From Streptomyces luomodiensis (GTDB taxonomy: Bacteria; Actinomycetota; Actinomycetes; Streptomycetales; Streptomycetaceae): DNA of 64,000 bases. The notes under the pieces were generated by a model, which saw nothing but the letters and a program-made list of their open reading frames with translations, made no database searches and was not told the origin of the DNA. Location: positions 7,192,001 to 7,256,000 of the forward strand of contig NZ_CP117522.1 of assembly GCF_031679605.1 (NCBI RefSeq), read 5' to 3'. Positions 1 to 64,000 of the stretch are shown piece after piece. The position numbers were made by a program, and so were the translations under genes. Positions within the stretch are counted from its first letter, which is position 1. Each line of letters begins with the position of its first letter.

Positions 1-2
1 AG

Positions 3-635
3 GAGGTGCGGGTCCAGGTCCAGACGCGGCCGCCGGGGCGCCGGCGGTCCGCCGAGCCGGGAGCGCCCCCGCAAGCGGCGCCCACCGGTGAGTACGGCGC
101 GCCGACCACGCACGGCACCCGGCTGCGCGGCCGGCGGCGGCACGCCCTCGGGGCGCTCGCCGCCTTCGTCGTCGCCATGGGCGTCATCACGGGGATCGAG
201 ATGTTCTCCGGAGGCCCGGTGTCCAACGTCTGGGGGGAGGAGCGGAGCGGAACCACCGTCGGCGACAGCGTGACCGGCTCCTCGGGCGCGAAGTCCACCC
301 CCGCGCCCTCGCGTCGGGACCCGGCCACCCCGTCCCAGAGCCCCGGCTCGTCCCAAGGCGGCGATCCGGCGCCGTCCGCGAGCACCTCCCGCGGGGGCGG
401 CGCGGCCGACGCGTCGACCACGCCCACGCCCGGTCCGTCCGGATCATCCGGCTCCGGAAAGGACTCCGGCGAGGGCTCCGGCTCGGGGAGCGGCACCGGT
501 GGCGCGAGCGCGCCGGGCACCTCCGCGCCCGCCGCCCCCGGCCCGTCCCGGACCCCGTCCGGCGGTGCCACGGACAGCGGAACGGAAGATTCCGAGGACG
601 CCACGCCCACGGCCGGTGCCACCGCCGGGCGGTGA
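3..635 (+). CDS. Partial single-pass membrane protein with Ser/Gly/Pro-rich tail (5' end outside window)
   Basis: The reading frame is open at the left edge and stops with TGA at 633-635. The in-frame GTG at base 6 overlaps its own AGGAGG, so it is a poor start, and the gene most likely begins upstream of the window. The visible part has an Arg-rich stretch (RLRGRRRH) followed by one hydrophobic segment at about residues 46-65 (ALGALAAFVVAMGVITG). About 140 residues rich in Ser, Gly, Thr, Pro and Asp follow, with no recognisable fold. By the positive-inside rule the tail would be extracytoplasmic. Such low-complexity tails are common at the C terminus of Streptomyces membrane proteins. The missing N-terminal part would decide the function, and I do not recognise the protein. 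Confidence 0.6.
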   Translation, partial: EVRVQVQTRPPGRRRSAEPGAPPQAAPTGEYGAPTTHGTRLRGRRRHALGALAAFVVAMGVITGIEMFSGGPVSNVWGEERSGTTVGDSVTGSSGAKSTPAPSRRDPATPSQSPGSSQGGDPAPSASTSRGGGAADASTTPTPGPSGSSGSGKDSGEGSGSGSGTGGASAPGTSAPAAPGPSRTPSGGATDSGTEDSEDATPTAGATAGR

Positions 636-639
636 CGGG

Positions 640-1956
640 TCAGTCGCCGAGCACCCGCCGCAGATAGTCGTTGGTGAACAGCCGGTCCGGGTCCAGCCGG
701 TCGCGCAGGGCCGTGAACTCGCCGAACCGTGGATAGACCCCGGCCAGATAGGCGGCGTCGCGGCTGTGCAGTTTGCCCCAGTGCGGACGGCCGCCGTGCG
801 CGATCATGATCTGCTCGGCCACCGTGAAGTACGCCCGGTGCGGGGTGCCCCGGTACAGATGGACGGCGATGTAGGCGGTCTCGCGTCCGGAGGCGGTGGA
901 CAGCGGGATGTCGTCGGCGGGCGCGGTGCGCACCTCCACCGGGAAGCTGACCCGCACACCGGACCGCTCGACGGCCGCCTTGAGCTCGCGCAGCACCGTG
1001 ACCGCGGCCTCGCGCGGCACCGCGTACTCCATCTCCAGGAACCGCACCCGGCGCGGAGAGGTGAAGACTTTGTAAGGGATGTCCGTGTAGGTCCGGGCGG
1101 ACAGGGCGCGGCTGGAGATCTTGGCGATTCCAGGGATGGTGGCGGGGACCGCCCGGCCCACCGAACAGGCCACCTGGAAGATGCCGTTGGAGAGCAGTTC
1201 GTCATCGACCCAGCCGCTGAGCCGGCCCACCGGGGCGGCGGGGCCGGTGCTGCGGTTGTTCCGCTTGGTGTTGCAGTTTCCGGTGTGCGGGAACCAATAG
1301 AACTCGAAGTGCTCATTCTCGGCCACGAGTTGATCGAAATCGGCCATCACGCGGTCGAAGGGCATCGGTTCCTCACGCGCGGTGAGCAGGAACTCCGGTT
1401 CCACACCGAAGGTGATCTCGCTGACCACACCGAGCGCACCGAGCCCGATCCGGGCGGCCGCGAAGATCTCCGGGTGCTCCGCCGCGGAGCAGCGCAGCAC
1501 CGAACCGTCCGCCGTCACCAGCTCCAGGCCCTTGATCTGGGCGGCGATCGAGGCGCTGGCCCGGCCGGTGCCATGGGTGCCCGTGGCGGTCGCCCCGGCC
1601 ACCGTCTGCTCCATGATGTCGCCCATATTGACCAGCGACAGCCCATGGGCCGACAGCGTCTCGTTGAGCTGCCGCAGCGGTGTGCCGGCCGCGACGGTCA
1701 CGGTCCCCGCCTCGCGGTCCAGCCCGCGCACGCCCGCCATGCGGTCCGGGCGTATCAGCAGCCCGTCGGTGGCGGCCACGGTGGTGAAGGAGTGCCCGGT
1801 GCCCACCGCCTTCACCTTCAGCCCCTCCGCCGCGGCCCGGCGGATCAGCTCGGCCAGCTCCTGGGTGGACGACGGGGCCACGCTCCGCACCGGGCGGGCG
1901 GTCACATTCCCCGCCCAGTTACGCCACACGCCGCTCCGCACGGTCTTTACGGTCAT
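640..1956 (-). CDS. D-arabinono-1,4-lactone oxidase family FAD enzyme
   Basis: A 438-residue FAD-dependent aldonolactone oxidase, a family that oxidises sugar lactones with O2 as acceptor. The N-terminal half is a PCMH-type FAD-binding domain, with GTGHSFTTVAATDG near residue 50 and GATATGTHGTG near residue 115. The C-terminal half is the ALO domain, with the HWGKLH signature near residue 390 and the usual ending in which LDPDRLFTNDYLRRVLG can be read. The start is ATG 1956 ([11 protein letters not shown]); longer in-frame starts only add Arg-rich sequence. Its first 38 bases overlap the end of the upstream MFS gene on the same strand, so the two are probably co-transcribed. The true substrate in Streptomyces is not evident from sequence. 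Confidence 0.88.
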   Translation of the reverse strand: MTVKTVRSGVWRNWAGNVTARPVRSVAPSSTQELAELIRRAAAEGLKVKAVGTGHSFTTVAATDGLLIRPDRMAGVRGLDREAGTVTVAAGTPLRQLNETLSAHGLSLVNMGDIMEQTVAGATATGTHGTGRASASIAAQIKGLELVTADGSVLRCSAAEHPEIFAAARIGLGALGVVSEITFGVEPEFLLTAREEPMPFDRVMADFDQLVAENEHFEFYWFPHTGNCNTKRNNRSTGPAAPVGRLSGWVDDELLSNGIFQVACSVGRAVPATIPGIAKISSRALSARTYTDIPYKVFTSPRRVRFLEMEYAVPREAAVTVLRELKAAVERSGVRVSFPVEVRTAPADDIPLSTASGRETAYIAVHLYRGTPHRAYFTVAEQIMIAHGGRPHWGKLHSRDAAYLAGVYPRFGEFTALRDRLDPDRLFTNDYLRRVLGD

Positions 1957-3166
1957 CCGTACCCGACCCCTCCCGCTGTGGCGCCGGCCGGAGCCGGCGG
2001 TACCCGAGGAACGCCATCGCCGCCGCGAGCGCCCCGGCCACGGCCGGCACCGCGTACCCCGCACGGGCGCCGGCCGCGTCCACCACCCCTCCGGCGGCCG
2101 ACGAGCCGAGCGCCACCCCGACCGCGAGCCCGGTGCTCACCCAGGTCATGCCCTCGGTCAGATGCGCGCGTGGTACGTGCCGTTCGACGAGGGCCATGGT
2201 GGTGACCATCGTGGGTGCGATGGCCAGGCCCGCGACGAAGAGCGCCACGGCCAGGAACGGCAGGTTCCCGACCAGTTGGAGCGGGATCATACTCACGGCG
2301 ATCGCACAAATTCCCCACAACCAGCGACGGGCCGCCGATCCCTTCAGGCGCAGCAGCCCGAAGACCGCGCCCGCGAGGCAGGAGCCCAGCGCGTACACCG
2401 AGAGGGCCAGGCTCGCCGCGCCCTTGTGGCCCTCGTCCTCGGCGAAGGCCACCGTCACCACGTCGATCGCCCCGAAGATCACCCCGAGCGCCACGAAGGT
2501 GGCCACCAGCACCTGGAGCCCGCGCGAGCGCAGCGCCGAACCGCCGGAGTGGTGCCCGCGCGGATGCGGTACGGGCTCGGTGGCCCGCTGCGCGGTCAGC
2601 GAGAAGACCCCGGCCGCCAGGAAGCAGGCGGCCAGCAGCGGGCCCGCCTCCGGGAACCAGGAGGTGGACAGCCCGATCGAGACGACCGGCCCGACGATGA
2701 AGCAGACCTCGTCGACGATGGACTCCCAGGCGTACGCGGCGTGCAGCTCCCGCGGGGAGTCCCCGTAGATCGCCGCCCAGCGGGCCCGCACCATGGAACC
2801 GACACTGGGCACACAGCCGGCCCCGGCGGCGAAGACGAACAGCGTCCAGTCCGGCCAGCCCCAGTGCGCGCTCAGCAGCAGCCCGGCGACGGCGGTGAGC
2901 GCCACCAGGGTCGCCGGGCGCAGCACCCGGCGCTGGCCGTGCCGGTCGACCAGCCGGGAGATCTGCGGGCCGGCGACGGCGGCGGAGAGCGCCAGCGTGG
3001 CCGACAGGGCGCCCGCCAGCCCGTACCGGCCGGTGAGTTCGGAGACCATGGTGACCACGCCGATGCCCGCCATGGACAGCGTCATCCGCCCCAGAAGACC
3101 GGCCGCGGAGAACTCCTTGGCACCGGGAGCGGCGAAGATCGCGCGGTAGGGGCTGGTACTGGACAA
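1919..3166 (-). CDS. Major facilitator superfamily transporter
   Basis: A 415-residue polytopic membrane protein with roughly twelve hydrophobic segments. The first half carries the [11 protein letters not shown] and [16 protein letters not shown] loop typical of MFS transporters (the D-R-x-G-x-R signature between helices 2 and 3). Substrate cannot be told; the layout resembles small drug or sugar efflux carriers. I chose a TTG start at 3166 (reads [15 protein letters not shown]) because GGCGGAG lies just upstream and further extension gives Cys/Arg-rich unlikely sequence. It is transcribed away from hemH, with about 120 bp between their starts, and overlaps the start of the lactone oxidase gene by 38 bases. 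Confidence 0.8.
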
Positions 3167-3285
3167 GGCAGGCTCCGCCGGTGAGCAGGGTAAGGATCGT
3201 AGAAGCTGATACAGATTACGGTCCCGGCACCGGCTCGCCCAGGGCCGTTTTCCGCCCGTCAGGGGCTGGTGGCAGGATCGGGAGC

Positions 3286-4437
3286 ATGCCGGATCAGTCA
3301 GTACAGCCATCCCCCGACCCCTATGACGCACTGCTGCTGCTCTCCTTCGGCGGGCCGGAGGGCCCCGAGGACGTGGTGCCGTTCCTGGAGAACGTCACGC
3401 GCGGGCGGGGAATCCCCCGCGAGCGGCTGAAGGAGGTCGGCCGGCACTACTTCCTCTTCGGCGGGGTCAGCCCGATCAACGCGCAGAACCGCGAGCTGCT
3501 GGCGGCGCTGCGCGAGGACTTCGCCGAACACGGCCTGAACCTGCCGGTCTACTGGGGCAACCGCAACTGGGCGCCGTATCTGACCGACACCCTGCGCGAG
3601 ATGGTCGCCGACGGCCACCGCCGCATCCTGGTGCTGGCCACCAGCGCCTACGCCTCGTACTCCGGCTGCCGCCAGTACCGGGAGAACCTCGCGGACTCCC
3701 TGGCCGCCCTGGAGGGCGAGGGCCTGCCGCTGCCGCGCGTCGACAAGCTGCGGCACTACTTCAACCACCCCGGCTTCGTCCGGCCCATGGTGGACGCCAC
3801 GCTGACCGCGCTCGCCCAGCTGCCCGAAGAGCGGCGCGCCGGGGCCCATCTCGCCTTCACCACGCACTCCATCCCGACCGCCGCCGCCGACACCTCGGGC
3901 CCGGTGGAGGCGCACACCGAGCACGGCGAGGGGGGCGCCTATGTCGCCCAGCACCTCGATGTCGCCCGGCTGATCGCCGACGCGGTGCGTGCGGAGACCG
4001 GCATCGACCACCCCTGGCGGCTGGTCTACCAGTCGCGCAGCGGCGCGCCGCACATCCCCTGGCTGGAACCGGACATCTGCGATCACCTCGAGGAGCTGCA
4101 CGGCGAGGGCGTGCCCGCCGTCGTCATGGTCCCGATCGGCTTCGTCTCGGACCACATGGAGGTCAAGTACGACCTCGACACCGAGGCCGCGGCCAAGGCC
4201 GCCGAGCTCGGTCTGCCGGTCGCCCGCGCCTCGACCGTCGGTGCCGATCCGCGGTTCGCGGCGGGCGTGCGCGATCTGGTGCTGGAGCGCGCGGCCGCCG
4301 AGCGCTTCGCCGAGGACCGGGCGGCGGCCGCCCCGGAGCGCTGCGCCCTGGGCGCCCTCGGCCCGAGCCATGACGTGTGCCCGGTGGGCTGCTGTCCGGC
4401 CCGGTCGCCGCGCCCCGCCGCCGCGGGGTCCGACTGA
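3286..4437 (+). CDS. hemH: Ferrochelatase (coproporphyrin ferrochelatase type)
   Basis: A 383-residue class II chelatase that inserts ferrous iron into the porphyrin in haem synthesis. In actinobacteria this enzyme (HemH/CpfC) normally uses coproporphyrin III. Seen directly: [21 protein letters not shown] at the N terminus, the FTTHSIP catalytic-His region and the YQSRSG motif in the second half. Actinobacterial members can carry a [2Fe-2S] cluster bound by one internal and three C-terminal cysteines. Here SGCRQY and the C-terminal cysteines in [16 protein letters not shown] are candidate ligands, though the spacing was not aligned. The start is ATG 3286 with GGGAG upstream. The inositol-phosphatase gene follows 68 bp later on the same strand. 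Confidence 0.93.
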
Positions 4438-4505
4438 GCGCGCCCGCCCTGCCGTTCCCGGCCCGCCACCGCTCGCCCCTGGCGGGTATTCCACCAAGGA
4501 GCACG

Positions 4506-5306
4506 ATGACCGACCCGCTCATGACCGAACTCCTCGACACGGCGCTGGAGGCCGCCCGCGGCGCGGGTGACCTGCTGCGCGACGGCCGTCCGGCCGACCT
4601 CGGGGTGGCGGCCACCAAGACCAGCCCGATCGACGTCGTCACCGAGATGGACATCGCCGCCGAGAAGCTGATCACCGACCTCCTCGCGCGCCGCCGCCCG
4701 CAGGACGGGGTGCTGGGGGAGGAGGGCGCCAGCAGCGCGGGCAGCAGCGGTGTGCGCTGGGTGATCGACCCGCTCGACGGCACCGTGAACTACCTCTACG
4801 GCCTGCCGTCGTGGGCGGTCAGCATCGCCGCCGAGAAGGACGGCGAGACGGTCGTCGGGGTGGTGATCGCCCCGGTGCGCGGCGAGACCTTCCAGGCGGT
4901 CCTGGGCCAGGGCGCCCGGCTGAACGGGGAGCCGGTGCACTGCCGCCCCGCGCCCCCGCTCGAGGAGTCGCTGATCGGCACCGGCTTCGGGTACGTGCGC
5001 GAGCGCCGTATCGGGCAGGCCAGGGTCCTCCAGGAGGTGCTGCCGCGGGTGCGGGACATCCGGCGCGGCGGATCGGCCGCCATCGACCTGTGCGATGTGG
5101 CCTGCGGCCGGCTGAACGGCTACTACGAGCGCGGGCTCAACCCCTGGGACTTCGCGGCCGGGGCGCTGATCGCGCGCGAGGCGGGCGCGCTCACCGGAGG
5201 GCGGCCGGGCGTTCCGGCCGCCACGGAGCTGACCGTCGCCGCCCCTCCCGGCCTCTTCGAGCCGTTGCAGCGGCTTCTGGAGGACCTGGGCGCCTGGCAC
5301 GACTGA
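4506..5306 (+). CDS. Inositol monophosphatase family protein
   Basis: A 266-residue Mg2+-dependent phosphatase of the IMPase/FBPase/CysQ superfamily. The first metal-site glutamate lies in the GEEGASS region near residue 78. The core motif DPLDGTVNYLYG (Asp-Pro-Leu-Asp-Gly-Thr) follows near residue 90, and the second motif GLNPWDFAAGALIAREAGA lies near residue 215. Possible substrates include inositol-1-phosphate, histidinol phosphate or fructose-1,6-bisphosphate; sequence alone does not separate these. The start ATG 4506 has CAAGGAGCACG in front of it. It sits downstream of hemH and is closed by a strong hairpin at 5338-5372. Confidence 0.88.
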   Translation: MTDPLMTELLDTALEAARGAGDLLRDGRPADLGVAATKTSPIDVVTEMDIAAEKLITDLLARRRPQDGVLGEEGASSAGSSGVRWVIDPLDGTVNYLYGLPSWAVSIAAEKDGETVVGVVIAPVRGETFQAVLGQGARLNGEPVHCRPAPPLEESLIGTGFGYVRERRIGQARVLQEVLPRVRDIRRGGSAAIDLCDVACGRLNGYYERGLNPWDFAAGALIAREAGALTGGRPGVPAATELTVAAPPGLFEPLQRLLEDLGAWHD

Positions 5307-5337
5307 CCCCGCCCCGGCCCGGCCGCTGGGCACGCCA

Positions 5338-5372
5338 AAGCGCTCCGGTGCCATGAGGACACCGGAGCGCTT
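5338..5372. terminator. Intrinsic terminator-like hairpin
   Basis: Perfect 13-bp inverted repeat, AAGCGCTCCGGTG against CACCGGAGCGCTT, with a 9-nt loop. Being symmetrical it can serve both the IMPase gene (+) and the small convergent gene (-). It lacks a long U-tract, as is usual for Streptomyces. Confidence 0.8.
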
Positions 5373-5473
5373 CGGCGTGGTGACCGGATGTTTTCTGGAT
5401 CACATCCGGCGGTGAAAGGGGAATCGGCTACGTGGATTCCGGATCTGGATCGGGTCCGGAATCCACCACGGGA

Positions 5474-5647
5474 TCAGGCAAACGAGGCGCTTACTTCGAC
5501 ACCGTGCTCGGCGGCGAGGCGACGGAGGTCTTCCAGCTCCGACTGCTCCACGTCCACAAGGAAATCGTCGCCCGTCTCACGGGCGCGAATGAGATCGGAC
5601 TTGGTGTTTTCTATGCGCTGCAGAATGCCTGCGGTGAACGCGTCCAT
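5474..5647 (-). CDS. 57-aa conserved-type small soluble protein
   Basis: A 57-residue acidic, helical protein beginning MDAFTAGILQRIENTKSDL and ending in EHGVEVSASFA. It is predicted to be two amphipathic helices (about 4-28 and 32-50), rich in Glu, Asp and Arg, with no membrane segment or Cys. Start ATG 5647 has GAGGGGGCG at SD distance. Upstream in-frame sequence is Arg/Pro-rich and shadow-like, so the short start is preferred. From memory, near-identical small proteins occur next to cutR in other Streptomyces, which is why I call it real. It is divergent from cutR across a 379-bp spacer. Function unknown. Confidence 0.7.
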   Translation of the reverse strand: MDAFTAGILQRIENTKSDLIRARETGDDFLVDVEQSELEDLRRLAAEHGVEVSASFA

Positions 5648-5973
5648 GTTGCGCCCCCTCATCGTGGGTCGGTGGCACGGGGGTGTGCCGACGGTGGGAC
5701 GATCACGTGCGTGGCCCCTGCCGACGGCAAGGACAACCAAGGGGATGCCGGAGACAGGGCGTGATCGCGGGTGTGCAGTCGTCCTCCCCACCCCGTCCTC
5801 GGCGGAAACCTCGGCCGCCAAAAGAATCTGAATTCGGTCTTCCCGGGTCCGCCCGCCCCGCGCGGCCGCCCACCGCACCGGCCGCAAGATCCCGCGACGA
5901 TCCCTCTTACCGCCGGTTTATGAGACTTCGAGGCAGGATGGAGGCGCCGAACGCTCATGGAGTTTGGCGAGAT

Positions 5974-6007
5974 CACGCCCACTGCGGCAACACGCCCACT
6001 GCGGCAA
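5974..6007 (+). repeat. Two perfect 17-bp tandem repeats ending just before the cutR ribosome binding site
   Basis: The unit CACGCCCACTGCGGCAA occurs twice head to tail. The second copy ends 3-4 bases before the AGGAAGGA that serves cutR. The rest of the 5648-6026 spacer shows no gene; it must hold the promoters of cutR and of the divergent 57-aa gene, but I cannot place a convincing -35/-10 pair. Confidence 0.85.
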
Positions 6008-6026
6008 TGAAGGAAGGACTAACGAC

Positions 6027-6680
6027 GTGCGTGTACTCGTCGTCGAGGACGAGCAGCTGCTCGCCGACGCGGTGGCCACCGGACTGCGCCGGGAGGCCAT
6101 GGCCGTCGACGTCGTGTATGACGGAGCCGCCGCCCAGGAGCGGATCGCCGTCAACGACTACGACGTCGTCGTCCTCGACCGGGACCTGCCCCTCGTCCAC
6201 GGCGACGACGTATGCCGCAAGATCGTCGAACTCGGCATCCCCACCCGTGTCCTGATGCTCACCGCCTCCGGTGACGTCAGCGACCGCGTGGAGGGCCTGG
6301 AGATCGGCGCGGACGACTATCTCCCCAAGCCCTTCGCGTTCAGCGAGCTGATCGCGCGGGTCCGCGCGCTCGGCCGCCGGACCACCGTCGCCCTGCCGCC
6401 CGTGCTGGAGCGCGCCGGGATCAAGCTGGACCCCAACCGCCGTGAGGTGTTCCGGGACGGCAAGGAGATCCAGCTCGCCCCGAAGGAGTTCGCGGTCCTC
6501 GAAGTGCTCATGCGCAGCGAGGGCGCCGTGGTCTCCGCGGAGCAGCTGCTGGAGAAGGCGTGGGACGAGAACACCGACCCGTTCACCAACGTGGTCCGGG
6601 TGACCGTGATGACCCTGCGCCGCAAGCTCGGCGAGCCCGCGGTGATCGTCACCGTGCCCGGCTCGGGCTACCGGATCTGA
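6027..6680 (+). CDS. cutR: Response regulator CutR (OmpR/PhoB type)
   Basis: A 217-residue DNA-binding response regulator. The receiver domain (1-115) has the acidic pair ED at 7-8, phosphoacceptor Asp51 in VVVLDRDLPLVHGD, and the switch Lys in YLPKPF. The C-terminal winged helix (about 125-217) shows LAPKEFAVLEVLM and VRVTVMTLRRKL. The start is GTG 6027, giving MRVLVVEDEQ with AGGAAGGA 9 bases upstream; an ATG at 5964 would add 21 unlikely residues. The length equals that of S. lividans/coelicolor CutR as I recall it. Together with CutS it forms a conserved Streptomyces two-component system linked to antibiotic production and, more recently, to extracytoplasmic protein quality control. The genes are 6 bp apart. 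Confidence 0.93.
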   Translation: MRVLVVEDEQLLADAVATGLRREAMAVDVVYDGAAAQERIAVNDYDVVVLDRDLPLVHGDDVCRKIVELGIPTRVLMLTASGDVSDRVEGLEIGADDYLPKPFAFSELIARVRALGRRTTVALPPVLERAGIKLDPNRREVFRDGKEIQLAPKEFAVLEVLMRSEGAVVSAEQLLEKAWDENTDPFTNVVRVTVMTLRRKLGEPAVIVTVPGSGYRI

Positions 6681-6686
6681 TCCGGC

Positions 6687-7934
6687 ATGGCGACGACTCC
6701 GACCCCACCGCCGCCGACGGTGCCGCCCAAGCCCAGCTGGGACCCGCAGCACGGCTCGCGCCCCAACCCCTGGCTGCGCCCCACGATCCGGATACGGCTC
6801 ACCCTGCTGTACGGCGGGATGTTCCTGATCGCCGGGGTGGTGCTGCTGACGATCATCTACCTGCTGGCCGCCCAGGCCCTGCACGTGGGCAACGAGCTGC
6901 CGTTCAAGCTGGTCGGCGGCAGTGTCCAGCCGACCAACAACACCTGTCCCGAGATCATCGGCCAGAGCAGCCCCGACCAGTTCAACGCGGTGCTGAACAC
7001 CTGCATGAAGGAGCAGCGCCAGCTGGCCCTGGACGGGCTGCTGCGCCGCTCCCTGATCGCCCTCCTGGGCCTGTCCGTGATCGCCTTCGCCTTCGGCTAC
7101 GCGATGGCCGGGCGGGTGCTCTCGCCGCTCGGCCGGATCACCCGGACCGCGCGCCAGGTGGCGGGTTCGGACCTGTCCCGGCGGATCGAGCTGGACGGCC
7201 CGGACGACGAGCTCAAGGAGCTCGCCGACACCTTCGACGAGATGCTGGAGCGGCTGGACCGGGCGTTCACCGCCCAGCAGCGGTTCGTCGCCAACGCCTC
7301 GCATGAGCTGCGCACCCCGCTGGCGATCAACCGCACCCTGCTGGAGGTGCAGCTCTCGGACCCGCAGGCGTCGCCGGAGCTGACCCAGCTGGGCAAGACC
7401 CTGCTGGCCACCAACGAGCGCAGCGAACAACTGGTGGAGGGCCTGCTGCTGCTGGCCCGCAGCGACAACGAGATCGTCGACCGCAAGCCGGTGGATCTCG
7501 CCGAGGTCGCCTCCCAGGCGCTGGAGCAGGTCCGGGCGGAGGCCGAGGACAAGGGCGTGGAGCTGCGCGGAAACCGCGGTCCCGCGGTGGTCCAGGGCAA
7601 CGGGGTGCTGCTGGAGCGGATCGCGCTGAACCTCGTGCAGAACGCGGTGCGCTACAACGTGGCCACGGACGGCTGGGTGGAGGTCACCACCGAGAGCCGG
7701 CAGGGCCAGGCGGTGCTGGTGGTCGCGAACACCGGCCCGGTCGTCCCGGCCTATGAGATGGACAACATCTTCGAACCGTTCCGCAGACTGCGTACCGAGC
7801 GCACCGGCAGTGACAAGGGCGTCGGCCTCGGGCTGTCGATCGCGCGCTCGGTGGCGCGCGCCCACGGCGGCAGGATCGCGGCGGAGCCGCGCGAGGGAGG
7901 CGGCCTGGTGATGCGGGTGGTGCTCCCGGTCTGA
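6687..7934 (+). CDS. cutS: Sensor histidine kinase CutS
   Basis: A 415-residue membrane sensor kinase. TM1 (about 38-62) and TM2 (about 120-143) enclose an extracytoplasmic loop of about 57 residues containing just two cysteines, Cys87 (NNTCPE) and Cys106 (LNTCMK). A HAMP linker (about 144-196) leads to the dimerisation domain with His206 in NASHELRTPLAIN. The HATPase domain follows, with its N box near NLVQNAVRYN, a degenerate G1 region (VANTGPVVP) and G2 in KGVGLGLSIARS. The cysteine pair suggests sensing of disulphide or secretion state. It is translationally close to cutR and has an N-terminal Pro-rich cytoplasmic segment. Confidence 0.93.
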   Translation: MATTPTPPPPTVPPKPSWDPQHGSRPNPWLRPTIRIRLTLLYGGMFLIAGVVLLTIIYLLAAQALHVGNELPFKLVGGSVQPTNNTCPEIIGQSSPDQFNAVLNTCMKEQRQLALDGLLRRSLIALLGLSVIAFAFGYAMAGRVLSPLGRITRTARQVAGSDLSRRIELDGPDDELKELADTFDEMLERLDRAFTAQQRFVANASHELRTPLAINRTLLEVQLSDPQASPELTQLGKTLLATNERSEQLVEGLLLLARSDNEIVDRKPVDLAEVASQALEQVRAEAEDKGVELRGNRGPAVVQGNGVLLERIALNLVQNAVRYNVATDGWVEVTTESRQGQAVLVVANTGPVVPAYEMDNIFEPFRRLRTERTGSDKGVGLGLSIARSVARAHGGRIAAEPREGGGLVMRVVLPV

Positions 7935-8019
7935 CGCCGGAGGGACCGGGGCCGGGACGCGCCCGGGGTCTGTTCGCTTTGGGCGGAATTTTGGTGATCC
8001 GCCCACCACCTGCATGGTG

Positions 8020-8033
8020 TGTGATCGATCACA
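8020..8033. promoter_or_regulatory. 14-bp perfect palindrome TGTGATCGATCACA
   Basis: It lies in the 406-bp spacer between cutS and the DUF4193 gene. It resembles a Crp-type site (TGTGA...TCACA) but with 4 rather than 6 bases between half sites. A TTGACG hexamer occurs downstream at 8075-8080 without a convincing -10. No gene was seen in 7935-8340. Confidence 0.45.
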
Positions 8034-8340
8034 TGGGCGATTTTCCGGCCATATACACTGAGTGATCGTCGCGGTTGACGGAAAGCCGGGAAAATCCGGG
8101 TTTTCGGGGGCCGTGATCACGGGAAGTACACGTCATGGCGCATGCGAGTGCGACATTCGGACCGTGTACGGTCCCGATGGCCATCCAACCCGATCACCTC
8201 TTCAGGGGTGCGGTTGGGTGTCGATTGAGTAACAGACCTTGATGTGAGGCAAAATCTCCGCCTCGGGTCGGGCACAAGTCCGGCCTCTCACGCGTTACGT
8301 GCGCTGGAGACACCGCAGACACCCAGAGGGGGAGAGCGAC

Positions 8341-8643
8341 ATGGCAACGGATTACGACACCCCACGCAAGACCGACGATGACGTCAACGAGGACAGCATC
8401 GAGGAACTGAAGGCCCGGCGGAACGACAAGTCCGCGTCCACCGTCGACGTGGATGAGTTCGAGCAGGCGGAGGGCCTCGAGCTGCCCGGCGCGGATCTCT
8501 CGAACGAGGAGCTGTCCGTTCGGGTGCTGCCTCGCCAGGCGGACGAGTTCACCTGCATGAGCTGCTTCCTCGTGCACCACCGCAGTCAGCTGGCCAGCGA
8601 GACCAAGAACGGCCAGCCGATCTGCCGCGACTGCGCGGCCTGA
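8341..8643 (+). CDS. DUF4193 family zinc-ribbon-like protein
   Basis: A 100-residue acidic protein beginning MATDYDTPRKTDDDVNEDSI. The C terminus holds two CxxC knuckles, CMSCFLVHHRSQL and ICRDC, 23 residues apart, which should bind one Zn2+. This is the DUF4193 layout, a family confined to actinobacteria and sometimes compared with RNA-polymerase-binding zinc-finger regulators. The start ATG 8341 follows GGGGGAGAGCGAC, a strong SD. It is monocistronic-looking, with a promoter region upstream and a gene of unknown role 14 bp downstream. Molecular role unknown. Confidence 0.88.
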   Translation: MATDYDTPRKTDDDVNEDSIEELKARRNDKSASTVDVDEFEQAEGLELPGADLSNEELSVRVLPRQADEFTCMSCFLVHHRSQLASETKNGQPICRDCAA

Positions 8644-8657
8644 GCCGCGGGGTCGGC

Positions 8658-9365
8658 GTGGAGGCGGAGCACGACGGCGTGGACGAGGCGTATGTCGAGC
8701 GAGGCCGGACGGCCTCGCTCGCGACCGCCGTCCGCCACGGCGTGCGACGCGGCGGTGAGCGTGCGAGAGCGGGGGTTCACGCGGTCGCCGACCGGATCAT
8801 CGCGAACGCTCCACGCGTCCCGGTCCGCGACCTCGCGACTCTGCGTCGGCAGTTCCCGGGGCTGGGCCCCGAAGAGCTCGCGGACAAGCTGGTGGCAGGT
8901 GCCGCCCATGGCACCTCCACCGTGGGTGCGGGCGTTGGCGCCGCGGCGATGCTGCCGGCCCCGCCCGCCATGCCCACCGAGCTGGCCGCCGAGATCGTCG
9001 GCGTGGCAGCCGTGGAGATCAAGCTGATCGCCGAGCTGCACGAGGTCTACGGAGTGCGTGCGCCCGGCACCGCGCGCCAGCGCGCCATCGCCTATCTCGG
9101 GTCCTGGGCCGACGAGCGCGGTATCGACGTCACCGTGCCGGCGAGCGTCAACGCGGCCCTCGGCGTCCAGATGAAGCGGGAGCTGCGGCAGCAGATCCTC
9201 AGACGCAGCTTCCGGAACCTGCCGGTCCTGGCGCCCTTCATGGTCGGCGCGACCGTGGGAGCCGCGATGAACCGGCGCGACACCAAGAGGCTCGCGCGCA
9301 GGGTCCGCAAGGACCTGCGGATCAAGCAGACCCCCTGGGACCTCCCGCTGCCCCTCGTGAAGTGA
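8658..9365 (+). CDS. Conserved hypothetical protein
   Basis: A 235-residue protein starting at GTG 8658, 14 bp after the DUF4193 gene. It has a basic N terminus, a Gly/Ala-rich hydrophobic stretch at about 95-130 (GAGVGAAAMLPAPPAMP), a mixed helical centre, and a second small hydrophobic patch (VLAPFMVGATVGAAMN) at about 193-208. A basic RDTKRLARRVRKDLR segment follows. The hydrophobic patches are too short and polar for certain TM helices, and membrane association is possible. I recall a syntenic orthologue at this position in S. coelicolor but no function. Confidence 0.75.
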   Translation: MEAEHDGVDEAYVERGRTASLATAVRHGVRRGGERARAGVHAVADRIIANAPRVPVRDLATLRRQFPGLGPEELADKLVAGAAHGTSTVGAGVGAAAMLPAPPAMPTELAAEIVGVAAVEIKLIAELHEVYGVRAPGTARQRAIAYLGSWADERGIDVTVPASVNAALGVQMKRELRQQILRRSFRNLPVLAPFMVGATVGAAMNRRDTKRLARRVRKDLRIKQTPWDLPLPLVK

Positions 9366-9383
9366 CCCCCGGCACGCGCCCGG

Positions 9384-9830
9384 TCACGCGGAGCGCACGG
9401 CCGTGAGCGCGGCGGCGAGCGCCTCCGGGTCCCGCGTGGACACATACACATACGGAGTCGGGTCCTCCGGGTCAGTGACGGTCACCCGCAGCGCGGTCGG
9501 GATGTAGCTGCGCAGCAGCATGAACGCCCGCGGATCGGCCTTGTGCGTCCGCCAGGCGGTTGCCTCGGCGGCGTCCAGCACCTCCGGGGTCCCCAGGGCC
9601 GACACCGGAATCCTCGCCTCGCCCGCCACCAGTGAGTCCGCCACCACGCGCACCCGCGCCGAGCCGTAGGAACTCACCGCGACACAGGCCAGTGCCGCAC
9701 CACCGATCAGCCCGCCGAGCATCGGCAGGGTGCCGAACGGCAGCATGATCAATCCCACCGAGACCCCGATCAGGAAGGCGATGAACCACCAGGAACGGGG
9801 CGCGCTGAGGCGTTCTTCGTAACGCTGCAT
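9384..9830 (-). CDS. DUF3093 family membrane protein
   Basis: A 148-residue protein starting MQRYEERLSAPRSWW. Two adjacent hydrophobic helices (about 15-32 and 36-54) form a hairpin at the N terminus. A cytosolic beta-rich domain follows, containing PRAFMLLRSYIPTALRV and ending in DPEALAAALTAV. This is the DUF3093 pattern of actinobacteria, located in many Streptomyces opposite the dut region. Start ATG 9830; longer reading upstream is Arg/Pro-rich and overlaps the divergent thioesterase gene. It converges on the preceding gene with 18 bp between stops. Confidence 0.82.
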   Translation of the reverse strand: MQRYEERLSAPRSWWFIAFLIGVSVGLIMLPFGTLPMLGGLIGGAALACVAVSSYGSARVRVVADSLVAGEARIPVSALGTPEVLDAAEATAWRTHKADPRAFMLLRSYIPTALRVTVTDPEDPTPYVYVSTRDPEALAAALTAVRSA

Positions 9831-9889
9831 ACGTATCAGCTTGGCATGGCCGCCGATCCGGGGTGTTCTCGCGGGTAAGGTCAGCCGTT

Positions 9890-10471
9890 GTGACTGGACG
9901 AACGACAGGGCTGACGCCGCCGGAGGGCGCCACGGCGCCGGTGCGCCATCCCGACGCGCCCCCGCCCGGGGAGCCCCTCGGCGCGCACTACGACCAGTGC
10001 TTCGGCTGTGGCGATCAGGCGCGGGGCCTGGGGCTGATCGCACGGGCGGGCGAGGGCGTGAGCGTCACCGCCGAGTTCACCGTGCGCTCCGGGCACCAGG
10101 GCGCACCGGGCCTGGCCCACGGCGGGGTGCTGGCCGCGGCGCTGGACGAGACGCTCGGTTCGCTCAACTGGCTACAGCGGGTGATCGCGGTGACCGGGCG
10201 GCTGGAGACGGACTTCGTGCGGCCCGTGCCCGTCGGCACCCAGCTGCACCTGGAGGCACGGGTGACCGCCGTGCACGGCCGTAAGATCTACTGCTCGGCC
10301 ACGGGCCGGATCGGCGGCCCGGACGGCAGCCTCGCGGTGCGGGCCCAGGCCCTCTTCATAGAGGTGCGGGTCGACCACTTCATCGAGAACGGCCGGGCGC
10401 AGGAGATCGACGCGGCGCTCGCCGATCCGGATCAGGTGAGGGTCGCGCGCGCCTTCGAGGTGAACCCGTGA
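9890..10471 (+). CDS. PaaI-type hotdog thioesterase
   Basis: A 193-residue hotdog-fold protein, probably hydrolysing an acyl-CoA. The signature GLAHGGVLAAALDETLG lies at about residues 80-96, with the helix-start HGG and the acidic Asp/Glu that act in catalysis. A Cys-rich CFGCG (about 42-46) precedes the fold. I prefer GTG 9890 (MTGRTTGLTPP); a GTG at 9863 would add nine residues. It is divergent from the DUF3093 gene, with about 60 bp between starts that must contain both promoters. Substrate unknown. Confidence 0.8.
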   Translation: MTGRTTGLTPPEGATAPVRHPDAPPPGEPLGAHYDQCFGCGDQARGLGLIARAGEGVSVTAEFTVRSGHQGAPGLAHGGVLAAALDETLGSLNWLQRVIAVTGRLETDFVRPVPVGTQLHLEARVTAVHGRKIYCSATGRIGGPDGSLAVRAQALFIEVRVDHFIENGRAQEIDAALADPDQVRVARAFEVNP

Positions 10472-10580
10472 GCGGCGCACGCGGGTCCGCCCGGCCGAGG
10501 ACGATGACGCAGGCCGCGCCGTCGCGTCTCGCGGGCGAAGCGCTCGCGGGCGGGGCGGCGGACGAAACAGTAAGGACCTC

Positions 10581-11108
10581 ATGAGCCCGGTGCCCGTCGA
10601 CGTGCTGATCCGCAGGGTGGACCCCGAGGTCCCGCTCCCCGGGTACGCCCACCCCGGCGACGCGGGGGCCGACCTGGTCACCACCGAGGCGGCCGAGCTG
10701 GCCCCCGGGGAGCGCGCGGTTCTGCCCACCGGAGTGTCTATCGCGCTCCCGGAGGGGTATGCCGCCTTCGTGCATCCACGGTCCGGACTCGCCGCGCGCT
10801 GCGGCGTCGCCATGGTGAATGCCCCGGGGACCATCGATGCCGGGTACCGTGGAGAGATCAAGGTGATCGTGGTCAATCTGGACCCGCGCGAGAGCGTGCG
10901 GTTCGAGCGCTTCGACCGGATCGCCCAATTGGTCGTCCAGCAGGTCGAGAAGGTGCGCTTCCAGGAGGTGGCGGAGCTTCCCGGGTCGGCGCGGGCCGAA
11001 GGGGGCTTCGGGTCCACCGGCGGTCATGCCGCCGTGGACGGCACAACGGGTAGGGCAACGGGCGGGAATAGATACGCTTCGGTCGGTTCCGACCGGGAAG
11101 GACGATGA
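10581..11108 (+). CDS. dut: Deoxyuridine 5'-triphosphate nucleotidohydrolase (dUTPase)
   Basis: A 175-residue trimeric dUTPase that converts dUTP to dUMP and pyrophosphate, keeping uracil out of DNA. All five motifs can be read: HPGDAGADL (I), PRSGLAARCGV (II), NAPGTIDAGYRGEI (III), RFDRIAQLVV (IV) and the Gly-rich C-terminal ARAEGGFGSTGG (V). About 30 residues follow motif V, longer than in most bacterial enzymes. Start ATG 10581 follows a 109-bp spacer. The DUF3710 gene begins one base after the stop, and its SD GAAGGACG lies inside the end of dut, so the two are translationally coupled. Confidence 0.95.
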   Translation: MSPVPVDVLIRRVDPEVPLPGYAHPGDAGADLVTTEAAELAPGERAVLPTGVSIALPEGYAAFVHPRSGLAARCGVAMVNAPGTIDAGYRGEIKVIVVNLDPRESVRFERFDRIAQLVVQQVEKVRFQEVAELPGSARAEGGFGSTGGHAAVDGTTGRATGGNRYASVGSDREGR

Positions 11109-11109
11109 C

Positions 11110-11898
11110 GTGTTCGGACGTCGCCGCAAGCGCAGCAGCAAGGAGGACGTCGAGTCGCTCGACGTGGCCTCCGAGGAGTTGGCCGAGGACGCGAAGGACG
11201 CGGACGGCGCTGAGGACACCGGCGCATCCGCGGAGACCGGCCGGGTGAGCCTGCCGCCGGCCCCGCGCCCCGAAGGCCCCTGGGACGTGTCCGAGGTGCG
11301 CGAGCCCGGCGAGGGCCGGGTGGACCTCGGCGGCCTGTTCGTGCCCGGCGTCGAGGGCATGGAGCTGCGGGTGGAGGTCGCCGGGGACGCGATCGTCGCC
11401 GCGACCGTGGTGCTGCGGGACAGCGCCGTGCAGCTCCAGGCGTTCGCCGCGCCCAAGAAGGAAGGCATCTGGGGCGAGGTGCGCGACGAGATCGCCACCG
11501 GCATCACCCAGCAGGGCGGGGTCGTGGACGAGGTCGAGGGCCCGCTCGGCTGGGAGCTGCGCGCCCAGGTGCCGGTGCAGCTCCCGGACGGCAAGAACGG
11601 TGTGCAGGTGGTCCGCTTCGTCGGCGTGGACGGGCCCCGCTGGTTCCTGCGCGGAGTGATCTCCGGGCAGGGCGCGGTGCAGCCCGAGACCGGCAGCCTC
11701 CTGGAAGCGATCTTCCGGGACACGGTCGTGGTGCGCGGCGAGGGCCCGATGGCCCCGCGCGATCCGATCGTCCTCAAACTGCCGAACGACGCGCAGATGG
11801 TGCCCGACGGGGTGCAGCAGGACCAGGCGCAGGGCTCGCGGTTCGCGGGCGGCGCCGACCGGCTCCAGCGCGGCCCGGAGATCTCCGAGGTGCGCTGA
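11110..11898 (+). CDS. DUF3710 family protein
   Basis: A 262-residue soluble protein starting at GTG 11110 (MFGRRRKRSSKEDVE). The first 60 residues are charged and disordered. The remaining beta-rich domain holds VDLGGLFVPGVEGMELRVEV, GIWGEVRDEIATGI, DGPRWFLRGVISGQ and RDPIVLKLP, which is the DUF3710 pattern found beside dut in many actinobacteria. Function unknown; the conserved dut pairing suggests a shared promoter rather than a proven joint role. It is closed by the hairpin at 11933-11970. Confidence 0.85.
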   Translation: MFGRRRKRSSKEDVESLDVASEELAEDAKDADGAEDTGASAETGRVSLPPAPRPEGPWDVSEVREPGEGRVDLGGLFVPGVEGMELRVEVAGDAIVAATVVLRDSAVQLQAFAAPKKEGIWGEVRDEIATGITQQGGVVDEVEGPLGWELRAQVPVQLPDGKNGVQVVRFVGVDGPRWFLRGVISGQGAVQPETGSLLEAIFRDTVVVRGEGPMAPRDPIVLKLPNDAQMVPDGVQQDQAQGSRFAGGADRLQRGPEISEVR

Positions 11899-11932
11899 GC
11901 CGCGCCGTCGCGCACGGCAGGGAAGCCAAGGC

Positions 11933-11970
11933 CCGCAGGGGCCCGGGGCAGGGCCCCCGGGCCCCTGCGG
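11933..11970. terminator. Strong terminator hairpin
   Basis: A perfect 16-bp GC-rich inverted repeat (CCGCAGGGGCCCGGGG / CCCCGGGCCCCTGCGG) with a 6-nt loop, 34 bp after the DUF3710 stop and followed by GCGTTT. Confidence 0.85.
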
Positions 11971-12129
11971 CGTTTCCCGGAGCTTCTTCGAGCCTCTTCC
12001 CGCGACGCGTTGAACACACCCGCCGCACCGGCCGTACTCAGGGGCGCGAGACCTCGTGACGCTCTCAGGGGGAGAGGGGCGAGCCGCGAGTCACACCCGC
12101 TGTCCGACCTCGACGAGGTGAGTGATCAG

Positions 12130-12939
12130 ATGTCGCGTGGCCTTCCGTTACCGCACCGCCGGAGAATCCTCCTCTCCGGCGCGATCGGTGGCATCACCTG
12201 TGCGGCCGTCGTGGTGGGAGCCGCCATGGCCGGTCAGGGCGGCGGCGACGGCGCCGATGCGCCGGCCGGGGCGGCCCCGGCCATCAGCTGCCCCGCCGTC
12301 GCCGGTTCCCTCCCCGAGATCCCGGCGGCGTCCCGGGCCGAGGTGGACCGCAATCTCGCCCTCCTGGACACCCAGCTAGCGGAGGCCGACGAGCGGCTCG
12401 GCAGCAGCCGGGGCGAGGGCGGCCCGGACTTCGTACGGAACGCCATCCTCGGGCCCCTGGCGGACAAGCGGAAGTCCACCCTGGACCGCATCGCGATCTC
12501 CATCGGACGGCATGCCGAGAAGCCGACGGGGCTCGACGCGCTCGCCGAGTGCACCCTGTCGGACGGCGCGGCGGCAACGGGCGGCGGAGCCGGGCAGGGC
12601 GCAGACGCGGAGCAGGGCGGCGGGGCCGGGGCGGGCTCCGGCCAGACGATCAGCTGCCCGGACGTCGCCTCTCGGCTCAGCGGCGTGCCGGCCGCCGCAC
12701 AGGCCGAGGTGGACCGCGATATCGCGCTGCTCCGGACGCAGATCGACGAGGCCGGCAAGCGGCTGGCGTCCTCCGCGGGCGAGGGCGGCCCGGACTTCGT
12801 ACGGAACGCCATCCTGGGCCCGCTGAAGGACAAGCGCGCCTCGACCATCGACCGCATCGAACTCGCGTTCTCCCGCCAGGGCTCGACCGCCCCCTCCGGT
12901 CTCGACGCCTTGGCGGGCTGCGCGCTCGCGTCCGGGTGA
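12130..12939 (+). CDS. Exported or membrane-anchored protein with two tandem copies of a Cys-paired domain
   Basis: A 269-residue protein, not recognised. An Arg-rich start (PHRRR) is followed by a hydrophobic segment at about 13-34, read as a signal peptide or N-terminal anchor. Two homologous domains follow. Repeat 1 spans about 52-142 and repeat 2 about 174-265, joined by a Gly/Ala/Gln linker. Each opens with ISCP, contains AEVDR...LL.TQ and an identical GGPDFVRNAILGPL, and closes with a second Cys (Cys54/141 and Cys176/264). The DNA of the shared block is also nearly identical, implying a fairly recent duplication. ATG 12130 is preferred, with GACGAGGTGAG upstream; an in-frame ATG at 12010 lacks an SD. 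The gene lies between two terminators and is monocistronic. Confidence 0.72.
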   Translation: MSRGLPLPHRRRILLSGAIGGITCAAVVVGAAMAGQGGGDGADAPAGAAPAISCPAVAGSLPEIPAASRAEVDRNLALLDTQLAEADERLGSSRGEGGPDFVRNAILGPLADKRKSTLDRIAISIGRHAEKPTGLDALAECTLSDGAAATGGGAGQGADAEQGGGAGAGSGQTISCPDVASRLSGVPAAAQAEVDRDIALLRTQIDEAGKRLASSAGEGGPDFVRNAILGPLKDKRASTIDRIELAFSRQGSTAPSGLDALAGCALASG

Positions 12940-12975
12940 GCCGACGGCGTCAGGCCGGTCCGGTGTGAGCGTCCA

Positions 12976-13016
12976 CCGGTGGGCCGTACTCTTCTCCGCG
13001 GAGTACGGCCCACCGG
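12976..13016. terminator. Strong terminator hairpin
   Basis: A perfect 16-bp inverted repeat, CCGGTGGGCCGTACTC / GAGTACGGCCCACCGG, with a 9-nt loop, 37 bp after the tandem-domain gene. About 185 bp of gene-free sequence then separates it from kdpD. Confidence 0.85.
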
Positions 13017-13202
13017 CTTGTCGCACGGGGTCTCGCCAGGGACGGGGCGTCGGGCGTCAAGGGCGCGTCAAAAGGGCGCCGACGGCCGTAAGGGGGACGT
13101 CAAGGGACGGCCGGTCCGGCCGCGGCGGGGGTTTGCTCCAGAGGGTCGCTCCGCAGGAGCTCACCCAGCGCTGAGGCGCCGGCCGACAGGGAAACTAGGC
13201 AC

Positions 13203-15776
13203 ATGGGACGCGGAAAGTTGCGGATCTACCTCGGTGCGGCACCGGGCGTCGGCAAGACGTACGCGATGCTGTCCGAGGGGCACCGGCGGGCCGAGCGGGG
13301 CACGGACCTCGTGGTCGGCTTCGTGGAGCACCACGGCCGCCGGCGCACCGAGGTGCTGATGCACGGGCTCGAGGAGGTGGACCGCCGGGAGCTGGAGTAC
13401 CGGGGCAGCACCTTCACCGAGATGGACGTGGACGCGGTGCTGGCGCGCCGCCCCGCCGTCGCGCTCGTGGACGAACTCGCCCACACCAACGTCCCCGGCA
13501 CCCGCAACGCCAAGCGCTGGCAGGACGTCGAGGAGCTGCTGCGGGCGGGCATCGACGTCGTCTCCACCGTCAACATCCAGCATCTGGAGTCGCTGGGGGA
13601 CGTGGTGGAGTCGATCACGGGGGTACGCCAGCGGGAGACCGTTCCGGACGAGGTGGTGCGCCGGGCCGACCAGATCGAGCTGGTCGACATGTCGCCCCAG
13701 GCGCTGCGCCGCCGTATGGCGCACGGCAACATCTACGCACCCGACAAGGTCGACGCCGCGCTGTCGAACTACTTCCGGCCCGGGAACCTGACCGCGCTGC
13801 GCGAACTGGCCCTGCTGTGGACCGCGGACCGGGTCGACGAATACCTCCAGCAGTACCGCGACGAGCACTCCATCCGCTCCACCTGGCAGGCGCGGGAGCG
13901 CATCGTCGTCGGGCTGACCGGCGGCCCGGAGGGGCGGACGCTGATCCGCCGGGCCGTCCGGATGGCCGCCAAGGGCTCCGGCAGCGAGATCCTCGCCGTC
14001 TACATCGCCCGCAGCGACGGCCTGACCTCGGCCTCGCCCAAGGAGCTGGCGGTCCAGCGCACCCTCGTCGAGGACCTCGGGGGCACCTTCCACCACGTCA
14101 TAGGGGAGGACATCCCGGGGGCGCTGCTGGAGTTCGCCCGCGGGGTCAACGCGACCCAGATCGTGCTCGGCTCCAGCCGCCGCAAGACCTGGCAGTACGT
14201 CTTCGGTCCCGGTGTGGGCGCCACCGTCGCCCGTGACTCCGGGCCCGACCTGGACGTCCACATCGTCACCCATGAGGAGGTGGCCAAGGGCCGCGGGCTG
14301 CCGGTCGCGCGCGGCGCCCGGCTCGGCCGCTCCCGGCTGATCGCCGGCTGGGCGGTCGGGGTGGCCGGGCCGGTCCTGCTGACGCTGCTGCTCACCGGCA
14401 CCGGCGCCACCCTCGCCTCCGAGGCCGGGCCCGGCTTCGCCAACGAGGTGCTGCTCTTCCTGTTCCTCAATGTGCTGGCGGCCCTGCTGGGCGGCATGGT
14501 GCCCGCGCTCGGCTCGGCGGCCGTCGGATCGCTGCTGCTCAACTACTACTTCACCCCGCCCACCCACACCCTGACCATCGCCGACCCGGACAACATCGTC
14601 GCCATAGCGATCTTCGTGGCGGTGGCCGTCTCCGTGGCCTCCGTGGTCGACCTGGCCGCGCGCCGCACCCACCAGGCCGCCCGGCTGCGCGCCGAGTCCG
14701 AGATACTGTCCTTCCTCGCGGGCAGCGTGCTGCGTGGCGAGACCAGCCTGGAGGCGCTGCTCGAGCGGGTCCGCGAGACGTTCGCGATGGACACGGTGGC
14801 GCTGCTGGAGCGGGAGAGCGATGTCGCCCCCTGGACCTGCGCGGGCAGCGTCGGCGGCCACGGCGGCACCCCGCCGCCGCAGCGGCCCGAGGACGCGGAG
14901 GTGGACATGCCGGTCGGTGACCATATGGCGCTCGCCCTCTCCGGCCGGGTCCTGCCCGCCGAGGACCGCCGGGTGCTCGCCGCCTTCGCCGCCCAGGCCG
15001 CCGTCGTCCTCGACCGGCAGCGGCTGGCCCAGGAGGCCGAGCAGGCCCGTGAGCTGGCCGAGGGGAACCGCATCCGCACCGCGCTGCTGGCCGCCGTCAG
15101 CCACGATCTGCGCACCCCGCTGGCGGCCATCAAGGCGGCCGTCAGCTCCCTGCGCTCCGATGACGTCGCCTGGTCGGCGGAGGACGAGGCCGAGCTGCTG
15201 GCGGGCATCGAGGACGGCGCCGACCGGCTGGACCACCTGGTGGGCAATCTGCTGGACATGTCCCGGCTCCAGACCGGCACCGTCACCCCGCTCATCCGGG
15301 AGATCGACCTGGACGAGGTGGTGCCGATGGCGCTCGTCGGCGTCCCGGAGGCCGATGTCACCCTCGACATCCCCGAGCAGCTGCCGATGGTCGCGGTCGA
15401 CCCCGGGCTCCTGGAGCGCGGCGTCGCCAACATCGTCGAGAACGCGGTGAAGTACAGCCCGCCGGACCGCCCCGTCCTGGTGTCCGCCAGCGCCCTCGGC
15501 GACCGCGTGGAGCTGCGCGTCGCCGACGGCGGGCCGGGCGTGCCGGACAGCGAAAAGGACCGCATCTTCGAGCCGTTCCAGCGGTACGGGGACGCCCCGC
15601 GCGGCGCCGGGGTCGGCCTCGGGCTCGCCGTCGCCCGCGGCTTCGCCGAGGCCATGGGCGGCCGGCTGACCGCCGAGGACACCCCGGGCGGCGGGATGAC
15701 GATGGTGCTCACGCTGCGTGCCGCCCCCGGCCGCCCGCCGGCCGCCCCCGGCCTTCCGGCCCAGGCCGTCTCATGA
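13203..15776 (+). CDS. kdpD: Sensor histidine kinase KdpD
   Basis: An 857-residue membrane kinase sensing K+ limitation or osmotic stress and phosphorylating KdpE. Domain order: KdpD N-terminal domain with Walker A GAAPGVGKT (about 11-19) and Walker-B-like ALVDELAHTN; USP-like domain (about 230-360) with GLTGGPEGRTL; four close TM helices (about 380-500); GAF-like region; dimerisation domain with His634 in SHDLRTPLAAIK; and an HATPase domain with VENAVKYSPP, DGGPGVPD and GVGLGLAVARG. It is slightly shorter than the E. coli protein. ATG 13203 has only a weak SD. It overlaps the longest kdpE frame (ATGA). No kdpFABC pump genes lie in the window. Confidence 0.94.
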   Translation: MGRGKLRIYLGAAPGVGKTYAMLSEGHRRAERGTDLVVGFVEHHGRRRTEVLMHGLEEVDRRELEYRGSTFTEMDVDAVLARRPAVALVDELAHTNVPGTRNAKRWQDVEELLRAGIDVVSTVNIQHLESLGDVVESITGVRQRETVPDEVVRRADQIELVDMSPQALRRRMAHGNIYAPDKVDAALSNYFRPGNLTALRELALLWTADRVDEYLQQYRDEHSIRSTWQARERIVVGLTGGPEGRTLIRRAVRMAAKGSGSEILAVYIARSDGLTSASPKELAVQRTLVEDLGGTFHHVIGEDIPGALLEFARGVNATQIVLGSSRRKTWQYVFGPGVGATVARDSGPDLDVHIVTHEEVAKGRGLPVARGARLGRSRLIAGWAVGVAGPVLLTLLLTGTGATLASEAGPGFANEVLLFLFLNVLAALLGGMVPALGSAAVGSLLLNYYFTPPTHTLTIADPDNIVAIAIFVAVAVSVASVVDLAARRTHQAARLRAESEILSFLAGSVLRGETSLEALLERVRETFAMDTVALLERESDVAPWTCAGSVGGHGGTPPPQRPEDAEVDMPVGDHMALALSGRVLPAEDRRVLAAFAAQAAVVLDRQRLAQEAEQARELAEGNRIRTALLAAVSHDLRTPLAAIKAAVSSLRSDDVAWSAEDEAELLAGIEDGADRLDHLVGNLLDMSRLQTGTVTPLIREIDLDEVVPMALVGVPEADVTLDIPEQLPMVAVDPGLLERGVANIVENAVKYSPPDRPVLVSASALGDRVELRVADGGPGVPDSEKDRIFEPFQRYGDAPRGAGVGLGLAVARGFAEAMGGRLTAEDTPGGGMTMVLTLRAAPGRPPAAPGLPAQAVS

Positions 15777-15862
15777 GCGCGCTCGGGGCCGCCGGAACAC
15801 CGGGCACACCAGCACAACGGACAGGCACAGCAGCACAACAGAACGGAAAGGCAGGCCGCCGG

Positions 15863-16546
15863 ATGAACCGGGTGCTCGTGGTGGATGACGAGCCGCAGAT
15901 CGTACGCGCCCTCGTGATCAACCTGAAGGCGCGCAAGTACGAGGTGGACGCCGCCGCCGACGGCGCCACCGCCCTGCGGCTCGCCGCCGCCCGCCATCCC
16001 GATGTGATCGTGCTCGACCTGGGCCTGCCCGATATGGACGGGGTGGAGGTGATCAAGGGGCTGCGGGGCTGGACCCGGGTGCCGATCCTGGTGCTCTCCG
16101 CCCGGCAGACCTCCGACGAGAAGGTCGAGGCCCTCGACGCCGGGGCGGACGACTACGTCACCAAGCCGTTCGGCATGGACGAGCTGCTCGCCCGGCTGCG
16201 TGCCGCCGTCCGCCGCGCCGAGCCCGCCGGGCGGCCGGACGACTCGGTGGTGGTGCGGACCGACGCGTTCACCGTCGACCTGGCGGCCAAGAAGGCCCAT
16301 CGCGACGGCCTTGACGTACGGCTGACCCCCACCGAATGGCATCTGCTGGAGGTCCTGGTGCGCAACCCGGGCCGGCTGGTCAGCCAGAAGCAGCTGCTCC
16401 AGGAGGTCTGGGGCCCCTCGTACGGCACCGAGAGCAACTACCTGCGGGTGTACATGGCGCAGCTGCGCCGCAAGCTCGAGGCCGACCCCTCGCATCCGCG
16501 CCACTTCATCACCGAGCCGGGGATGGGCTACCGGTTCGAGCGATGA
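15863..16546 (+). CDS. kdpE: Response regulator KdpE
   Basis: A 227-residue OmpR-type regulator activating high-affinity K+ uptake genes when phosphorylated by KdpD. The receiver has the DDE pair near residue 8, the phosphoacceptor Asp in VIVLDLGLPDMDG, and Lys in YVTKPFG. The winged-helix domain shows LTPTEWHLLEVLVRN and YLRVYMAQLRRKLE. I chose ATG 15863 (MNRVLVVDDEP), with GGAAAGGCAGG upstream and the usual KdpE length. An ATG at 15773 overlapping the kdpD stop as ATGA would add 30 low-complexity residues and cannot be excluded, since it would give translational coupling. Confidence 0.9.
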   Translation: MNRVLVVDDEPQIVRALVINLKARKYEVDAAADGATALRLAAARHPDVIVLDLGLPDMDGVEVIKGLRGWTRVPILVLSARQTSDEKVEALDAGADDYVTKPFGMDELLARLRAAVRRAEPAGRPDDSVVVRTDAFTVDLAAKKAHRDGLDVRLTPTEWHLLEVLVRNPGRLVSQKQLLQEVWGPSYGTESNYLRVYMAQLRRKLEADPSHPRHFITEPGMGYRFER

Positions 16547-16592
16547 GTGCGGGGACGGCGTTTCGCCGGGGGCTCACCGGTACGCTGGCCGT

Positions 16593-17030
16593 ATGAGTTC
16601 CGTACGCCACCCCTCCGACGGGGCTGACAAGGGAGACAGGGCCGACAAGGGTGACAAGCCGGCCGGCCGGTTCCGGCGGATGCTGGACCGGCTGTCGAGC
16701 TCCCAGGAGGAACTGCACTCGGCCGAGCTCCAGCAGGACGCGGAGGCCGCGGGCTGTACCAAGATCGGCGACTGCGGTGACCGCCAGATCGTCAAGGTGA
16801 CGGGTACGCTGCGCACGGTGACGCTCAGGCCGCGGGCCGGAGTCCCCGCGCTGGAGGCGGAGCTCTTCGACGGCACCGCCGCGCTGGACGTGGTGTGGCT
16901 GGGCCGTCGCTCCATCATCGGCATAGAACCCGGGCGCAAGCTGATCGCCTCGGGCCGGATCTCCATGAGCCATGGGCGCCGGGTGCTGTTCAATCCGAAG
17001 TACGAACTCCGACCGCTCGGACAGGAGTAG
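16593..17030 (+). CDS. OB-fold nucleic-acid-binding domain protein
   Basis: A 145-residue protein. A charged N terminus (about 1-25) leads to an OB-fold (about 55-140): VKVTGTLRTVTLRPRAG, EAELFDGTAALDVVWLGRR, IIGIEPGRKLIASGRIS and LFNPKYEL read as the successive strands. Single-stranded DNA or RNA binding is inferred from the fold only. It begins 46 bp after kdpE and is followed 3 bp later by the DUF3159 gene, whose SD (ACAGGAG) lies in its last codons. These two are coupled and conserved side by side in Streptomyces. Confidence 0.82.
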   Translation: MSSVRHPSDGADKGDRADKGDKPAGRFRRMLDRLSSSQEELHSAELQQDAEAAGCTKIGDCGDRQIVKVTGTLRTVTLRPRAGVPALEAELFDGTAALDVVWLGRRSIIGIEPGRKLIASGRISMSHGRRVLFNPKYELRPLGQE

Positions 17031-17033
17031 CCG

Positions 17034-17858
17034 GTGACGTCAGACGACAAGACGACCCCGACCGGGCACCGCCGCACCGCCGCCGACAGCAGGGCGGCGG
17101 CGGACACCGCGCTCCTGGAGGCGTTCGGCGGGGTGCGGGGCATGGTGGACACCACCGTCCCCGGTCTGGTCTTCGTCCTGCTGTACACGATCAAGCGCGA
17201 CATCCACCTCGCCGCCATCGCCGCGCTCGGGCTCACCGTGCTGCTCGGGGTCGTCCGGCTGGTGCGCAAGGAGACGCTGAAGCACGCCTTCAGCGGGGTC
17301 TTCGGGGTCGCGTTCGGCGCGATCTTCGCGATGATGTCCGGCGACGCGAAGAACTTCTATCTGCCGGGCATGCTCTACACCCTGGGCCTGGCGATCGCCT
17401 ACATCCTCTCCGCGATCTTCCGCTACCCGCTGATCGGGGTGCTGCTCGGGCCGATGCTGAAGGAGAACCTCTCCTGGCGCACCCGCAACCCCGGCCGGTT
17501 CCGCGCCTACACCCGGTCCACCTGGGCGTGGGGACTGATCCTGCTGGCCAAGTCGGCGGTGCTGTTCCCGCTCTACTGGTGGGGGGACGCCACCCAGCTC
17601 GGCTGGGTCAAGGTCGCGCTCGGCATCCCGCCGTTCCTGCTCTGCGTCTATCTGACCTGGATCTTCCTCGCCAAGGCCCCGCCGCCGATCGACGTCATCG
17701 CGGAGATGGAGGCGGCGGAGAAGGCCGAGCGGGAGCGGGAGCGGACGTCGTCCGACGCCGAGCAGGCCGCCGAGCCGCTGCTCTCGGAGTGGACCGACCA
17801 GATCGTGACCGAGGCCCGTACCGAATCGGCCGACCGGCAGCCGCCGCCCCGGCACTGA
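17034..17858 (+). CDS. DUF3159 family integral membrane protein
   Basis: A 274-residue protein starting at GTG 17034. Five to six hydrophobic segments can be seen between about residues 40 and 225, including VPGLVFVLLYTIK, LAAIAALGLTVLLGVVRLV, MLYTLGLAIAYILSAIF and FLLCVYLTWIFLAKAPP. They are followed by a charged cytosolic tail. The motif around RTRNPGRFRAYTRSTWAWGL is typical of DUF3159. Its gene context, next to the OB-fold protein and TrkA/RCK genes, is conserved in Streptomyces and suggests an ion-transport link, but no function is established. The gene ends at a hairpin shared with the convergent trkA. Confidence 0.85.
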   Translation: MTSDDKTTPTGHRRTAADSRAAADTALLEAFGGVRGMVDTTVPGLVFVLLYTIKRDIHLAAIAALGLTVLLGVVRLVRKETLKHAFSGVFGVAFGAIFAMMSGDAKNFYLPGMLYTLGLAIAYILSAIFRYPLIGVLLGPMLKENLSWRTRNPGRFRAYTRSTWAWGLILLAKSAVLFPLYWWGDATQLGWVKVALGIPPFLLCVYLTWIFLAKAPPPIDVIAEMEAAEKAERERERTSSDAEQAAEPLLSEWTDQIVTEARTESADRQPPPRH

Positions 17859-17869
17859 GGACCGCCGCC

Positions 17870-17898
17870 CCGGGCTCCCGGCCGCGCCGGGAGCCCGG
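17870..17898. terminator. Bidirectional terminator hairpin
   Basis: A 13-bp perfect inverted repeat (CCGGGCTCCCGGC / GCCGGGAGCCCGG) with a 3-nt loop, placed between the convergent DUF3159 (+) and TrkA (-) genes. Confidence 0.82.
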
Positions 17899-17913
17899 AA
17901 GCCCGGAGACCGG

Positions 17914-18591
17914 TCAGCCGGCGGCGTCCTGGCGCTGGACGGACAGGAGCTGCTCGAGCTGCTCCTCGCGCGCCTGGGCCGCGACGAACAGCAGCTCGTC
18001 ACCGGCCTCCAGCACATCGTCCTTGTTCGGGGTCAGCACACGGGTGCCGCGGATGATGGTGACCAGCGTGGTGTCCTCCGGCCACTCCACATCGCCGACC
18101 CGTGTGCCCACCAGTGCCGCCTCCGGCGGCAGCGTCAGCTCCACCAGATTGGCGTCGCCGTGGCTGAAGCGGAGCAGCCGCACCAGATCGCCGACGCTCA
18201 CCGCCTCCTCGACCAGCGCCGACATCAGACGTGGGGTGGAGACGGCGACATCGACGCCCCACGCCTCGTTGAACAGCCACTCGTTCTTGGGGTTGTTGAC
18301 CCGGGCGACCACCCGGGGGACCCCGTACTCGGTCTTGGCGAGCAGCGAGACGACCAGGTTGACCTTGTCGTCGCCGGTGGCCGCGATGACCACGTTGCAG
18401 CGCTGCAGCGCCGCCTCGTCCAGCGAGGTGATCTCGCAGGCGTCGGCCAGCAGCCACTCGGCCTGCGGCACCCGCTCCACCGAGATGGCGGTCGGCGCCT
18501 TGTCGATCAGGAGCACTTCGTGCCCGTTCTCCAGCAGCTCACTCGCGATGGAGCGCCCCACGGCGCCCGCACCGGCAATGGCGACCCTCAC
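17914..18591 (-). CDS. TrkA-type potassium channel/transporter regulator (RCK protein)
   Basis: A 225-residue cytosolic protein. An RCK_N/Rossmann domain (MRVAIAGAGAVGRSIASELL, GxGxxG with acidic LLIDK at strand end) spans about 1-135. It is followed by an RCK_C domain (about 140-215) with VELTLPPEAALVGTRVGDVEWPEDTTL. It should gate a K+ uptake system in response to NAD(H), ATP/ADP or c-di-AMP. No TrkH/KtrB pore gene is in the window. It lies 112 bp downstream of a paralogue on the same strand, and the pair is read away from the conservon. Confidence 0.9.
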   Translation of the reverse strand: MRVAIAGAGAVGRSIASELLENGHEVLLIDKAPTAISVERVPQAEWLLADACEITSLDEAALQRCNVVIAATGDDKVNLVVSLLAKTEYGVPRVVARVNNPKNEWLFNEAWGVDVAVSTPRLMSALVEEAVSVGDLVRLLRFSHGDANLVELTLPPEAALVGTRVGDVEWPEDTTLVTIIRGTRVLTPNKDDVLEAGDELLFVAAQAREEQLEQLLSVQRQDAAG

Positions 18592-18703
18592 GGTGCCTCC
18601 TTGTTCGCCCCGCCGCGCCGGCGGCTGATGTGACTGCCGTCCGCACGGCGCGGAGATGCGGCTTTCGTCGTCGGGTGCGGCCCGGTGGCCGGGTGTGCGT
18701 CGC

Positions 18704-19372
18704 TCACCGGGTCACCTCCTCGGGACCCTTCTCGAACGCCGCCTCGACCGTCTCCACCTCGTCGGTGCGCATCATCACATGCACCAGGTCGCCCTCCTGA
18801 AGCACCGTTTCGGAGGTGGGCAGCATCGCCTCGCCGAGCCGGGTGAGGAACGCGACCCGCACTCCGGTCTCCTCCTGGAGCCTGCTGACCTTGTGGCCCA
18901 CCCATGAGGGGGAGGTGTGCACCTCGGCCAGCTGCACCCCTCCGCTGGGGTCCCGCCACAGCGGCTCCGCGCCGGACGGCAGCAGCCGCCGCAGCATCTG
19001 GTCCGCGGTCCAGCGGACGGTGGCCACGGTCGGGATGCCCAGGCGCTGGTAGACCTCGGCGCGGCGGGGGTCGTAGATGCGGGCCGCCACGTTCTCCACA
19101 CCGAACATCTCCCGGGCGACCCGGGCCGCGATGATGTTGGAGTTGTCGCCGCTGCTGACCGCGGCGAAGGCCCCGGCCTCCTCGATGCCCGCCTCGCGCA
19201 GGGTGTCCTGGTCGAAGCCGACGCCGGTCACCCGGCGCCCGCCGAAGCCCGCGCCCAGGCGGCGGAAGGCGGTGGGGTCCTGGTCGACGACCGCGACCGT
19301 GTGCCCCTGTTGTTCCAGGGTCTGGGCGAGCGCCGCGCCCACCCGGCCACAGCCCATGATCACGATATGCAT
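18704..19372 (-). CDS. TrkA-type potassium regulator (RCK protein), second copy
   Basis: A 222-residue paralogue of the neighbouring gene. RCK_N with MHIVIMGCGRVGAALAQTLE and VAVVDQDP (about 1-130), then RCK_C (about 140-210) with HTSPSWVGHKVSRLQEETG and VLQEGDLVHVMMR. The two copies differ substantially, so they are old paralogues that may form a hetero-octameric gating ring. Start ATG 19372. It is the first gene of the minus-strand pair. Its upstream region is the 639-bp spacer that also serves the conservon, and a TGATCA motif lies 50 bp upstream of its start. Confidence 0.9.
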   Translation of the reverse strand: MHIVIMGCGRVGAALAQTLEQQGHTVAVVDQDPTAFRRLGAGFGGRRVTGVGFDQDTLREAGIEEAGAFAAVSSGDNSNIIAARVAREMFGVENVAARIYDPRRAEVYQRLGIPTVATVRWTADQMLRRLLPSGAEPLWRDPSGGVQLAEVHTSPSWVGHKVSRLQEETGVRVAFLTRLGEAMLPTSETVLQEGDLVHVMMRTDEVETVEAAFEKGPEEVTR

Positions 19373-19608
19373 GCGTCCTACCCCGCACTCCCGATGACAG
19401 TGCCGACCTGCACAAACACCCTGATCACATCTTCCTTCCAGGACTTACGGGGCGACAGCGGGGCGGGACCCCGGTGCCGGTGCCCGGGGACGACGGGGGT
19501 CGGCCGCCGCGGCACCTGTTCCCACCGTATCCGCACCGGTGGCCCGCTCCTGAGCCCGCGCGGCCCGCGCGCGGGGTCCCGAACGAACGGGGTGACGTGC
19601 GACATAGC

Positions 19609-19701
19609 GGGAAAGTTCCCATAGTGATCAAGGGTGATCAGTCGTGAGCGGTGATGAGCGGGTGTGGTCGGAAGTGATCACAGACGTACCGAGGCTGATC
19701 A
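19609..19701. promoter_or_regulatory. Cluster of helically phased TGATCA motifs in the spacer upstream of the conservon
   Basis: TGATCA occurs at 19625, 19635, 19675 and 19696, with outliers at 19422 and 20018, giving six copies in about 600 bp of very GC-rich DNA. Core spacings are 10, 40 and 21 bp, i.e. close to whole helical turns. A 12-bp palindrome GGGAAAGTTCCC (19609-19620) abuts the cluster. The 19373-20011 spacer otherwise shows no convincing gene; short frames in it have no SD and no homology I recognise. Confidence 0.5.
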
Positions 19702-20011
19702 AGTAACGATCATTTCCGCTTGCGGACGCGCAGTGAAAACGCTGTCGGCGACCGGCTCGGACCACTACGGTGGGCCCGGACCGCGACGCTCCATTCGTGG
19801 TCGCGCCCCTTCATCTTCGCCTGGCATCCAGGGCCTTCACCGAAACGACACGACAAGTGCCGGGTCCGTACCGCAGGTTCGAACTGTGTGACGGACGTCG
19901 GACGCATGGTCACGACATGGTTAAGATGATCGCCGTATTCCGTTTTTGGACGGGACATCAGGGCACTGACTAATCCCTTCCGCGCCCGCGTTCTTTTGCA
20001 CGAGGTTCCTG

Positions 20012-21499
20012 ATGACTGATCACATATCGGAGGCGGTGAGCTGGTGTCTTGCCGTCGCGTTCCTCGTCGTCCTGGTGCTCCTGATCCGCCAGCGGCAGAT
20101 CACCGCCGGCGTTCGCAGACGCAACGTCACGCTCGAGGACAGCGTGCGGGCCCGTGACGAGGAGGTGCGGCACCTCGTCGACGTACGGCTGCCCGCGATC
20201 GGGGACGCGCTGAGCCAGCCCGGCCCGCTGCCGGGCCTGCGGGACGAGAAGCTGGCCGGTACGGCCTTCGCACAGAGCCTGCACGCCGTCACGGAACAGT
20301 TCACCCGAGCGGTGGACAAGGCGCAGGCGCGGGCCGAGGCCTCCGCCAAGGCGGCGCTCAAGTCGTCCATGCGCGCCGTCCAGGGACTCGCGAACGAACA
20401 GCAGGTCTTCATCTCCGAGATGCAGGAGCGGCACGACAACCCCGATGTGCTGCGGGACCTGCTGGAGATCGACCACGCCAACGCCCAGTTCGGCCGGCGT
20501 GCCCAGGCCATCGCGGTGCTCTGCGGGTCCTGGCCCGGCCGTCAGCGGGTGGCCTCCTCGCTCACCGACGTGGTCCGCGGCTCCAAGTCGCGTATCCGCG
20601 ACTACCAGCGGGTGCAGGTGCACACCCTGACCGACCTCGCCGTGGTGAGCCGGGCCGTGGAGCCCGTCGTGCTCGCGGTCGCCGAGCTGCTGGACAACGC
20701 CGCCCGCCACTCGCAGCCCAACACCACCGTGGAGGTCAGCCTCCAGCCGGTGCACAACGGGGCCTGCATCGTGATCGACGACGCCGGTGTCGGCATGGAC
20801 GGCCTGGAGGTCCAGCGGGCCGCCGCCCTCCTCTCCGGCAGCCGCGCCGTGGACGTCTCCCGGCTCGGCGACCCGCCGCAGTTCGGCTTCCCCGTCGTGG
20901 GCCTGCTGGCCGCGCGGTACGGCTTCACCGTCTCGGTGGACACCCGGTCCCCGTACGGCGGTGTGCGCGCCGTGCTGTTCCTCCCGGCCGAGCTGCTCAC
21001 CCGCCTCGACGCCGACGGGAGACAGCCGGGCGCCGCGGCCCACGCCTCCGAGGACGCCGAGGGCGCCGAGCCGCTGCGCACCCTGCCGTCCCGCCGCACC
21101 TTCGCCCCCAGGACACAGGCGCCGGCCGCCCCGCCCCAGGCCCAGCCCCAGTTCCAGGGTCGGCCGCAGCCTCAGGCCCAGCCTCAGCCCCAGGCCCAGC
21201 CCCGGCCTCCGGCGCCCCGGGCGCCCTTGGACGACGAGGGCACGCGCGTGTACGGCTCCACGGCGGGCGGTCTGCCCAAGCGCCGCCGTCGGCAGGCCGC
21301 CGCCGCCCCGCCGGCCGCCGACTGGTCCACCGGAGCCGGGCGGACCGGCGCCGCCGAACCCGGCACGGGCGCGTACCGCGTGCGCTCGGCCGAGGAAACC
21401 GCGGCGCGGATGGGCGCGTTCGCCCGCGGTACCCGCTCCGGCCGTGCCGCCAACCAGGATTCCGCCCCTCACCACGAAGAAGGGAATCGCCAGGCATGA
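20012..21499 (+). CDS. cvnA: Conservon sensor-like ATPase CvnA
   Basis: A 495-residue membrane-anchored, histidine-kinase-like protein. A single TM lies near the N terminus (about 10-28, AVSWCLAVAFLVVLVLLI), followed by a helical region and an HATPase domain with N box VAELLDNAARHSQP and G1 DDAGVGMD. No classical SHELRTPL phospho-site is seen, as in other CvnA proteins. The C-terminal 160 residues are Pro/Gln/Ala-rich and end in the MGAFARGTRSGR motif typical of the family. CvnA works at the membrane with a roadblock protein (CvnB), a DUF742 protein (CvnC) and normally a GTPase (CvnD). It overlaps cvnB as ATGA. Confidence 0.88.
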   Translation: MTDHISEAVSWCLAVAFLVVLVLLIRQRQITAGVRRRNVTLEDSVRARDEEVRHLVDVRLPAIGDALSQPGPLPGLRDEKLAGTAFAQSLHAVTEQFTRAVDKAQARAEASAKAALKSSMRAVQGLANEQQVFISEMQERHDNPDVLRDLLEIDHANAQFGRRAQAIAVLCGSWPGRQRVASSLTDVVRGSKSRIRDYQRVQVHTLTDLAVVSRAVEPVVLAVAELLDNAARHSQPNTTVEVSLQPVHNGACIVIDDAGVGMDGLEVQRAAALLSGSRAVDVSRLGDPPQFGFPVVGLLAARYGFTVSVDTRSPYGGVRAVLFLPAELLTRLDADGRQPGAAAHASEDAEGAEPLRTLPSRRTFAPRTQAPAAPPQAQPQFQGRPQPQAQPQPQAQPRPPAPRAPLDDEGTRVYGSTAGGLPKRRRRQAAAAPPAADWSTGAGRTGAAEPGTGAYRVRSAEETAARMGAFARGTRSGRAANQDSAPHHEEGNRQA

Positions 21500-21921
21500 A
21501 CGACCATCTCACCAACGAGCTCGGCTGGATGCTCGACGAGGTCGTCAAGATGCCGGAGGCACGGCACGCGATCCTGCTCTCCGCGGACGGGATGCTACGG
21601 GCGCACTCCGAGGGCATCGCCCGCGACGAGGCCGAGCGCCAGGCCGCCGCACTCTCCGGGCTCCAGTCGATCAGCCGCTCCACCTCCGAGTTCTGCGATC
21701 CGCAGGAGACGCCCTGGCAGCAGACGCTGGTCGAGTTCGTCGGCGGGTACGTCTTCCTGACCGCCGCCGGGCCCGGCTCGTACCTGGCGGTCTCGGCCAC
21801 CGAGGCGGTGGACATGGAGGCGGTCAGCTACCGGATGCAGAAGCTGGTCGACCGGCTCGGCAAGGAGCTCACCAGCCCGCCGCGGCAGGGCATCGCGCGC
21901 CACGGAATCGGCAGTTCATGA
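21496..21921 (+). CDS. cvnB: Roadblock/LC7 protein CvnB
   Basis: A 141-residue roadblock/LC7-fold protein. NELGWMLDEVVKMPEARHAILLSADGML (shown here as a region, about 6-33) and the strand-helix pattern to residue 120 fit the family, which commonly regulates small GTPases. It overlaps cvnA by 4 bp (ATGA) and cvnC by 4 bp, so cvnA-B-C are translated as a unit. In known conservons CvnB binds CvnA and the GTPase CvnD; here the latter is missing. Confidence 0.9.
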   Translation: MNDHLTNELGWMLDEVVKMPEARHAILLSADGMLRAHSEGIARDEAERQAAALSGLQSISRSTSEFCDPQETPWQQTLVEFVGGYVFLTAAGPGSYLAVSATEAVDMEAVSYRMQKLVDRLGKELTSPPRQGIARHGIGSS

Positions 21922-22274
21922 GTCCAGGGCGGCGCGAACGCGGACTGGTACGGCCGTATGTGGTGACCGACGGCCGTGCCTACCCGACCCGCAACACCTT
22001 CGACCTGGTGACCCTGGTCATGGCCCACCCCGACCGGCCGCTCACCGGACTCAGCCCCGAGAAACGGCGGGTCATGGAGCTGTGCCTGGGCGGCGCGCTT
22101 TCGGTCGCCGAGGTCGCCGGGCATCTGGAGCTGCCCGTCAGCGTCACCAAGGTGCTGCTCGGCGACCTCGTGGACAGCGGGCACGTCTCCACGCGGTCCC
22201 CGATCCCCGCCGCCGAACTCCCCGACACCCAGCTCCTCCAGGAGGTGCTCGATGGGCTCCGCGCTCGTCTCTGA
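21918..22274 (+). CDS. cvnC: DUF742 winged-helix protein CvnC
   Basis: A 118-residue DUF742 protein. RGLVRPYVVTDGRAYPTRN is the family's N-terminal signature, and a winged-helix-like centre (LSVAEVAGHLELPVSVTKVLLGDLVDSG) follows. Start ATG 21918 overlaps the cvnB stop as ATGA. The final codons contain AGGAGGTGCTCG, a near-perfect SD for the next small frame. In other conservons the next gene is cvnD, a GTPase of about 200 residues; here only 180 bp separate cvnC from the P450 gene. Confidence 0.9.
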   Translation: MSPGRRERGLVRPYVVTDGRAYPTRNTFDLVTLVMAHPDRPLTGLSPEKRRVMELCLGGALSVAEVAGHLELPVSVTKVLLGDLVDSGHVSTRSPIPAAELPDTQLLQEVLDGLRARL

Positions 22275-22458
22275 CGGCGCGGTCCATCCGCTTCCCACGG
22301 TGCGGGCGGCGGCGGGGACCCTGGCCGTCGGGCACGTGGCCATCGGCACGTCCCGACCGGCCCGCACCTCACCGGAGAGGCCGGTCCGTACCTCACGGGA
22401 GAAGCAGACCCGTACCTCACCGGAAAGACCGGCCCGTACCTCACAGGAGAGAGTGTGA
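22252..22458 (+). CDS. 68-aa frame in the cvnD position, ending in octapeptide repeats
   Basis: The frame starts at ATG 22252, six bases after a strong AGGAGG (22240-22245). It overlaps the end of cvnC by 23 bp, and its TGA overlaps the GTG start of the P450 gene. This is the tight coupling seen for real conservon genes. The product has an Ala/Gly-rich first half and then four copies of an RTSxERPx octapeptide (last copy partial). No GTP-binding motif (GxxxxGK[ST], NKxD) is present. It is either a novel small protein or the scar of a deleted cvnD. Low certainty that it makes a functional product. Confidence 0.4.
   Translation: MGSALVSDGAVHPLPTVRAAAGTLAVGHVAIGTSRPARTSPERPVRTSREKQTRTSPERPARTSQERV
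22363..22455 (+). repeat. 24-bp tandem repeat, about 3.9 units
   Basis: Units begin at 22363, 22387, 22411 and 22435, each opening with CG[CT]ACCTCAC; period 24 bp, hence in-frame octapeptides. The array ends on the start codon of the P450 gene. Confidence 0.8.
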
Positions 22459-23915
22459 CCTACCGCCCGAACGCCGAGGCCGCCACCGGAGCCGTCCCGC
22501 CACCGGGCTGCCCGGCGCACACCGGCGGCCCGGCCGTCGGCTACCTCGGCGGCGGCGCCCGGGTGCCCATGTACGGCTCCGACTTCGCCGCCGACCCGCA
22601 CGGGCACTACGCGCGGATGCGCGCGGCGGGGCCGATCATCCCGGTGGAACTCGCCCCGGGCGTGAACGCCTGGCTGGTCACCGGCTACTCCCTGGCGCTG
22701 GACGTCCTGCGGGACACCGAGCGGTTCACCAAGGACCCGCGCAGCTGGGCCGCCCTCAGTGAGGGCCGGATCCCCGAGGACAGCCCGGTGCTGGGCATCA
22801 TGATGTACCGGCCCAACGCCCTGTTCTCCGACGGCGCGGCGCACGCCCGCTACCGCGGCGCGATCAACGACAGCCTCAGCCGTATAGATCCGCACGCGCT
22901 GAGCGAGTACGTGGAGCGCAGTGCCGAGACGGCCATCGACTCCTTCGCGGAGCGCGGCGAGGCCGATCTGCTGGGCGAGTACGCCGCGATCATCCCGCTG
23001 CTGGTGTTCAACCAGCTCTTCGGCTCCACGCCCGAGCAGGGCAGCGAACTGGTCCGGGTCACGGCGATCATGTTCGACGCCACCAGCGACGAGACCACCC
23101 AGGCCAACGTCGACATGCTGCGCTACCTGGCGGACCTCGTCGAGGCCAAGCGCCACCGGCCCGGCGCGGATGTCACCTCCTGGATGATCGCACACCCCTC
23201 CGAGCTGTCCGACGAGGAGCTGATGCAGCAGATCGCCCTGCTGCTGGCGGCCGGCACCGAGGCCCAGATGAACCTGATCGCCAACGCGCTGCGGCTGCTG
23301 CTGTCGGACGACCGGTTCGCCGGCGAGCTGTCCGGCGGCAGCCTGCCCGTCCAGGACGCCCTGGACGAGGTGCTGTGGACCGATCCGCCGCTGGCCAACT
23401 TCGGCGCCCGGTTCGCCCGGTACGACGTGGAGATCGGGGGCGCGTGGCTGCGCATGGGGGATCCGGTCCTCATCAGTTACGCGGCCGCCAACAACGACCC
23501 CGAGCTGGCCGGGGCGGACCGTATCGGCAACCGCGCCCACCTGGCCTGGAGCGCGGGCGAACACCGCTGCCCGGCCGACGGCACCGCTCGGGCCATTGCC
23601 TCGGTCGCCATCGAGAAGCTCCTCGACCGCATCCCCGACCTGGAACTCGCCGTGCCCGCCGAGCGGCTGACCTGGCGGCCGGGCCCCTTCCACCGGGCCC
23701 TGACCTCCCTGCCGGTACGCTTCCCGGTCCTGGCGAAGCCCACCCCCGGGCCCGCCCCTGGGCCCGCCTCCGGCCCCGTCCCCGCGTCCGCCCCCGTGCC
23801 CCCGTTGTCATCGGCCCCTCCGGCCGGGACCTCCACGGCGAGGCCGTCCGGCTCCGAGAGCGGGGACCGGCGACGCCCGTGGAGCCCCCTGGGAGAGTGG
23901 TGGCGTGGGCGATGA
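22455..23915 (+). CDS. Cytochrome P450, CYP157-like, lacking the ExxR motif
   Basis: A 486-residue P450 starting at GTG 22455. The haem-ligand loop is HLAWSAGEHRCPADG with Cys372; the I-helix reads LLLAAGTEAQ. At the K-helix, where P450s have E-x-x-R, this protein has Glu305-Val-Leu-Trp308, so the Arg is absent. The CYP157 family of streptomycete conservons is known for exactly this departure. After the P450 fold (about residue 425) comes a Pro/Ala/Gly tail of about 60 residues ending in EWWRGR. The gene follows cvnA-B-C directly, as the CvnE P450s do. Redox partners and substrate are unknown; no ferredoxin gene is adjacent. Confidence 0.88.
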   Translation: MTYRPNAEAATGAVPPPGCPAHTGGPAVGYLGGGARVPMYGSDFAADPHGHYARMRAAGPIIPVELAPGVNAWLVTGYSLALDVLRDTERFTKDPRSWAALSEGRIPEDSPVLGIMMYRPNALFSDGAAHARYRGAINDSLSRIDPHALSEYVERSAETAIDSFAERGEADLLGEYAAIIPLLVFNQLFGSTPEQGSELVRVTAIMFDATSDETTQANVDMLRYLADLVEAKRHRPGADVTSWMIAHPSELSDEELMQQIALLLAAGTEAQMNLIANALRLLLSDDRFAGELSGGSLPVQDALDEVLWTDPPLANFGARFARYDVEIGGAWLRMGDPVLISYAAANNDPELAGADRIGNRAHLAWSAGEHRCPADGTARAIASVAIEKLLDRIPDLELAVPAERLTWRPGPFHRALTSLPVRFPVLAKPTPGPAPGPASGPVPASAPVPPLSSAPPAGTSTARPSGSESGDRRRPWSPLGEWWRGR

Positions 23916-24046
23916 GCGGCCGGCGTCCGCTCGAACAGCTGCGCGCCGACCCCCGCGTCGCCAAGGACCCCACCCAGCAGCGGCCTCTCGCCCGCGGCCG
24001 GACAGGACGAGCTGAGTCGCTTCCAAGCCGTTCTCCCGCCCCTTGA
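23912..24046 (+). CDS. 44-aa frame coupled to the P450 stop (doubtful)
   Basis: ATG 23912 overlaps the P450 TGA as ATGA and reads MSGRRPLEQLRADPRVAKDPT followed by an Arg/Pro/Ser tail, 44 residues in total. The N-terminal half has gene-like composition, the C-terminal half does not. It may be the truncated start of a lost downstream conservon gene (often a second P450). It has no recognisable domain. Confidence 0.25.
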   Translation: MSGRRPLEQLRADPRVAKDPTQQRPLARGRTGRAESLPSRSPAP

Positions 24047-24103
24047 GTTTTCCGAGGGTGGGCGGGTGGGCGGGGGCACGGGCTACCCCTTACGATCCTC
24101 AGC

Positions 24104-26200
24104 GTGTCCAAACTGACCGACCTCCCGAAACGGATCCTGATCGGGCGGGCCCTGCGTAGCGACAAGCTGGGGGAGACGCTCCTCCCCAAGCGCATCGCGC
24201 TCCCCGTCTTCGCGTCCGACCCCCTGTCCTCCGTCGCGTACGCGCCGGGGCAGGTGATGATCGTCCTGTCCGTGGCGGGTGCGTCGGCCTACCACTTCAG
24301 CCCGTGGATCACGGTCGCCATCATCGTGCTGATGTTCACGGTGGTCGCCTCCTACCGCCAGAACGTGCACGCCTACCCCAGCGGCGGTGGTGACTACGAG
24401 GTCGCCACCACCAACCTGGGCCCCAAGGCCGGTCTGACCGTCGCCAGCGCCCTGCTGGTCGACTACGTCCTCACGGTCGCGGTGTCGATCTCCTCCGGGG
24501 TGGAGAACCTCGGCTCGGCCGTCCCGTTCTTCGTCGAGAACAAGACCCTGTGCGCGGTCGGGATCATCCTGCTGCTGACGCTGATGAACCTGCGGGGCGT
24601 ACGGGAGTCGGGCAAGCTCTTCGCGATCCCCACCTATGTCTTCGTCGGCGGCGTCTTCGTGATGATCCTCTGGGGCGCCTACCGCGGGCTGGTCCTGGGC
24701 GACCACATGAAGGCCCCCACCGCGGGCTACGAGGTCCACGCCGAGCAGACCGGTCTGGCCGGCTTCGCGCTGATCTTCCTGCTGCTGCGCGCGTTCTCCG
24801 ACGGCTGCGCCGCCCTGACCGGCGTCGAGGCGATCAGCAATGGTGTGCCCGCCTTCCGCAAGCCCAAGAGCCGGAACGCGGCGACGACGCTGGCGTTGAT
24901 GGGCGGGCTCGCCGTGACCATGTTCGTCGGCATCATCACCCTCGCCCTGACCACCGACGTCAAGATGGCCGAGAACCCCGCCCACGACCTGCTGAAGAAC
25001 GGGGCACCGCTCGGCGCCGACTACACCCAGAACCCGGTGATCTCGCAGGTCGCGGCCGCCGTCTTCGGCGACGGCTCGTTCCTCTTCGTGGTGCTGGCCG
25101 CGGCCACCGCGCTGGTGCTGTTCCTGGCCGCCAACACCGCGTACAACGGCTTCCCGCTGCTCGGCTCGATCCTCGCCCAGGACCGCTATCTGCCCCGGCA
25201 GCTGCACACCCGGGGGGACCGGCTCGCCTTCTCCAACGGCATCGTGCTGCTCGCCTCGGCCGCCGCCGTCCTGGTCTACCTCTACGGGGCCGACTCCACC
25301 CGGCTGATCCAGCTCTACATCGTCGGCGTCTTCGTCTCCTTCACCCTCAGCCAGACCGGCATGGTGCGGCACTGGAACCGCCACCTGGCGACCGAGCGGG
25401 ACCCGAACGTCCGCCGCCGCATGGTCCGCTCCCGCGCGATCAACGCCTTCGGCGCCTTCTTCACCGGCCTGGTGCTGGTCGTGGTGCTGCTGACGAAGTT
25501 CACCCACGGCGCCTGGGTCGCCCTGCTCGGCATGGTCATCTTCTACGTCACCATGACGGCCATCCGGCGCCACTACGACGGCGTCTCCGAGGAGCTCGCG
25601 GCCGCCACCGAACAGCTCGACGAGGAGGAGGTGCGCCCCTCCCGGGTGCACTCCATCGTCCTGGTCTCCAAGGTCCACAAGCCGACGCTGCGCGCCCTGG
25701 CCTACGCCAAGCTGATGCGCTCCCACCGGCTGGAGGCGCTGAGCATCAACGTCGACCCCGCCGAGACCAAGGCGCTGCAGACGGTGTGGCACGAGCGCGG
25801 CATCGATGTGCCGCTGAAGATCCTCGACTCGCCCTACCGCGAGATCACCCGGCCGGTCATCGACTACGTCAAGAGCCTGCGCCGGGAGCGGCCGCGCGAT
25901 GTGGTCTCCGTCTTCATCCCCGAGTACGTGGTCGGCCACTGGTACGAGCACCTGCTGCACAACCAGAGCGCGCTGCGGCTCAAGGGCCGGCTGCTGTTCA
26001 CCCCGGGCGTCATGGTGACCTCCGTGCCGTGGCAGCTGGACTCCTCCGAGCTGGCCCGGAAGCGGGCGCGCAAGCGGGCCGAGTGGAACGCGCCGGGCGC
26101 GGTGCGGCGCGGTCCGGTGATCCCGGCCAAGCGGGAGAAGGGCGAGAAGGGGCCGAAGGGCGAGCAGCCGGGCGTCACCTCGCGGGTTCCGGGACCGTAG
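24104..26200 (+). CDS. APC-superfamily transporter, KimA-like potassium importer
   Basis: A 698-residue membrane protein with about 12 TM helices (about 30-470) and a C-terminal cytosolic domain of about 200 residues, USP-like in its first part. The sequence matches Bacillus subtilis KimA (YdaO) at positions reported for K+ handling: Asp39 and Tyr46 in SDPLSSVAYAPG (KimA D36/Y43) and Asp120-Tyr121...Thr124 in LLVDYVLTVAVS (KimA D117/Y118/T121). Hence I prefer H+/K+ symport over amino-acid transport, although such genes are often labelled amino-acid permease. Start GTG 24104. The C terminus ends in a Lys/Glu/Gly-rich tail. Its neighbourhood (kdpDE, two RCK genes) supports a K+ role. Confidence 0.82.
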   Translation: MSKLTDLPKRILIGRALRSDKLGETLLPKRIALPVFASDPLSSVAYAPGQVMIVLSVAGASAYHFSPWITVAIIVLMFTVVASYRQNVHAYPSGGGDYEVATTNLGPKAGLTVASALLVDYVLTVAVSISSGVENLGSAVPFFVENKTLCAVGIILLLTLMNLRGVRESGKLFAIPTYVFVGGVFVMILWGAYRGLVLGDHMKAPTAGYEVHAEQTGLAGFALIFLLLRAFSDGCAALTGVEAISNGVPAFRKPKSRNAATTLALMGGLAVTMFVGIITLALTTDVKMAENPAHDLLKNGAPLGADYTQNPVISQVAAAVFGDGSFLFVVLAAATALVLFLAANTAYNGFPLLGSILAQDRYLPRQLHTRGDRLAFSNGIVLLASAAAVLVYLYGADSTRLIQLYIVGVFVSFTLSQTGMVRHWNRHLATERDPNVRRRMVRSRAINAFGAFFTGLVLVVVLLTKFTHGAWVALLGMVIFYVTMTAIRRHYDGVSEELAAATEQLDEEEVRPSRVHSIVLVSKVHKPTLRALAYAKLMRSHRLEALSINVDPAETKALQTVWHERGIDVPLKILDSPYREITRPVIDYVKSLRRERPRDVVSVFIPEYVVGHWYEHLLHNQSALRLKGRLLFTPGVMVTSVPWQLDSSELARKRARKRAEWNAPGAVRRGPVIPAKREKGEKGPKGEQPGVTSRVPGP

Positions 26201-26347
26201 CCTCCCCGGCCCCCTGCCCCTGCTCCCCGGCCGTCCGGCGTGCCGGGTGCGGGCCGGCGCGACGTAGACTGGTGGGCTGTTGTCCCACCGACCGGTGGAC
26301 CGCTGTCCCGTCGCGCCCCCTCACCCCCTCTGGAGCCTGAACCCGCC

Positions 26348-27691
26348 ATGCAGAGTGAACCCAAGGCATCGCTGGTCGGCGAGGAGTACGAGGTCGAGGT
26401 CGGCCCGGTGGCGCACGGCGGCCACTGCATCGCCCGGACCGCCGACGGCCAGGTGCTGTTCGTCCGGCACACACTGCCCGGTGAACGGGTCGTCGCCCGG
26501 GTCACCGAGGGCGAGGAGGGCGCGCGCTTCCTGCGCGCCGACGCGGTGCGGGTGCTGGATCCCGCCAAGGACCGGGTCGAGGCGCCCTGCCCGTTCGCCG
26601 GCCCCGGCAAATGCGGCGGCTGCGACTGGCAGCACGTCGCCCCCGGAGCCCAGCGCCGGCTGAAGGCCGAGGTGATCACCGAGCAGCTGAGCCGGCTGGC
26701 CGGACTGACCCCCGAGGAGGCCCGCTGGGACGGCACGGTCGAGCCCGCGCCCGGCGACAAGGTGCCGCGCGGCGAGGTCCCGGCCTGGCGCACCCGAGTG
26801 CAGTACGCGGTGGACGAGCAGGGCCGGCCCGGACTGCGCCGGCACCGCTCGCACGAGGTCGAGCCGGTCGACCACTGTCTGATCGCGGCCCCCGGCGTCA
26901 GTGAGCTCGGCGTCGAGAAGCGCGAATGGCCGCAGATCGCCACCGTGGAGGCCATCGCCGCCACCGGCTCCTCCGACCGGCAGGTCGTCCTCACCCCGCG
27001 CCCCGGCGGCCGGCTGCCGCTGGTCGAGCTGGACCGGCCGGTCTCCGTGCTGCGGGTCGGCGAGACCCGAGGCCGTAACCGGACCCCTGTGGTGCACCGC
27101 GTCCACGGCCGCCCCTTCGTCCGCGAACGCGCGGCGGGCCGCACCTGGCGGGTCGGCGAGGGCGGCTTCTGGCAGGTCCACCCCAAGGCGGCGGACGTCC
27201 TCGTGGAGGCCGTCATGCAAGGGCTGATGCCCCGCAAGGGCGAGACGGCCCTCGACCTGTACTGCGGCGTCGGCCTCTTCGCGGGCGCGATCGCCGAGCG
27301 GGTGGGGGAGCGCGGCGCGGTCCTGGGCATCGAGTCGGCCAAGCGCGCGGTCGAGGACGCCCGCCACAACCTCCAGGACCTGGAGCGCGTCCGCATCGAG
27401 CACGGCAAGGTCGAGCAGGTGCTGCCCCGCACCGGGATCACCGAGGCCGACCTGATCGTCCTGGACCCGCCCCGCGCGGGCGCGGGCAAGGAGACGGTCA
27501 CCCGGCTCGCCGCCCTGGGCGCCCGCCGTATCGCCTACGTCGCCTGCGACCCGGCGGCGCTCGCCCGCGACCTGAAGTACTTCCGCGAGGCGGGCTACGT
27601 CCCGCGCCGGATGCGCGCCTTCGACCTCTTCCCGGTCACCCACCACGTGGAGTGCGTGGCGGTGCTGGAGCCCGCTCGCGAGAACGGCTGA
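26348..27691 (+). CDS. TrmA/RumA-family class I SAM-dependent RNA methyltransferase
   Basis: A 447-residue enzyme expected to make 5-methyluridine in rRNA or tRNA. An N-terminal TRAM domain (about 5-65, EEYEVEVGPVAHGGHCIAR) is followed by an iron-sulphur-type cluster CPFAGPGKCGGCDWQH with three closely spaced Cys. The C-terminal Rossmann methyltransferase shows DLYCGVGLFAGAIAERV (SAM site), VLDPPRAGAG, and the catalytic Cys in AYVACDPAALARDL. The start is ATG 26348 (MQSEPKAS), 148 bp after the transporter stop. The hairpin at 27706-27735 closes the gene. The exact target nucleotide is not decidable here. Confidence 0.88.
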   Translation: MQSEPKASLVGEEYEVEVGPVAHGGHCIARTADGQVLFVRHTLPGERVVARVTEGEEGARFLRADAVRVLDPAKDRVEAPCPFAGPGKCGGCDWQHVAPGAQRRLKAEVITEQLSRLAGLTPEEARWDGTVEPAPGDKVPRGEVPAWRTRVQYAVDEQGRPGLRRHRSHEVEPVDHCLIAAPGVSELGVEKREWPQIATVEAIAATGSSDRQVVLTPRPGGRLPLVELDRPVSVLRVGETRGRNRTPVVHRVHGRPFVRERAAGRTWRVGEGGFWQVHPKAADVLVEAVMQGLMPRKGETALDLYCGVGLFAGAIAERVGERGAVLGIESAKRAVEDARHNLQDLERVRIEHGKVEQVLPRTGITEADLIVLDPPRAGAGKETVTRLAALGARRIAYVACDPAALARDLKYFREAGYVPRRMRAFDLFPVTHHVECVAVLEPARENG

Positions 27692-27705
27692 GGCGGGGGC
27701 GGCCC

Positions 27706-27735
27706 GTCCCGTACCGGAGCGCTCCGATACGGGAC
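27706..27735. terminator. Bidirectional terminator-like hairpin
   Basis: Arms GTCCCGTACCGGAGC and GCTCCGATACGGGAC pair over 14 of 15 positions with essentially no loop. It lies between the TrmA-type gene (+) and the convergent DUF397 gene (-). Confidence 0.7.
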
Positions 27736-27744
27736 AGGCCCTTG

Positions 27745-27930
27745 TCAGCGCTTGGCCGTGTAGGCGACGAAGTCGGCCCACGCGGTGGGGGAGAAGGCGA
27801 GCTGTGGGCCCTCCTTGTCCTTGGAGTCGCGCACGTGGACTGTGCCGGGGCAGGTGGCCACCTCGACGCAGTCGTTGGAAGCACTACTGCTGTAGCTGCT
27901 CTTGAACCAGGCCAGTCCCGACGTGTTCAT
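27745..27930 (-). CDS. DUF397 domain small protein
   Basis: A 61-residue DUF397 protein: GLAWFKSSYSSSASNDCVEVA, then VHVRDSKDKEGPQLAF and the end WADFVAYTAKR. Start ATG 27930 is preceded by GAGGGGAG and overlaps the stop of the XRE gene by 4 bp (ATGA on the minus strand). DUF397 proteins are encoded next to XRE/DUF5753 regulators throughout Streptomyces (the BldB/WhiJ-AbaA type arrangement). They are thought to antagonise or modulate the paired regulator. Confidence 0.9.
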   Translation of the reverse strand: MNTSGLAWFKSSYSSSASNDCVEVATCPGTVHVRDSKDKEGPQLAFSPTAWADFVAYTAKR

Positions 27931-28805
27931 AGCTCCCCTCGCATCCGCTGCAACAGGCTCAGAGAGTCTTCGAGAGTCAGAGCCTGCGAGCGCATCCTGG
28001 CATACCGCATATGGAGCACGCTGACCACTTTCGGATCCGCGATGAACTGACCGCTCTCCTGACCTTCGCAGTAGGCGAACCAGCGGTTCTCCGGCGTCTC
28101 CAGGAGCTGCACGGGGCCAGCCATGCCCGCGTGTTCCCGTGCCAATGGCATGACCTGAATCTCCACGTTCCGCAACTCGGCGACTGCCAGCACGTGGTCG
28201 ATCAGTTTCCGTGTGACTTCCGTCCCGCCGGTCCGCCGTAGAAACAGATGCTCGTCGATGATGAAGCTGAATGCCGTATTGTCCCGCTCCGACAACAGCC
28301 GTTGACGTTGGGCCCTTACTGCCCACTGGGACTCGATCTGGGCATCGTTCATGGGCGGCAGTTGGTTACCGTACAGCGCCCGCGCATACGCCTCCGTCTG
28401 CAGTAACCCCGGAATCAACCGGCACTCGTACGTATACAGGGCGAGCGCCACCGCCTCCAGCCTCGCCCACTGCCGGAACCAACTCGCCAACCCCTGCTGC
28501 CGGGACAGATGCTCGGCCGCCTTCCGCAGCGCGCCGGTGTTTCCCAGTACCTCCTCCGCCCGCTCCACGAGGGACAGGTCCGGCATGCGCCGTCCCTGTT
28601 CCACCGACGCGATCGTGTGCTTCGAGAAGCGCACCAGGTCCGCGAGTTCCGCCCGGCTCAGTCCCGCATGTTCCCGTAGGGCCTGGACGAACGCCCCGAA
28701 CGTCCGCAGACTGTCGGAGGATTGTGGCTCCCCGCCGCAGGACGGTCCCGGAACTCTGTCCGCCCCTTCGTCCGCACCTTCCACGCCGACACCGTCTTCG
28801 GCCAT
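27927..28805 (-). CDS. XRE-family regulator with DUF5753 domain
   Basis: A 292-residue WhiJ-like transcription factor. The N-terminal helix-turn-helix (about 35-90) reads LSRAELADLVRFSKHTIASVEQG. The C-terminal DUF5753 domain shows YECRLIPGLLQTEAYARALYG, then LIDHVLAVAELRNVEIQVMP and VQLLETPE. Start ATG 28805 has AGGAGG at SD distance; a TTG at 28826 would overlap that SD. Paired with DUF397 downstream and facing an ATPase gene across a 23-bp palindrome, it forms the classic three-gene developmental-regulator unit. Autoregulation through the palindrome is inferred. Confidence 0.92.
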   Translation of the reverse strand: MAEDGVGVEGADEGADRVPGPSCGGEPQSSDSLRTFGAFVQALREHAGLSRAELADLVRFSKHTIASVEQGRRMPDLSLVERAEEVLGNTGALRKAAEHLSRQQGLASWFRQWARLEAVALALYTYECRLIPGLLQTEAYARALYGNQLPPMNDAQIESQWAVRAQRQRLLSERDNTAFSFIIDEHLFLRRTGGTEVTRKLIDHVLAVAELRNVEIQVMPLAREHAGMAGPVQLLETPENRWFAYCEGQESGQFIADPKVVSVLHMRYARMRSQALTLEDSLSLLQRMRGEL

Positions 28806-28897
28806 CGTCGGCCACCTCCTGTGCAACCCGCCCGCCTCGCCCCTCCTGACCGCACACAGGCTTACGGCCGGTCACGAGTACCGTCCACCATCTGTGC

Positions 28898-28920
28898 GCG
28901 TACGCTGACTCAGCGTACGC
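28898..28920. promoter_or_regulatory. 23-bp perfect inverted repeat between XRE regulator and ATPase genes
   Basis: Arms GCGTACGCTGA and TCAGCGTACGC are separated by a single C. It sits 93 bp upstream of the XRE start and 47 bp upstream of the ATPase start, so one dimeric protein could control both. The XRE protein is the natural candidate. Confidence 0.7.
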
Positions 28921-28966
28921 AGTGTCTCCGTGGCGCGCAGGCGAAACCGCAGGCCACAGTGGGCGC

Positions 28967-29413
28967 ATGACACCACCCCCCACGCACCAAGGGTCCGTCA
29001 CCGTACGCGTGTTCACCCAGCGGTTCAGCTCCACTCCGCTCGGGGCGCGCCTCGCCCGGCGGCTCACGCTCCATCAGCTCCAGGACTGGGGCATCCCGCA
29101 CGGCACGCGGACCTCGGACGCGGCCGCCCTGGTCGTCGCCGAGCTGGCCGCGAACGCCGCCACGCATGGCCGCGTCCCGGGCCGGGACTTCGAACTGCGC
29201 CTCACGCTCACCGAGACCGTGCTCCGCATCGAGGTGTCGGACACCCGTGGCGAGAAACGGCCCCCGAGTCCCGGTGCGGTCGCCGCCCCGCCGGCCCTCT
29301 CCGAGACCCGGCGGGGACTCCTCCTGGTCGACAGCCTCGCCGACCGCTGGACGGTGCTGGATCGCACACCCGTCGGCAAGACCGTCCGCGCCGAACTGGA
29401 TTTGCCGCAGTGA
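28967..29413 (+). CDS. RsbW/AbaA-like HATPase-domain protein
   Basis: A 148-residue stand-alone ATP-binding domain of the anti-sigma-factor kinase (HATPase_c_2) type. The N box reads VVAELAANAATHG, the G1-like region EVSDTRGEK, and the G2-like region ETRRGLLLVDSLADRW. Such proteins accompany XRE/DUF397 pairs in Streptomyces. Start ATG 28967 (MTPPPTHQG) is chosen; a GTG at 28922 directly after the palindrome would add 15 residues. Partner sigma or anti-anti-sigma factors are not in the window. Confidence 0.82.
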   Translation: MTPPPTHQGSVTVRVFTQRFSSTPLGARLARRLTLHQLQDWGIPHGTRTSDAAALVVAELAANAATHGRVPGRDFELRLTLTETVLRIEVSDTRGEKRPPSPGAVAAPPALSETRRGLLLVDSLADRWTVLDRTPVGKTVRAELDLPQ

Positions 29414-29444
29414 TGGTCTGGCAGTGAGAGGGCGAGGTTGAGGG

Positions 29445-29630
29445 ATGTCCAAGGCCGCGGCTGTGCGCTCGGCTATGGAGGATGCCGTGCAGCGGCGGTT
29501 GCGTCAGGAGTTCGCCGACGCTGTTAAGTCAGGGGAACTGGACTTCGGCGAGATCATCGAGAACACCGGCCCCACGGGGACCCGCCGCAGGGACCGGGAC
29601 AGCACACTGTCATGGGCGCGGTCGAGCTGA
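29445..29630 (+). CDS. 61-aa hypothetical protein, possibly a truncated gene
   Basis: Starts at ATG 29445 with GCGAGGTTGAGGG upstream. The first 45 residues are gene-like (a charged helix, then SGELDFGEIIENTG). The last 15 are Arg/Ser-rich, as if a frame had been lost. After the stop another frame (from 29612) reads MGAVELMRARARLAANPAAAY for a short distance. This fits a decayed gene between the ATPase and toxin genes. Not recognised. Confidence 0.35.
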   Translation: MSKAAAVRSAMEDAVQRRLRQEFADAVKSGELDFGEIIENTGPTGTRRRDRDSTLSWARSS

Positions 29631-29789
29631 TGCGAGCTCGTGCACGTCTGGCCGCCAATCCTGCAGCGGCATATTCCCATCCCGGTTGGCGTGACTTCCG
29701 GAGCCGGCAAGTCGCTCTGCGCATTGCAGTGTTGCTGTCGATAGGCTGTTCGGTGCGGGGTGGGACCTCTGCCGGGGGAGGAGCGGCAA

Positions 29790-31391
29790 ATGGCGGACGT
29801 GCGTGTCAAATCGGACCAGTTGGTGGGTATATCCGGTGGCTTCAGTACGCACATGAACTTCCTGGTGGAGGTCGTCAACGCCCTGGTGGTCGCCTTGGAG
29901 ACGTCCAAGGGCATGGCCGGAGACGATGAGGGTGGTCGCAACTTCGCGAAGATGTACCAGGGTGCCGCCCGTGAGGCCGTGGCCCAGATGGCCTTTTCCA
30001 CGTACACCATGGGCAACCTCTCCGCCACGGTGATGGAGATGGCCTTCGACTTCCTTGCGACGGAGAGCAAGGTCGCGGCTTCGATGCTGAAGCAGTTCTC
30101 GCCGGACGAGGCCATCAACATGCTCAAAGGTCCCGCTGCGGGTAGCGAGTGCAATCCGGTGGGCAGCGAGGACGACCTTCCGGAGGTCGTGGCCAAAGAG
30201 GACTGGCTCGACGATTTCGTCACCCAGGGGCCACGCGGAGACGCGGGAAAGGCCAAGGAAGCGGGTAAGGCTTGGCGTAAAGCCGGAGATCTGCTGGATG
30301 ATACGCGTATCAGCGCGCAGACGGGACAGCGGCTCCTGGTCAGGGATTGGGCCGGGCGAGCCGTTACGGCGTTTGTCGACTATTTCGACTTATTTATAGG
30401 CGCAGGTGACCGTCCGGCCGAGACCGCCGAGGGCGAGGCATTGTTGGCGAACCTGGCCACGGCTTGCCATGAGATCGCCGATGCCTGCTATGCCTATGCC
30501 GGGCATGTTGAGGACGCCAAGGCCGATTGGATGGCGGGCGGCATGTCCCTCGGTGACTCCTTGCTGGACAACGACAACGACCACGGTCTCAACGATGCTG
30601 TCTGCGGCGACACGCGCATCAACGGGCTCGGGCGCATTCCCGGTGTCCTCGACGGCTCCGGACGCAAGGCGAAGCTGCCCGAGCCTTCGGGCCCCTGGGA
30701 TCCGGACCTCCCGTCGATCTTCCCGGCGGTTCCTCTGCGTGTGCCGTTGCCCTCCATTCCAGTGGTGGCGAAGGCTCCGGTTCCATCAGGAACGAGCGGT
30801 ATCTTCGCTGCCTTCTATGGAAATCGCAGAACTCCCAGCCCGGGTCCGCCCCGCCCTGGAGTCAATCCCAAGGGGCCGCTGCCTCCTGAGCCGGGCGCGA
30901 CTCGGCTGAGTGCCGAGGAACAGGCCGACTTCCGTAAGTGGATGTCCGGCCTGCACCAGCACGATTTCGCCAACCAGCGGACCGAGAAGGACCCGGCCAA
31001 CCGCTATCAGGCAGATACTGCGGGCTATCCCGAATATGATCTCCCTCTGTCGTCCAAGGAAGGCAGGAAGAGGGTTCAGCAAGCCGATGGGCTACGGGCC
31101 GAGGACGGATACGCCCTCGATGGTAAGTATGTCAAGGACCCGGACTCTTGTAAGACACCGCGCACCCTGGAAAAGCTCCAACTGCCCGAAGAAGCCAAGA
31201 AAGAGTGGGAAAAGAGGCCGCATACGGAGGATGCGAGAGAGATCAGAGACTACGGTCGTGCAATCAATGCTGATGGCAGTAAGGTAAGAGGCTTGGAGAT
31301 CATTACGAACGGTCCGGAGACTATGGCGTATTGGAAATACTTAATGGCGAAAGAGGGAGTGCCGGGTAGTGTCCGGTACCACCCTGCCTAG
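29790..31391 (+). CDS. Polymorphic toxin: WXG/PPE-like N terminus with C-terminal REase-fold toxin domain
   Basis: A 533-residue protein. The helical N-terminal region (about 1-230) is of the WXG100/T7SS-substrate kind (ISGGFSTHMNFLVEVVNALVVALE). A Pro-rich linker (about 280-370) separates it from a charged C-terminal domain. There, DGYALDGKYVKDPDSC (about 425-440) provides the D...(D/E)xK-type core, and the end reads ITNGPETMAYWKYLMA, recalling the restriction-endonuclease-fold Tox-REase families. ATG 29790 has GGGGGAGGAGCGG upstream. Base composition is visibly less GC-rich than the neighbours, suggesting transfer. No signal peptide; export through a type VII-like route is inferred. The next gene is the candidate immunity protein. 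Confidence 0.72.
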   Translation: MADVRVKSDQLVGISGGFSTHMNFLVEVVNALVVALETSKGMAGDDEGGRNFAKMYQGAAREAVAQMAFSTYTMGNLSATVMEMAFDFLATESKVAASMLKQFSPDEAINMLKGPAAGSECNPVGSEDDLPEVVAKEDWLDDFVTQGPRGDAGKAKEAGKAWRKAGDLLDDTRISAQTGQRLLVRDWAGRAVTAFVDYFDLFIGAGDRPAETAEGEALLANLATACHEIADACYAYAGHVEDAKADWMAGGMSLGDSLLDNDNDHGLNDAVCGDTRINGLGRIPGVLDGSGRKAKLPEPSGPWDPDLPSIFPAVPLRVPLPSIPVVAKAPVPSGTSGIFAAFYGNRRTPSPGPPRPGVNPKGPLPPEPGATRLSAEEQADFRKWMSGLHQHDFANQRTEKDPANRYQADTAGYPEYDLPLSSKEGRKRVQQADGLRAEDGYALDGKYVKDPDSCKTPRTLEKLQLPEEAKKEWEKRPHTEDAREIRDYGRAINADGSKVRGLEIITNGPETMAYWKYLMAKEGVPGSVRYHPA

Positions 31392-31414
31392 AACGACTGA
31401 GAAATGAGTGACCT

Positions 31415-31855
31415 ATGACTCCCGATGAAGCCGCCCTCGTCATCACGAGCTACTACTTCGCCCCGGCCGGAGGTGAGGGCTGGGGGGTCACGCACGAAGA
31501 CTTCGCGCAGGCAGCTCGGGGCCGGTGGCCCAACTGCACGACCGCTCTGGCCGAAGACCCCTCCGGTGTGGGCGAGTGTACCGAGTTCGCCATGATCTTC
31601 GAAGGCGGTGCCGAGCGGTCCGGAGACTACAGCCACACCGGCCTGACTCTGAGCGGCTACACGGCCCTGGACGCGGCCGAATTCATGTCCTGGTTCGTCA
31701 CCATGCTTGATCCCGACGTGCGTGTCCTGTTCAACAACCGGGAATCCATCGAGGACGGCGACTACGACGACCACGTGCTCCCGCGCGCCATGGGGCTGCG
31801 TCCCATGGCCGAGGCGCTGGCCACGCACCTCGCCGGAGCGCTGCTCGGGGAGTGA
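31415..31855 (+). CDS. Candidate immunity protein for the adjacent toxin
   Basis: A 146-residue acidic cytosolic protein (MTPDEAALVITSYYFAPAGG) beginning 23 bp after the toxin stop. It is rich in Asp/Glu, as many nuclease inhibitors are, with no TM or signal peptide. I do not recognise a named family. The immunity assignment rests on size, acidity and position only. It is followed by the ectoine genes, which have normal high GC. Confidence 0.5.
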   Translation: MTPDEAALVITSYYFAPAGGEGWGVTHEDFAQAARGRWPNCTTALAEDPSGVGECTEFAMIFEGGAERSGDYSHTGLTLSGYTALDAAEFMSWFVTMLDPDVRVLFNNRESIEDGDYDDHVLPRAMGLRPMAEALATHLAGALLGE

Positions 31856-31881
31856 GCACCGTCCGTGCCCGTCAGCCGCTG

Positions 31882-31910
31882 TGGCCGAGCGGAGACCGCG
31901 GACGTAAAAT
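31882..31910 (+). promoter_or_regulatory. Possible ectA promoter
   Basis: TAAAAT (31905-31910) is an unusually AT-rich -10-like hexamer for this genome, with TGGCCG 17 bp upstream as a poor -35. It lies 80 bp before the ectA start in the only spacer that could drive the ect operon. Confidence 0.3.
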
Positions 31911-31990
31911 GAGTTAGTCACCTCCATCAAGAAACGGTTGCGACGAGCAGACAGCCGACTCGCCAGTACTCGATTTCCGGGTAAGCAGAC

Positions 31991-32509
31991 ATGGCAGAGG
32001 TGGGTGCTGGTTCTATGGCGACGCTGACGCAATCCATGGGCGAACCCGCGATCGAGGACGGCGCCGCGGTCTGGCGCATTGCCCGCGCATCCGGGGTGCT
32101 CGACGCGAACTCCTCCTACAGCTATCTCCTGTGGTTTCGGGATTTCGCCGGAACCTCCGTGGTCGCGCGGGCACCGGACGGTGCGCCGGTCGGCTTCGCC
32201 ACCGGCTACCGCCGGCCCGAGCGGCCCGGCACGCTCGTGATCTGGCAGATCGCGGTGGACGCGGAACAGCGCGGACGCGGCCTGGCCGGTGCCATGCTGG
32301 ACCACCTCATCGCCCGTCCCGCTCCGCGGGGCGCCCCGCGGAGCGTGGAGACGAGCATCGGCCCGGAGAACACCGCATCGCACCGGTTGTTCCTCTCCTT
32401 CGCCGCGCGGCACCGGGCACCGGTGGCACGAGAGCTGCTGTTCCCGACGGCGCTTTTCCCCGATTCCCATGAACCCGAGTACCTGTACCGCATCGGACCA
32501 CTGCGTTAG
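31991..32509 (+). CDS. ectA: L-2,4-diaminobutyrate N-acetyltransferase
   Basis: A 172-residue GNAT enzyme that acetylates 2,4-diaminobutyrate in ectoine synthesis. Family signatures: VWRIARASGVLDANSSYSYL, then LVIWQIAVDAEQRGRGLAGAML (acetyl-CoA pyrophosphate loop RGRGLA) and SIGPENTASHRLFLSFA. The C terminus HEPEYLYRIGPL is typical of EctA. ATG 31991 is taken as start; ATG 32015 (MATLTQSM) is an alternative, and neither has a strong SD. First gene of ectABCD, with 80 bp to ectB. Confidence 0.93.
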   Translation: MAEVGAGSMATLTQSMGEPAIEDGAAVWRIARASGVLDANSSYSYLLWFRDFAGTSVVARAPDGAPVGFATGYRRPERPGTLVIWQIAVDAEQRGRGLAGAMLDHLIARPAPRGAPRSVETSIGPENTASHRLFLSFAARHRAPVARELLFPTALFPDSHEPEYLYRIGPLR

Positions 32510-32549
32510 CCAGGCGCATCGTCGGCAGGATCTCAGCGTGCGGATTCCT

Positions 32550-32585
32550 CCTGCACCGAGGAGTGTTCCTGCACCGAGGAGTGTG
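32550..32585 (+). repeat. 18-bp tandem duplication carrying two Shine-Dalgarno sequences before ectB
   Basis: CCTGCACCGAGGAGTGT[TG] occurs twice in tandem (32550-32567, 32568-32585). Each copy contains GAGGAG; the second lies 8 bp before the ectB ATG at 32590. Confidence 0.85.
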
Positions 32586-32589
32586 TGTC

Positions 32590-33879
32590 ATGACGACCAA
32601 GCAGCCCGACATGAGCGTCTTCGAGACCCTGGAATCGGAAGTCCGCAGCTACTGCCGAGGATGGCCCACCGTCTTCGAACGGGCGCAGGGGAGCCATCTC
32701 CACGACGAGGACGGCCGCAGTTATCTCGACTTCTTCTCGGGTGCCGGATCACTCAACTACGGCCACAACAATCCGGCGCTGAAACGCGCGCTCGTCGACT
32801 ACATCGAAAGCGACGGCATTACCCACAGCCTGGACATGGCCACCACCGCCAAGCGGGCTTTCCTGGAGGCGTTCCAGAATCTGGTGCTGTTCCCGCGTGG
32901 CCTGCCGTACAAGGCGATGTTCCCCGGTCCCGCCGGTACCACCGCGGTCGAGGCCGCGCTGAAGCTGGTCCGCAAGGTGAAGGGGCGCGAGGCGATCGTC
33001 TCGTTCACCAACGCCTTCCACGGCATGACCCTCGGGGCGCTGGCCGTCACGGGCAACGCCCTCAAGCGGGCCGGGGCGGGCATTCCGCTGGTCCACGGCA
33101 TTCCCATGCCGTTCGACCACTATCTCGACGATTGTCTTGATGGCCAGGCTGCTGTGCCCCCGGATTTCCGTTGGCTCGAGCGGCTGCTCGAGGACCGGGG
33201 TTCGGGTCTGAACAGACCCGCCGCCGTGATCGTCGAGACGGTGCAGGGCGAGGGCGGGGTCCATGTGGCCCGGTCCGAGTGGCTGCGGGCCCTCGCCGAC
33301 CTGTGCCACCGGCACGACATGCTGCTGATCGTGGACGACATCCAGATGGGCTGTGGACGCACCGGGGCCTTCTTCTCCTTCGAGGAAGCGGGCATCACAC
33401 CGGACGTCGTCACCCTGTCGAAGTCCATCAGCGGCTACGGCCTGCCCATGTCGCTGTGCCTGTTCCGGCCCGAGTTGGACATCTGGGAGCCGGGCGAGCA
33501 CAACGGAACCTTCCGCGGCAGCAACCCCGCCTTCGTCACGGCGACCGCCGCCCTGCACACCTACTGGACCGACGACGGGATGGAGAAACAGACCAGCGTC
33601 CGCGGCGAACAGGTGGAACAGGCGCTGCAGGCGATCCGTGACGAACACCCGCGGCTCGGCGCCGACATCCGCGGCCGCGGCCTGGTGTGGGGCCTGGGGT
33701 TCGCGGACACCTCCCGTGCCTCGGCCGTGGCCCGCCGAGCCTTCGAACTCGGGCTGCTGGTCGAGACGTCCGGGGCTCAGGACGAGGTGGTGAAGCTGTT
33801 GCCGGCCCTCACCGTCGCCCCGCACGAGCTGGACGAGGGACTGCGGATCCTCGCCCGATCGGTACGGGAGACCGGCTGA
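32590..33879 (+). CDS. ectB: Diaminobutyrate-2-oxoglutarate transaminase
   Basis: A 429-residue class III PLP aminotransferase making 2,4-diaminobutyrate from aspartate semialdehyde with glutamate as donor. Seen: the YLDFFSGAGSLNYGHNNP start, PLP phosphate-binding GPAGTTAVEAALK, cofactor Asp in IVDDIQMGCGRTG, and the Schiff-base Lys in TLSKSISGYGLPM. Start ATG 32590 follows the duplicated SD; a GTG at 32563 lies inside the first SD and is unlikely. It is read with ectA, C and D. Confidence 0.95.
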   Translation: MTTKQPDMSVFETLESEVRSYCRGWPTVFERAQGSHLHDEDGRSYLDFFSGAGSLNYGHNNPALKRALVDYIESDGITHSLDMATTAKRAFLEAFQNLVLFPRGLPYKAMFPGPAGTTAVEAALKLVRKVKGREAIVSFTNAFHGMTLGALAVTGNALKRAGAGIPLVHGIPMPFDHYLDDCLDGQAAVPPDFRWLERLLEDRGSGLNRPAAVIVETVQGEGGVHVARSEWLRALADLCHRHDMLLIVDDIQMGCGRTGAFFSFEEAGITPDVVTLSKSISGYGLPMSLCLFRPELDIWEPGEHNGTFRGSNPAFVTATAALHTYWTDDGMEKQTSVRGEQVEQALQAIRDEHPRLGADIRGRGLVWGLGFADTSRASAVARRAFELGLLVETSGAQDEVVKLLPALTVAPHELDEGLRILARSVRETG

Positions 33880-33921
33880 GCGACAGATGGGCAAGGGAAA
33901 GGCGTGGAAAGGCGTGGTCAC

Positions 33922-34320
33922 GTGATTGTCCGGTCCTTCGCAGAGATCCAGAACACCGAACGCCATGTGCGGGCCGCCTCCGGGACCTGGGAGAGCAAGC
34001 GCATCGTGCTCGCCCAGGACAAGGCCGGCTTCTCGCTGCACGAGACCCTGCTGTACGCCGGGACGGAGACGTCGATGTGGTACGCGCACCACGTCGAGGC
34101 CGTGCTGTGCGTCGCGGGAGAGGCCGAACTCACCAATGACGAGACGGGCGAGACCCACTGGATCAAGCCCGGCACGATGTACCTGCTCGACGGCCATGAG
34201 CGGCATACGCTGCGCCCCAAGACGGACTTCCGGTGCGTGTGCGTCTTCACCCCGCCCCTGACCGGGCGGGAGGACCACGACGAGAACGGCGCCTACCCGC
34301 TGCTCCCGGAGGAGGGCTGA
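33922..34320 (+). CDS. ectC: L-ectoine synthase
   Basis: A 132-residue cupin that cyclises N-acetyl-diaminobutyrate to ectoine. It begins [16 protein letters not shown] (GTG 33922). Metal-binding candidates lie in [20 protein letters not shown] (here shown as the region 52-71) and in [16 protein letters not shown] at 33904 would add six residues. The gene begins 42 bp after ectB, and ectD begins 3 bp after its stop. Confidence 0.95.
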
Positions 34321-34323
34321 CCC

Positions 34324-35202
34324 ATGACCGAGACCACCACGGCCGTGCGGGACGCGTACCCGACCCGGGGCAGCCGCGAGGTCGTGACGCCCCGCCAGGA
34401 CCCGGTCGTCTGGGGGCCGCTCCGCCCCGAGCTGGAGTCGTACGAGCGGGACGGCTTCCTCACCGTCGAGCACCTGCTGACCGGGGAGGAGGTCGCGCAC
34501 TACCGTGCCGAGCTCGACCGGCTGGTCCGCGACCCGGCGCTGTACGCGGACGAGCGCCGCATCGCCGAGCCGACGTCGCGGGAGGTGCGGTCGGTGTTCG
34601 AGGTGCACAAGATCAGCGAAGTCTTCGCGGACCTGGTGCGCGACGAGCGGGTGGTGGGCCGGGCCCGCGAGATCCTCGGCTCCGAGGTGTACGTCCACCA
34701 GTCACGGATCAACGTCAAGCCGGGCTTCGGCGCGTCCGGCTTCTACTGGCACTCGGACTTCGAGACCTGGCACGCGGAGGACGGACTGCCGCGGATGCGG
34801 GCGGTGTCCGTGTCCATCGCCCTGACCGAGAACCACGACACCAACGGCGGCCTCATGATCATGCCGGGGTCGCACCGGACGTTCATCGGGTGCGCCGGCC
34901 GGACGCCGAAGGACAACTACAAGAAGTCGCTCCAGGCGCAGGACGCGGGCACACCGTCCGACCGGGCCCTGACGCGCTTCGCCGAGGAGCACGGCATCCG
35001 CCTGTTCACCGGCCGCGCGGGCTCGGCCACGTGGTTCGACTGCAACTGCATGCACGGCTCCGCCGACAACATCACGCCGTATCCGCGCAGCAACGTCTTC
35101 ATCGTGTTCAACAGCGTGCTCAACCCGGCGGTGGAGCCGTTCGCGGCCCCGGTCCGGCGCCCCGAGTTCATCGGAGCACGCGACTTCACGCCTGTTCGGT
35201 AG
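34324..35202 (+). CDS. ectD: Ectoine 5-hydroxylase
   Basis: A 292-residue Fe(II)/2-oxoglutarate dioxygenase converting ectoine to 5-hydroxyectoine. The iron triad is His143-x-Asp145 in GFYWHSDFETWHAEDG and His244 in FDCNCMHGSADN. The F-x-W-H-S-D-F-E-T-W-H block is the EctD signature. GGAGGAGGG in the last ectC codons is its SD, so ectC and ectD are coupled. It is the last gene of the cluster. No aspartokinase (ask_ect) or ectoine transporter is adjacent. Confidence 0.95.
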   Translation: MTETTTAVRDAYPTRGSREVVTPRQDPVVWGPLRPELESYERDGFLTVEHLLTGEEVAHYRAELDRLVRDPALYADERRIAEPTSREVRSVFEVHKISEVFADLVRDERVVGRAREILGSEVYVHQSRINVKPGFGASGFYWHSDFETWHAEDGLPRMRAVSVSIALTENHDTNGGLMIMPGSHRTFIGCAGRTPKDNYKKSLQAQDAGTPSDRALTRFAEEHGIRLFTGRAGSATWFDCNCMHGSADNITPYPRSNVFIVFNSVLNPAVEPFAAPVRRPEFIGARDFTPVR

Positions 35203-35210
35203 GCGATTCG

Positions 35211-35738
35211 CTAGGGCTCCTGTAGAGCCGTCTTCGCGGCGTCGACGAAGTCCGTGAGGGCCTGCCAGAACGGCCTGAAGGCGGCGTCGAAACGCTGGAA
35301 CGCCTCCGGCTCTCCGGAGCGCATCGCGCTCAGGGCGCGGTGGAACGGGCCGGTGGACCTCTGCAGTGCGTTCGCGGCGGTGGCCGCCGCGGCCGGGCCC
35401 TCCAGCTCGACCACGCGCACACAGCGGCGCAGCGTGCCGTACTCATCGCGTTCCCGCTCGGCCAGCTCGTCCAGGAGGGCGGCGCGGCGCTCCGTACCGC
35501 TCTCCTTCTCCTGGACGGCGGCGACCTCCCAGTACAACTCGCCCATGCGGTGGGTCTGTTCGATCAGCTCGAGATACGCGGTGCGCCTGCTGTCGCGCAG
35601 CCGCTCCGCGCGCTGGGCGAGCGCGGCGGTGTCCGCCTGGATCCGGGCGGCCCGGGTGTTGCCGCGGCTGGTGACCCAACTGGCCACCACCGCGGTGGAG
35701 CCGGTGAGCGCCGCGATCCAGAACGTGTTGTCAGCCAT
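35211..35738 (-). CDS. Hypothetical protein with N-terminal TM and coiled coil
   Basis: A 175-residue protein beginning MADNTFWIAALTGSTAVVASW, a single TM at about 5-22. A long charged helical region follows (about 28-115) with heptad-like Leu/Ala spacing (RIQADTAALAQRAERLRDS), then a second helical part ending in DAAKTALQEP. Start ATG 35738 has GGGGGG upstream. Similar small membrane-tethered coiled-coil proteins are common in Streptomyces, with no known function. It converges on ectD with 8 bp between stops and no obvious hairpin. Confidence 0.7.
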   Translation of the reverse strand: MADNTFWIAALTGSTAVVASWVTSRGNTRAARIQADTAALAQRAERLRDSRRTAYLELIEQTHRMGELYWEVAAVQEKESGTERRAALLDELAERERDEYGTLRRCVRVVELEGPAAAATAANALQRSTGPFHRALSAMRSGEPEAFQRFDAAFRPFWQALTDFVDAAKTALQEP

Positions 35739-35884
35739 GGCCCCCCGTACCGCCCGCACCTTCCGGCTCGCCGATCATCCGCCGTCCCTTGGTCATCATC
35801 AGCCACCACGGCCATCCCCCGATGGTAGGAAGATACGGAAGGCGTAACGGTTCGGCGGTATGTGCCACAGATATGTTCCCGGGC

Positions 35885-37042
35885 ATGAGCGTATCCGGGC
35901 TGCTGCCCGCCAGGACCGAACTGCGGCCCGTGGTCTCCGAGTTGAGGCTGTCGGCCTTCAAGACCCACCGCCGCGCCGCCTTCCGGCTGGGTCCGCTGAC
36001 CCTGATCTCCGGGCCGAGCGGCAGCGGTAAGTCCGGTGTGCTGGAGGCGTACACGGCGCTCGCGCGGCTTGCGAGCGGCGCCCGGCTCGCGGAGGTGTTC
36101 CGCGATCCGGTGGCGTACATCCCGCGCCGGGCGCGGCCGGACCGGCAGGGGCGGCGCGGCTTCCGCATCGGCTGCACCGTGGACGGCCCGGTCGGGCCGG
36201 TACAGCTCGATGTCGCCGTCCAGGCCGAGCCCGAACTGCGCATCGTGGGCGAGCGGATGACGGGCGCGGGGGAGACCCTGCTGGAGACGGCGCTGCGCGA
36301 CCCGGGGCGGCGCTGTGTGCAGGCCGCCTGGCACACGGCCGGCGCGGTCGCGGTGACCCGCGCCCCGCTGCCCGACGACCGGCTCGCGACCTCGCTGCTG
36401 CCGCTGCGGGTGGCGGGCATCACGGAGGGGCAGCGGCTCGCGCTGGCCGCCGCCGAGCAAGTGGTCATCGCGCTGCGCTCGGTCTTCCCCTGCGATCCGC
36501 GGCCGGAGCGGATGCGGGCGCCGGCGGCGCCGAGGGACGGGCGGCTGCGCGGCGGCTGCGAGAACCTGGCGGCGGTGCTGCGGCGGACCAGCCGGGAGTG
36601 CGGTACGCGGCATGCGGCGCTGGTCGCGGCGGTCCGGGCCGGATGCGCCGGACCGGTGGAGGGCCTGGTCACGGAGGGGCACGCGGACGGGGCGGTGCGG
36701 GCCCTGGTCGAGCAGGGGGAGCTCGGCGCGATGCCCGTGGAGCGGCTGGGCGACGGCGAGCTGCGGTATCTCGCGCTCGCGCTGGTGCTGCTGACCGGGC
36801 CCGGCGTGCTGGCCGTGGACCCGGCGGCCGATGTGCTCCCCGCGCGGCAGGTGCTGACCGTGCTGGCCGACGGTTTCGACCGGTGTCTGGACCGGCGGCA
36901 GGCGCGGGAACTGCTGGGGGTGGCGGCTCGGATGTGCGCACGGGGGCACATCCGGCTGGTGGGGACGGTGGGGGACGTGACGGGGGCGGTCGGGGACGCC
37001 CCCGTCACGGTGGTAAACCTGGGGCGTGAGCGAGTCCTATGA
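35885..37042 (+). CDS. P-loop ATPase of the AAA/RecF-SMC-like type
   Basis: A 385-residue protein. LRLSAFKTHRRAAFRLGPLT precedes Walker A GPSGSGKS (43-50), the arrangement of RecF/SMC/OLD-type ATPases. Near the C terminus ERLGDGELRYLALALVL resembles a signature loop and VLAVDPAAD occupies the Walker B place, but the catalytic Glu is replaced by Pro-Ala, so hydrolysis may be impaired. ATG 35885 is preferred over ATG 35789 or 35876. The last 17 bases overlap the MazG-like gene, so the two are coupled. Role unknown. Confidence 0.72.
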   Translation: MSVSGLLPARTELRPVVSELRLSAFKTHRRAAFRLGPLTLISGPSGSGKSGVLEAYTALARLASGARLAEVFRDPVAYIPRRARPDRQGRRGFRIGCTVDGPVGPVQLDVAVQAEPELRIVGERMTGAGETLLETALRDPGRRCVQAAWHTAGAVAVTRAPLPDDRLATSLLPLRVAGITEGQRLALAAAEQVVIALRSVFPCDPRPERMRAPAAPRDGRLRGGCENLAAVLRRTSRECGTRHAALVAAVRAGCAGPVEGLVTEGHADGAVRALVEQGELGAMPVERLGDGELRYLALALVLLTGPGVLAVDPAADVLPARQVLTVLADGFDRCLDRRQARELLGVAARMCARGHIRLVGTVGDVTGAVGDAPVTVVNLGRERVL

Positions 37043-37388
37043 GAGCGAGCGACGAACCGACGGCCTGGACGTGGCCGTGCTCCAGCGCAGGCTGGCCGCC
37101 TTCGCGGCGGCCCGCGACTGGCAGCAGTACCACACCCCCAAGAACCTCGCGGCGGCGCTGAGCGTCGAGGCGTCGGAGCTGGTGGAGATCTTCCAGTGGC
37201 TGACGCCTGAGCAGTCGGCGCGGGTGATGGAGGACGAGGACGCGGCGGCCCGGGTCGAGGACGAGGTCGCCGATGTCCTGGCGTATCTGCTCCAGTTCTG
37301 CGAGGTGCTCGGGATCGACGCGCTCGCCGCGCTCTCGGCGAAGATCGACCGGAACGAGGGGCGGTTTCCGGTGAACGAGAGGCGCTGA
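37026..37388 (+). CDS. MazG-like nucleotide pyrophosphohydrolase
   Basis: A 120-residue all-alpha NTP pyrophosphatase of the MazG/RS21-C6 type. The metal-binding core is seen as ALSVEASELVEIFQWL (ExxE, about 45-60) and VEDEVADVLAYLLQFC (ExxD, about 78-93). RDWQQYHTPKNLA is also typical. It probably hydrolyses non-canonical dNTPs. Start GTG 37026, inside the preceding ATPase gene. The 166-bp spacer downstream is relatively AT-rich (37430-37480), likely the promoter of the next gene. Confidence 0.88.
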   Translation: MSESYESERRTDGLDVAVLQRRLAAFAAARDWQQYHTPKNLAAALSVEASELVEIFQWLTPEQSARVMEDEDAAARVEDEVADVLAYLLQFCEVLGIDALAALSAKIDRNEGRFPVNERR

Positions 37389-37554
37389 CAGCCCGCTTCG
37401 TCACTCTCCGTAGTGAGAAAGTTATCCACATCGCAACTGTTGTCAACAGATTCCTGAATTCCCCTAGCTTTTCGGCCTGACAGTCATCACTCTGGGTAGT
37501 GGAGGAGTACGGGTGCGGAAAGTCCGTTGAGATCCGTTGAGAGGGGTGCGGGGA

Positions 37555-38040
37555 ATGGACGCGATGCGGCTGATCGGTGTCACCCGGCACGCCCTGGCGA
37601 AGGCCGGGAGCGTGCACGACATCGTGGCCGAAGCCTGGCAGGTTCAGGCGCTGGCCGAGGCGGTCGGCGGATATTTCGTGGTGAGCGGCCCGGCGGCCGC
37701 GCGAGCGGAGGCGCGCGGTCTGTGCGAGGCGGGCGGGCGGGCGCGCGGCGCCCTGTTCCACCCGGCGTTGCACTACCCGACGCTGCGCGGCGGGCGCTTA
37801 CGGGCCGCGCAGCTGACGGAGGTGCGCGATCCGAGGGAGGTGCTGCTGGCGCTGGGGGACCTGCTCGCGGAAGCGGGGTTCGCCCTGGTCGGCGTCGCCT
37901 CCAACACGGAGGAGGAGGCGCTGTACTGGCAGTGCGTGGAGGCGATCGACGCGGCGGACGAGGCCAGGGACCGGGTGCACGGGATGCTCAGGCACCTCAC
38001 GTTCCGGGAGTGGGGTGGGGAGTGGGGCGGTGCCGCGTGA
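37555..38040 (+). CDS. DUF6099 family protein
   Basis: A 161-residue soluble protein beginning MDAMRLIGVTRHALAKAGSV with DIVAEAWQVQALAEAVGG. It has Ala/Arg-rich helices and ends in RHLTFREWGGEWGG. The sequence fits a Streptomyces-restricted family that I recall as DUF6099. Start ATG 37555 follows GTGCGGGGA; an ATG at 37537 is possible. There are no catalytic motifs that I can recognise. Confidence 0.65.
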   Translation: MDAMRLIGVTRHALAKAGSVHDIVAEAWQVQALAEAVGGYFVVSGPAAARAEARGLCEAGGRARGALFHPALHYPTLRGGRLRAAQLTEVRDPREVLLALGDLLAEAGFALVGVASNTEEEALYWQCVEAIDAADEARDRVHGMLRHLTFREWGGEWGGAA

Positions 38041-38058
38041 GGAGGCAGGATGGGGGCC

Positions 38059-38982
38059 ATGGATCTTCGCATTTTCACCGAGCCCCAGCAGGGCGCGACC
38101 TACGACACCCTGCTCACCGTCGCCAAGGCCACCGAGGACCTCGGATTCGACGCCTTTTTCCGGTCCGACCACTATCTGCACATGGGAGGCGTGGACGGCC
38201 TCCCGGGTCCCTCCGACGCCTGGATCACCCTGGCCGGGCTGGCCCGCGAGACCCGGCGGATCCGGCTGGGCACCTTGATGACCGCCGCTACCTTCCGGCT
38301 GCCCGGTGTGCTGGCGATCCAGGTCGCGCAGGTCGACCAGATGTCGGGTGGCCGAGTCGAGCTGGGCCTGGGCGCGGGCTGGTTCGAGGAGGAGCACCGG
38401 GCCTACGGGATCCCCTTCCCCAAGGAGAAGTTCGCGCGGCTGGAGGAGCAACTGGCCATCGTCACCGGGCTGTGGCAGACCCCGGCCGGCGAGACCTTCG
38501 GCTATGACGGTGCCCACTACCAGCTGGTGGACTCCCCGGCACTGCCCAAGCCCGCGCAGAGCAAGGTGCCGGTGCTGATCGGCGGCCACGGGGCGACCCG
38601 CACCCCGCGGCTGGCCGCTCAGTACGCGGACGAGTTCAATATGCCGTTCGCCTCAGTCGAGGACAGCGAGCGCCAGTTCGGCCGGGTGCGGGAGGCGGCC
38701 GAGGCCGCCGGCCGCAAGGGCGACGACCTGGTGTACTCCAACGCGCTCGTGGCGTGCGTGGGCAAGGACGACGCCGAGGTCTCCCGGCGGGCCGCGGCCA
38801 TCGGACGCGAGGTCGAGGAGCTGAAGGAGAACGGGCTGGCGGGCTCCCCGGCCGAGGTCGTCGACAAGATCGGCCGCTATGCGGAGGTGGGCGCCTCCCG
38901 GATCTACCTCCAGATGCTGGACCTGACCGACCTCGACCACCTGGAGCTGATCTCCTCACAGGTCCAGGCCCAGCTGGGCTGA
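38059..38982 (+). CDS. LLM-class F420-dependent oxidoreductase
   Basis: A 307-residue TIM-barrel flavin/F420 oxidoreductase. Seen: LRIFTEPQQGATYDTLL, AKATEDLGFDAFFRSDHYL, RIRLGTLMTAATFRLPGVLA, the phosphate-binding region SGGRVELGLGAGWFEEEH, and VPVLIGGHGATRTPRLAAQY. In actinobacteria such enzymes use F420H2, with diverse substrates. ATG 38059 is preferred; ATG 38050 is three codons longer and equally possible. The methyltransferase gene follows 20 bp later. Confidence 0.85.
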   Translation: MDLRIFTEPQQGATYDTLLTVAKATEDLGFDAFFRSDHYLHMGGVDGLPGPSDAWITLAGLARETRRIRLGTLMTAATFRLPGVLAIQVAQVDQMSGGRVELGLGAGWFEEEHRAYGIPFPKEKFARLEEQLAIVTGLWQTPAGETFGYDGAHYQLVDSPALPKPAQSKVPVLIGGHGATRTPRLAAQYADEFNMPFASVEDSERQFGRVREAAEAAGRKGDDLVYSNALVACVGKDDAEVSRRAAAIGREVEELKENGLAGSPAEVVDKIGRYAEVGASRIYLQMLDLTDLDHLELISSQVQAQLG

Positions 38983-39002
38983 GTAAACCACCAGGAGCAC
39001 CC

Positions 39003-39989
39003 GTGACGTCCGTACCCCGTCCGCCCCTCGCCGCCGCGCTGGAGCGTGGACCGCTCGTTCTCGACGGCGGGCTGTCCAACCAGCTGGAGGCACAGGGCTG
39101 CGATCTCTCCGACGAGCTGTGGTCGGCCCGGCTGCTGGCCGATGACCCGGCGCAGATCGAGGCGGCCCACACCGCCTACGCACGGGCGGGCGCACGGGTG
39201 CTCATCACCAGTAGCTACCAGGCCACCTACGAGGGCTTCGCCCGCCGGGGCGTGGGCCACGAGGAGGCCACGGCGCTGCTGAGGCGCAGTGTCGAGCTGG
39301 CGCGCGCGGGGGCGGAGCGGGCGGCTGCCGAGGGGGCGGCTGCCGAGCGGCCTGCTGCCGAGGGGGCGGCCGCGGGGGGTCGGGTCGCGCGGCCGGTGTG
39401 GGTCGCCGCCTCCGTCGGCCCCTACGGGGCGATGCTGGCGGACGGCAGCGAGTACCGCGGGCGGTACGGACTGAGCGTGGCCGAGCTGGAGCGGTTCCAC
39501 CGGCCGAGGATCGAGGCGCTGGCCGCGGCCGGGCCCGATGCGCTGGCGCTGGAGACGGTGCCGGACGCCGATGAGGCCGCGGCGCTGCTGAGCGCCGTCG
39601 AGGGGTGCGGGGTGCCGGTATGGCTCTCCTACAGCATCGCGGGGGAGGCCACCCGGGCCGGGCAGCCCCTGAGGGACGCGTTCGTCCTGGCCGCGGGGGT
39701 CGACCAGGTGATCGCCGTCGGCGTCAACTGCTGTGAGCCGGGCGACGCGGACCGGGCCGTGGAGATCGCGGCCGGCACCACCGGCAAGCCGGTGGTGGTC
39801 TATCCGAACAGCGGAGAGGAGTGGGATGCCGCGACATCGAGCTGGCGCGGCCGGGCGACCTTCGACCCGGGGCGGGTGAGCGCATGGCACGACGCGGGGG
39901 CGCGGCTCATCGGCGGCTGCTGCCGGGTGGGACCGGAGCGGATCGCGGAGCTGGCGGCCGTGGTGAGAAACCACGAGGTGCCGTGGTGA
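39003..39989 (+). CDS. mmuM: Homocysteine S-methyltransferase
   Basis: A 328-residue betaine/S-methylmethionine-type methyltransferase making methionine from homocysteine. Zn2+ ligands are visible as Cys in VGVNCCEPGD and the Cys pair in LIGGCCRVGP. The start region reads LVLDGGLSNQLEAQG, and SSYQATYEGF is also typical. A low-complexity Ala/Glu insert (AAAEGAAAERPAAEGAAAGG) breaks the barrel near residue 105. GTG 39003 has CCAGGAGCACCC upstream. The stop codon falls inside a 23-bp tandem repeat, so the last few residues (NHEVPW) come from repeat DNA. Confidence 0.88.
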   Translation: MTSVPRPPLAAALERGPLVLDGGLSNQLEAQGCDLSDELWSARLLADDPAQIEAAHTAYARAGARVLITSSYQATYEGFARRGVGHEEATALLRRSVELARAGAERAAAEGAAAERPAAEGAAAGGRVARPVWVAASVGPYGAMLADGSEYRGRYGLSVAELERFHRPRIEALAAAGPDALALETVPDADEAAALLSAVEGCGVPVWLSYSIAGEATRAGQPLRDAFVLAAGVDQVIAVGVNCCEPGDADRAVEIAAGTTGKPVVVYPNSGEEWDAATSSWRGRATFDPGRVSAWHDAGARLIGGCCRVGPERIAELAAVVRNHEVPW

Positions 39990-40025
39990 GAAGTCTTGCG
40001 GTGCCGTGGTGAGAAACCATTAGGT
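39957..40025 (+). repeat. Three 23-bp tandem repeats across the mmuM stop codon
   Basis: Units start at 39957, 39980 and 40003, each beginning GCCGTGGTGAGAA and ending GGT. The mmuM TGA (39987-39989) lies in the second unit. The array ends 32 bp before the hen1 start. Confidence 0.85.
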
Positions 40026-40057
40026 GACGGGCGCTTCGCCCGGCGATACTCGGGCGG

Positions 40058-41722
40058 GTGTTCTTGACGATAACCACCACCGGCACCGCCGAGCGCCCCG
40101 CGACCGACCTCGGGTTCCTGCTGCACAAGCATCCCGACAAGGCGCAGCGGTTCTCGACCTCCCACGGCACCGCACACGTCCTCTACCCCGAGGCGACCGC
40201 CGAACAATGCACCGCGGCGCTGCTGTTGGAGGTGGACCCCGTGGCGCTGGTGCGGCGGGGCCGTGGCAAGGGCCGGGGCGGTGCCCCCGACTCCGCGCTC
40301 GCCCAGTACGTCAACGACCGCCCCTACGCCGCCTCCTCACTGCTGGCGACCGCGTTGAGCGCGGTCTTCTCCAGCGCGCTGAGGGGACAGTGCAAGGCCC
40401 GGCCCGAGCTGCCGGAGCGGGCGCTGCCACTGCGGATCGAGGTGCCCGCGCTGCCCGCCCGCGGCGGTGCCGCCCTGGTCGAGCGGCTCTTCGCGCCGCT
40501 GGGCTGGCAGGTGACGGCCGAGCCGGTGCCGCTGGACGAGGAGTTCCCGCGGTGGGGTGACTCGCGGTACGTACGGCTGGTGCTGGAGGGTGAGCTGCGG
40601 CTGGCGGACGCGCTGCGCCATCTGTATGTGCTGCTGCCCGTGCTCGACGACGCCAAGCACTACTGGGTCGCCCCGGACGAGGTGGACAAGCTGCTGCGCT
40701 CCGGCGAGGGCTGGCTGGAGCACCACCCCGAGCAGCGGCTGATCACCAACCGCTATCTGGCCCGGCGCTGGTCGCTGACGCGCAGTGCGCTGGAGCGTCT
40801 GGAGCTGGCGCGGCTCGCCGAGACCGACGACACCCAGGCGGAGGAGATCGACAACGCCGTCGGCGAACCGGCGGCCGAGCTGATGGAGGGAGAGATGCGG
40901 GGAGAGGGGGATGCGGGCGGCGCAGGCGGCGAACGCGGTGAAGGCGACGGGAGTCCCGAGAACCCGGTGCCGCTGGCGGTACGGCGGCGGGAGGCGATAC
41001 TCGATGCCCTGCGCGGGGTCGAGGCGGCAAGGGTCGTCGATCTCGGCTGCGGTCAGGGTCAGTTGCTGGCCGCGCTGCTGAAGGAGGCGCGGTTCACCGA
41101 GATCGTGGGTGTCGATGTGTCGATGCGCGCGCTCAACGAGGCGGCGCGGAGGCTGCGGCTGGACCGTATGCCCGAGCGGCAGTCGGCCCGGCTGAAGCTG
41201 ACCCAGGGCGCGCTCACCTACACCGACTCCAGGCTCACCGGATATGACGCGGCGGTCCTCAGCGAGGTGATCGAGCATGTGGACCCGCCCCGGTTGCCCG
41301 CGCTGGAGCACGCGGTGTTCGGCGCCGCACGGCCCAAGGCCGTCGTGGTGACCACGCCCAACGTCGAGTACAACGTGCGCTGGGAGACCCTGCCCGCCGG
41401 GCGGATGCGCCATGGCGACCACCGTTTCGAGTGGACGCGGGAGGAGTTCCGGGCCTGGGCGGGGCAGGTCGCCGAACGGCACGGCTACACGGTGGAGTTC
41501 CGCCCCGTCGGCCCGGAGGACCCCGAGGTCGGCCCGCCCACCCAGCTCGCGCTGTTCCGGATCGGCGCCCAGGGCGGCGACGACGGCACGGGCACCCGAG
41601 GCACCGAACGCGTTGACCGCACCACCGTGACCAGGACGGCCACCGCGACCGCCGCGGCCACCGCGACCGGCGCGGCCACCGGGGCCGCCGCCGCGACCGC
41701 CGCGAAGGAGGCAGCAGCATGA
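40058..41722 (+). CDS. hen1: 3'-terminal RNA ribose 2'-O-methyltransferase Hen1
   Basis: A 554-residue bacterial Hen1. The N-terminal domain (about 1-250, MFLTITTTGTAERPATDLGF) is the part that in Clostridium thermocellum binds Pnkp and activates its ligase. An acidic/Gly linker (about 265-300) leads to the methyltransferase: SAM loop VVDLGCGQGQLL (326-337) and metal ligands Glu403, Glu406, His407 (SEVIEHVD) plus His455 (HGDHRFEW), matching the known E-x-x-E-H...H site. It methylates the 2'-OH of a cleaved RNA end before ligation, blocking re-cleavage. A Thr/Ala-rich tail (about 520-554) runs into pnkp with an ATGA overlap. Start GTG 40058 has a weak SD. Confidence 0.93.
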   Translation: MFLTITTTGTAERPATDLGFLLHKHPDKAQRFSTSHGTAHVLYPEATAEQCTAALLLEVDPVALVRRGRGKGRGGAPDSALAQYVNDRPYAASSLLATALSAVFSSALRGQCKARPELPERALPLRIEVPALPARGGAALVERLFAPLGWQVTAEPVPLDEEFPRWGDSRYVRLVLEGELRLADALRHLYVLLPVLDDAKHYWVAPDEVDKLLRSGEGWLEHHPEQRLITNRYLARRWSLTRSALERLELARLAETDDTQAEEIDNAVGEPAAELMEGEMRGEGDAGGAGGERGEGDGSPENPVPLAVRRREAILDALRGVEAARVVDLGCGQGQLLAALLKEARFTEIVGVDVSMRALNEAARRLRLDRMPERQSARLKLTQGALTYTDSRLTGYDAAVLSEVIEHVDPPRLPALEHAVFGAARPKAVVVTTPNVEYNVRWETLPAGRMRHGDHRFEWTREEFRAWAGQVAERHGYTVEFRPVGPEDPEVGPPTQLALFRIGAQGGDDGTGTRGTERVDRTTVTRTATATAAATATGAATGAAAATAAKEAAA

Positions 41723-44349
41723 CCGAGGACAAGCGCCCCATCGGCGTGCCCGACCTGTCCCTCGTGGTGCTCATCGGCACCACCGGCTCCGGTAAGTCCA
41801 CCTTCGCCCGGCGCCACTTCCTGCCCACCCAGATCGTCTCCTCCGACGTCTGCCGAGGGCTGGTCGCCGACGACGAGAACGACCAGAGCGCCACCCCCGA
41901 CGCCTTCGACGTCCTCCACTACATCGCGGGCAAGCGGCTCGCGGCCGGACGGCTGACCGTCGTGGACGCCACCAACGTCCAGAGCGAGGCCCGCCGCAGT
42001 CTGATCAGGCTCGCGCGCGAGCACGACGTGCTGCCCGTGGCGATCGTCCTCGACGTCCCCGAGGGCGAATGCGCCCGGCGCAACGCCCAGCGCCCCGACC
42101 GCGCCGCGCTGCCCGCCCATGTCATTCCCCGCCAGCGCCGTGAGCTGCGCCGCTCCCTGAAGTCCCTGGAGCGCGAGGGGTTCCGCAAGGTGCACATCCT
42201 GCGCGGTGTCGAACAGGTCGAGGCCGCGGAGATCGTCACCGAGCGCCGCTACAACGATCTGCGCCACCTCACCGGCCCGTTCGACATCATCGGTGACATC
42301 CACGGCTGCCGCTCCGAGCTGGAGACCCTGCTGGGCAAGCTCGGCTACGCCCTGCGCCGCGACGACCTCGGCCGCCCGGTCGACGCGGCCCATCCCGAGG
42401 GGCGTACGGCGGTCTTCGTCGGCGACCTCGTCGACCGTGGCCCCGACAGCCCCGGGGTGCTGCGCCTGGTGATGGGCATGGTCGCCTCCGGCGCGGCCCT
42501 GTGCGTGCCCGGCAACCACGAGAACAAGCTCGGCCGCTATCTCAAGGGCCGCAAGGTCCAGCTCACCCACGGCCTCGCCGAGACCGTGGCGCAGCTGGAC
42601 CGGGAGCACGCCGCCGACCCGGGCTTCGCGGACCGGGTGCGGGACTTCGTCGACTCGCTGATCAGCCACTATGTGCTGGACGGCGGGAAGCTGGTGGTGT
42701 GTCACGCCGGGCTGCCCGAGAAGTACCACGGCCGCACCTCCGGCCGGGTCCGCTCGCACGCCCTGTACGGGGACACGACCGGGGAGACCGATGAGTTCGG
42801 CCTGCCCGTGCGCTACCCATGGGCCGAGGACTACCGCGGCCGCGCCGCCGTCGTCTACGGCCACACCCCCACCCCCCGCGCATCCTGGCTCAACAACACC
42901 ATCTGCCTGGACACCGGCTGTGTCTTCGGCGGCCGGATGACCGCGCTGCGCTGGCCGGAGCGCGAGCTGGTGGACGTCCCGGCCGAGCGGGTCTGGTACG
43001 AACCGGTCAAACCGCTGACCACCGAGGCCCCCGGCGGCGCCGACGGCCGCCCGCTCGACCTGAGCGATGTGCGGGGCCGCCGGGTCGTCGAGACCCGCCA
43101 CATGGGCCGGATCGCGGTCAAGGAGGAGAACGCGGCGGCGGCGCTGGAGGTCCTGAGCCGTTTCGCGGTCGACCCTCGGCTGCTCGGCTATCTCCCGCCC
43201 ACCATGGCGCCGACCGCCACCTCCAAGGAGGGGGCCGGTGACGGAGCCGCCGATGACGGCTTCCTCGAGCATCCGGCGGAGGCGTTCGCCGCCTACCGCT
43301 CGGACGGGGTGCGCCAGGTGATCTGCGAGGAGAAGCACATGGGCTCCCGCGCGGTGGTGCTGGTCTGCCGTGACGCGGATGTCGCACGGGAGCGCTTCGG
43401 CGCACCGGACGGCGTCTCCGGCGCGGTCCACACCCGCACCGGACGGCCGTTCTTCGACGACGCGGCGCTCACGGAGACCGTGCTGCGCCGGCTGAACGGC
43501 GCCCTCGACGACGCCGGGCTGTGGCAGGAGCTGGACACCGACTGGGTGCTGCTGGACGCCGAGTTGATGCCGTGGTCGCTCAAGGCCGAGGGACTGCTGC
43601 GCAACCAGTACGCGGCGGTGGGCGCCGCCTCCCGCGCCGTCTTCCCCGGCGTCCTCGCGGCGCTGGAGGGGGCGGAGGCGCGCGGTGTCGAGGTGTCCGC
43701 CCTGCTCGGCAAGCAGCGTGAACGCGCGGCGGACGCGGCCGCCTTCACCGACGCCTACCGGCGCTACTGCTGGCCGGTCGACGGGCTGAACGGTATCCGG
43801 CTGGCGCCGTTCCAGATCCTGGCCGTCCAGGGCCGCAACCTCGCCACCGCGCTTCCGCACGATCAGCAGCTCGCCCTGATCGACCGGATGATCGAGGCCG
43901 AGAAGCCGGCCTCCGACGCCGACGCCGACGGTGCCCGGATGCTGGTCCCCACCCGTCGGCTGATCGTCGACACCGAGGACGAGGCATCGGTCGCCGAGGG
44001 CGTGCGGTGGTGGCTCGACCTGACGGCGGCGGGCGGTGAGGGCATGGTGGTCAAGCCCCTCCAGGGCTTCGTCCGCAAGGGCGACGGCCGGCTGGTCCAG
44101 CCGGGCGTGAAGTGCCGGGGCCGCGAGTATCTGCGGATCATCTACGGCCCGGAGTACACCCGCCCGGAGAACCTGGAGCGGCTGCGGGAGCGCCATCTGG
44201 GCCACAAGCGCTCACTCGCCCTGCGGGAGTACGCGCTGGGGCTGGAAGCGCTGGACCGACTGGCGGAGGGCGAACCCCTGTGGCGCGTCCACGAGGCCGT
44301 ATTCGCGGTCCTCGCCCTGGAGTCCGAGCCGGTGGACCCGAGACTGTAG
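41719..44349 (+). CDS. pnkp: Polynucleotide kinase-phosphatase-ligase Pnkp
   Basis: An 876-residue three-domain RNA repair enzyme. Kinase (about 1-170): P-loop GTTGSGKS (20-27). Calcineurin-type phosphatase (about 185-400): GDIHGC (192-197), GDLVDRG (235-241), GNHEN (265-269) and YGHTP (380-384). Adenylyltransferase/ligase (about 455-876): Lys539 in CEEKHMGSR, the nucleotidyl-acceptor motif, and later GEGMVVKPL. It heals 2',3'-cyclic phosphate and 5'-OH ends and, with Hen1, seals them. It overlaps hen1 by 4 bp, so stoichiometric production is likely. It is the last gene before the repetitive spacer. Confidence 0.95.
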   Translation: MTEDKRPIGVPDLSLVVLIGTTGSGKSTFARRHFLPTQIVSSDVCRGLVADDENDQSATPDAFDVLHYIAGKRLAAGRLTVVDATNVQSEARRSLIRLAREHDVLPVAIVLDVPEGECARRNAQRPDRAALPAHVIPRQRRELRRSLKSLEREGFRKVHILRGVEQVEAAEIVTERRYNDLRHLTGPFDIIGDIHGCRSELETLLGKLGYALRRDDLGRPVDAAHPEGRTAVFVGDLVDRGPDSPGVLRLVMGMVASGAALCVPGNHENKLGRYLKGRKVQLTHGLAETVAQLDREHAADPGFADRVRDFVDSLISHYVLDGGKLVVCHAGLPEKYHGRTSGRVRSHALYGDTTGETDEFGLPVRYPWAEDYRGRAAVVYGHTPTPRASWLNNTICLDTGCVFGGRMTALRWPERELVDVPAERVWYEPVKPLTTEAPGGADGRPLDLSDVRGRRVVETRHMGRIAVKEENAAAALEVLSRFAVDPRLLGYLPPTMAPTATSKEGAGDGAADDGFLEHPAEAFAAYRSDGVRQVICEEKHMGSRAVVLVCRDADVARERFGAPDGVSGAVHTRTGRPFFDDAALTETVLRRLNGALDDAGLWQELDTDWVLLDAELMPWSLKAEGLLRNQYAAVGAASRAVFPGVLAALEGAEARGVEVSALLGKQRERAADAAAFTDAYRRYCWPVDGLNGIRLAPFQILAVQGRNLATALPHDQQLALIDRMIEAEKPASDADADGARMLVPTRRLIVDTEDEASVAEGVRWWLDLTAAGGEGMVVKPLQGFVRKGDGRLVQPGVKCRGREYLRIIYGPEYTRPENLERLRERHLGHKRSLALREYALGLEALDRLAEGEPLWRVHEAVFAVLALESEPVDPRL

Positions 44350-44722
44350 CGGCCGGCCTCCGCGGCCGGGGCCCCGCTCCGGCCCGGTTGCGGCCTGGCT
44401 GTGGCCCGGTTGCGGTCCGGCTCCGGCCTGGCTTTGGCCTCCGCTTCGGCCCGGTCGGGGCTTGGCCCCGGCCCTGCTCTGGGCCGGTCGGGCCCGGTCC
44501 CGGCCCGGCCGCCCGCTGTGGCCTGGTCGGGGTCTGGTCCCGGCCTTGCTCTGGCTCCGCTCTGGCCCGGCCCGGCCGGGGATCCCGTTCCGGCACGGCT
44601 TTGGCCTCCGCTCCAGCCCGGTTGCGGTCCGGGTCAGGTGTCCGTTCTGGGGCCCGGTCCGGCCCTCGGCCTGGTCGTGGCTCCGGGTTCCGGCCCGGCC
44701 ACCGGCGGCCGGCGGTCAGGTG
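44350..44722. repeat. Low-complexity GGCC-rich spacer
   Basis: 373 bp built from imperfect short motifs around GGCCCGG, GGCCTGG and TTGCGG (for example GGCCCGGTTGCGG twice near the start). Open frames in it encode only Arg/Pro/Gly-rich sequence. I see no gene; it separates pnkp from the convergent GlxA-type regulator. Confidence 0.7.
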
Positions 44723-45790
44723 TCAGACGGCCGCCTGGGGCCGTGACTCCTGGGGCCGTGACTCCTGGGGCCGTGACCAGGCCAGGGGCCGGGACTCGCG
44801 GGCACGGAATGCGCGGCGGTAGTCGTGTGGCGGTACCCCCACCGCCCGGGTGAAGTGGCGGCGCAGGTTGGCCGCCGTCCCAAGCCCGCACAGCTCCGCG
44901 ATCCGGTCCACCGGTAGATCGCCGCTCTCCAGCAGCTCACGGGCGCGTGCGATCCGCTGGGCCTGTAGCCAGCGCAGCGGTGTCGTGCCCGTGGCGGAGT
45001 GGAAGCGGCGGGTCAGGGTGCGCGGGCTGGTGTGGGCGCGGCGGGCGAGGTCGGCGACGGTCAGCGGTTCGTGGAGCCGCTCGGCGGCCCAGTGCAGCAA
45101 CGGGGCGAGCGAGTCGTCGGTGCGCTCCGGCAGCGGCGCCTCGATGTACTGGGCCTGGCCGCCCGGCCGGTGGGCGGGTGCGACGAGCTGCCGGGCCAGG
45201 GTGTTCGCCGCCTCGCTGCCGTAGTCCTCGCGCACCAGATGCAGACAGACGTCGATGCAGGCGGTGGAGCCCGCTCCCGTCAGTACGTCGCCGTGGTCGA
45301 CGTAGAGCACGGACGGATCGAGCCGCACGGCCGGATAGCGCTCGGCGAACAGCGCCGCGTACATCCAGTGGGTGGCCGCCGTACGGCCGTCGAGAAGTCC
45401 GGTCGCGGCGAGGGTGAACGCGCCCGAGCACAGCGACACGATGCGGGCGCCGCGCCGATGGGCCTCGCGCAGCGCGTCGATCAGCTCCTCGGGCGGATCG
45501 CCGCGCACATCGGCCGAGGCCGGGACGATCACCGTGTCCGCCGAGATCAACTCCTCGGTGCCGTACGGGGTGCGGGCGGCGAACCACGAGCGGGCGGCGA
45601 CCGGGTCACCGGCTCCCTCACCGCCCGGTCCGATCGCACAGACCCGCAGGTCGTACCAGGGGTCGGGGAGTCCGGGCCGATCGGTGCCGAAGACATGGCA
45701 GGGCACCGCCAGGTCGAAGATCGGCATACCCGGGGTGACGGCGAGGGCGATGGACCGGTGGCGCGCGGACATGGCAGGAATGTACCGCAT
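44723..45790 (-). CDS. GlxA-type transcriptional regulator (DJ-1/PfpI domain plus AraC HTH)
   Basis: A 355-residue regulator. An N-terminal class I glutamine-amidotransferase-like domain (about 10-190) has the nucleophile-elbow sequence IVSLCSGAFTLAATGLLDG and TAATHWMYA. The C-terminal AraC domain (about 230-330) shows VADLARRAHTSPRTLTRRFH and IAELCGLGTAANLRRHF. ATG 45790 has GGCAGGAGTGACAGC upstream; ATG 45772 is an alternative. The C terminus ends in SRPQESRPQESRPQ, encoded by a 15-bp tandem repeat. It is divergent from the DHA2 exporter (48 bp between starts), which it probably controls. Confidence 0.88.
   Translation of the reverse strand: MRYIPAMSARHRSIALAVTPGMPIFDLAVPCHVFGTDRPGLPDPWYDLRVCAIGPGGEGAGDPVAARSWFAARTPYGTEELISADTVIVPASADVRGDPPEELIDALREAHRRGARIVSLCSGAFTLAATGLLDGRTAATHWMYAALFAERYPAVRLDPSVLYVDHGDVLTGAGSTACIDVCLHLVREDYGSEAANTLARQLVAPAHRPGGQAQYIEAPLPERTDDSLAPLLHWAAERLHEPLTVADLARRAHTSPRTLTRRFHSATGTTPLRWLQAQRIARARELLESGDLPVDRIAELCGLGTAANLRRHFTRAVGVPPHDYRRAFRARESRPLAWSRPQESRPQESRPQAAV
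44736..44777 (+). repeat. 15-bp tandem repeat in the 3' end of the GlxA-type gene
   Basis: TGGGGCCGTGACTCC twice plus a 12-bp partial copy; encodes the SRPQE repeats on the minus strand. Confidence 0.85.
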
Positions 45791-45838
45791 GCTGTCACTC
45801 CTGCCACTCGTTCCGTCCTGTTCCGGAGCCGATGCTGG

Positions 45839-47395
45839 ATGGGCATGACGAACCCTTCCGCAAAGGCCCAGGGGAGCGGTGTGCCCACGGCCGCCCCCGA
45901 TCCGGCTCCCGGTCCTGGTCCCGGCCCTGATCCGGGCTCCGGTTCCGTTCCGGCTCCTGATCCCCGGCGCTGGCTGATCCTCGCCGTCGCGTCGGCGGCC
46001 CAGTTCCTCGCCGTGCTCGACATGATCGCGGTCAATATCGCCTTCCCCGCGATCGGCGCCGACTTCCGCTCGGCGTCCACCGCCCAGCTGTCCTGGGTGC
46101 TCAACGCCTACACCATCGTGCTCGCGGCGCTGCTGGTCCCCGCCGGGCGGCTGGCCGACGCGATCGGCGGGCGGCGCTCGTTCCTGACCGGCATCGCGCT
46201 GTTCGGACTCGCTTCGGTGGCCTGCGGGGTCGCTCCCGGGCTCGGCTCGCTGATCGCGGCGCGCGTAGTGCAGGGCGCGGCGGCGGCCGTCCTGGTGCCC
46301 ACCTCCCTCTCGCTCGCCCTGCCCGCCTTCCCGGAGCGCGAACGGCCCACAGCCATCGGCGTCTGGACGGCGGTGAGCGCGGTCGCGGCCAGCTCGGGAC
46401 CGGTGGCGGGCGGACTGCTGGCCGCCTCCGACTGGCGCTGGATCTTCCTCGTCAACCCGCCCGTGGTGCTCGTGGCATGGGTGGCCGGGCTACGGCTGCT
46501 GCCGCGCACCGGACCTGTCGGCGACGAGCGTCGCCGCACGGGGCGCGTAGGCGACGAGCGCCGCCGCACCGGGCGCGTAGGTGAGCGCCGTCGCCTCGAT
46601 CCGCTCGGGACGCTGCTCGTCCTCCTCGGCACCGGATCCCTCACCACCGCCTGTGTCGAGGCCGCCGACTGGGGCTACGACGCCCCGGCCACCCTCGCCT
46701 TCCTCGCCGCCGGCCTGGCCGTGGGCGCGCTGGCCGTGGCCCACGTACGCCGCCACCCGGACCCGGTGGTGGATCCGGCGCTGTTCCGGACCCGTGCCTT
46801 CACCGCCGCCGCGCTCGGCCTGCTGAGCTACTTCCTCGCCTACGCGGCCTCGCTCCTCGCCGCGACCCTGCTGTTCACCGGGGTATGGGGCTGGTCCACG
46901 TCCCGTGCGGGCCTGGCCGTCACGCCCTGGCCGCTCACCGTCCTGGTGGTGTCGATGCTGTCGGGGCGGATCGTCCGGGCGCTGGGGGAGCGGACCACGG
47001 CCGTCGTCGGCGGGCTGTGCTTCGCCGCCGGTCCGATGTGGTGGCTCTTCCTCGCGGGCGGCGACGGTGCGCACTACGCCGTGGAGTGCATGCCCGGACT
47101 GGTGCTCACCGGAATCGGCGCGGGGCTCTACCAGCCGGTGATGTTCTCGGCCGCCGGACTGCTTCCGGCCCGTCAACTGTCCCTCGGGTCGGGGGTGCTG
47201 ATGATGTCCCGGCAGGGCGGCTCGGCCCTGGGCGTCGCGGCGCTGGTCGTGATCACCGGTGGCGCCGCCCGGCCGGGGCTCGACGCGCTGCGCGCGGGCT
47301 GGGTCTTCACGGCGGTGACCGCCGCGCTCGCCGCCGTCGCGGGCGCCGCCTTGCGTACGGGTACGGGTACGGGTGGTCGTGATGGCCAGGGGTGA
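45839..47395 (+). CDS. DHA2-family MFS exporter (14 TM)
   Basis: A 518-residue drug:H+ antiporter-type carrier. A Pro/Gly/Ser-rich cytosolic N terminus (about 1-40) precedes 14 hydrophobic segments. Motif A reads GRLADAIGGRRSF between TM2 and TM3, motif C-like sequence AVSAVAASSGPVAGGLLA is in TM5, and the DWRWIFLVNPP loop is typical of DHA2 proteins. The loop after TM6 holds a small internal repeat, TGRVGDERRR. ATG 45839 (MGMTNPS) or ATG 45845 may be the start. Divergent from the GlxA-type regulator. Substrate unknown. Confidence 0.88.
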   Translation: MGMTNPSAKAQGSGVPTAAPDPAPGPGPGPDPGSGSVPAPDPRRWLILAVASAAQFLAVLDMIAVNIAFPAIGADFRSASTAQLSWVLNAYTIVLAALLVPAGRLADAIGGRRSFLTGIALFGLASVACGVAPGLGSLIAARVVQGAAAAVLVPTSLSLALPAFPERERPTAIGVWTAVSAVAASSGPVAGGLLAASDWRWIFLVNPPVVLVAWVAGLRLLPRTGPVGDERRRTGRVGDERRRTGRVGERRRLDPLGTLLVLLGTGSLTTACVEAADWGYDAPATLAFLAAGLAVGALAVAHVRRHPDPVVDPALFRTRAFTAAALGLLSYFLAYAASLLAATLLFTGVWGWSTSRAGLAVTPWPLTVLVVSMLSGRIVRALGERTTAVVGGLCFAAGPMWWLFLAGGDGAHYAVECMPGLVLTGIGAGLYQPVMFSAAGLLPARQLSLGSGVLMMSRQGGSALGVAALVVITGGAARPGLDALRAGWVFTAVTAALAAVAGAALRTGTGTGGRDGQG

Positions 47396-47465
47396 AGCGG
47401 GGGTGACGGGGAGATGCGGTACGTACCGGTAGGGACCGCACGGGTACGGACCCGGTACGGCACCA

Positions 47466-47494
47466 TTGACGTGCCGGCGCCGGCTGCCTAGCGT
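47466..47494 (+). promoter_or_regulatory. HrdB-type promoter for the Crp/Fnr gene
   Basis: TTGACG (47466-47471), a 17-bp spacer and TAGCGT (47489-47494), a good match to the Streptomyces vegetative consensus, about 85 bp before the start codon. Confidence 0.65.
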
Positions 47495-47512
47495 TCTGAG
47501 CGATCCCTGGGA

Positions 47513-47548
47513 TCTCCGCAGGCATGGCGACGGTTCTCCGCAGGCATG
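47513..47548 (+). repeat. 14-bp direct repeat, 22-bp period, in the Crp/Fnr leader
   Basis: TCTCCGCAGGCATG at 47513-47526 and 47535-47548, just downstream of the predicted transcription start. Confidence 0.6.
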
Positions 47549-47576
47549 ATGACCACTGGCTGAGCGGGGAGGGCGG

Positions 47577-48296
47577 ATGAGTCTCTTCGAGGACGGACGG
47601 CCCTTTCTGCACGCGCTTCCCGCCGAGGACCGGCGCGCGCTGCTCGCCCTCGGCAGGCCCCGGGCCTACGCCCCCGGCGAGGTCGTGCTGCGCGAGCACG
47701 ACCGTACGACCTTCGTCGTCGCGATCACCTCCGGCTGGGCCGCCGTCTCGGTGGAGACCGAGCGCGGGGTGCGGCTGATCCTGGCGCTGCGCGGGGCGGG
47801 CGAGGTCGTGGGCGACCAGGCCGCGGTGGACCACGGCTCGCGCAGCGCCACCGTCACCGCGCTCGGCCGGATGGAGGCGGTGGTGGTCTCCGGAGACCGG
47901 TTCCGCGCCTATCTGGCCGCACGTCCCGTCGCCACCGTACTGATCATGCGTCAGTTCAGCTCCCGGCTGCGCAGTTCCGACGGCGAGCGACGCTCACTCG
48001 CCTCGGAGAGGGTGCTTCAGCGGCTGGCGGTCCGGCTGGTCGAACTCGCCGAGCGCACCGGCCACCCCGGCGCCGACGGGGCCATCACCGTCGATCTGCC
48101 GCTGCCCCAGCACGACATCGCCGCCGCGGTGGGCTCGACCCGGGAGGCGGTCGCCAAGGCGCTGCGACTGCTGCGCGACCAGGGCGTCGTCCGGACCGCC
48201 TCGCGCCGCTTCGTGGTGACGGACATCGGACTGCTACGGCTGTTGGCCGAGGGCCGTGCGACGGGAGAACACATCCCGGCGAGCCCTCGCGACTGA
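47577..48296 (+). CDS. Crp/Fnr-family transcriptional regulator
   Basis: A 239-residue regulator. The N-terminal cyclic-nucleotide-binding-type beta barrel (about 10-125) shows YAPGEVVLREHDRTTFVV and GRMEAVVVSGDRFRAYL. The phosphate-binding cassette is not canonical, so the ligand is uncertain. The C-terminal winged helix (about 165-225) reads LPQHDIAAAVGSTREAVAKAL. There are no Cys clusters, so it is not an FNR-type iron-sulphur sensor. Start ATG 47577 follows GGGGAGGGCGG. It stands alone with its own promoter. Confidence 0.87.
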   Translation: MSLFEDGRPFLHALPAEDRRALLALGRPRAYAPGEVVLREHDRTTFVVAITSGWAAVSVETERGVRLILALRGAGEVVGDQAAVDHGSRSATVTALGRMEAVVVSGDRFRAYLAARPVATVLIMRQFSSRLRSSDGERRSLASERVLQRLAVRLVELAERTGHPGADGAITVDLPLPQHDIAAAVGSTREAVAKALRLLRDQGVVRTASRRFVVTDIGLLRLLAEGRATGEHIPASPRD

Positions 48297-48547
48297 GCCC
48301 CCGCCACGCGCCCCACGATCGGGCGCCCCGCACGCCGTGGCGCGCGAGCATCCCCGCGTGGCCGACCGTACCGCTGGTCCCCTCCGAACGGCGGCCGCGG
48401 GCGGCGGTGGCCATGAACAGCCTTGAACATCGCCGTGGCCGCGGCAGTGCATGTCGATCAGCCCGCCGTCGACATCTCCACGCGATCCACTACGTCCGCG
48501 CCGCCCGTCCCGAATGCCTCACCATCGACCCCAGTCAGGCGTGAGCC

Positions 48548-48901
48548 CTACTGCCGCCGCTGGCCAAGGATGCAGAACTCGTTACCTTCGGGGTCTGCCA
48601 AGACAATCCACGATTGGTCACCCTGGCCGATATCAACACGCTGTGCGCCATGGGCCACCAGACGAGCCACCTCGGCGTCCTGGTCATCGGGCCTGAAGTC
48701 GAGATGCAGTCGGCTCTTGGCCTTCCTCGGCTCATCAAGCCGGACGAAGTCCAACCCCGGCGTGCGATCCGGCGCCGGACGGATCTCGAACTCGTCATCA
48801 GAGGAGTGGACCACCACCCAGCCAAGAGCCTCGGCCCACCACTGGCCCAGGGCCGCCGGATCCGCCGAGTGAACGATTACCTGTTCCCATTCCAAGGTCA
48901 T
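48548..48901 (-). CDS. VOC-family (glyoxalase-like) protein
   Basis: A 117-residue protein with the two beta-alpha-beta-beta-beta modules of the vicinal oxygen chelate fold: VIVHSADPAALGQWWAEALGW, RLHLDFRPDD and IVLADPEGNEFCIL. The metal position His11 and Glu near the C terminus are present. It could be a dioxygenase, isomerase or drug-binding protein. The 251 bp between the Crp/Fnr stop and this gene hold no convincing feature beyond a weak inverted repeat. Confidence 0.85.
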   Translation of the reverse strand: MTLEWEQVIVHSADPAALGQWWAEALGWVVVHSSDDEFEIRPAPDRTPGLDFVRLDEPRKAKSRLHLDFRPDDQDAEVARLVAHGAQRVDIGQGDQSWIVLADPEGNEFCILGQRRQ

Positions 48902-49026
48902 CCGCCGAGCTTAGACGTGCCGGCCTGCGAAGAACAGTCACTTAAATCTCCCTCATCGGGCTGGTCCGGAGCGGCCTTTCCCCTCGTGGAGCCACCGCCT
49001 CGCGACTGAACCGCCCCGTGGCGCTT

Positions 49027-49056
49027 CGCGCCCCCGCGATCGATCGCGGGGGCGCG
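49027..49056. terminator. 30-bp perfect palindrome, terminator-like
   Basis: Arms CGCGCCCCCGCGATC and GATCGCGGGGGCGCG abut. It lies in the 398-bp spacer 48902-49299, which shows no other feature. It may end transcripts entering from either side, but the nearest gene end is over 100 bp away. Confidence 0.5.
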
Positions 49057-49299
49057 TGCCTCACGCGTTTTCCGCGACTGTGTAAACGGCTACAGCCGTC
49101 CCGCCGCTCCCCCGCGACCCTGGAGACGGCACAGGGCGCGGGACCGTGGGCGACGGGGGTGCGCACGGCCCAGCGCCCCGCACCGGAGACGGGCGGCGGG
49201 GCGGGCAGGGGGAGAGACCCCGCCGCCCGCTTCGGGCATTCACCGGCACCCCGACACCACAGCGGGAGACGGGGGCCACGGCATGAAGGACGGCGGGCG

Positions 49300-51612
49300 A
49301 TGAACGCACTGGAAGACGTGGGCGCCCCGGCGGACTCGGGGAGACGACCCCCGGCGGGTTCGGGGGAGCGCCCCCTGGCGGACTCGGCGGGCCGACCCCC
49401 GGCGGATGCGGGACGACGACCCCCGGTGGATGCGGAGGCACGGCTGGGTGATGCCGCGGGACGACGGGGGGATGCGGCGGGACGACGGCCGGCGGACTCG
49501 GGGGAACCGCCCCCGGCGGACGCGGCGGGACGACGGCTCGAGATCCCCCAAGGCGGCCCGCTGGACGGGGCGGGCCTGCCGGGCGGTGCCCGCACAGCCC
49601 GCGAGGCGTGCGCCCATCTCCACATCGCCGACAGCCCGGCCCGCCTCCGCGCCGAACCGGCGCCCCACCCGCTCCCGGAAGGCCCGGTGCCCCGCGAGGA
49701 GCTGGACCGGCTGCGCCGGCTGTACCGGACCGTCCCGAACTATGCCGCGATGCGCGACCATCTGCGCCGCACCCGCCTGCTGGCGCTGTGCGGCGAACCC
49801 GGCACCGGCCGCGCCTGGACCGGGCTCGCTCTCCTCGCCGAGCTGTCCGAGCTGACCGGCGGCGGGGTCTCCCGGCTCGGTCCCGGCATCCTGCACGGGG
49901 CGCCCGGCGTGGAGAAGACCGAGCGCGGCCACGGCTATCTCCTCGAACTCCCCGCCGAGTACGCCGAGTACGCTGTGCACACAGAGCACGCCGCGCACAC
50001 GGAGCGCGCCGCGCACACCGCGCACACCGCGCACACCGGCCTCGCGGCCGAACTCCTGCTGGACCGGCTGCGCGCCCACTTCGCCGAGCGCGAGGCGTTC
50101 TGCGTGGTCCTGGTCGCGGGCGGCCCGGCCGCCGACCGGCTGCTGCGCGGCCGCCGTCACGCCGTGCCGTACGAGCCCCCGGCCGCCGCCGACGTCCTCG
50201 ACCGCCACCTCGTCGAACTGCTCGCCGACGGCCCCGCCGGACTGCTGGAGACGGCCCGCGCCGCCGCCGTACGTCCCGAACTGGCCGAGGCGCTCGGCCT
50301 GGACGAGCCACGGCCCGGTGAGGCCGCCCGGCTCGCCGGCCATCTGGCCGCGTACGCCGAGGGCGGGCTGTCCGAGGAGCGGCTGCTGGAGCACTGCCGG
50401 TCGTTCGCCCCGGACCAGGCCCGTGAGTGGTTCCTGGCGGCCGGGCGCCCCGGTGATCTGCCCGCGGCGCTGCCCGTGCTGCGCGCCGCCGCGCTGCGGA
50501 TCGCCCTCGCCGTCTTCAACGGCGCGGCGCACAGCCTCATGGCGGAGGCCGCCGAGCTGCTGACCTGGGAACTGGCCGTCACGCTCGATCCGCAGTACGC
50601 CCCCGGCCGACCGCTGTTCGACCACCGCTCCGGGGCCTCGCTCGCCATGGCGCGCGCGGTTCACGGCGACGGGGTGGAGGACCTCGGGGACGCCTCGGTG
50701 CCCGTGCGCGCGGTGTGGTTCGCGGGGCGGCGGCTGGCGCTCGCCGTGCTCCACGAGTCCTGGGACGCCCACCACAACCTCCGCGGCCCGATGGCCCGTT
50801 GGCTGCGCGCGCTGTGCGACGACCCGCGCCCCCAGGTGTGGGTGCGAGCGGCGGTCGCCGCGGGCGCGCTGTGCGCCCGCGACTACCTCTACGGCCTGGT
50901 CGAGCTGGCGCTGCCGCTGGCCCGCACGGACAGCCCGGTGCAGCGGATGGCGGCGGCCACCGCCCTCGCCGAGGCGTCCCGCGCCGCGGAGGTGCGCCCC
51001 GCCGTGCACGGACTGCTGCGCGACTGGGCGCGCGGCGACGACGAGCGGGAGCGCGAGACCGCCGCGCTCGCCCACGGCTACGGCCTGGCGGCGGGCTCGG
51101 TCGTGGCGTCCCTGGAGGAACTCGGCCGGATCGCCTGCGCCGACGACGGCCGCACCACCTCGTACAGCGCGCTGCGGCTGCTGGCCGGGACCGAACCGGA
51201 GACCGTGCTGGCCGCGCTCACCCACTGGCTGCGCGACACCCGGCGGCCCCGCCGGGACCTGGCGCTGCTGACGGTGTTGCGCGCGGTCACCACCCGCACC
51301 TCGCATCTGTGGGGGCTGTGCGAGGTGCCGGAGCTGGCGCCGTACGCCGCCTGGCCGCTGGCCACGGCGCTGCTGGCGGCCCGTCCCGGATGCGCGCCCC
51401 GGCTGGCCGAGCTGCTGCGGGCCGCCCTGACCTGGGCCAGATCGGCCGGGGCGGCCGAGGACGCGCTGGTCGGCTGGATCCGGCGGGCGGCCGGCGACGA
51501 GCGGCAGCTGGCGGTGTTGTGCGGCTTTCTGCCCCGGCTGGCGCAGGACGGCGACGAGCCGATCGACGCCGGGGCGGCCACACGGATACGGGAGGTACTG
51601 GAGGCGCTGTGA
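49300..51612 (+). CDS. Large STAND/HEAT-like protein with degenerate P-loop
   Basis: A 770-residue protein, not assigned to a named family. Order: a disordered N terminus of about 90 residues with repeated ADSGRRPP/DAAGRR motifs; an ATPase-like domain (about 130-290) whose P-loop position reads CGEPGTGRAWTG, i.e. Arg replaces the catalytic Lys and no Ser/Thr follows; an inserted HTEHAAHTERAAHTAHTAHT repeat (about residues 228-247); and a C-terminal half of Ala/Leu-rich helical pairs (about 400-770) resembling HEAT repeats. VVLVAGGPAADRLL sits in the Walker B place. ATG 49300 has AAGGACGG upstream. The next gene begins 14 bp later with SD GAGGAGAAGGA, so the two form an operon. A scaffold role is only inferred. 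Confidence 0.65.
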   Translation: MNALEDVGAPADSGRRPPAGSGERPLADSAGRPPADAGRRPPVDAEARLGDAAGRRGDAAGRRPADSGEPPPADAAGRRLEIPQGGPLDGAGLPGGARTAREACAHLHIADSPARLRAEPAPHPLPEGPVPREELDRLRRLYRTVPNYAAMRDHLRRTRLLALCGEPGTGRAWTGLALLAELSELTGGGVSRLGPGILHGAPGVEKTERGHGYLLELPAEYAEYAVHTEHAAHTERAAHTAHTAHTGLAAELLLDRLRAHFAEREAFCVVLVAGGPAADRLLRGRRHAVPYEPPAAADVLDRHLVELLADGPAGLLETARAAAVRPELAEALGLDEPRPGEAARLAGHLAAYAEGGLSEERLLEHCRSFAPDQAREWFLAAGRPGDLPAALPVLRAAALRIALAVFNGAAHSLMAEAAELLTWELAVTLDPQYAPGRPLFDHRSGASLAMARAVHGDGVEDLGDASVPVRAVWFAGRRLALAVLHESWDAHHNLRGPMARWLRALCDDPRPQVWVRAAVAAGALCARDYLYGLVELALPLARTDSPVQRMAAATALAEASRAAEVRPAVHGLLRDWARGDDERERETAALAHGYGLAAGSVVASLEELGRIACADDGRTTSYSALRLLAGTEPETVLAALTHWLRDTRRPRRDLALLTVLRAVTTRTSHLWGLCEVPELAPYAAWPLATALLAARPGCAPRLAELLRAALTWARSAGAAEDALVGWIRRAAGDERQLAVLCGFLPRLAQDGDEPIDAGAATRIREVLEAL

Positions 51613-51626
51613 GGAGAAGGACGTCG

Positions 51627-52823
51627 ATGGTGAAAGAGACAGAGAACCCGGCCGCCACGGAAACCGCGTACGACGCGTACGACGCGTACGACACGACGGC
51701 GTCGAGCCCGGCAGGCCCCGCGGGCCCCGTGGGTTCCGCAGGCCCGGCGAGCCCGGCAGGCCCGGCAGGCCCCGCGGGTTCCGCGGGCCCGGCAGGCCCG
51801 GCAGGCTCCGTGGGTTCCGCGGGCCCGGCGAGCCTGGCAGGCCCGGCAGGTCCCGTGGGTTCCGTAGGCCCGGCAGGCCCCGCGGGTCCCGTGGGTTCCG
51901 CGGGCCCGGCGAGCCTGGCAGGCCCGGCAGGTCCCGTGGGTTCCGCAGGCCCGGCAGGCCCCGCGGGCCCCGTGGGTTCCGCAGGCCCGGCAAGCCTGGC
52001 AGGCCCCGCGGGTCCCGTGGGTTCCGTAGGCCCGGCAGGCCCCGCGGGTCCCGTGGGTTCCGCGGGCCCGGCGAGCCTGGCAGGCCCGGCAGGCTCCGTG
52101 GGTTCCGCGGGCCCGGCGGTGCCCCGAGGCTCGGTGGCCGGGGCGCGCGCGCTGCGCGAGGCGCTGCGCCACGGCGGGGACGCCCTGCCCGCGGCGCTGC
52201 GGGAGGCCGACGACGGCTCGCTGCTGAGCGCGCTGGACGAGGGACTGCCCGCCGAGCGGGCCACCCGCGTCGTGGTCGAGCTGGTGCGCCGCGCGCCCGA
52301 GCGCGGACCGGAGCCGGCGGCCGCGGTCTGCGAGAAGGTGCTGGTCGCCCAGCTCTATCTCGACCCGCCGCCCCGCACCCCGGGCGGTACGGCCGGAGCG
52401 GCCGGCGACGTGGACCGCCGGCTGCGGGTGCGTAACGCGCTGATGCTGTACGAGGGGCTGGTCCGCCCGTACGCGCAGCGCGGTGCGGTACCGGAGCTGA
52501 TGGCGTGCGTCCTGCCCGGACTGTGGACGGCCGGCGACGGCGCGGGCCGGGAGGTGGTGCGCCGGATCGCAGGCACCCGGCAGCCCACCGGGTTCGGCGA
52601 GAAGGGCTGGAAGGCGCTGTTCGGCGGCGTGGCCGAGGAGTGCCGGGAGCACGGGGAGGCGGCGGCCCGCGCCGCCCGGCACGAGGTCCGGCGGCACTGG
52701 TGGCGCCGGGGCACCGACGACGGGGGCCGCATCGACCTCCAGCCCGGCCAGCTGTGGGTCTCCGCCCTGCTGGGTTTGATCGCGATCGCGCTGGTGCTGA
52801 TCGTCGTGATCGCGGCCGGCTGA
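51627..52823 (+). CDS. Tail-anchored membrane protein with collagen-like N-terminal repeats
   Basis: A 398-residue protein. After a short AYDAYDAYD start come about 45 Pro/Ala/Ser/Val-Ala/Val-Gly triplets (about 30-170), mostly G at every third position with PAS interruptions. A globular helical domain follows (about 175-360, ARALREALRHGGDALPAALR), then one C-terminal TM (about 376-398, LWVSALLGLIAIALVLIVV) with nothing after it. This predicts a cytosolic protein anchored by its tail. It has no signal peptide, so the collagen-like part should stay inside, which is unusual. Start ATG 51627 with GAGGAGAAGGA. Coupled to the STAND/HEAT-like gene. Confidence 0.68.
   Translation: MVKETENPAATETAYDAYDAYDTTASSPAGPAGPVGSAGPASPAGPAGPAGSAGPAGPAGSVGSAGPASLAGPAGPVGSVGPAGPAGPVGSAGPASLAGPAGPVGSAGPAGPAGPVGSAGPASLAGPAGPVGSVGPAGPAGPVGSAGPASLAGPAGSVGSAGPAVPRGSVAGARALREALRHGGDALPAALREADDGSLLSALDEGLPAERATRVVVELVRRAPERGPEPAAAVCEKVLVAQLYLDPPPRTPGGTAGAAGDVDRRLRVRNALMLYEGLVRPYAQRGAVPELMACVLPGLWTAGDGAGREVVRRIAGTRQPTGFGEKGWKALFGGVAEECREHGEAAARAARHEVRRHWWRRGTDDGGRIDLQPGQLWVSALLGLIAIALVLIVVIAAG
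51705..52130 (+). repeat. Collagen-like GC-rich repeat array inside a gene
   Basis: Nine-base words such as GGCCCGGCA, GGCCCCGCG and GTGGGTTCC recur in frame, grouped in larger units of about 54-90 bp (for example the block ending GCGAGCCTGGCAG returns four times). Likely variable in length between strains. Confidence 0.85.
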
Positions 52824-52834
52824 CCACCCCACCC

Positions 52835-53110
52835 GACCCAGGCCCCCGCCCCCGCCGGGGCCGACGTGCGGGCCGTTCTCTCGTTGCCCCGCCCCGCCGG
52901 GGCCGGCCGCCTCGCCCCGCCGGGGCCGACCGTCGGGCCGCTTCCCCGCCGCCTCGCCTCCGCCGGGGCCAGCCGGCAGGCCGCCCTCCTGTCGACCTGC
53001 TCCTCGCCGGGGCCGATGTCTCTGCTCTTGCCGGGCCCGCCGCCCCGCCCCCGCCGGGCCGACGGGCGAGCCGCTTCCCCGGCGGTGCCCGTACCCGCCC
53101 GCAGCGAGCC
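52835..53110. repeat. Imperfect CCGCCGGGGCCG repeats after the collagen-like gene
   Basis: The core CCGCCGGGGCCG or CGCCGGGGCC returns about every 35-60 bp. No gene is supported here. Confidence 0.6.
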
Positions 53111-53156
53111 CATGACATGTCCCGCGCGCACCCCCACCGCCGGACCGCGATCGGCG

Positions 53157-53530
53157 GAAGAAATTTGCGAGACCCGCGAGACCCGCGAGACCTGCGGAGG
53201 CCCGCGAGGCCCGCGAGATCAGCGAGGCCCGCGGAGGCCTGCGAGGCCCGCGAGGCCCGCGGAGGCCTGCGAGGCCCGCGAGATCTGCGGAGGCCCGCGG
53301 AGGCCCGCGAGGCCTGCGAGGCCCGCGGAGGCCCGCGAGGCCTGCGAGGCCCGCGGAGGCCTGCGAGGCCCGCGGAGGCCTGCGAGGCCCGCGAGGCCCG
53401 CGAGACCCGCGAGGCCTGCGGAGATCAGCGAAACCCGCGAGGCCCCCGGAGACCCGCGAGACCCCCAGAGCCCCCCGAGCCCCCCAGAGCCCCCCCCGAG
53501 CCCCGCAGAGCCCCCAGAGATCCGGAGAGA
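53157..53530. repeat. Dense 9-bp GCGAGGCCC-type tandem repeats upstream of arcA
   Basis: About 370 bp in which GCGAGGCCC, GCGGAGGCC and GCGAGACCC alternate, degrading to CCCCCGAGCC near the arcA start. Frames through it give only EAR, RPA or GLRG repeats, with no SD at any start, so I regard it as non-coding. Confidence 0.75.
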
Positions 53531-53580
53531 TCCGTGTCGTGAAGCGGTCACAGCGGGCCGTGAGCGACGAAGATGGGGTC

Positions 53581-54810
53581 ATGGGATTCCATGTCGACTC
53601 CGAGGCCGGGCGGCTGCGCCGCGTCATACTGCACCGCCCCGACCTCGAGCTCAAGCGGCTCACGCCGTCCAACAAGGACGCGCTGCTCTTCGACGACGTC
53701 CTGTGGGTGCGCCGGGCCCGCCAGGAGCACGACGGCTTCGCCGACGTCCTGCGCGACCGCGGGGTCGAGGTCCATCTCTTCGGGGATCTGCTCACCGAGA
53801 GCCTGGTCCTGCCCGAGGCGCGGGCCCTGGTGCTGGACCGGGTCTTCGACGAGAAGGAGTACGGCCCCCTGGCCACCGACCGCCTGCGTGCCGCCTTCGA
53901 CGAGTTGACCGCTCCGGAGCTGACCGAGGCGCTGATCGGCGGTATGACCAAGCGGGAGTATCTGGAGCGGTACCCGGAGCCGGTCTCCGTGCGCTTCCAC
54001 GTCATGGAGCCCGATGACTTCCTGGTCAACCCGTTGCCGAACCACCTCTTCACGCGGGACGCCTCCGCCTGGGTGTACGACGGGGTGTCGATCAACGCGA
54101 TGCGCTGGCCCGCCCGCTGGCACGAGACGGTGCACTACGAGGCCGTCTACCGGCATCATCCGCTCTTCGCGGACGAGGACTTCCACGTCTGGTCGGAGGG
54201 CCAGGCCGCGTACCCCTCGACCATCGAGGGCGGCGATGTGCTGGTGCTCGGCAAGGGTGCGGTGCTGATCGGGATGAGCGAGCGGACCACCCCGCAGGCG
54301 GTGGAGATGATCGCGCACCGGCTCTTCGAGGCCGGTTCGGCCCGGACGATCGTGGCGCTCGACATGCCCAAGGGGCGGGCGTTCATGCACCTGGACACCG
54401 TGATGACCATGGTGGACGGGGACACCTTCACGCAGTACGCGGGGCTGGGGATGCTCCGCTCGTACACCATCGAGCCGGGCGCGGGCAGCCGTGACCTCAA
54501 GGTCACCGACCATCCGCCGGAGCATATGCACCGCGCGATAGCCGCGGCCCTGGGCCTGGACTCGATCCGTGTGCTCACGGCCACCCAGGACGTCCACGCG
54601 GCGGAGCGCGAGCAGTGGGACGACGGCTGCAATGTGCTGGCGGTCGAGCCGGGTGTGGTGGTGGCCTACGAGCGGAACGCGACGACCAACACCCATCTGC
54701 GCAAGTGCGGTATCGAGGTCATCGACATCCCGGGCAGTGAGCTGGGCCGGGGCCGGGGCGGGCCGCGGTGCATGAGCTGTCCGGTGGAACGGGACCCCGT
54801 GGAGCCGTAA
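53581..54810 (+). CDS. arcA: Arginine deiminase
   Basis: A 409-residue enzyme converting arginine to citrulline and NH3. Motifs: the N-terminal [20 protein letters not shown], the FTRDAS loop, [36 protein letters not shown] with the catalytic His, and the active-site Cys in [14 protein letters not shown] at the C terminus. ATG 53581 ([10 protein letters not shown]) gives the usual length; GTG 53560 would add seven residues. It lies upstream of arcB with a 132-bp spacer carrying an ARG-box-like palindrome. No arcC (carbamate kinase) or arcD (antiporter) is in the window. Confidence 0.94.
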
Positions 54811-54830
54811 CGCCGGGGTTACCCCCCAGC

Positions 54831-54848
54831 CTCTGCATATATGCAGAG
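54831..54848. promoter_or_regulatory. ARG-box-like 18-bp palindrome before arcB
   Basis: CTCTGCATATATGCAGAG is a perfect palindrome containing the TGCAT/ATGCA half sites typical of ArgR operators. A degenerate second element (TATATGC at 54854-54860) follows about 3 bp on, fitting the usual paired ARG boxes. It is 95 bp upstream of the arcB start. Confidence 0.6.
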
Positions 54849-54942
54849 CCTCGTATATGCTTCCATGGTTTCCGGCCGTGGCGCCGTAGTCGTAGCCGCA
54901 GCCGCTGACCACCGTGTTCGCCGTGACCTAGGAGCCACCCTT

Positions 54943-55947
54943 ATGGCGATTGACCTCACCGGCCGCCACTTCCTCAAGGAGCTGGACTTCACCGCCGACG
55001 AGTTCCGCCGCCTCATCGAGCTCGCCGCCGAGCTGAAGGCGGCCAAACGCGCGGGCGTCGAGGAGCGGCGGCTGCGGGGCAAGAACATCGCCCTGGTCTT
55101 CGAGAAGACCTCCACCCGCACCCGCTGCGCCTTCGAGGTCGCGGCCGCCGACCAGGGCGCCTCGACGACCTACCTCGACCCGGTCGGCTCCCAGATCGGT
55201 CACAAGGAGTCGGTCAAGGACACGGCGCGGGTGCTGGGCCGGATGTACGACGCGATCGAGTACCGGGGCCATGGCCAGGGCGTCGTCGAGGAACTCGCCG
55301 CGCACGCCGGAGTGCCCGTCTACAACGGCCTCACCGACGAGTGGCACCCCACCCAGATGCTCGCCGACGTGCTGACCATGACCGAGCACAGCGAGAAGCC
55401 GCTGGAGCGGATCGCCTACGCCTACCTGGGCGACGCCCGGTACAACATGGGCAACTCCTACCTGGTCACCGGCGCCCTGCTGGGCATGGACGTGCGTATC
55501 GTCGCGCCCAGGCTGCTGTGGCCGGACAACACCATCGTGGAGCTGGCGCGGCAGCTCGCCGAGGCCTCCGGCGCCCGGATCTCGCTCACCGAGAGCGTCG
55601 AGGAGGGGGTGCGCGGCGCGGACTTCGTCGCCACCGATGTGTGGGTGTCGATGGGGGAGCCCAAGGAGGTGTGGGACGAGCGGATAGCGCTGCTCGGGCC
55701 GTACGCGGTGACGATGGACGTGCTGCGCGCCACGGGTAACGACGCCGTGAAGTTTTTGCACTGCCTGCCGGCCTTCCACGACCTGGGCACGGATGTCGGC
55801 CGGGAGATCCACGAGCGACACGGGCTGACCGAGCTGGAGGTCACCGACGAGGTCTTCGAGTCCGAGCACTCCGTCGTCTTCGACGAGGCGGAGAACCGGA
55901 TGCACACGATCAAGGCGGTGCTGGTCGCGACCCTCAGCGCTCCGTAG
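54943..55947 (+). CDS. arcB: Ornithine carbamoyltransferase (catabolic type by context)
   Basis: A 334-residue transcarbamoylase interconverting citrulline and ornithine plus carbamoyl phosphate. The carbamoyl-phosphate loop is STRTRC (57-62). [14 protein letters not shown] and [11 protein letters not shown] (with the ornithine-binding Cys) are also visible. ATG 54943 has TAGGAGCCACCC upstream. Pairing with arcA argues for the catabolic direction; sequence alone would not exclude argF. Its last 14 bases overlap the 3' end of the convergent ATPase gene. Confidence 0.93.
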
Positions 55948-56440
55948 CGCCGTCCGTAGCGCCGCCCGCGGTGTCCTCCGTGGGCGGAAGGACGAACCAG
56001 ACGGCCTTGCCGTAGGGGGTCCGCCGGTAGCCCGCGTCCACGCTGAGGGTCCGGATCAGCAGCAGACCGCGTCCGCCCTCGGCGAGGCCGTCGGGTCTCT
56101 TGGGCCCGTCGGGATGCCCCAGCGCGTCCAGCTCGCCGGGCGGATTCGGATCCTGGTCGTGCACCTCGACCTGCCAGCCCCCGGTCGGCACCAGCTCCAC
56201 CACCAGCTCTATCGGCTCGTCGCCCGCCGTGTGCCGCACCGCGTTGGCCACCAGCTCCGCTGTCAGCAGCTCCGCCGTGTGGCCGTCCACGGCCGCCCCG
56301 AGGTCGGCCAGGGTCTTCCGGATCAGCGCACGCGCCAGCGGCACGGCGGCCGTCGTGTGCGGCAAGGTGAAGCGCCAGGTGGCGGCGTGGGTGGGATCGT
56401 GCACAAAGAGGTCCCGTCGGTCGGCGGCGTGAAGCGGCAT
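55934..56440 (-). CDS. RsbW-like ATP-binding regulatory protein
   Basis: A 168-residue single HATPase domain (HATPase_c_2) of the anti-sigma-kinase type. N box [15 protein letters not shown]1-like [14 protein letters not shown]2-like [19 protein letters not shown] 56440 ([10 protein letters not shown]) has GAGGGCTGCGGT upstream. It carries an acidic/Thr tail. Tail-to-tail overlap with arcB is 14 bp. Partner sigma factor not in the window. Confidence 0.83.
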
Positions 56441-56577
56441 ACCGCAGCCCTCGACGCTAGGAAGCGGACGATGGCGCCGGAAGGGACTGTGGACCACTCT
56501 TCACGGGACCTAGGGCCTGACAGGGGCCTTTCAGGTGTATCGGTCATACATAGCCAAAACGCCATGGTTGGGAGGGT

Positions 56578-57012
56578 TCATCGGGCGGATCGGGCGGTCT
56601 GCTGCCGGTGCGCGCGGAAGTAGGCGCGGCTCCGCGGTGCGTAGAGGAGGCTCACGCCGGTGCCCGAGGCCGCGATGGCCAGGACGGCCCGTACCGCGTA
56701 CTCCGGCTGGAACGGGCCGCCCGGATCCGAGAACCCCCACATCACATGCGGCCCCAGATAGACCAGGAACAGCGCGGCGGTCACCGTCGCCGTGACGCAC
56801 GCCGCGCGTCCGCCCCTGCGGATGCGGACGGCGGCACCGATGGTCACGAAGAGCAGCAGATACACGAACTGCGTCATCGACGGGTCGTTCACCGCGATCG
56901 TGGCGCTGAGCAGCGCCGAGGCGACCAGCAGCACGGCGGCCGCGGTGATGTGTCCGGGACGCTGGGGCGGGGGCGTTCCCGGCCAGTTGGTGTCGTCCGA
57001 TGAACCGGTCAT
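56578..57012 (-). CDS. Small four-helix integral membrane protein
   Basis: A 144-residue protein starting MTGSSDDTNWPGTPPP. Four hydrophobic segments lie at about 23-40, 47-62, 70-90 and 105-125 (for example ITAAAVLLVASALLSATIAV). A short Arg-rich tail ends it. ATG 57012 has AAGGAGGG as SD. No named family is recognised. It is divergent from the FHA gene; the 212-bp spacer between them has no evident operator. Confidence 0.7.
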   Translation of the reverse strand: MTGSSDDTNWPGTPPPQRPGHITAAAVLLVASALLSATIAVNDPSMTQFVYLLLFVTIGAAVRIRRGGRAACVTATVTAALFLVYLGPHVMWGFSDPGGPFQPEYAVRAVLAIAASGTGVSLLYAPRSRAYFRAHRQQTARSAR

Positions 57013-57224
57013 GGTGCCCTCCTTGTCTTCTTGCCCGGCGGCCGGGGGCCGGCGCCGGGCCGTGCCCGGCATCATCCGGCCGAACCTCCGGGACCCGTCC
57101 CGTCCGGGACGCGGCACCGTGCGTGTGGACGGGCTCGCCGTGGGGAGGGGTCCCGAAGGGGGCGCGGATCCTGGTGGTCGCGCCCGTGCACTGCCGAGCA
57201 TCCCCCGACCCGAGGAGACGTCCG

Positions 57225-58013
57225 ATGCCCCTCTCCGCCAGCCTCGCGCGCGGAGTCGCGCCCACCACGCCCGGCACGCTCCACGCCCGCACCGTGACCG
57301 GCGATCTCAGCGCCCCGCCGCGGCCCGGCCTGACGGTCTGCTTCGGGCGCGGCGAGAAGCCGGACGTGGACCTGGGCGTGGGCGTGGACGACCTCCGGGT
57401 GAGCAGGCGGCACGGCGAGCTGACCTACCGTCATGGGCAGTGGTGGCTGCGCAACACCGGGCGGCAGCTCGTCCGGCTGCCGCGCGGCCGGATGATGCAC
57501 CTCAGCTCCGAGCCGATCCCGCTCGCCACCGGCTACACCCCGCTGTTCGTCAAGGGTTCCGGCTACCGGGAGCACCTGGTCGAGCTGTACGTGGCGGGCC
57601 ACGACGACCAGGGGCCGGTGTCGCGGCGGCGCGCCGCCACCGTGCGGCCCGAGACCTGGGAACTCGACGACGACGAACGGCTGCTCCTGGTCGTCCTCGG
57701 CCAGCGCTACCTGCTGTACGAGGAGGACCCCAGACCCATGACGTACGCCATGGCGGCCAGGCAACTCGGTTACCTCCGCCCGGACGCGGGCTGGAACGAG
57801 CGCAAGATCGAGTACCGGATCGAGGCCGTACGCCGCCGTCTGCACCGCACCGGCTTCAGATACCCGCTGCTGCACGACCCGTCGCAGGGCCGCCCCGCCG
57901 ACAACGCCCTGCTGCACAACCTGCTCAAGGGGCTGGTGGAGTCCACCACGCTCGTACCGCCGGACCTGGACCTGATGGAGGACGACGACACCTGGCCCGA
58001 CCCCGCGCCCTGA
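57225..58013 (+). CDS. FHA-domain protein
   Basis: A 262-residue protein. The FHA phosphothreonine-binding domain spans about 36-85: VCFGRGEKPDVDLGV, then LRVSRRHGELTYRHGQWWLRN with the R...S..H signature. The C-terminal half (about 140-245) is helical and winged-helix-like (LLVVLGQRYLLYEEDP, MAARQLGYLRPDAGWNERKI), possibly DNA-binding. It should read phosphorylation by a Ser/Thr kinase; none is in the window. ATG 57225 follows GAGGAGACGTCCG. It converges on the HTH-MurA gene. Confidence 0.8.
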   Translation: MPLSASLARGVAPTTPGTLHARTVTGDLSAPPRPGLTVCFGRGEKPDVDLGVGVDDLRVSRRHGELTYRHGQWWLRNTGRQLVRLPRGRMMHLSSEPIPLATGYTPLFVKGSGYREHLVELYVAGHDDQGPVSRRRAATVRPETWELDDDERLLLVVLGQRYLLYEEDPRPMTYAMAARQLGYLRPDAGWNERKIEYRIEAVRRRLHRTGFRYPLLHDPSQGRPADNALLHNLLKGLVESTTLVPPDLDLMEDDDTWPDPAP

Positions 58014-58045
58014 CGGGGCACGAGCCAGGAGCCCGCACGCGCCGG

Positions 58046-59575
58046 TCAGATGTCGCGGAACGTCTCGATCTGGGCGCCGATCGAGTTGAGCCGCTCCGCC
58101 AGGTCCTCGTAACCGCGGTTGATGACGTACACGTTGCGCAGCACCGAGGTGCCCGGGGCCGCCATCATCGCGAGCAGGACGACCACTGCGGGGCGCAGGG
58201 CGGGAGGGCACATCATCTCGGCGGAGCGCCAGCGGGTCGGGCCCTCGACCAGGACGCGGTGCGGGTCGAGGAGTTTGACGTGGGCGCCGAGCCGGTTGAG
58301 CTCGGTGAGGTAGATCGCGCGGTTGTCGTAGACCCAGTCGTGGATCAGCGTCGAGCCCTGGGCGACGGCGGCGATGGCCGCGAAGAAGGGCACGTTGTCG
58401 ATGTTGACGCCGGGGAACGGCATCGGGTGGATCTTGTCGATGGGGGCCTGGAGCTTGGACGGCCGCACGGTCAGATCGACCAGCCGGGTGCGGCCGTTGT
58501 CCGCCGCGTACTCCCGGCCGCGCTCGTGGTCCAGCCCCATCTCCTCCAGGACGGCCAGCTCGATCTCCAGGAACTCCACCGGCACCCGGCGGATCGTCAG
58601 CTCCGATTCGGTGATGACGGCGGCGGCCAGCAGGCTCATCGCCTCGACCGGGTCCTCGGAGGGCGAGTAGTCGACGTCGCGGTCGATGTGGGTGACGCCG
58701 TGGACGGTGAGCGTCGTGGTGCCCACGCCCTCGACCTTGACGCCCAACTCCTCCAGGAAGAAGCAGAGATCCTGGACCATGTAGTTGGAGGAGGCGTTGC
58801 GGATCACCGTGACCCCGTCGTGCCGGGCGGCCGCCAGCAGCGCGTTCTCGGTGACGGTGTCGCCTCGTTCGGTCAGCACGATGGCGCGGGTGGGGGAGAC
58901 CGAGCGGTCGACGCGGGAGTGGTACATCCCATCCGTGGCGGTCACTTCGAGGCCGAAGTGGCGCAGCGCGGTCATATGCGGCTGCACGGTGCGGGTGCCC
59001 AGGTCGCAACCGCCCGCGTAGGGAATCCGGAAGCGGTCCATCCGGTGCAGCAGCGGACCGAGGAACATGATGACGCTGCGCGTCCGGCGCGCGGCCTCGG
59101 TGTCCATGGCGTCGAGGTCCAGCTCGGCGGGCGGCACGATCTCCAGATCGGCGCCGTCGTTGATCCAGCGGGTGCGGACGCCGATGCTGCCCAGCACCTC
59201 GAGGATGCGGTAGACCTCCTCGATCCTGGCGACCCTCCGCAGCGTGGTGCGGCCCGCGTTGAGAAGCGTGGCGCACAGCAGCGCCACGCACGCGTTCTTG
59301 CTCGTCTTGACGTCGATGGCACCCGACAGACGGCGGCCGCCGACCACCCGAAGGTGCATGGGGCCCGCGTAGCCGAGGGAGACGATCTCGCTGTCCAGGG
59401 CCTCGCCGATCCTGGCGATCATCTCAAGGCTGATGTTCTGGTTGCCCCGCTCAATGCGGTTGACCGCGCTCTGGCTTGTGCCGAGAGCCTCCGCGAGCTG
59501 GGACTGGGTCCAGCCCCGGTGCTGTCGGGCGTCACGGATGAGCTTGCCGATACGTGAGAGGTAGTCGTCAGTCAT
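58046..59575 (-). CDS. XRE helix-turn-helix fused to a MurA-like enolpyruvyl transferase domain
   Basis: A 509-residue fusion. Residues about 5-65 form an XRE HTH (RGWTQSQLAEALGTSQSAVN). Residues about 72-505 form an EPSP/MurA fold with Lys93-Asn94 in TSKNACVALL (KN of the UDP-GlcNAc site), Cys190 in YAGGCDLGTR (position of the PEP-binding Cys), and FPGVNIDNVPFF in the catalytic-Asp region. It could be an active UDP-GlcNAc 1-carboxyvinyltransferase or a sensor using that fold. A palindrome lies 12 bp before the start codon, fitting autoregulation. From memory the fusion is conserved in Streptomyces near acnA. A housekeeping MurA should exist elsewhere. Confidence 0.9.
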   Translation of the reverse strand: MTDDYLSRIGKLIRDARQHRGWTQSQLAEALGTSQSAVNRIERGNQNISLEMIARIGEALDSEIVSLGYAGPMHLRVVGGRRLSGAIDVKTSKNACVALLCATLLNAGRTTLRRVARIEEVYRILEVLGSIGVRTRWINDGADLEIVPPAELDLDAMDTEAARRTRSVIMFLGPLLHRMDRFRIPYAGGCDLGTRTVQPHMTALRHFGLEVTATDGMYHSRVDRSVSPTRAIVLTERGDTVTENALLAAARHDGVTVIRNASSNYMVQDLCFFLEELGVKVEGVGTTTLTVHGVTHIDRDVDYSPSEDPVEAMSLLAAAVITESELTIRRVPVEFLEIELAVLEEMGLDHERGREYAADNGRTRLVDLTVRPSKLQAPIDKIHPMPFPGVNIDNVPFFAAIAAVAQGSTLIHDWVYDNRAIYLTELNRLGAHVKLLDPHRVLVEGPTRWRSAEMMCPPALRPAVVVLLAMMAAPGTSVLRNVYVINRGYEDLAERLNSIGAQIETFRDI

Positions 59576-59586
59576 ACAGAAGAGGC

Positions 59587-59602
59587 TATCTCAGATATGA
59601 GA
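59587..59602. promoter_or_regulatory. Operator-like palindrome ATCTCA-N4-TGAGAT before the HTH-MurA gene
   Basis: A 16-bp inverted repeat, ATCTCAGATATGAGAT, 12 bp upstream of the ATG on the minus strand, where a bound repressor would block initiation. The HTH of the downstream gene is the obvious candidate. Confidence 0.55.
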
Positions 59603-59653
59603 TGCGCATGCGACCGGGGAGGCGGAAGGGGTGACGGCCGTTCGGTCGGGGCA

Positions 59654-59676
59654 TTGTTCTACTAGTATGCGAACAA
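59654..59676. promoter_or_regulatory. GntR-type operator overlapping a -10 element
   Basis: TTGTTC-N11-GAACAA, a perfect inverted repeat, with TAGTAT (59663-59668) in its centre as a likely -10. It is 25 bp before the DUF1648 start. Binding would cover the promoter of the DUF1648-GntR pair. Confidence 0.6.
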
Positions 59677-59700
59677 GTTAAATGGACCGAGGAGGCCGAT

Positions 59701-60657
59701 GTGAGTCCTGTCCGGCGGCGCGCACTCGTCCTGGTCCTGCCCTCCGTGCTGGCCTGGGCCGTGGTCCTGGCGGTCTTCGCCGGGCTGCGGGACCGGCTGC
59801 CCGACCCGCTCGCGACGCATTTCGGCACCGGCGGGGAGGCCGACGGATTCACCGGTCCGGGTGCGTTCCTTACGGTGGCGAGCGCCGTGCTGCTCGGCTC
59901 CGGCCTCCTCATCGCGATGGGCGCCCTGCGCGCGGGCAGGACGCTCCGCGCCCAGCGGCCCATGGTCGCCATCGGCTACGGCACCTCCGGGCTGCTGGGC
60001 TACTGCTTCGCGGCCGTGCTCTTCGCCAACGCCGACGCCGTCCGCGCCTCCCGGGTGTCCCAGCCGCTGTGGCAACTGGGCGTCGCCCTCGCCGTGGCGG
60101 GCGCCCTGGGCGCGCTGGGATGGCTGCTCGCGGGCCTGGACACGGCGCCCGGGACGCCGGCCGCCGCGCCCCGCCTCCCGCTGGCCGACGGCGAGGTCGC
60201 CAGCTGGACGCGCACCGTCGGCTCGCCCGTGCTGCTCGCCGTGGGCGTGGGGACCACGCTGCTGGGCGCGGTGCTGGCCGCCGGGGGTTCGGGGGCGGAA
60301 GTGTGGCTGATCGTCATCGGGCTGATCTCCACCGCGCTGGCCCGCTGCCGGGTGACCGTCGACCGCCGCGGCCTCACCGTCGCCCCGTGGTTCGCCCCGC
60401 AGCCCAGGATGCGGATACCGCTGGCCCGCATCGAGCGGGCCACCAGCGGCGAGGCCGACGCGCTGAGCCTGGGCGGATGGGGCTACCGGATCCGCGGCGG
60501 GGGCAGCGCGCTGGTGTTCCGCTCGGGCGACGCGCTGTTCCTGCGGCTGGCCACGGGCCGGGAGTTCGCGGTCACGGTGGACGACGCCGGCACCGCCGCC
60601 GCCCTGCTCAACACGCTGATCGAGCGCGACCGCTCCACACCGGGAGAGCGCGGCTGA
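59701..60657 (+). CDS. DUF1648 family membrane protein
   Basis: A 318-residue protein starting at GTG 59701 with CGAGGAGGCCGAT upstream. About six TM segments: residues 8-28, 55-75, 88-108, 122-142, 170-190 and 195-212. The DUF1648 signature PDPLATHFGTGGEADGF lies between TM1 and TM2. A C-terminal PH-like domain (RCRVTVDRRGLTVAPWF...) follows. In Bacillus, related proteins pair with YtrA-type GntR regulators, as here, and respond to envelope stress. The GntR gene follows 1 bp after the stop. Confidence 0.83.
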   Translation: MSPVRRRALVLVLPSVLAWAVVLAVFAGLRDRLPDPLATHFGTGGEADGFTGPGAFLTVASAVLLGSGLLIAMGALRAGRTLRAQRPMVAIGYGTSGLLGYCFAAVLFANADAVRASRVSQPLWQLGVALAVAGALGALGWLLAGLDTAPGTPAAAPRLPLADGEVASWTRTVGSPVLLAVGVGTTLLGAVLAAGGSGAEVWLIVIGLISTALARCRVTVDRRGLTVAPWFAPQPRMRIPLARIERATSGEADALSLGGWGYRIRGGGSALVFRSGDALFLRLATGREFAVTVDDAGTAAALLNTLIERDRSTPGERG

Positions 60658-60658
60658 G

Positions 60659-61018
60659 ATGCTCTTCCGAGTCGACCCCCGTTCCGCGGCGCCGCTGGCC
60701 GACCAGATCGCCGCCTCCGTGCGCGGCGCGATCGCCGACGGCACCGTACGCCCCGGCGAACGCCTCCCCGCCGCCCGCGCGCTCGCCGCATCGCTCGGCG
60801 TCAACGTCCACACCGTCCTGCGCGGCTACCAGCGGCTCCGCGAGGAGGGCCTGATCGAACTGCGCCGCGGCCGCGGCGCGGTCGTCACCGGCGACCAGCC
60901 CACCGCCCGCGCCCGGCTCCTGGAGGGCGTCCAGGGCATGGTGGAGGAGGCCCGCGCCCTCGGCCTGACGGACGAGGAGGTCCTGGCCCTGGTCAGAACC
61001 CGCCTCGCGGGCGGCTGA
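60659..61018 (+). CDS. YtrA-type GntR-family repressor
   Basis: A 119-residue regulator. The winged HTH (about 10-75) reads LADQIAASVRGAIADGTVRPGERLPA and LAASLGVNVHTVLRGYQRL. A short C-terminal helical dimerisation part (about 80-119) marks the YtrA subfamily. ATG 60659 overlaps nothing but lies 1 bp after the DUF1648 stop, with GGGAGAGCGG as SD. It probably represses its own operon through the TTGTTC-N11-GAACAA site. Confidence 0.9.
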   Translation: MLFRVDPRSAAPLADQIAASVRGAIADGTVRPGERLPAARALAASLGVNVHTVLRGYQRLREEGLIELRRGRGAVVTGDQPTARARLLEGVQGMVEEARALGLTDEEVLALVRTRLAGG

Positions 61019-61024
61019 CGCCCA

Positions 61025-61582
61025 TCAGAAGTCGGAGGTGTCCAGCTCCAGGCCGAACGGCTCCGGGAGCGGGAGGGGGGTGCCGAAGGGGTGGGGGCCG
61101 TCCACCTTGGTGTAGCCGAGGTTTCCTGGCGCCGAAGAGAGCGTGCAGGTGCGCTGCTGCCGGTCGACCAGCAGGAACAGCGGGGCCCCGTACTCGGCGT
61201 AGCGGCGCCGCTTGACGATCCGGTCGGTGTCCCCGTTCGACTCGGAGGTGACCTCGACGACCAGGAGGGTCTGGTCGGGGACCAGAGCTCCTCCGCCCTT
61301 GGCGAGTTCGCGCGGCACGACGGCAAGATCCGGTACGAACCAATTCGGGCTGCCGGCCAGATCGAGGTCTCCCGACCCCGCCATGCACCCCAGTGCGGGC
61401 AGCACGGGGGTGAGCTGCTGCCGGAGCCTGGCGGCGGTGCGCTCGTGATCCCAACTCGGTGACAGTGGTTCGATCAGCCCTTCGACGACCTGCACTCGGT
61501 CGAAGCCCCGGATGCGCTGGACGGCGTACTTGAGGGCCGTCTCCGGGTCGTCGGGGGCGTAGACGTGTGATGGTGCGTTCAT
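61025..61582 (-). CDS. Uma2-family (DUF820) putative endonuclease
   Basis: A 185-residue PD-(D/E)xK-fold protein. Active-site positions are visible as VVEGLIEPLSPSWDHE, PDLAVVP, then LLVVEVTSESNGDTDRIVKRRRY, where the E-V-x-S...K pattern forms the core. Such proteins are abundant in Streptomyces and cyanobacteria; the function is unproven. ATG 61582 (MNAPSHVYAP) has GGGAGGACCG upstream. Convergent with the GntR gene, 6 bp between stops. Confidence 0.85.
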   Translation of the reverse strand: MNAPSHVYAPDDPETALKYAVQRIRGFDRVQVVEGLIEPLSPSWDHERTAARLRQQLTPVLPALGCMAGSGDLDLAGSPNWFVPDLAVVPRELAKGGGALVPDQTLLVVEVTSESNGDTDRIVKRRRYAEYGAPLFLLVDRQQRTCTLSSAPGNLGYTKVDGPHPFGTPLPLPEPFGLELDTSDF

Positions 61583-61654
61583 CGGTCCTCCCATCGGTAT
61601 CGGATGGCAAGGATCGTGGCTGCCGCTTCACGGGGGTTGCGTCCGGTTGTTCTC

Positions 61655-62554
61655 TCACCCGTACCGGTGACGATCCCCCGTCACCAGCGCCGCCAGCGTC
61701 CGGGCCGGGCCGTCGACGGCGGGGCCGTGGAGGAGTTCGGTGCGGTGGACCAGGCGGGGGGTGATCAGGGGGACGGTGACGATGCCGGGGGCGCCCTTGG
61801 TGGCCGGGTGGGGGAGCAGGGCGAGGCCGTGTCCGGCGGCGGTCAGGGCGATCAGCCCGCGTACGTCGGTGCCCTCGTACGTCAGGGTGGCGCGGAAGCC
61901 GCCGGTGCGGGTCAGCGCGCGCAGCCGGCCGAGCGGCATGGCGGCGTCCGGGGCGTCCAGCCAGTGGGCGTCGGCGAGGTCGGCCAGCCGCAGTCCGAGC
62001 CGGCGGGTCAGCGGGTGGCCGGTGGGCAGGGCCACCACCAGCGGGGCCTCCGCGACCGGGACCGTGGTGAGCGGACCCAGCTCGGGCAGCGGCAGGGCGT
62101 CGGCGGGGGTGGCCGGGCCGTCGATCAGCCCCAGGTCCAGTGCCCCGGACGCGACCGCCGCCGGGATCTCCCGGCGGCCGAGGATCCGCAGCGAGGTCCG
62201 GATGGCCGGGTGGGCCCGGCGCGCCCGGTCCAGGGCCGTGGCGATCCGCGGGGTCATCGCCAGCGGTGAGGCCCCCACCGCCAGCCGGGCGGTGCCCGAC
62301 GCCGACAGCCGTTCGACGTCGGCCCGCGCCGCGTCCAGCCGGAGCAGCAGCGGTCCGGCGTGTTCCAGCAGCCGTGCGCCCGCGCTGGTGAGCATGACGG
62401 GCCGCCGGGTCAGCAGCGCCGTGCGCAGATCCGCTTCGAGGGAGGCGATGTGCTCGCGGACCGCCGCCGGGGTGAAGCCCAGCTGATGCGCGGCGTCGGA
62501 GAAGGATCCGCAGCGGGCCACGGAGACGAACGTACGGAGCAGATGCGGGTCCAT
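61655..62554 (-). CDS. LysR-family transcriptional regulator
   Basis: A 299-residue LTTR. The N-terminal winged HTH (about 1-60) reads LLRTFVSVARCGSFSDAAHQLGFTP. The periplasmic-binding-protein-like effector domain (about 88-295) shows LAVGASPLAMTPRIATAL, ASGALDLGLIDGP and GHGLALLPHPA. Start ATG 62554. It is divergent from acnA with 405 bp between. LTTRs often control the divergent gene, but no T-N11-A site was clear. Confidence 0.87.
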   Translation of the reverse strand: MDPHLLRTFVSVARCGSFSDAAHQLGFTPAAVREHIASLEADLRTALLTRRPVMLTSAGARLLEHAGPLLLRLDAARADVERLSASGTARLAVGASPLAMTPRIATALDRARRAHPAIRTSLRILGRREIPAAVASGALDLGLIDGPATPADALPLPELGPLTTVPVAEAPLVVALPTGHPLTRRLGLRLADLADAHWLDAPDAAMPLGRLRALTRTGGFRATLTYEGTDVRGLIALTAAGHGLALLPHPATKGAPGIVTVPLITPRLVHRTELLHGPAVDGPARTLAALVTGDRHRYG

Positions 62555-62805
62555 GGCAGCAGTATCGCGGTGGTGGGGGGTGGCTCAGTTCGCAACTGGG
62601 GGGTGGCCGGGGCCGGTTCGGGCCCGGTCGTCGTCCGTTCCGGGGCCGGCGGTCGCGTCCGCGTGCGTGCTCATGGCCCCAGGTCTAACGCGGGACGCCG
62701 GTACCGGGGAACCTTCCGGCAAGCGATCACCCTTACCGGTGAACCGACCCGGAACGCGCCCACAGCCGGGCAGGGCATGACCGCGCGGGGTCGATGTACT
62801 AGAGT

Positions 62806-62823
62806 TATCTCGACATCGAGATA
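62806..62823. promoter_or_regulatory. 18-bp palindrome upstream of acnA
   Basis: TATCTCGA-CA-TCGAGATA, perfect 8-bp arms, 137 bp before the aconitase start in the 62555-62959 spacer. It resembles the operator of a small dimeric repressor; the protein is unknown. Confidence 0.6.
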
Positions 62824-62854
62824 TCTGCTGGCAGGCGCGCAATGCCGCCCCCGT

Positions 62855-62873
62855 GCCGGTAAGGCTTACCTAA
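62855..62873. promoter_or_regulatory. Iron-box-like site (DmdR1/DtxR type) upstream of acnA
   Basis: GGTAAGGCTTACCTAA matches the right 16 bases of the streptomycete iron-box consensus (GGTTAGGCTAACCTAA) at 14 positions. It lies about 86 bp before the acnA start. A second Cys-free, AT-richer stretch CTTAGCCATACCTTAG follows at 62874-62889 and may be a weaker half. Confidence 0.55.
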
Positions 62874-62959
62874 CTTAGCCATACCTTAGCGGATCGGCGC
62901 GGGCATGTGACGGCAGCATTGCGGTGGTACGCGCGAAATCATGCATGAAGGAGACTGTC

Positions 62960-64000
<1,041 letters not shown>

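Follow-up and report, generated by a model that had tools for sequence, protein, structure and literature searches.

Can a conservon that has lost its own Ras-like GTPase, CvnD, still be a signalling system, and what is the short frame that stands in the place of cvnD? The locus that raises this question lies in a window (the whole stretch of DNA analysed, 64,000 nucleotides) from Streptomyces luomodiensis. The core genes and the P450 gene are arranged as follows.

20012..21499, + strand: cvnA, sensor-kinase-like ATPase (open reading frame; Pfam HATPase_c, E 1e-8)
21496..21921, + strand: cvnB, roadblock/LC7 protein, MglB-like (Pfam Robl_LC7, E 1.1e-18)
21918..22274, + strand: cvnC (Pfam DUF742, E 8.7e-38)
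22455..23915, + strand: cvnE-type cytochrome P450, CYP157A-like (EVLW, heme cysteine; motif match to CYP157A in the available text of PMC3599690)

The three core genes have intact reading frames, each overlapping the next by ATGA. From the end of cvnC to the start of the P450 gene there are exactly 180 bp (22275-22454), a gap in which a full CvnD is not encoded. Both points had been made in an earlier note on this DNA, and both hold against the reading frames and Pfam. By eye, the cvnA product has a single hydrophobic segment at its N-terminus and LPSR near its C-terminus; Pfam detected no NIT sensory domain in it. The cvnB product is 97% identical to its S. hygroscopicus counterpart, and the cvnC protein is identical in the window and in Streptomyces sp. 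S465. The locus has the HATPase_c CvnA, roadblock/LC7 CvnB and DUF742 CvnC of a conservon and is without the Ras-like GTPase CvnD. Because only the two ends of cvnD are left and the P-loop lysine is gone (see below), we regard it as a conservon derivative and not as a complete conservon.

The P450 follows the core genes, has its heme cysteine in WSAGEHRC and carries EVLW in place of ExxR, which by these motifs marks it as a CvnE accessory P450 (CYP157). It also has a Pro-rich linker and a C-terminal WWRG. Of 48 P450 rows compared, 47 show EVLW (EMLW in the remaining one) and all 48 the heme cysteine. With a cruder pattern, applied also to truncated hits and distant rows, 61 of 73 had EVLW, one had EMLW and one EYAQ, and in 10 the motif was not found.

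The frame between cvnC and the P450 gene

The gap is spanned by a 68-codon frame, almost certainly what remains of cvnD after its middle was deleted, as judged by alignment. Its features are listed here.

22252..22458, + strand: 68-codon frame, the probable cvnD remnant, start and stop retained, middle deleted (alignment to full-length CvnDs)
22252..22353, + strand: remnant codons 1-34, matching the CvnD N-terminus, with a ruined P-loop (alignment)
22357..22451, + strand: 24-bp tandem repeat, 4.0 copies, most likely from the cvnD 3' end (TRF; tail comparison)
22428..22458, + strand: original cvnD 3' tail (ARTSQERV, stop); the GTGA overlap and CAGGAG, the likely ribosome-binding site of the P450, lie within it (alignment and tail comparison; site by inspection)

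Alignment to full-length CvnDs of the same start and stop context covers residues 1-34 and the final eight residues of the frame, with no CvnD sequence between the P-loop and the tail. The S. hygroscopicus CvnD, used as a genome query, matches the remnant at E 7.6e-5 (residues 1-51). The P-loop reads GHVAIGTS where full-length CvnD has GHFAVGKT, and the remnant has neither the P-loop GxxxxGK[ST], nor the switch regions, nor G4/G5 of a CvnD. The strong Shine-Dalgarno sequence that the earlier note assigned to the frame is indeed present (AGGAGG, by inspection). It lies in the 3' end of cvnC as the Shine-Dalgarno of the cvnD start, and is common to relatives with cvnD. The four C-terminal units that had been described are likewise real (78% matches by TRF), and these RTSxERPx units look like tandem copies of CvnD tail DNA. 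The proposed coupling to both neighbours stands in that the frame overlaps both, the P450 gene by GTGA; at the other end the frame shares 23 bp with cvnC, a junction of another kind than ATGA.

The same locus in other Streptomyces

Close matches to this cvnBC were sought in 392 sampled Streptomyces genomes. This search superseded one over 101 genomes, which was too loose (100 matched at E 0.001, the weaker matches mostly to the P450 part), and one over 41 genomes, in which the genome itself was the sole match at E 1e-20, probably because genomes are not drawn by nearness. Matches were found at 67 places in 66 of the 392 genomes, and at 63 of the 67 cvnC is followed by a CvnD of full length whose P-loop has GKT. 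The earlier note had held that a GTPase gene in this gap in relatives would make the case one of local deletion, and this is the outcome. Since both cvnD ends are also recognisable in the frame, the scar that the note had offered as one of two readings is almost certainly correct.

The four places without a full CvnD are in the window genome, in the same-species genome S465, and in two genomes with independent losses (G095 and G373). In G095, a 58-codon frame begins at the same ATG in cvnC and its TGA overlaps the GTG of its P450. G373 has lost its P450 together with most of cvnD, the cvnD start codon included, and this third loss looks like plain decay. At a further locus (G388) the P450 is gone. 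Within the sampled genomes, the loss seen in the window occurs in a single species. A quick tree of cvnB+cvnC needs three changes to explain the GTPase losses, with 28 of its 70 inner branches weakly supported and its starred branches forcing only two changes. The G095 branch has a length of 0.12 versus 0.019, 0.020 and 0.088 in the three nearest rows, which suggests relaxed constraint on its cvnB+cvnC.

The window cvnABC differs from that of S465 by 16 synonymous and 6 nonsynonymous substitutions, at p 1.7e-5 where the neutral share is taken as 0.72. In the P450 the counts are 14 and 8, with p 3e-4, which becomes 1e-3 when transitions are weighted 3. Within the core, cvnA has 11 synonymous and 5 nonsynonymous changes; changes are few in cvnB (3 and 1, p 0.05-0.07) and in cvnC (2 and 0, p 0.08-0.09), which together give 5 and 1 (p 0.008). 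The whole remnant frame has 3 synonymous and 4 nonsynonymous changes, with a single synonymous one in codons 9-34, and at such low counts its difference from cvnABC is not significant (Fisher p 0.16). Against S. hygroscopicus, a path of which part may predate the loss, cvnB+cvnC show 28 synonymous and 8 nonsynonymous changes (p 1e-10), versus 5 and 16 in remnant codons 9-34 (neutral p 0.64; Fisher p 9e-5 between the two). The codon 9-34 comparison, which leaves out the rows of G181, G400 and G196 as out of register by one codon, and with them a Fisher test based on G181, gives 1.23 for the window versus S. violaceusniger, 0.66 versus NBS 14/10 and 1.42, the highest, versus S. hygroscopicus. 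On these counts, cvnABC and the P450 are under purifying selection since the GTPase loss, and the remnant is without sign of such constraint.

A core without its own GTPase

Very probably, an internal deletion destroyed the GTPase gene of this CvnE-type conservon while the core was retained. The deletion would most simply have occurred in the common ancestor of the window strain and S465. It would have spared both extremities of cvnD, the start that lies within cvnC and the end that holds the likely P450 ribosome-binding site, and this end would also have been copied in tandem, before or after the deletion. The outcome would be a 68-codon frame still overlapping cvnC and the P450 gene. The pattern of substitutions makes it probable that the core of cvnABC and P450 is still functional, and CvnA and the P450 may still signal as the sensor part, with CvnB and CvnC.

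Eight CvnD genes without stops are found elsewhere in this genome, which makes signalling through the CvnD of one of eight other conservons the likeliest working mode, although we advance this borrowing tentatively. For the unlinked CvnD that the earlier note proposed to search for there are these eight candidates, and no sign singled out one as the partner. A moved cvnD copy was considered and rejected, since the best genome CvnD, which sits in another conservon, is 68% identical to that of S. hygroscopicus, versus 91% between the S. violaceusniger and S. hygroscopicus CvnDs. The genome search turned up no CvnD elsewhere at around 90% identity to that of S. hygroscopicus. A solved-structure search with full-length CvnD returned nothing. 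The short frame, if it matters at all, might serve to couple translation rather than to make a peptide, a role we hold as conceivable with slightly less assurance than the borrowing.

Cores without a CvnD beside them were surveyed through DUF742 genes, with a CvnD within 900 bp taken as adjacent. Among 118 DUF742 places, 106 have a CvnD match beside them (one of these, G008 C86, is partial), one has the remnant, six have a CvnD 1.1-3.9 kb away and five have none. One of the five is an isolated DUF742 gene of this genome, near 10.017 Mb, and not a conservon; at another, in G010, no cvnB was detected. A second cvnABC set in this genome, of the NIT type, has no detectable CvnD, and the same is true of one cvnABC set each in G003 and G011.

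The earlier note's other reading was that a small protein replaced the GTPase. In a fuller form of that reading, the 68-residue peptide with its RPxRTSxE units would be a functional product that binds CvnB or CvnC. An open frame that overlaps both neighbours, is kept in two genomes (94% identical), has a lone synonymous change in codons 9-34 versus S465 and has an N-terminal third-position GC of 0.89, like its neighbours, is consistent with that. Yet both of its ends are CvnD sequence, its third-position GC, 0.79 over the whole frame and 0.70 within the repeat, is below the 0.87-0.94 of the neighbours, and its N-terminal codons change versus S. hygroscopicus at a rate indistinguishable from neutral, with more nonsynonymous than synonymous changes over the whole frame versus S465. 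No Pfam or NCBIfam family was found in the frame, and among about 5.8 billion proteins searched the one cluster that matched it has two members and is 100% identical to the query. A novel peptide family was rejected on that search and because CvnD explains both ends, and we judge replacement very improbable.

Two further readings accept the scar and differ over the core. The whole operon could be dying, the GTPase first and the rest to follow, as the losses in G373 and G388, the long G095 branch and the drifting remnant would allow. The four open genes, the purifying selection since the loss and the excess of synonymous changes versus S. hygroscopicus, on a path perhaps partly older than the loss, make this unlikely. 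Equally unlikely is a core that needs no GTPase, with CvnA and the P450 acting directly on CvnB and CvnC. The recurrence of cvnABC sets without a detectable CvnD favors it, as does the placement of CvnA/CvnF in a pathway part partly separate from CvnC/CvnD. Against it stand the like phenotypes of cvn8 cvnC and cvnD mutants, proposed to reflect joint action (both from the available text of PMC8510531), and the eight CvnDs still present in the same cell. Deletion of cvnD with retention of the core is the reading we carry forward.

A wider version of it, which we consider doubtful, is that GTPase loss is a recurrent stable end state of P450-type conservons. The core would then use a shared GTPase, and the stub (68 codons, or 58 in G095, independently) would be selected only for coupling P450 translation to cvnABC. 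If true, conservons would form a network with exchangeable switches, not insulated four-gene pathways. Cross-talk among the many conservon copies per cell is so far a proposal (PMC8510531, available text). Whether CvnD proteins are shared can readily be tested in a natural strain that has constrained CvnA, CvnB, CvnC and P450 yet lacks its own GTPase. The locus also counsels caution, as what looks like a small gene, with a good Shine-Dalgarno sequence and an overlap with each neighbour, can consist of the joined remains of a deleted one.

Comparison with known conservons

As far as the available text of PMC8510531 and PMC13343842 describes them, the CvnE conservons of S. coelicolor (cvn9-12) have the same cvnA-cvnB-cvnC order and NIT-less CvnA, followed by a P450. 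Unlike theirs, the window cvnD is cut to its two ends, without a GTPase domain. CYP157A P450s carry EVLW in the ExxR position and are linked to an upstream conservon (PMC3599690, citing Rupasinghe 2006, in the part available). The window P450 is alike in both respects and keeps the heme cysteine; no difference was seen in this comparison by motif. The earlier note's statement that all described conservons include CvnD is contradicted by the second cvnABC set in this genome and by PMC4316618, whose available text already reports conservon loci that have lost their GTPase. The window locus resembles these in having an mglB homologue (cvnB) flanked by conservon genes, no Group 2 mglA and a patchy loss. 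A non-exhaustive literature search, partly of incomplete texts, found no earlier description of such a cvnD stub. To what PMC4316618 reports in that text, the window adds a leftover frame with a repeat in it, next to cvnABC and P450 genes that remain constrained. GTPase loss from conservons is already known; in this operon the remaining genes still give the impression of being maintained.

Gene content of the locus

The conservon lies in a 10.04-Mb, single-contig genome, and the loci closest to it in the species collection belong to Streptomyces sp. S465, S. hygroscopicus, S. sp. NBS 14/10, and S. violaceusniger. Gene calls and Pfam bore out the earlier note's observation of a cvnABC set with no GTPase gene (cvnD) and a 68-codon frame before the P450 gene:

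20012–21499: cvnA, sensor-kinase-like ATPase (Pfam HATPase_c)
21496–21921: cvnB, roadblock/LC7 protein (Pfam Robl_LC7)
21918–22274: cvnC (Pfam DUF742)
22252–22458: 68-codon frame (cvnD remnant), no family matched in Pfam or NCBIfam
22455–23915: CvnE-type, CYP157A-like P450

For the P450, the general Pfam model gives a weak match (18 bits, under its cut-off), and several NCBIfam P450 models match, none above cut-off. The heme cysteine is kept and EVLW stands where ExxR is expected, a substitution that PMC3599690 gives as a hallmark of conservon-linked CYP157A P450s. This P450 diverges fast between species (dN/dS 0.42–0.72, versus 0.06–0.26 for cvnB/cvnC), a pattern also seen among CvnD-bearing relatives. 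The C-terminal region of conservon P450 relatives (window 23720–23915) is a variable Pro/Ala-rich linker followed by a conserved WWRG plus E, Q, or R. The comparison covered the window and loci L009–L014, L058, L098–L134, L140, L143, L144, and L146. WWRG is present in 36 of 52 P450 rows, or 35 of 43 once four paralogues from the own genome, four rows truncated at the edge of the stretch, and one duplicate are set aside; the other eight include WWHG, WWQG, and tips without the motif. The conserved WWRG is possibly a docking peptide.

The 68-codon frame as a remnant of cvnD

In close relatives, CvnD has ~200 codons and shares its ATG, 23 bp inside cvnC, with the 68-codon frame; in most, its stop is a TGA overlapping the P450 start. 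By BLASTP, remnant residues 1–47 are 48–54% identical to the CvnD N-terminus in four Streptomyces relatives (L009, L010, L011, and L014) and 39% identical in Saccharothrix and in an own-genome paralogue. An alignment shows the CvnD P-loop GHFAVGKT as GHVAIGTS in the remnant. The other end is also recognizable: ARTSQERV-stop followed by CCTACCGCCC matches the S. hygroscopicus CvnD tail, ARISQEQA-stop followed by the P450 start CCTACCGCCC. The DNA around SQE reads CAGGAG, which by inspection probably serves as the P450's ribosome-binding site. The remnant contains 4.0 copies of a 24-bp tandem repeat whose final unit is the cvnD tail, and the RTSxERPx units therefore look like copies of the cvnD end. 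The remnant falls 405 bp short of S. hygroscopicus cvnD in length; counting three extra 24-bp units, ~477 bp would have been lost. The earlier note offered two readings of this frame, a scar or a small protein replacing the GTPase. We judge the scar reading to be right and the replacement reading wrong.

Loss of CvnD among Streptomyces genomes

DNA running from cvnB through cvnC and the remnant into the start of the P450 gene served as a query against 392 Streptomyces genomes, own included (E ≤ 1e-100). There were 67 matching places in 66 genomes, all examined and taken as orthologous; since G398 contributes two of them, the set may include one or more paralogues. In 63 of the 67, cvnC is followed by a CvnD frame of 198 codons or more whose P-loop carries GKT; one of these (L120) was read by eye. 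The four places without full-length CvnD are the window and genomes G376, G095, and G373. G376 is taken as S465, as its coordinates are the same and it is labelled the same species. Of the eight nearest loci of the species collection, five carry a full-length CvnD and one (S465) the remnant; the other two are L016, a distant conservon that has CvnD, and L015, where a P450 lies with no cvnC nearby. A quick cvnB + cvnC tree of 75 rows, with weak support for 28 of its 70 inner branches, requires three changes, two of them forced by well-supported branches.

In G095, a 58-codon frame follows cvnC, with its ATG positioned as in the window and its TGA overlapping the P450 GTG. An open coupled frame was thus retained in both CvnD losses that kept the P450 (the window lineage and G095). 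The chance of this by frame alone is about one in nine, and the coincidence is therefore suggestive only. G373 retains roughly 30 codons from the beginning of cvnD, minus the start codon itself; its P450 is gone and a permease gene comes next, which also follows the operon in the window.

The P450 is absent from both relatives L141 (G388) and L142 (G373). The G373 operon end adjoins the amino-acid permease gene found after the P450 in the window, and shared upstream DNA suggests that the G388 end does likewise.

The own genome has 11 DUF742 genes above cut-off and eight CvnDs without stops, each adjoining a DUF742 gene; any GTPase used by the window conservon could be drawn from these. The closest CvnD (4.235 Mb; 68% identity to S. 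hygroscopicus CvnD) lies in a separate conservon with its own P450. CvnD was undetected in a second cvnABC set near 8.317 Mb (L089 824–4892), which has a NIT-type CvnA (987-aa frame) and is followed by the gene for a solute-binding protein. A lone DUF742 frame near 10.017 Mb (L088 4159–5097) overlaps a sigma-70-region-4 protein frame, with cvnA/cvnB matches absent nearby. Across 12 genomes, CvnD matches lie within 900 bp of 106 of the 118 DUF742 genes; the other 12 genes comprise this remnant, six with CvnD 1.1–3.9 kb off, and five with none. CvnD loss in these genomes is therefore uncommon but not rare. One conservon has CvnD 3.7–3.9 kb downstream of cvnC in five of the 12 (L135 in G009, and G002, G003, G007, and G011).

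Constraint on the operon and comparison with described conservons

Since the window and S465 carry the same deletion, differences between them most simply arose after the loss. Tested against a neutral share of 0.72, cvnA, cvnB, and cvnC together are constrained (16 synonymous, 6 nonsynonymous; p 1.7e-5), as are cvnA alone (p 6e-4) and the P450 (14 and 8; p 3e-4); cvnB and cvnC singly give p 0.05–0.09. The remnant is indistinguishable from neutral (3 and 4; p 0.34), although its difference from cvnABC is not significant (Fisher p 0.16). Between remnant codons 9–34 and S. hygroscopicus, 16 changes are nonsynonymous and 5 synonymous, a ratio of 1.42; the ratio is 1.23 to S. violaceusniger and 0.66 to NBS 14/10, versus 0.19, 0.24, and 0.38 for these codons in three intact pairs. 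On the path to S. hygroscopicus, cvnB + cvnC show 8 nonsynonymous and 28 synonymous changes. By these ratios, the cvnD ends were released from constraint while cvnB and cvnC were not. However, codons 9–34 differ between the window and S465 by a single, synonymous change, which speaks against release. Also against this reading, constraint on cvnB + cvnC may be weaker in G095, given its long branch (0.12).

Two features retain interest: the core has persisted with no GTPase of its own, and CvnD loss leaving an in-frame stub occurred twice among the sampled genomes. PMC4316618 takes orphan MglB genes with conservon neighbours to point to GTPase gene loss, and describes adjacent duplicated conservons, some of which miss the GTPase gene. 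Cross-talk between conservons is proposed in PMC8510531, and P450-type accessory genes are tied to CvnAs without a sensory domain in that paper and PMC13343842. Set beside published CvnE conservons, the window locus fits as one of them but differs by its lost switch.
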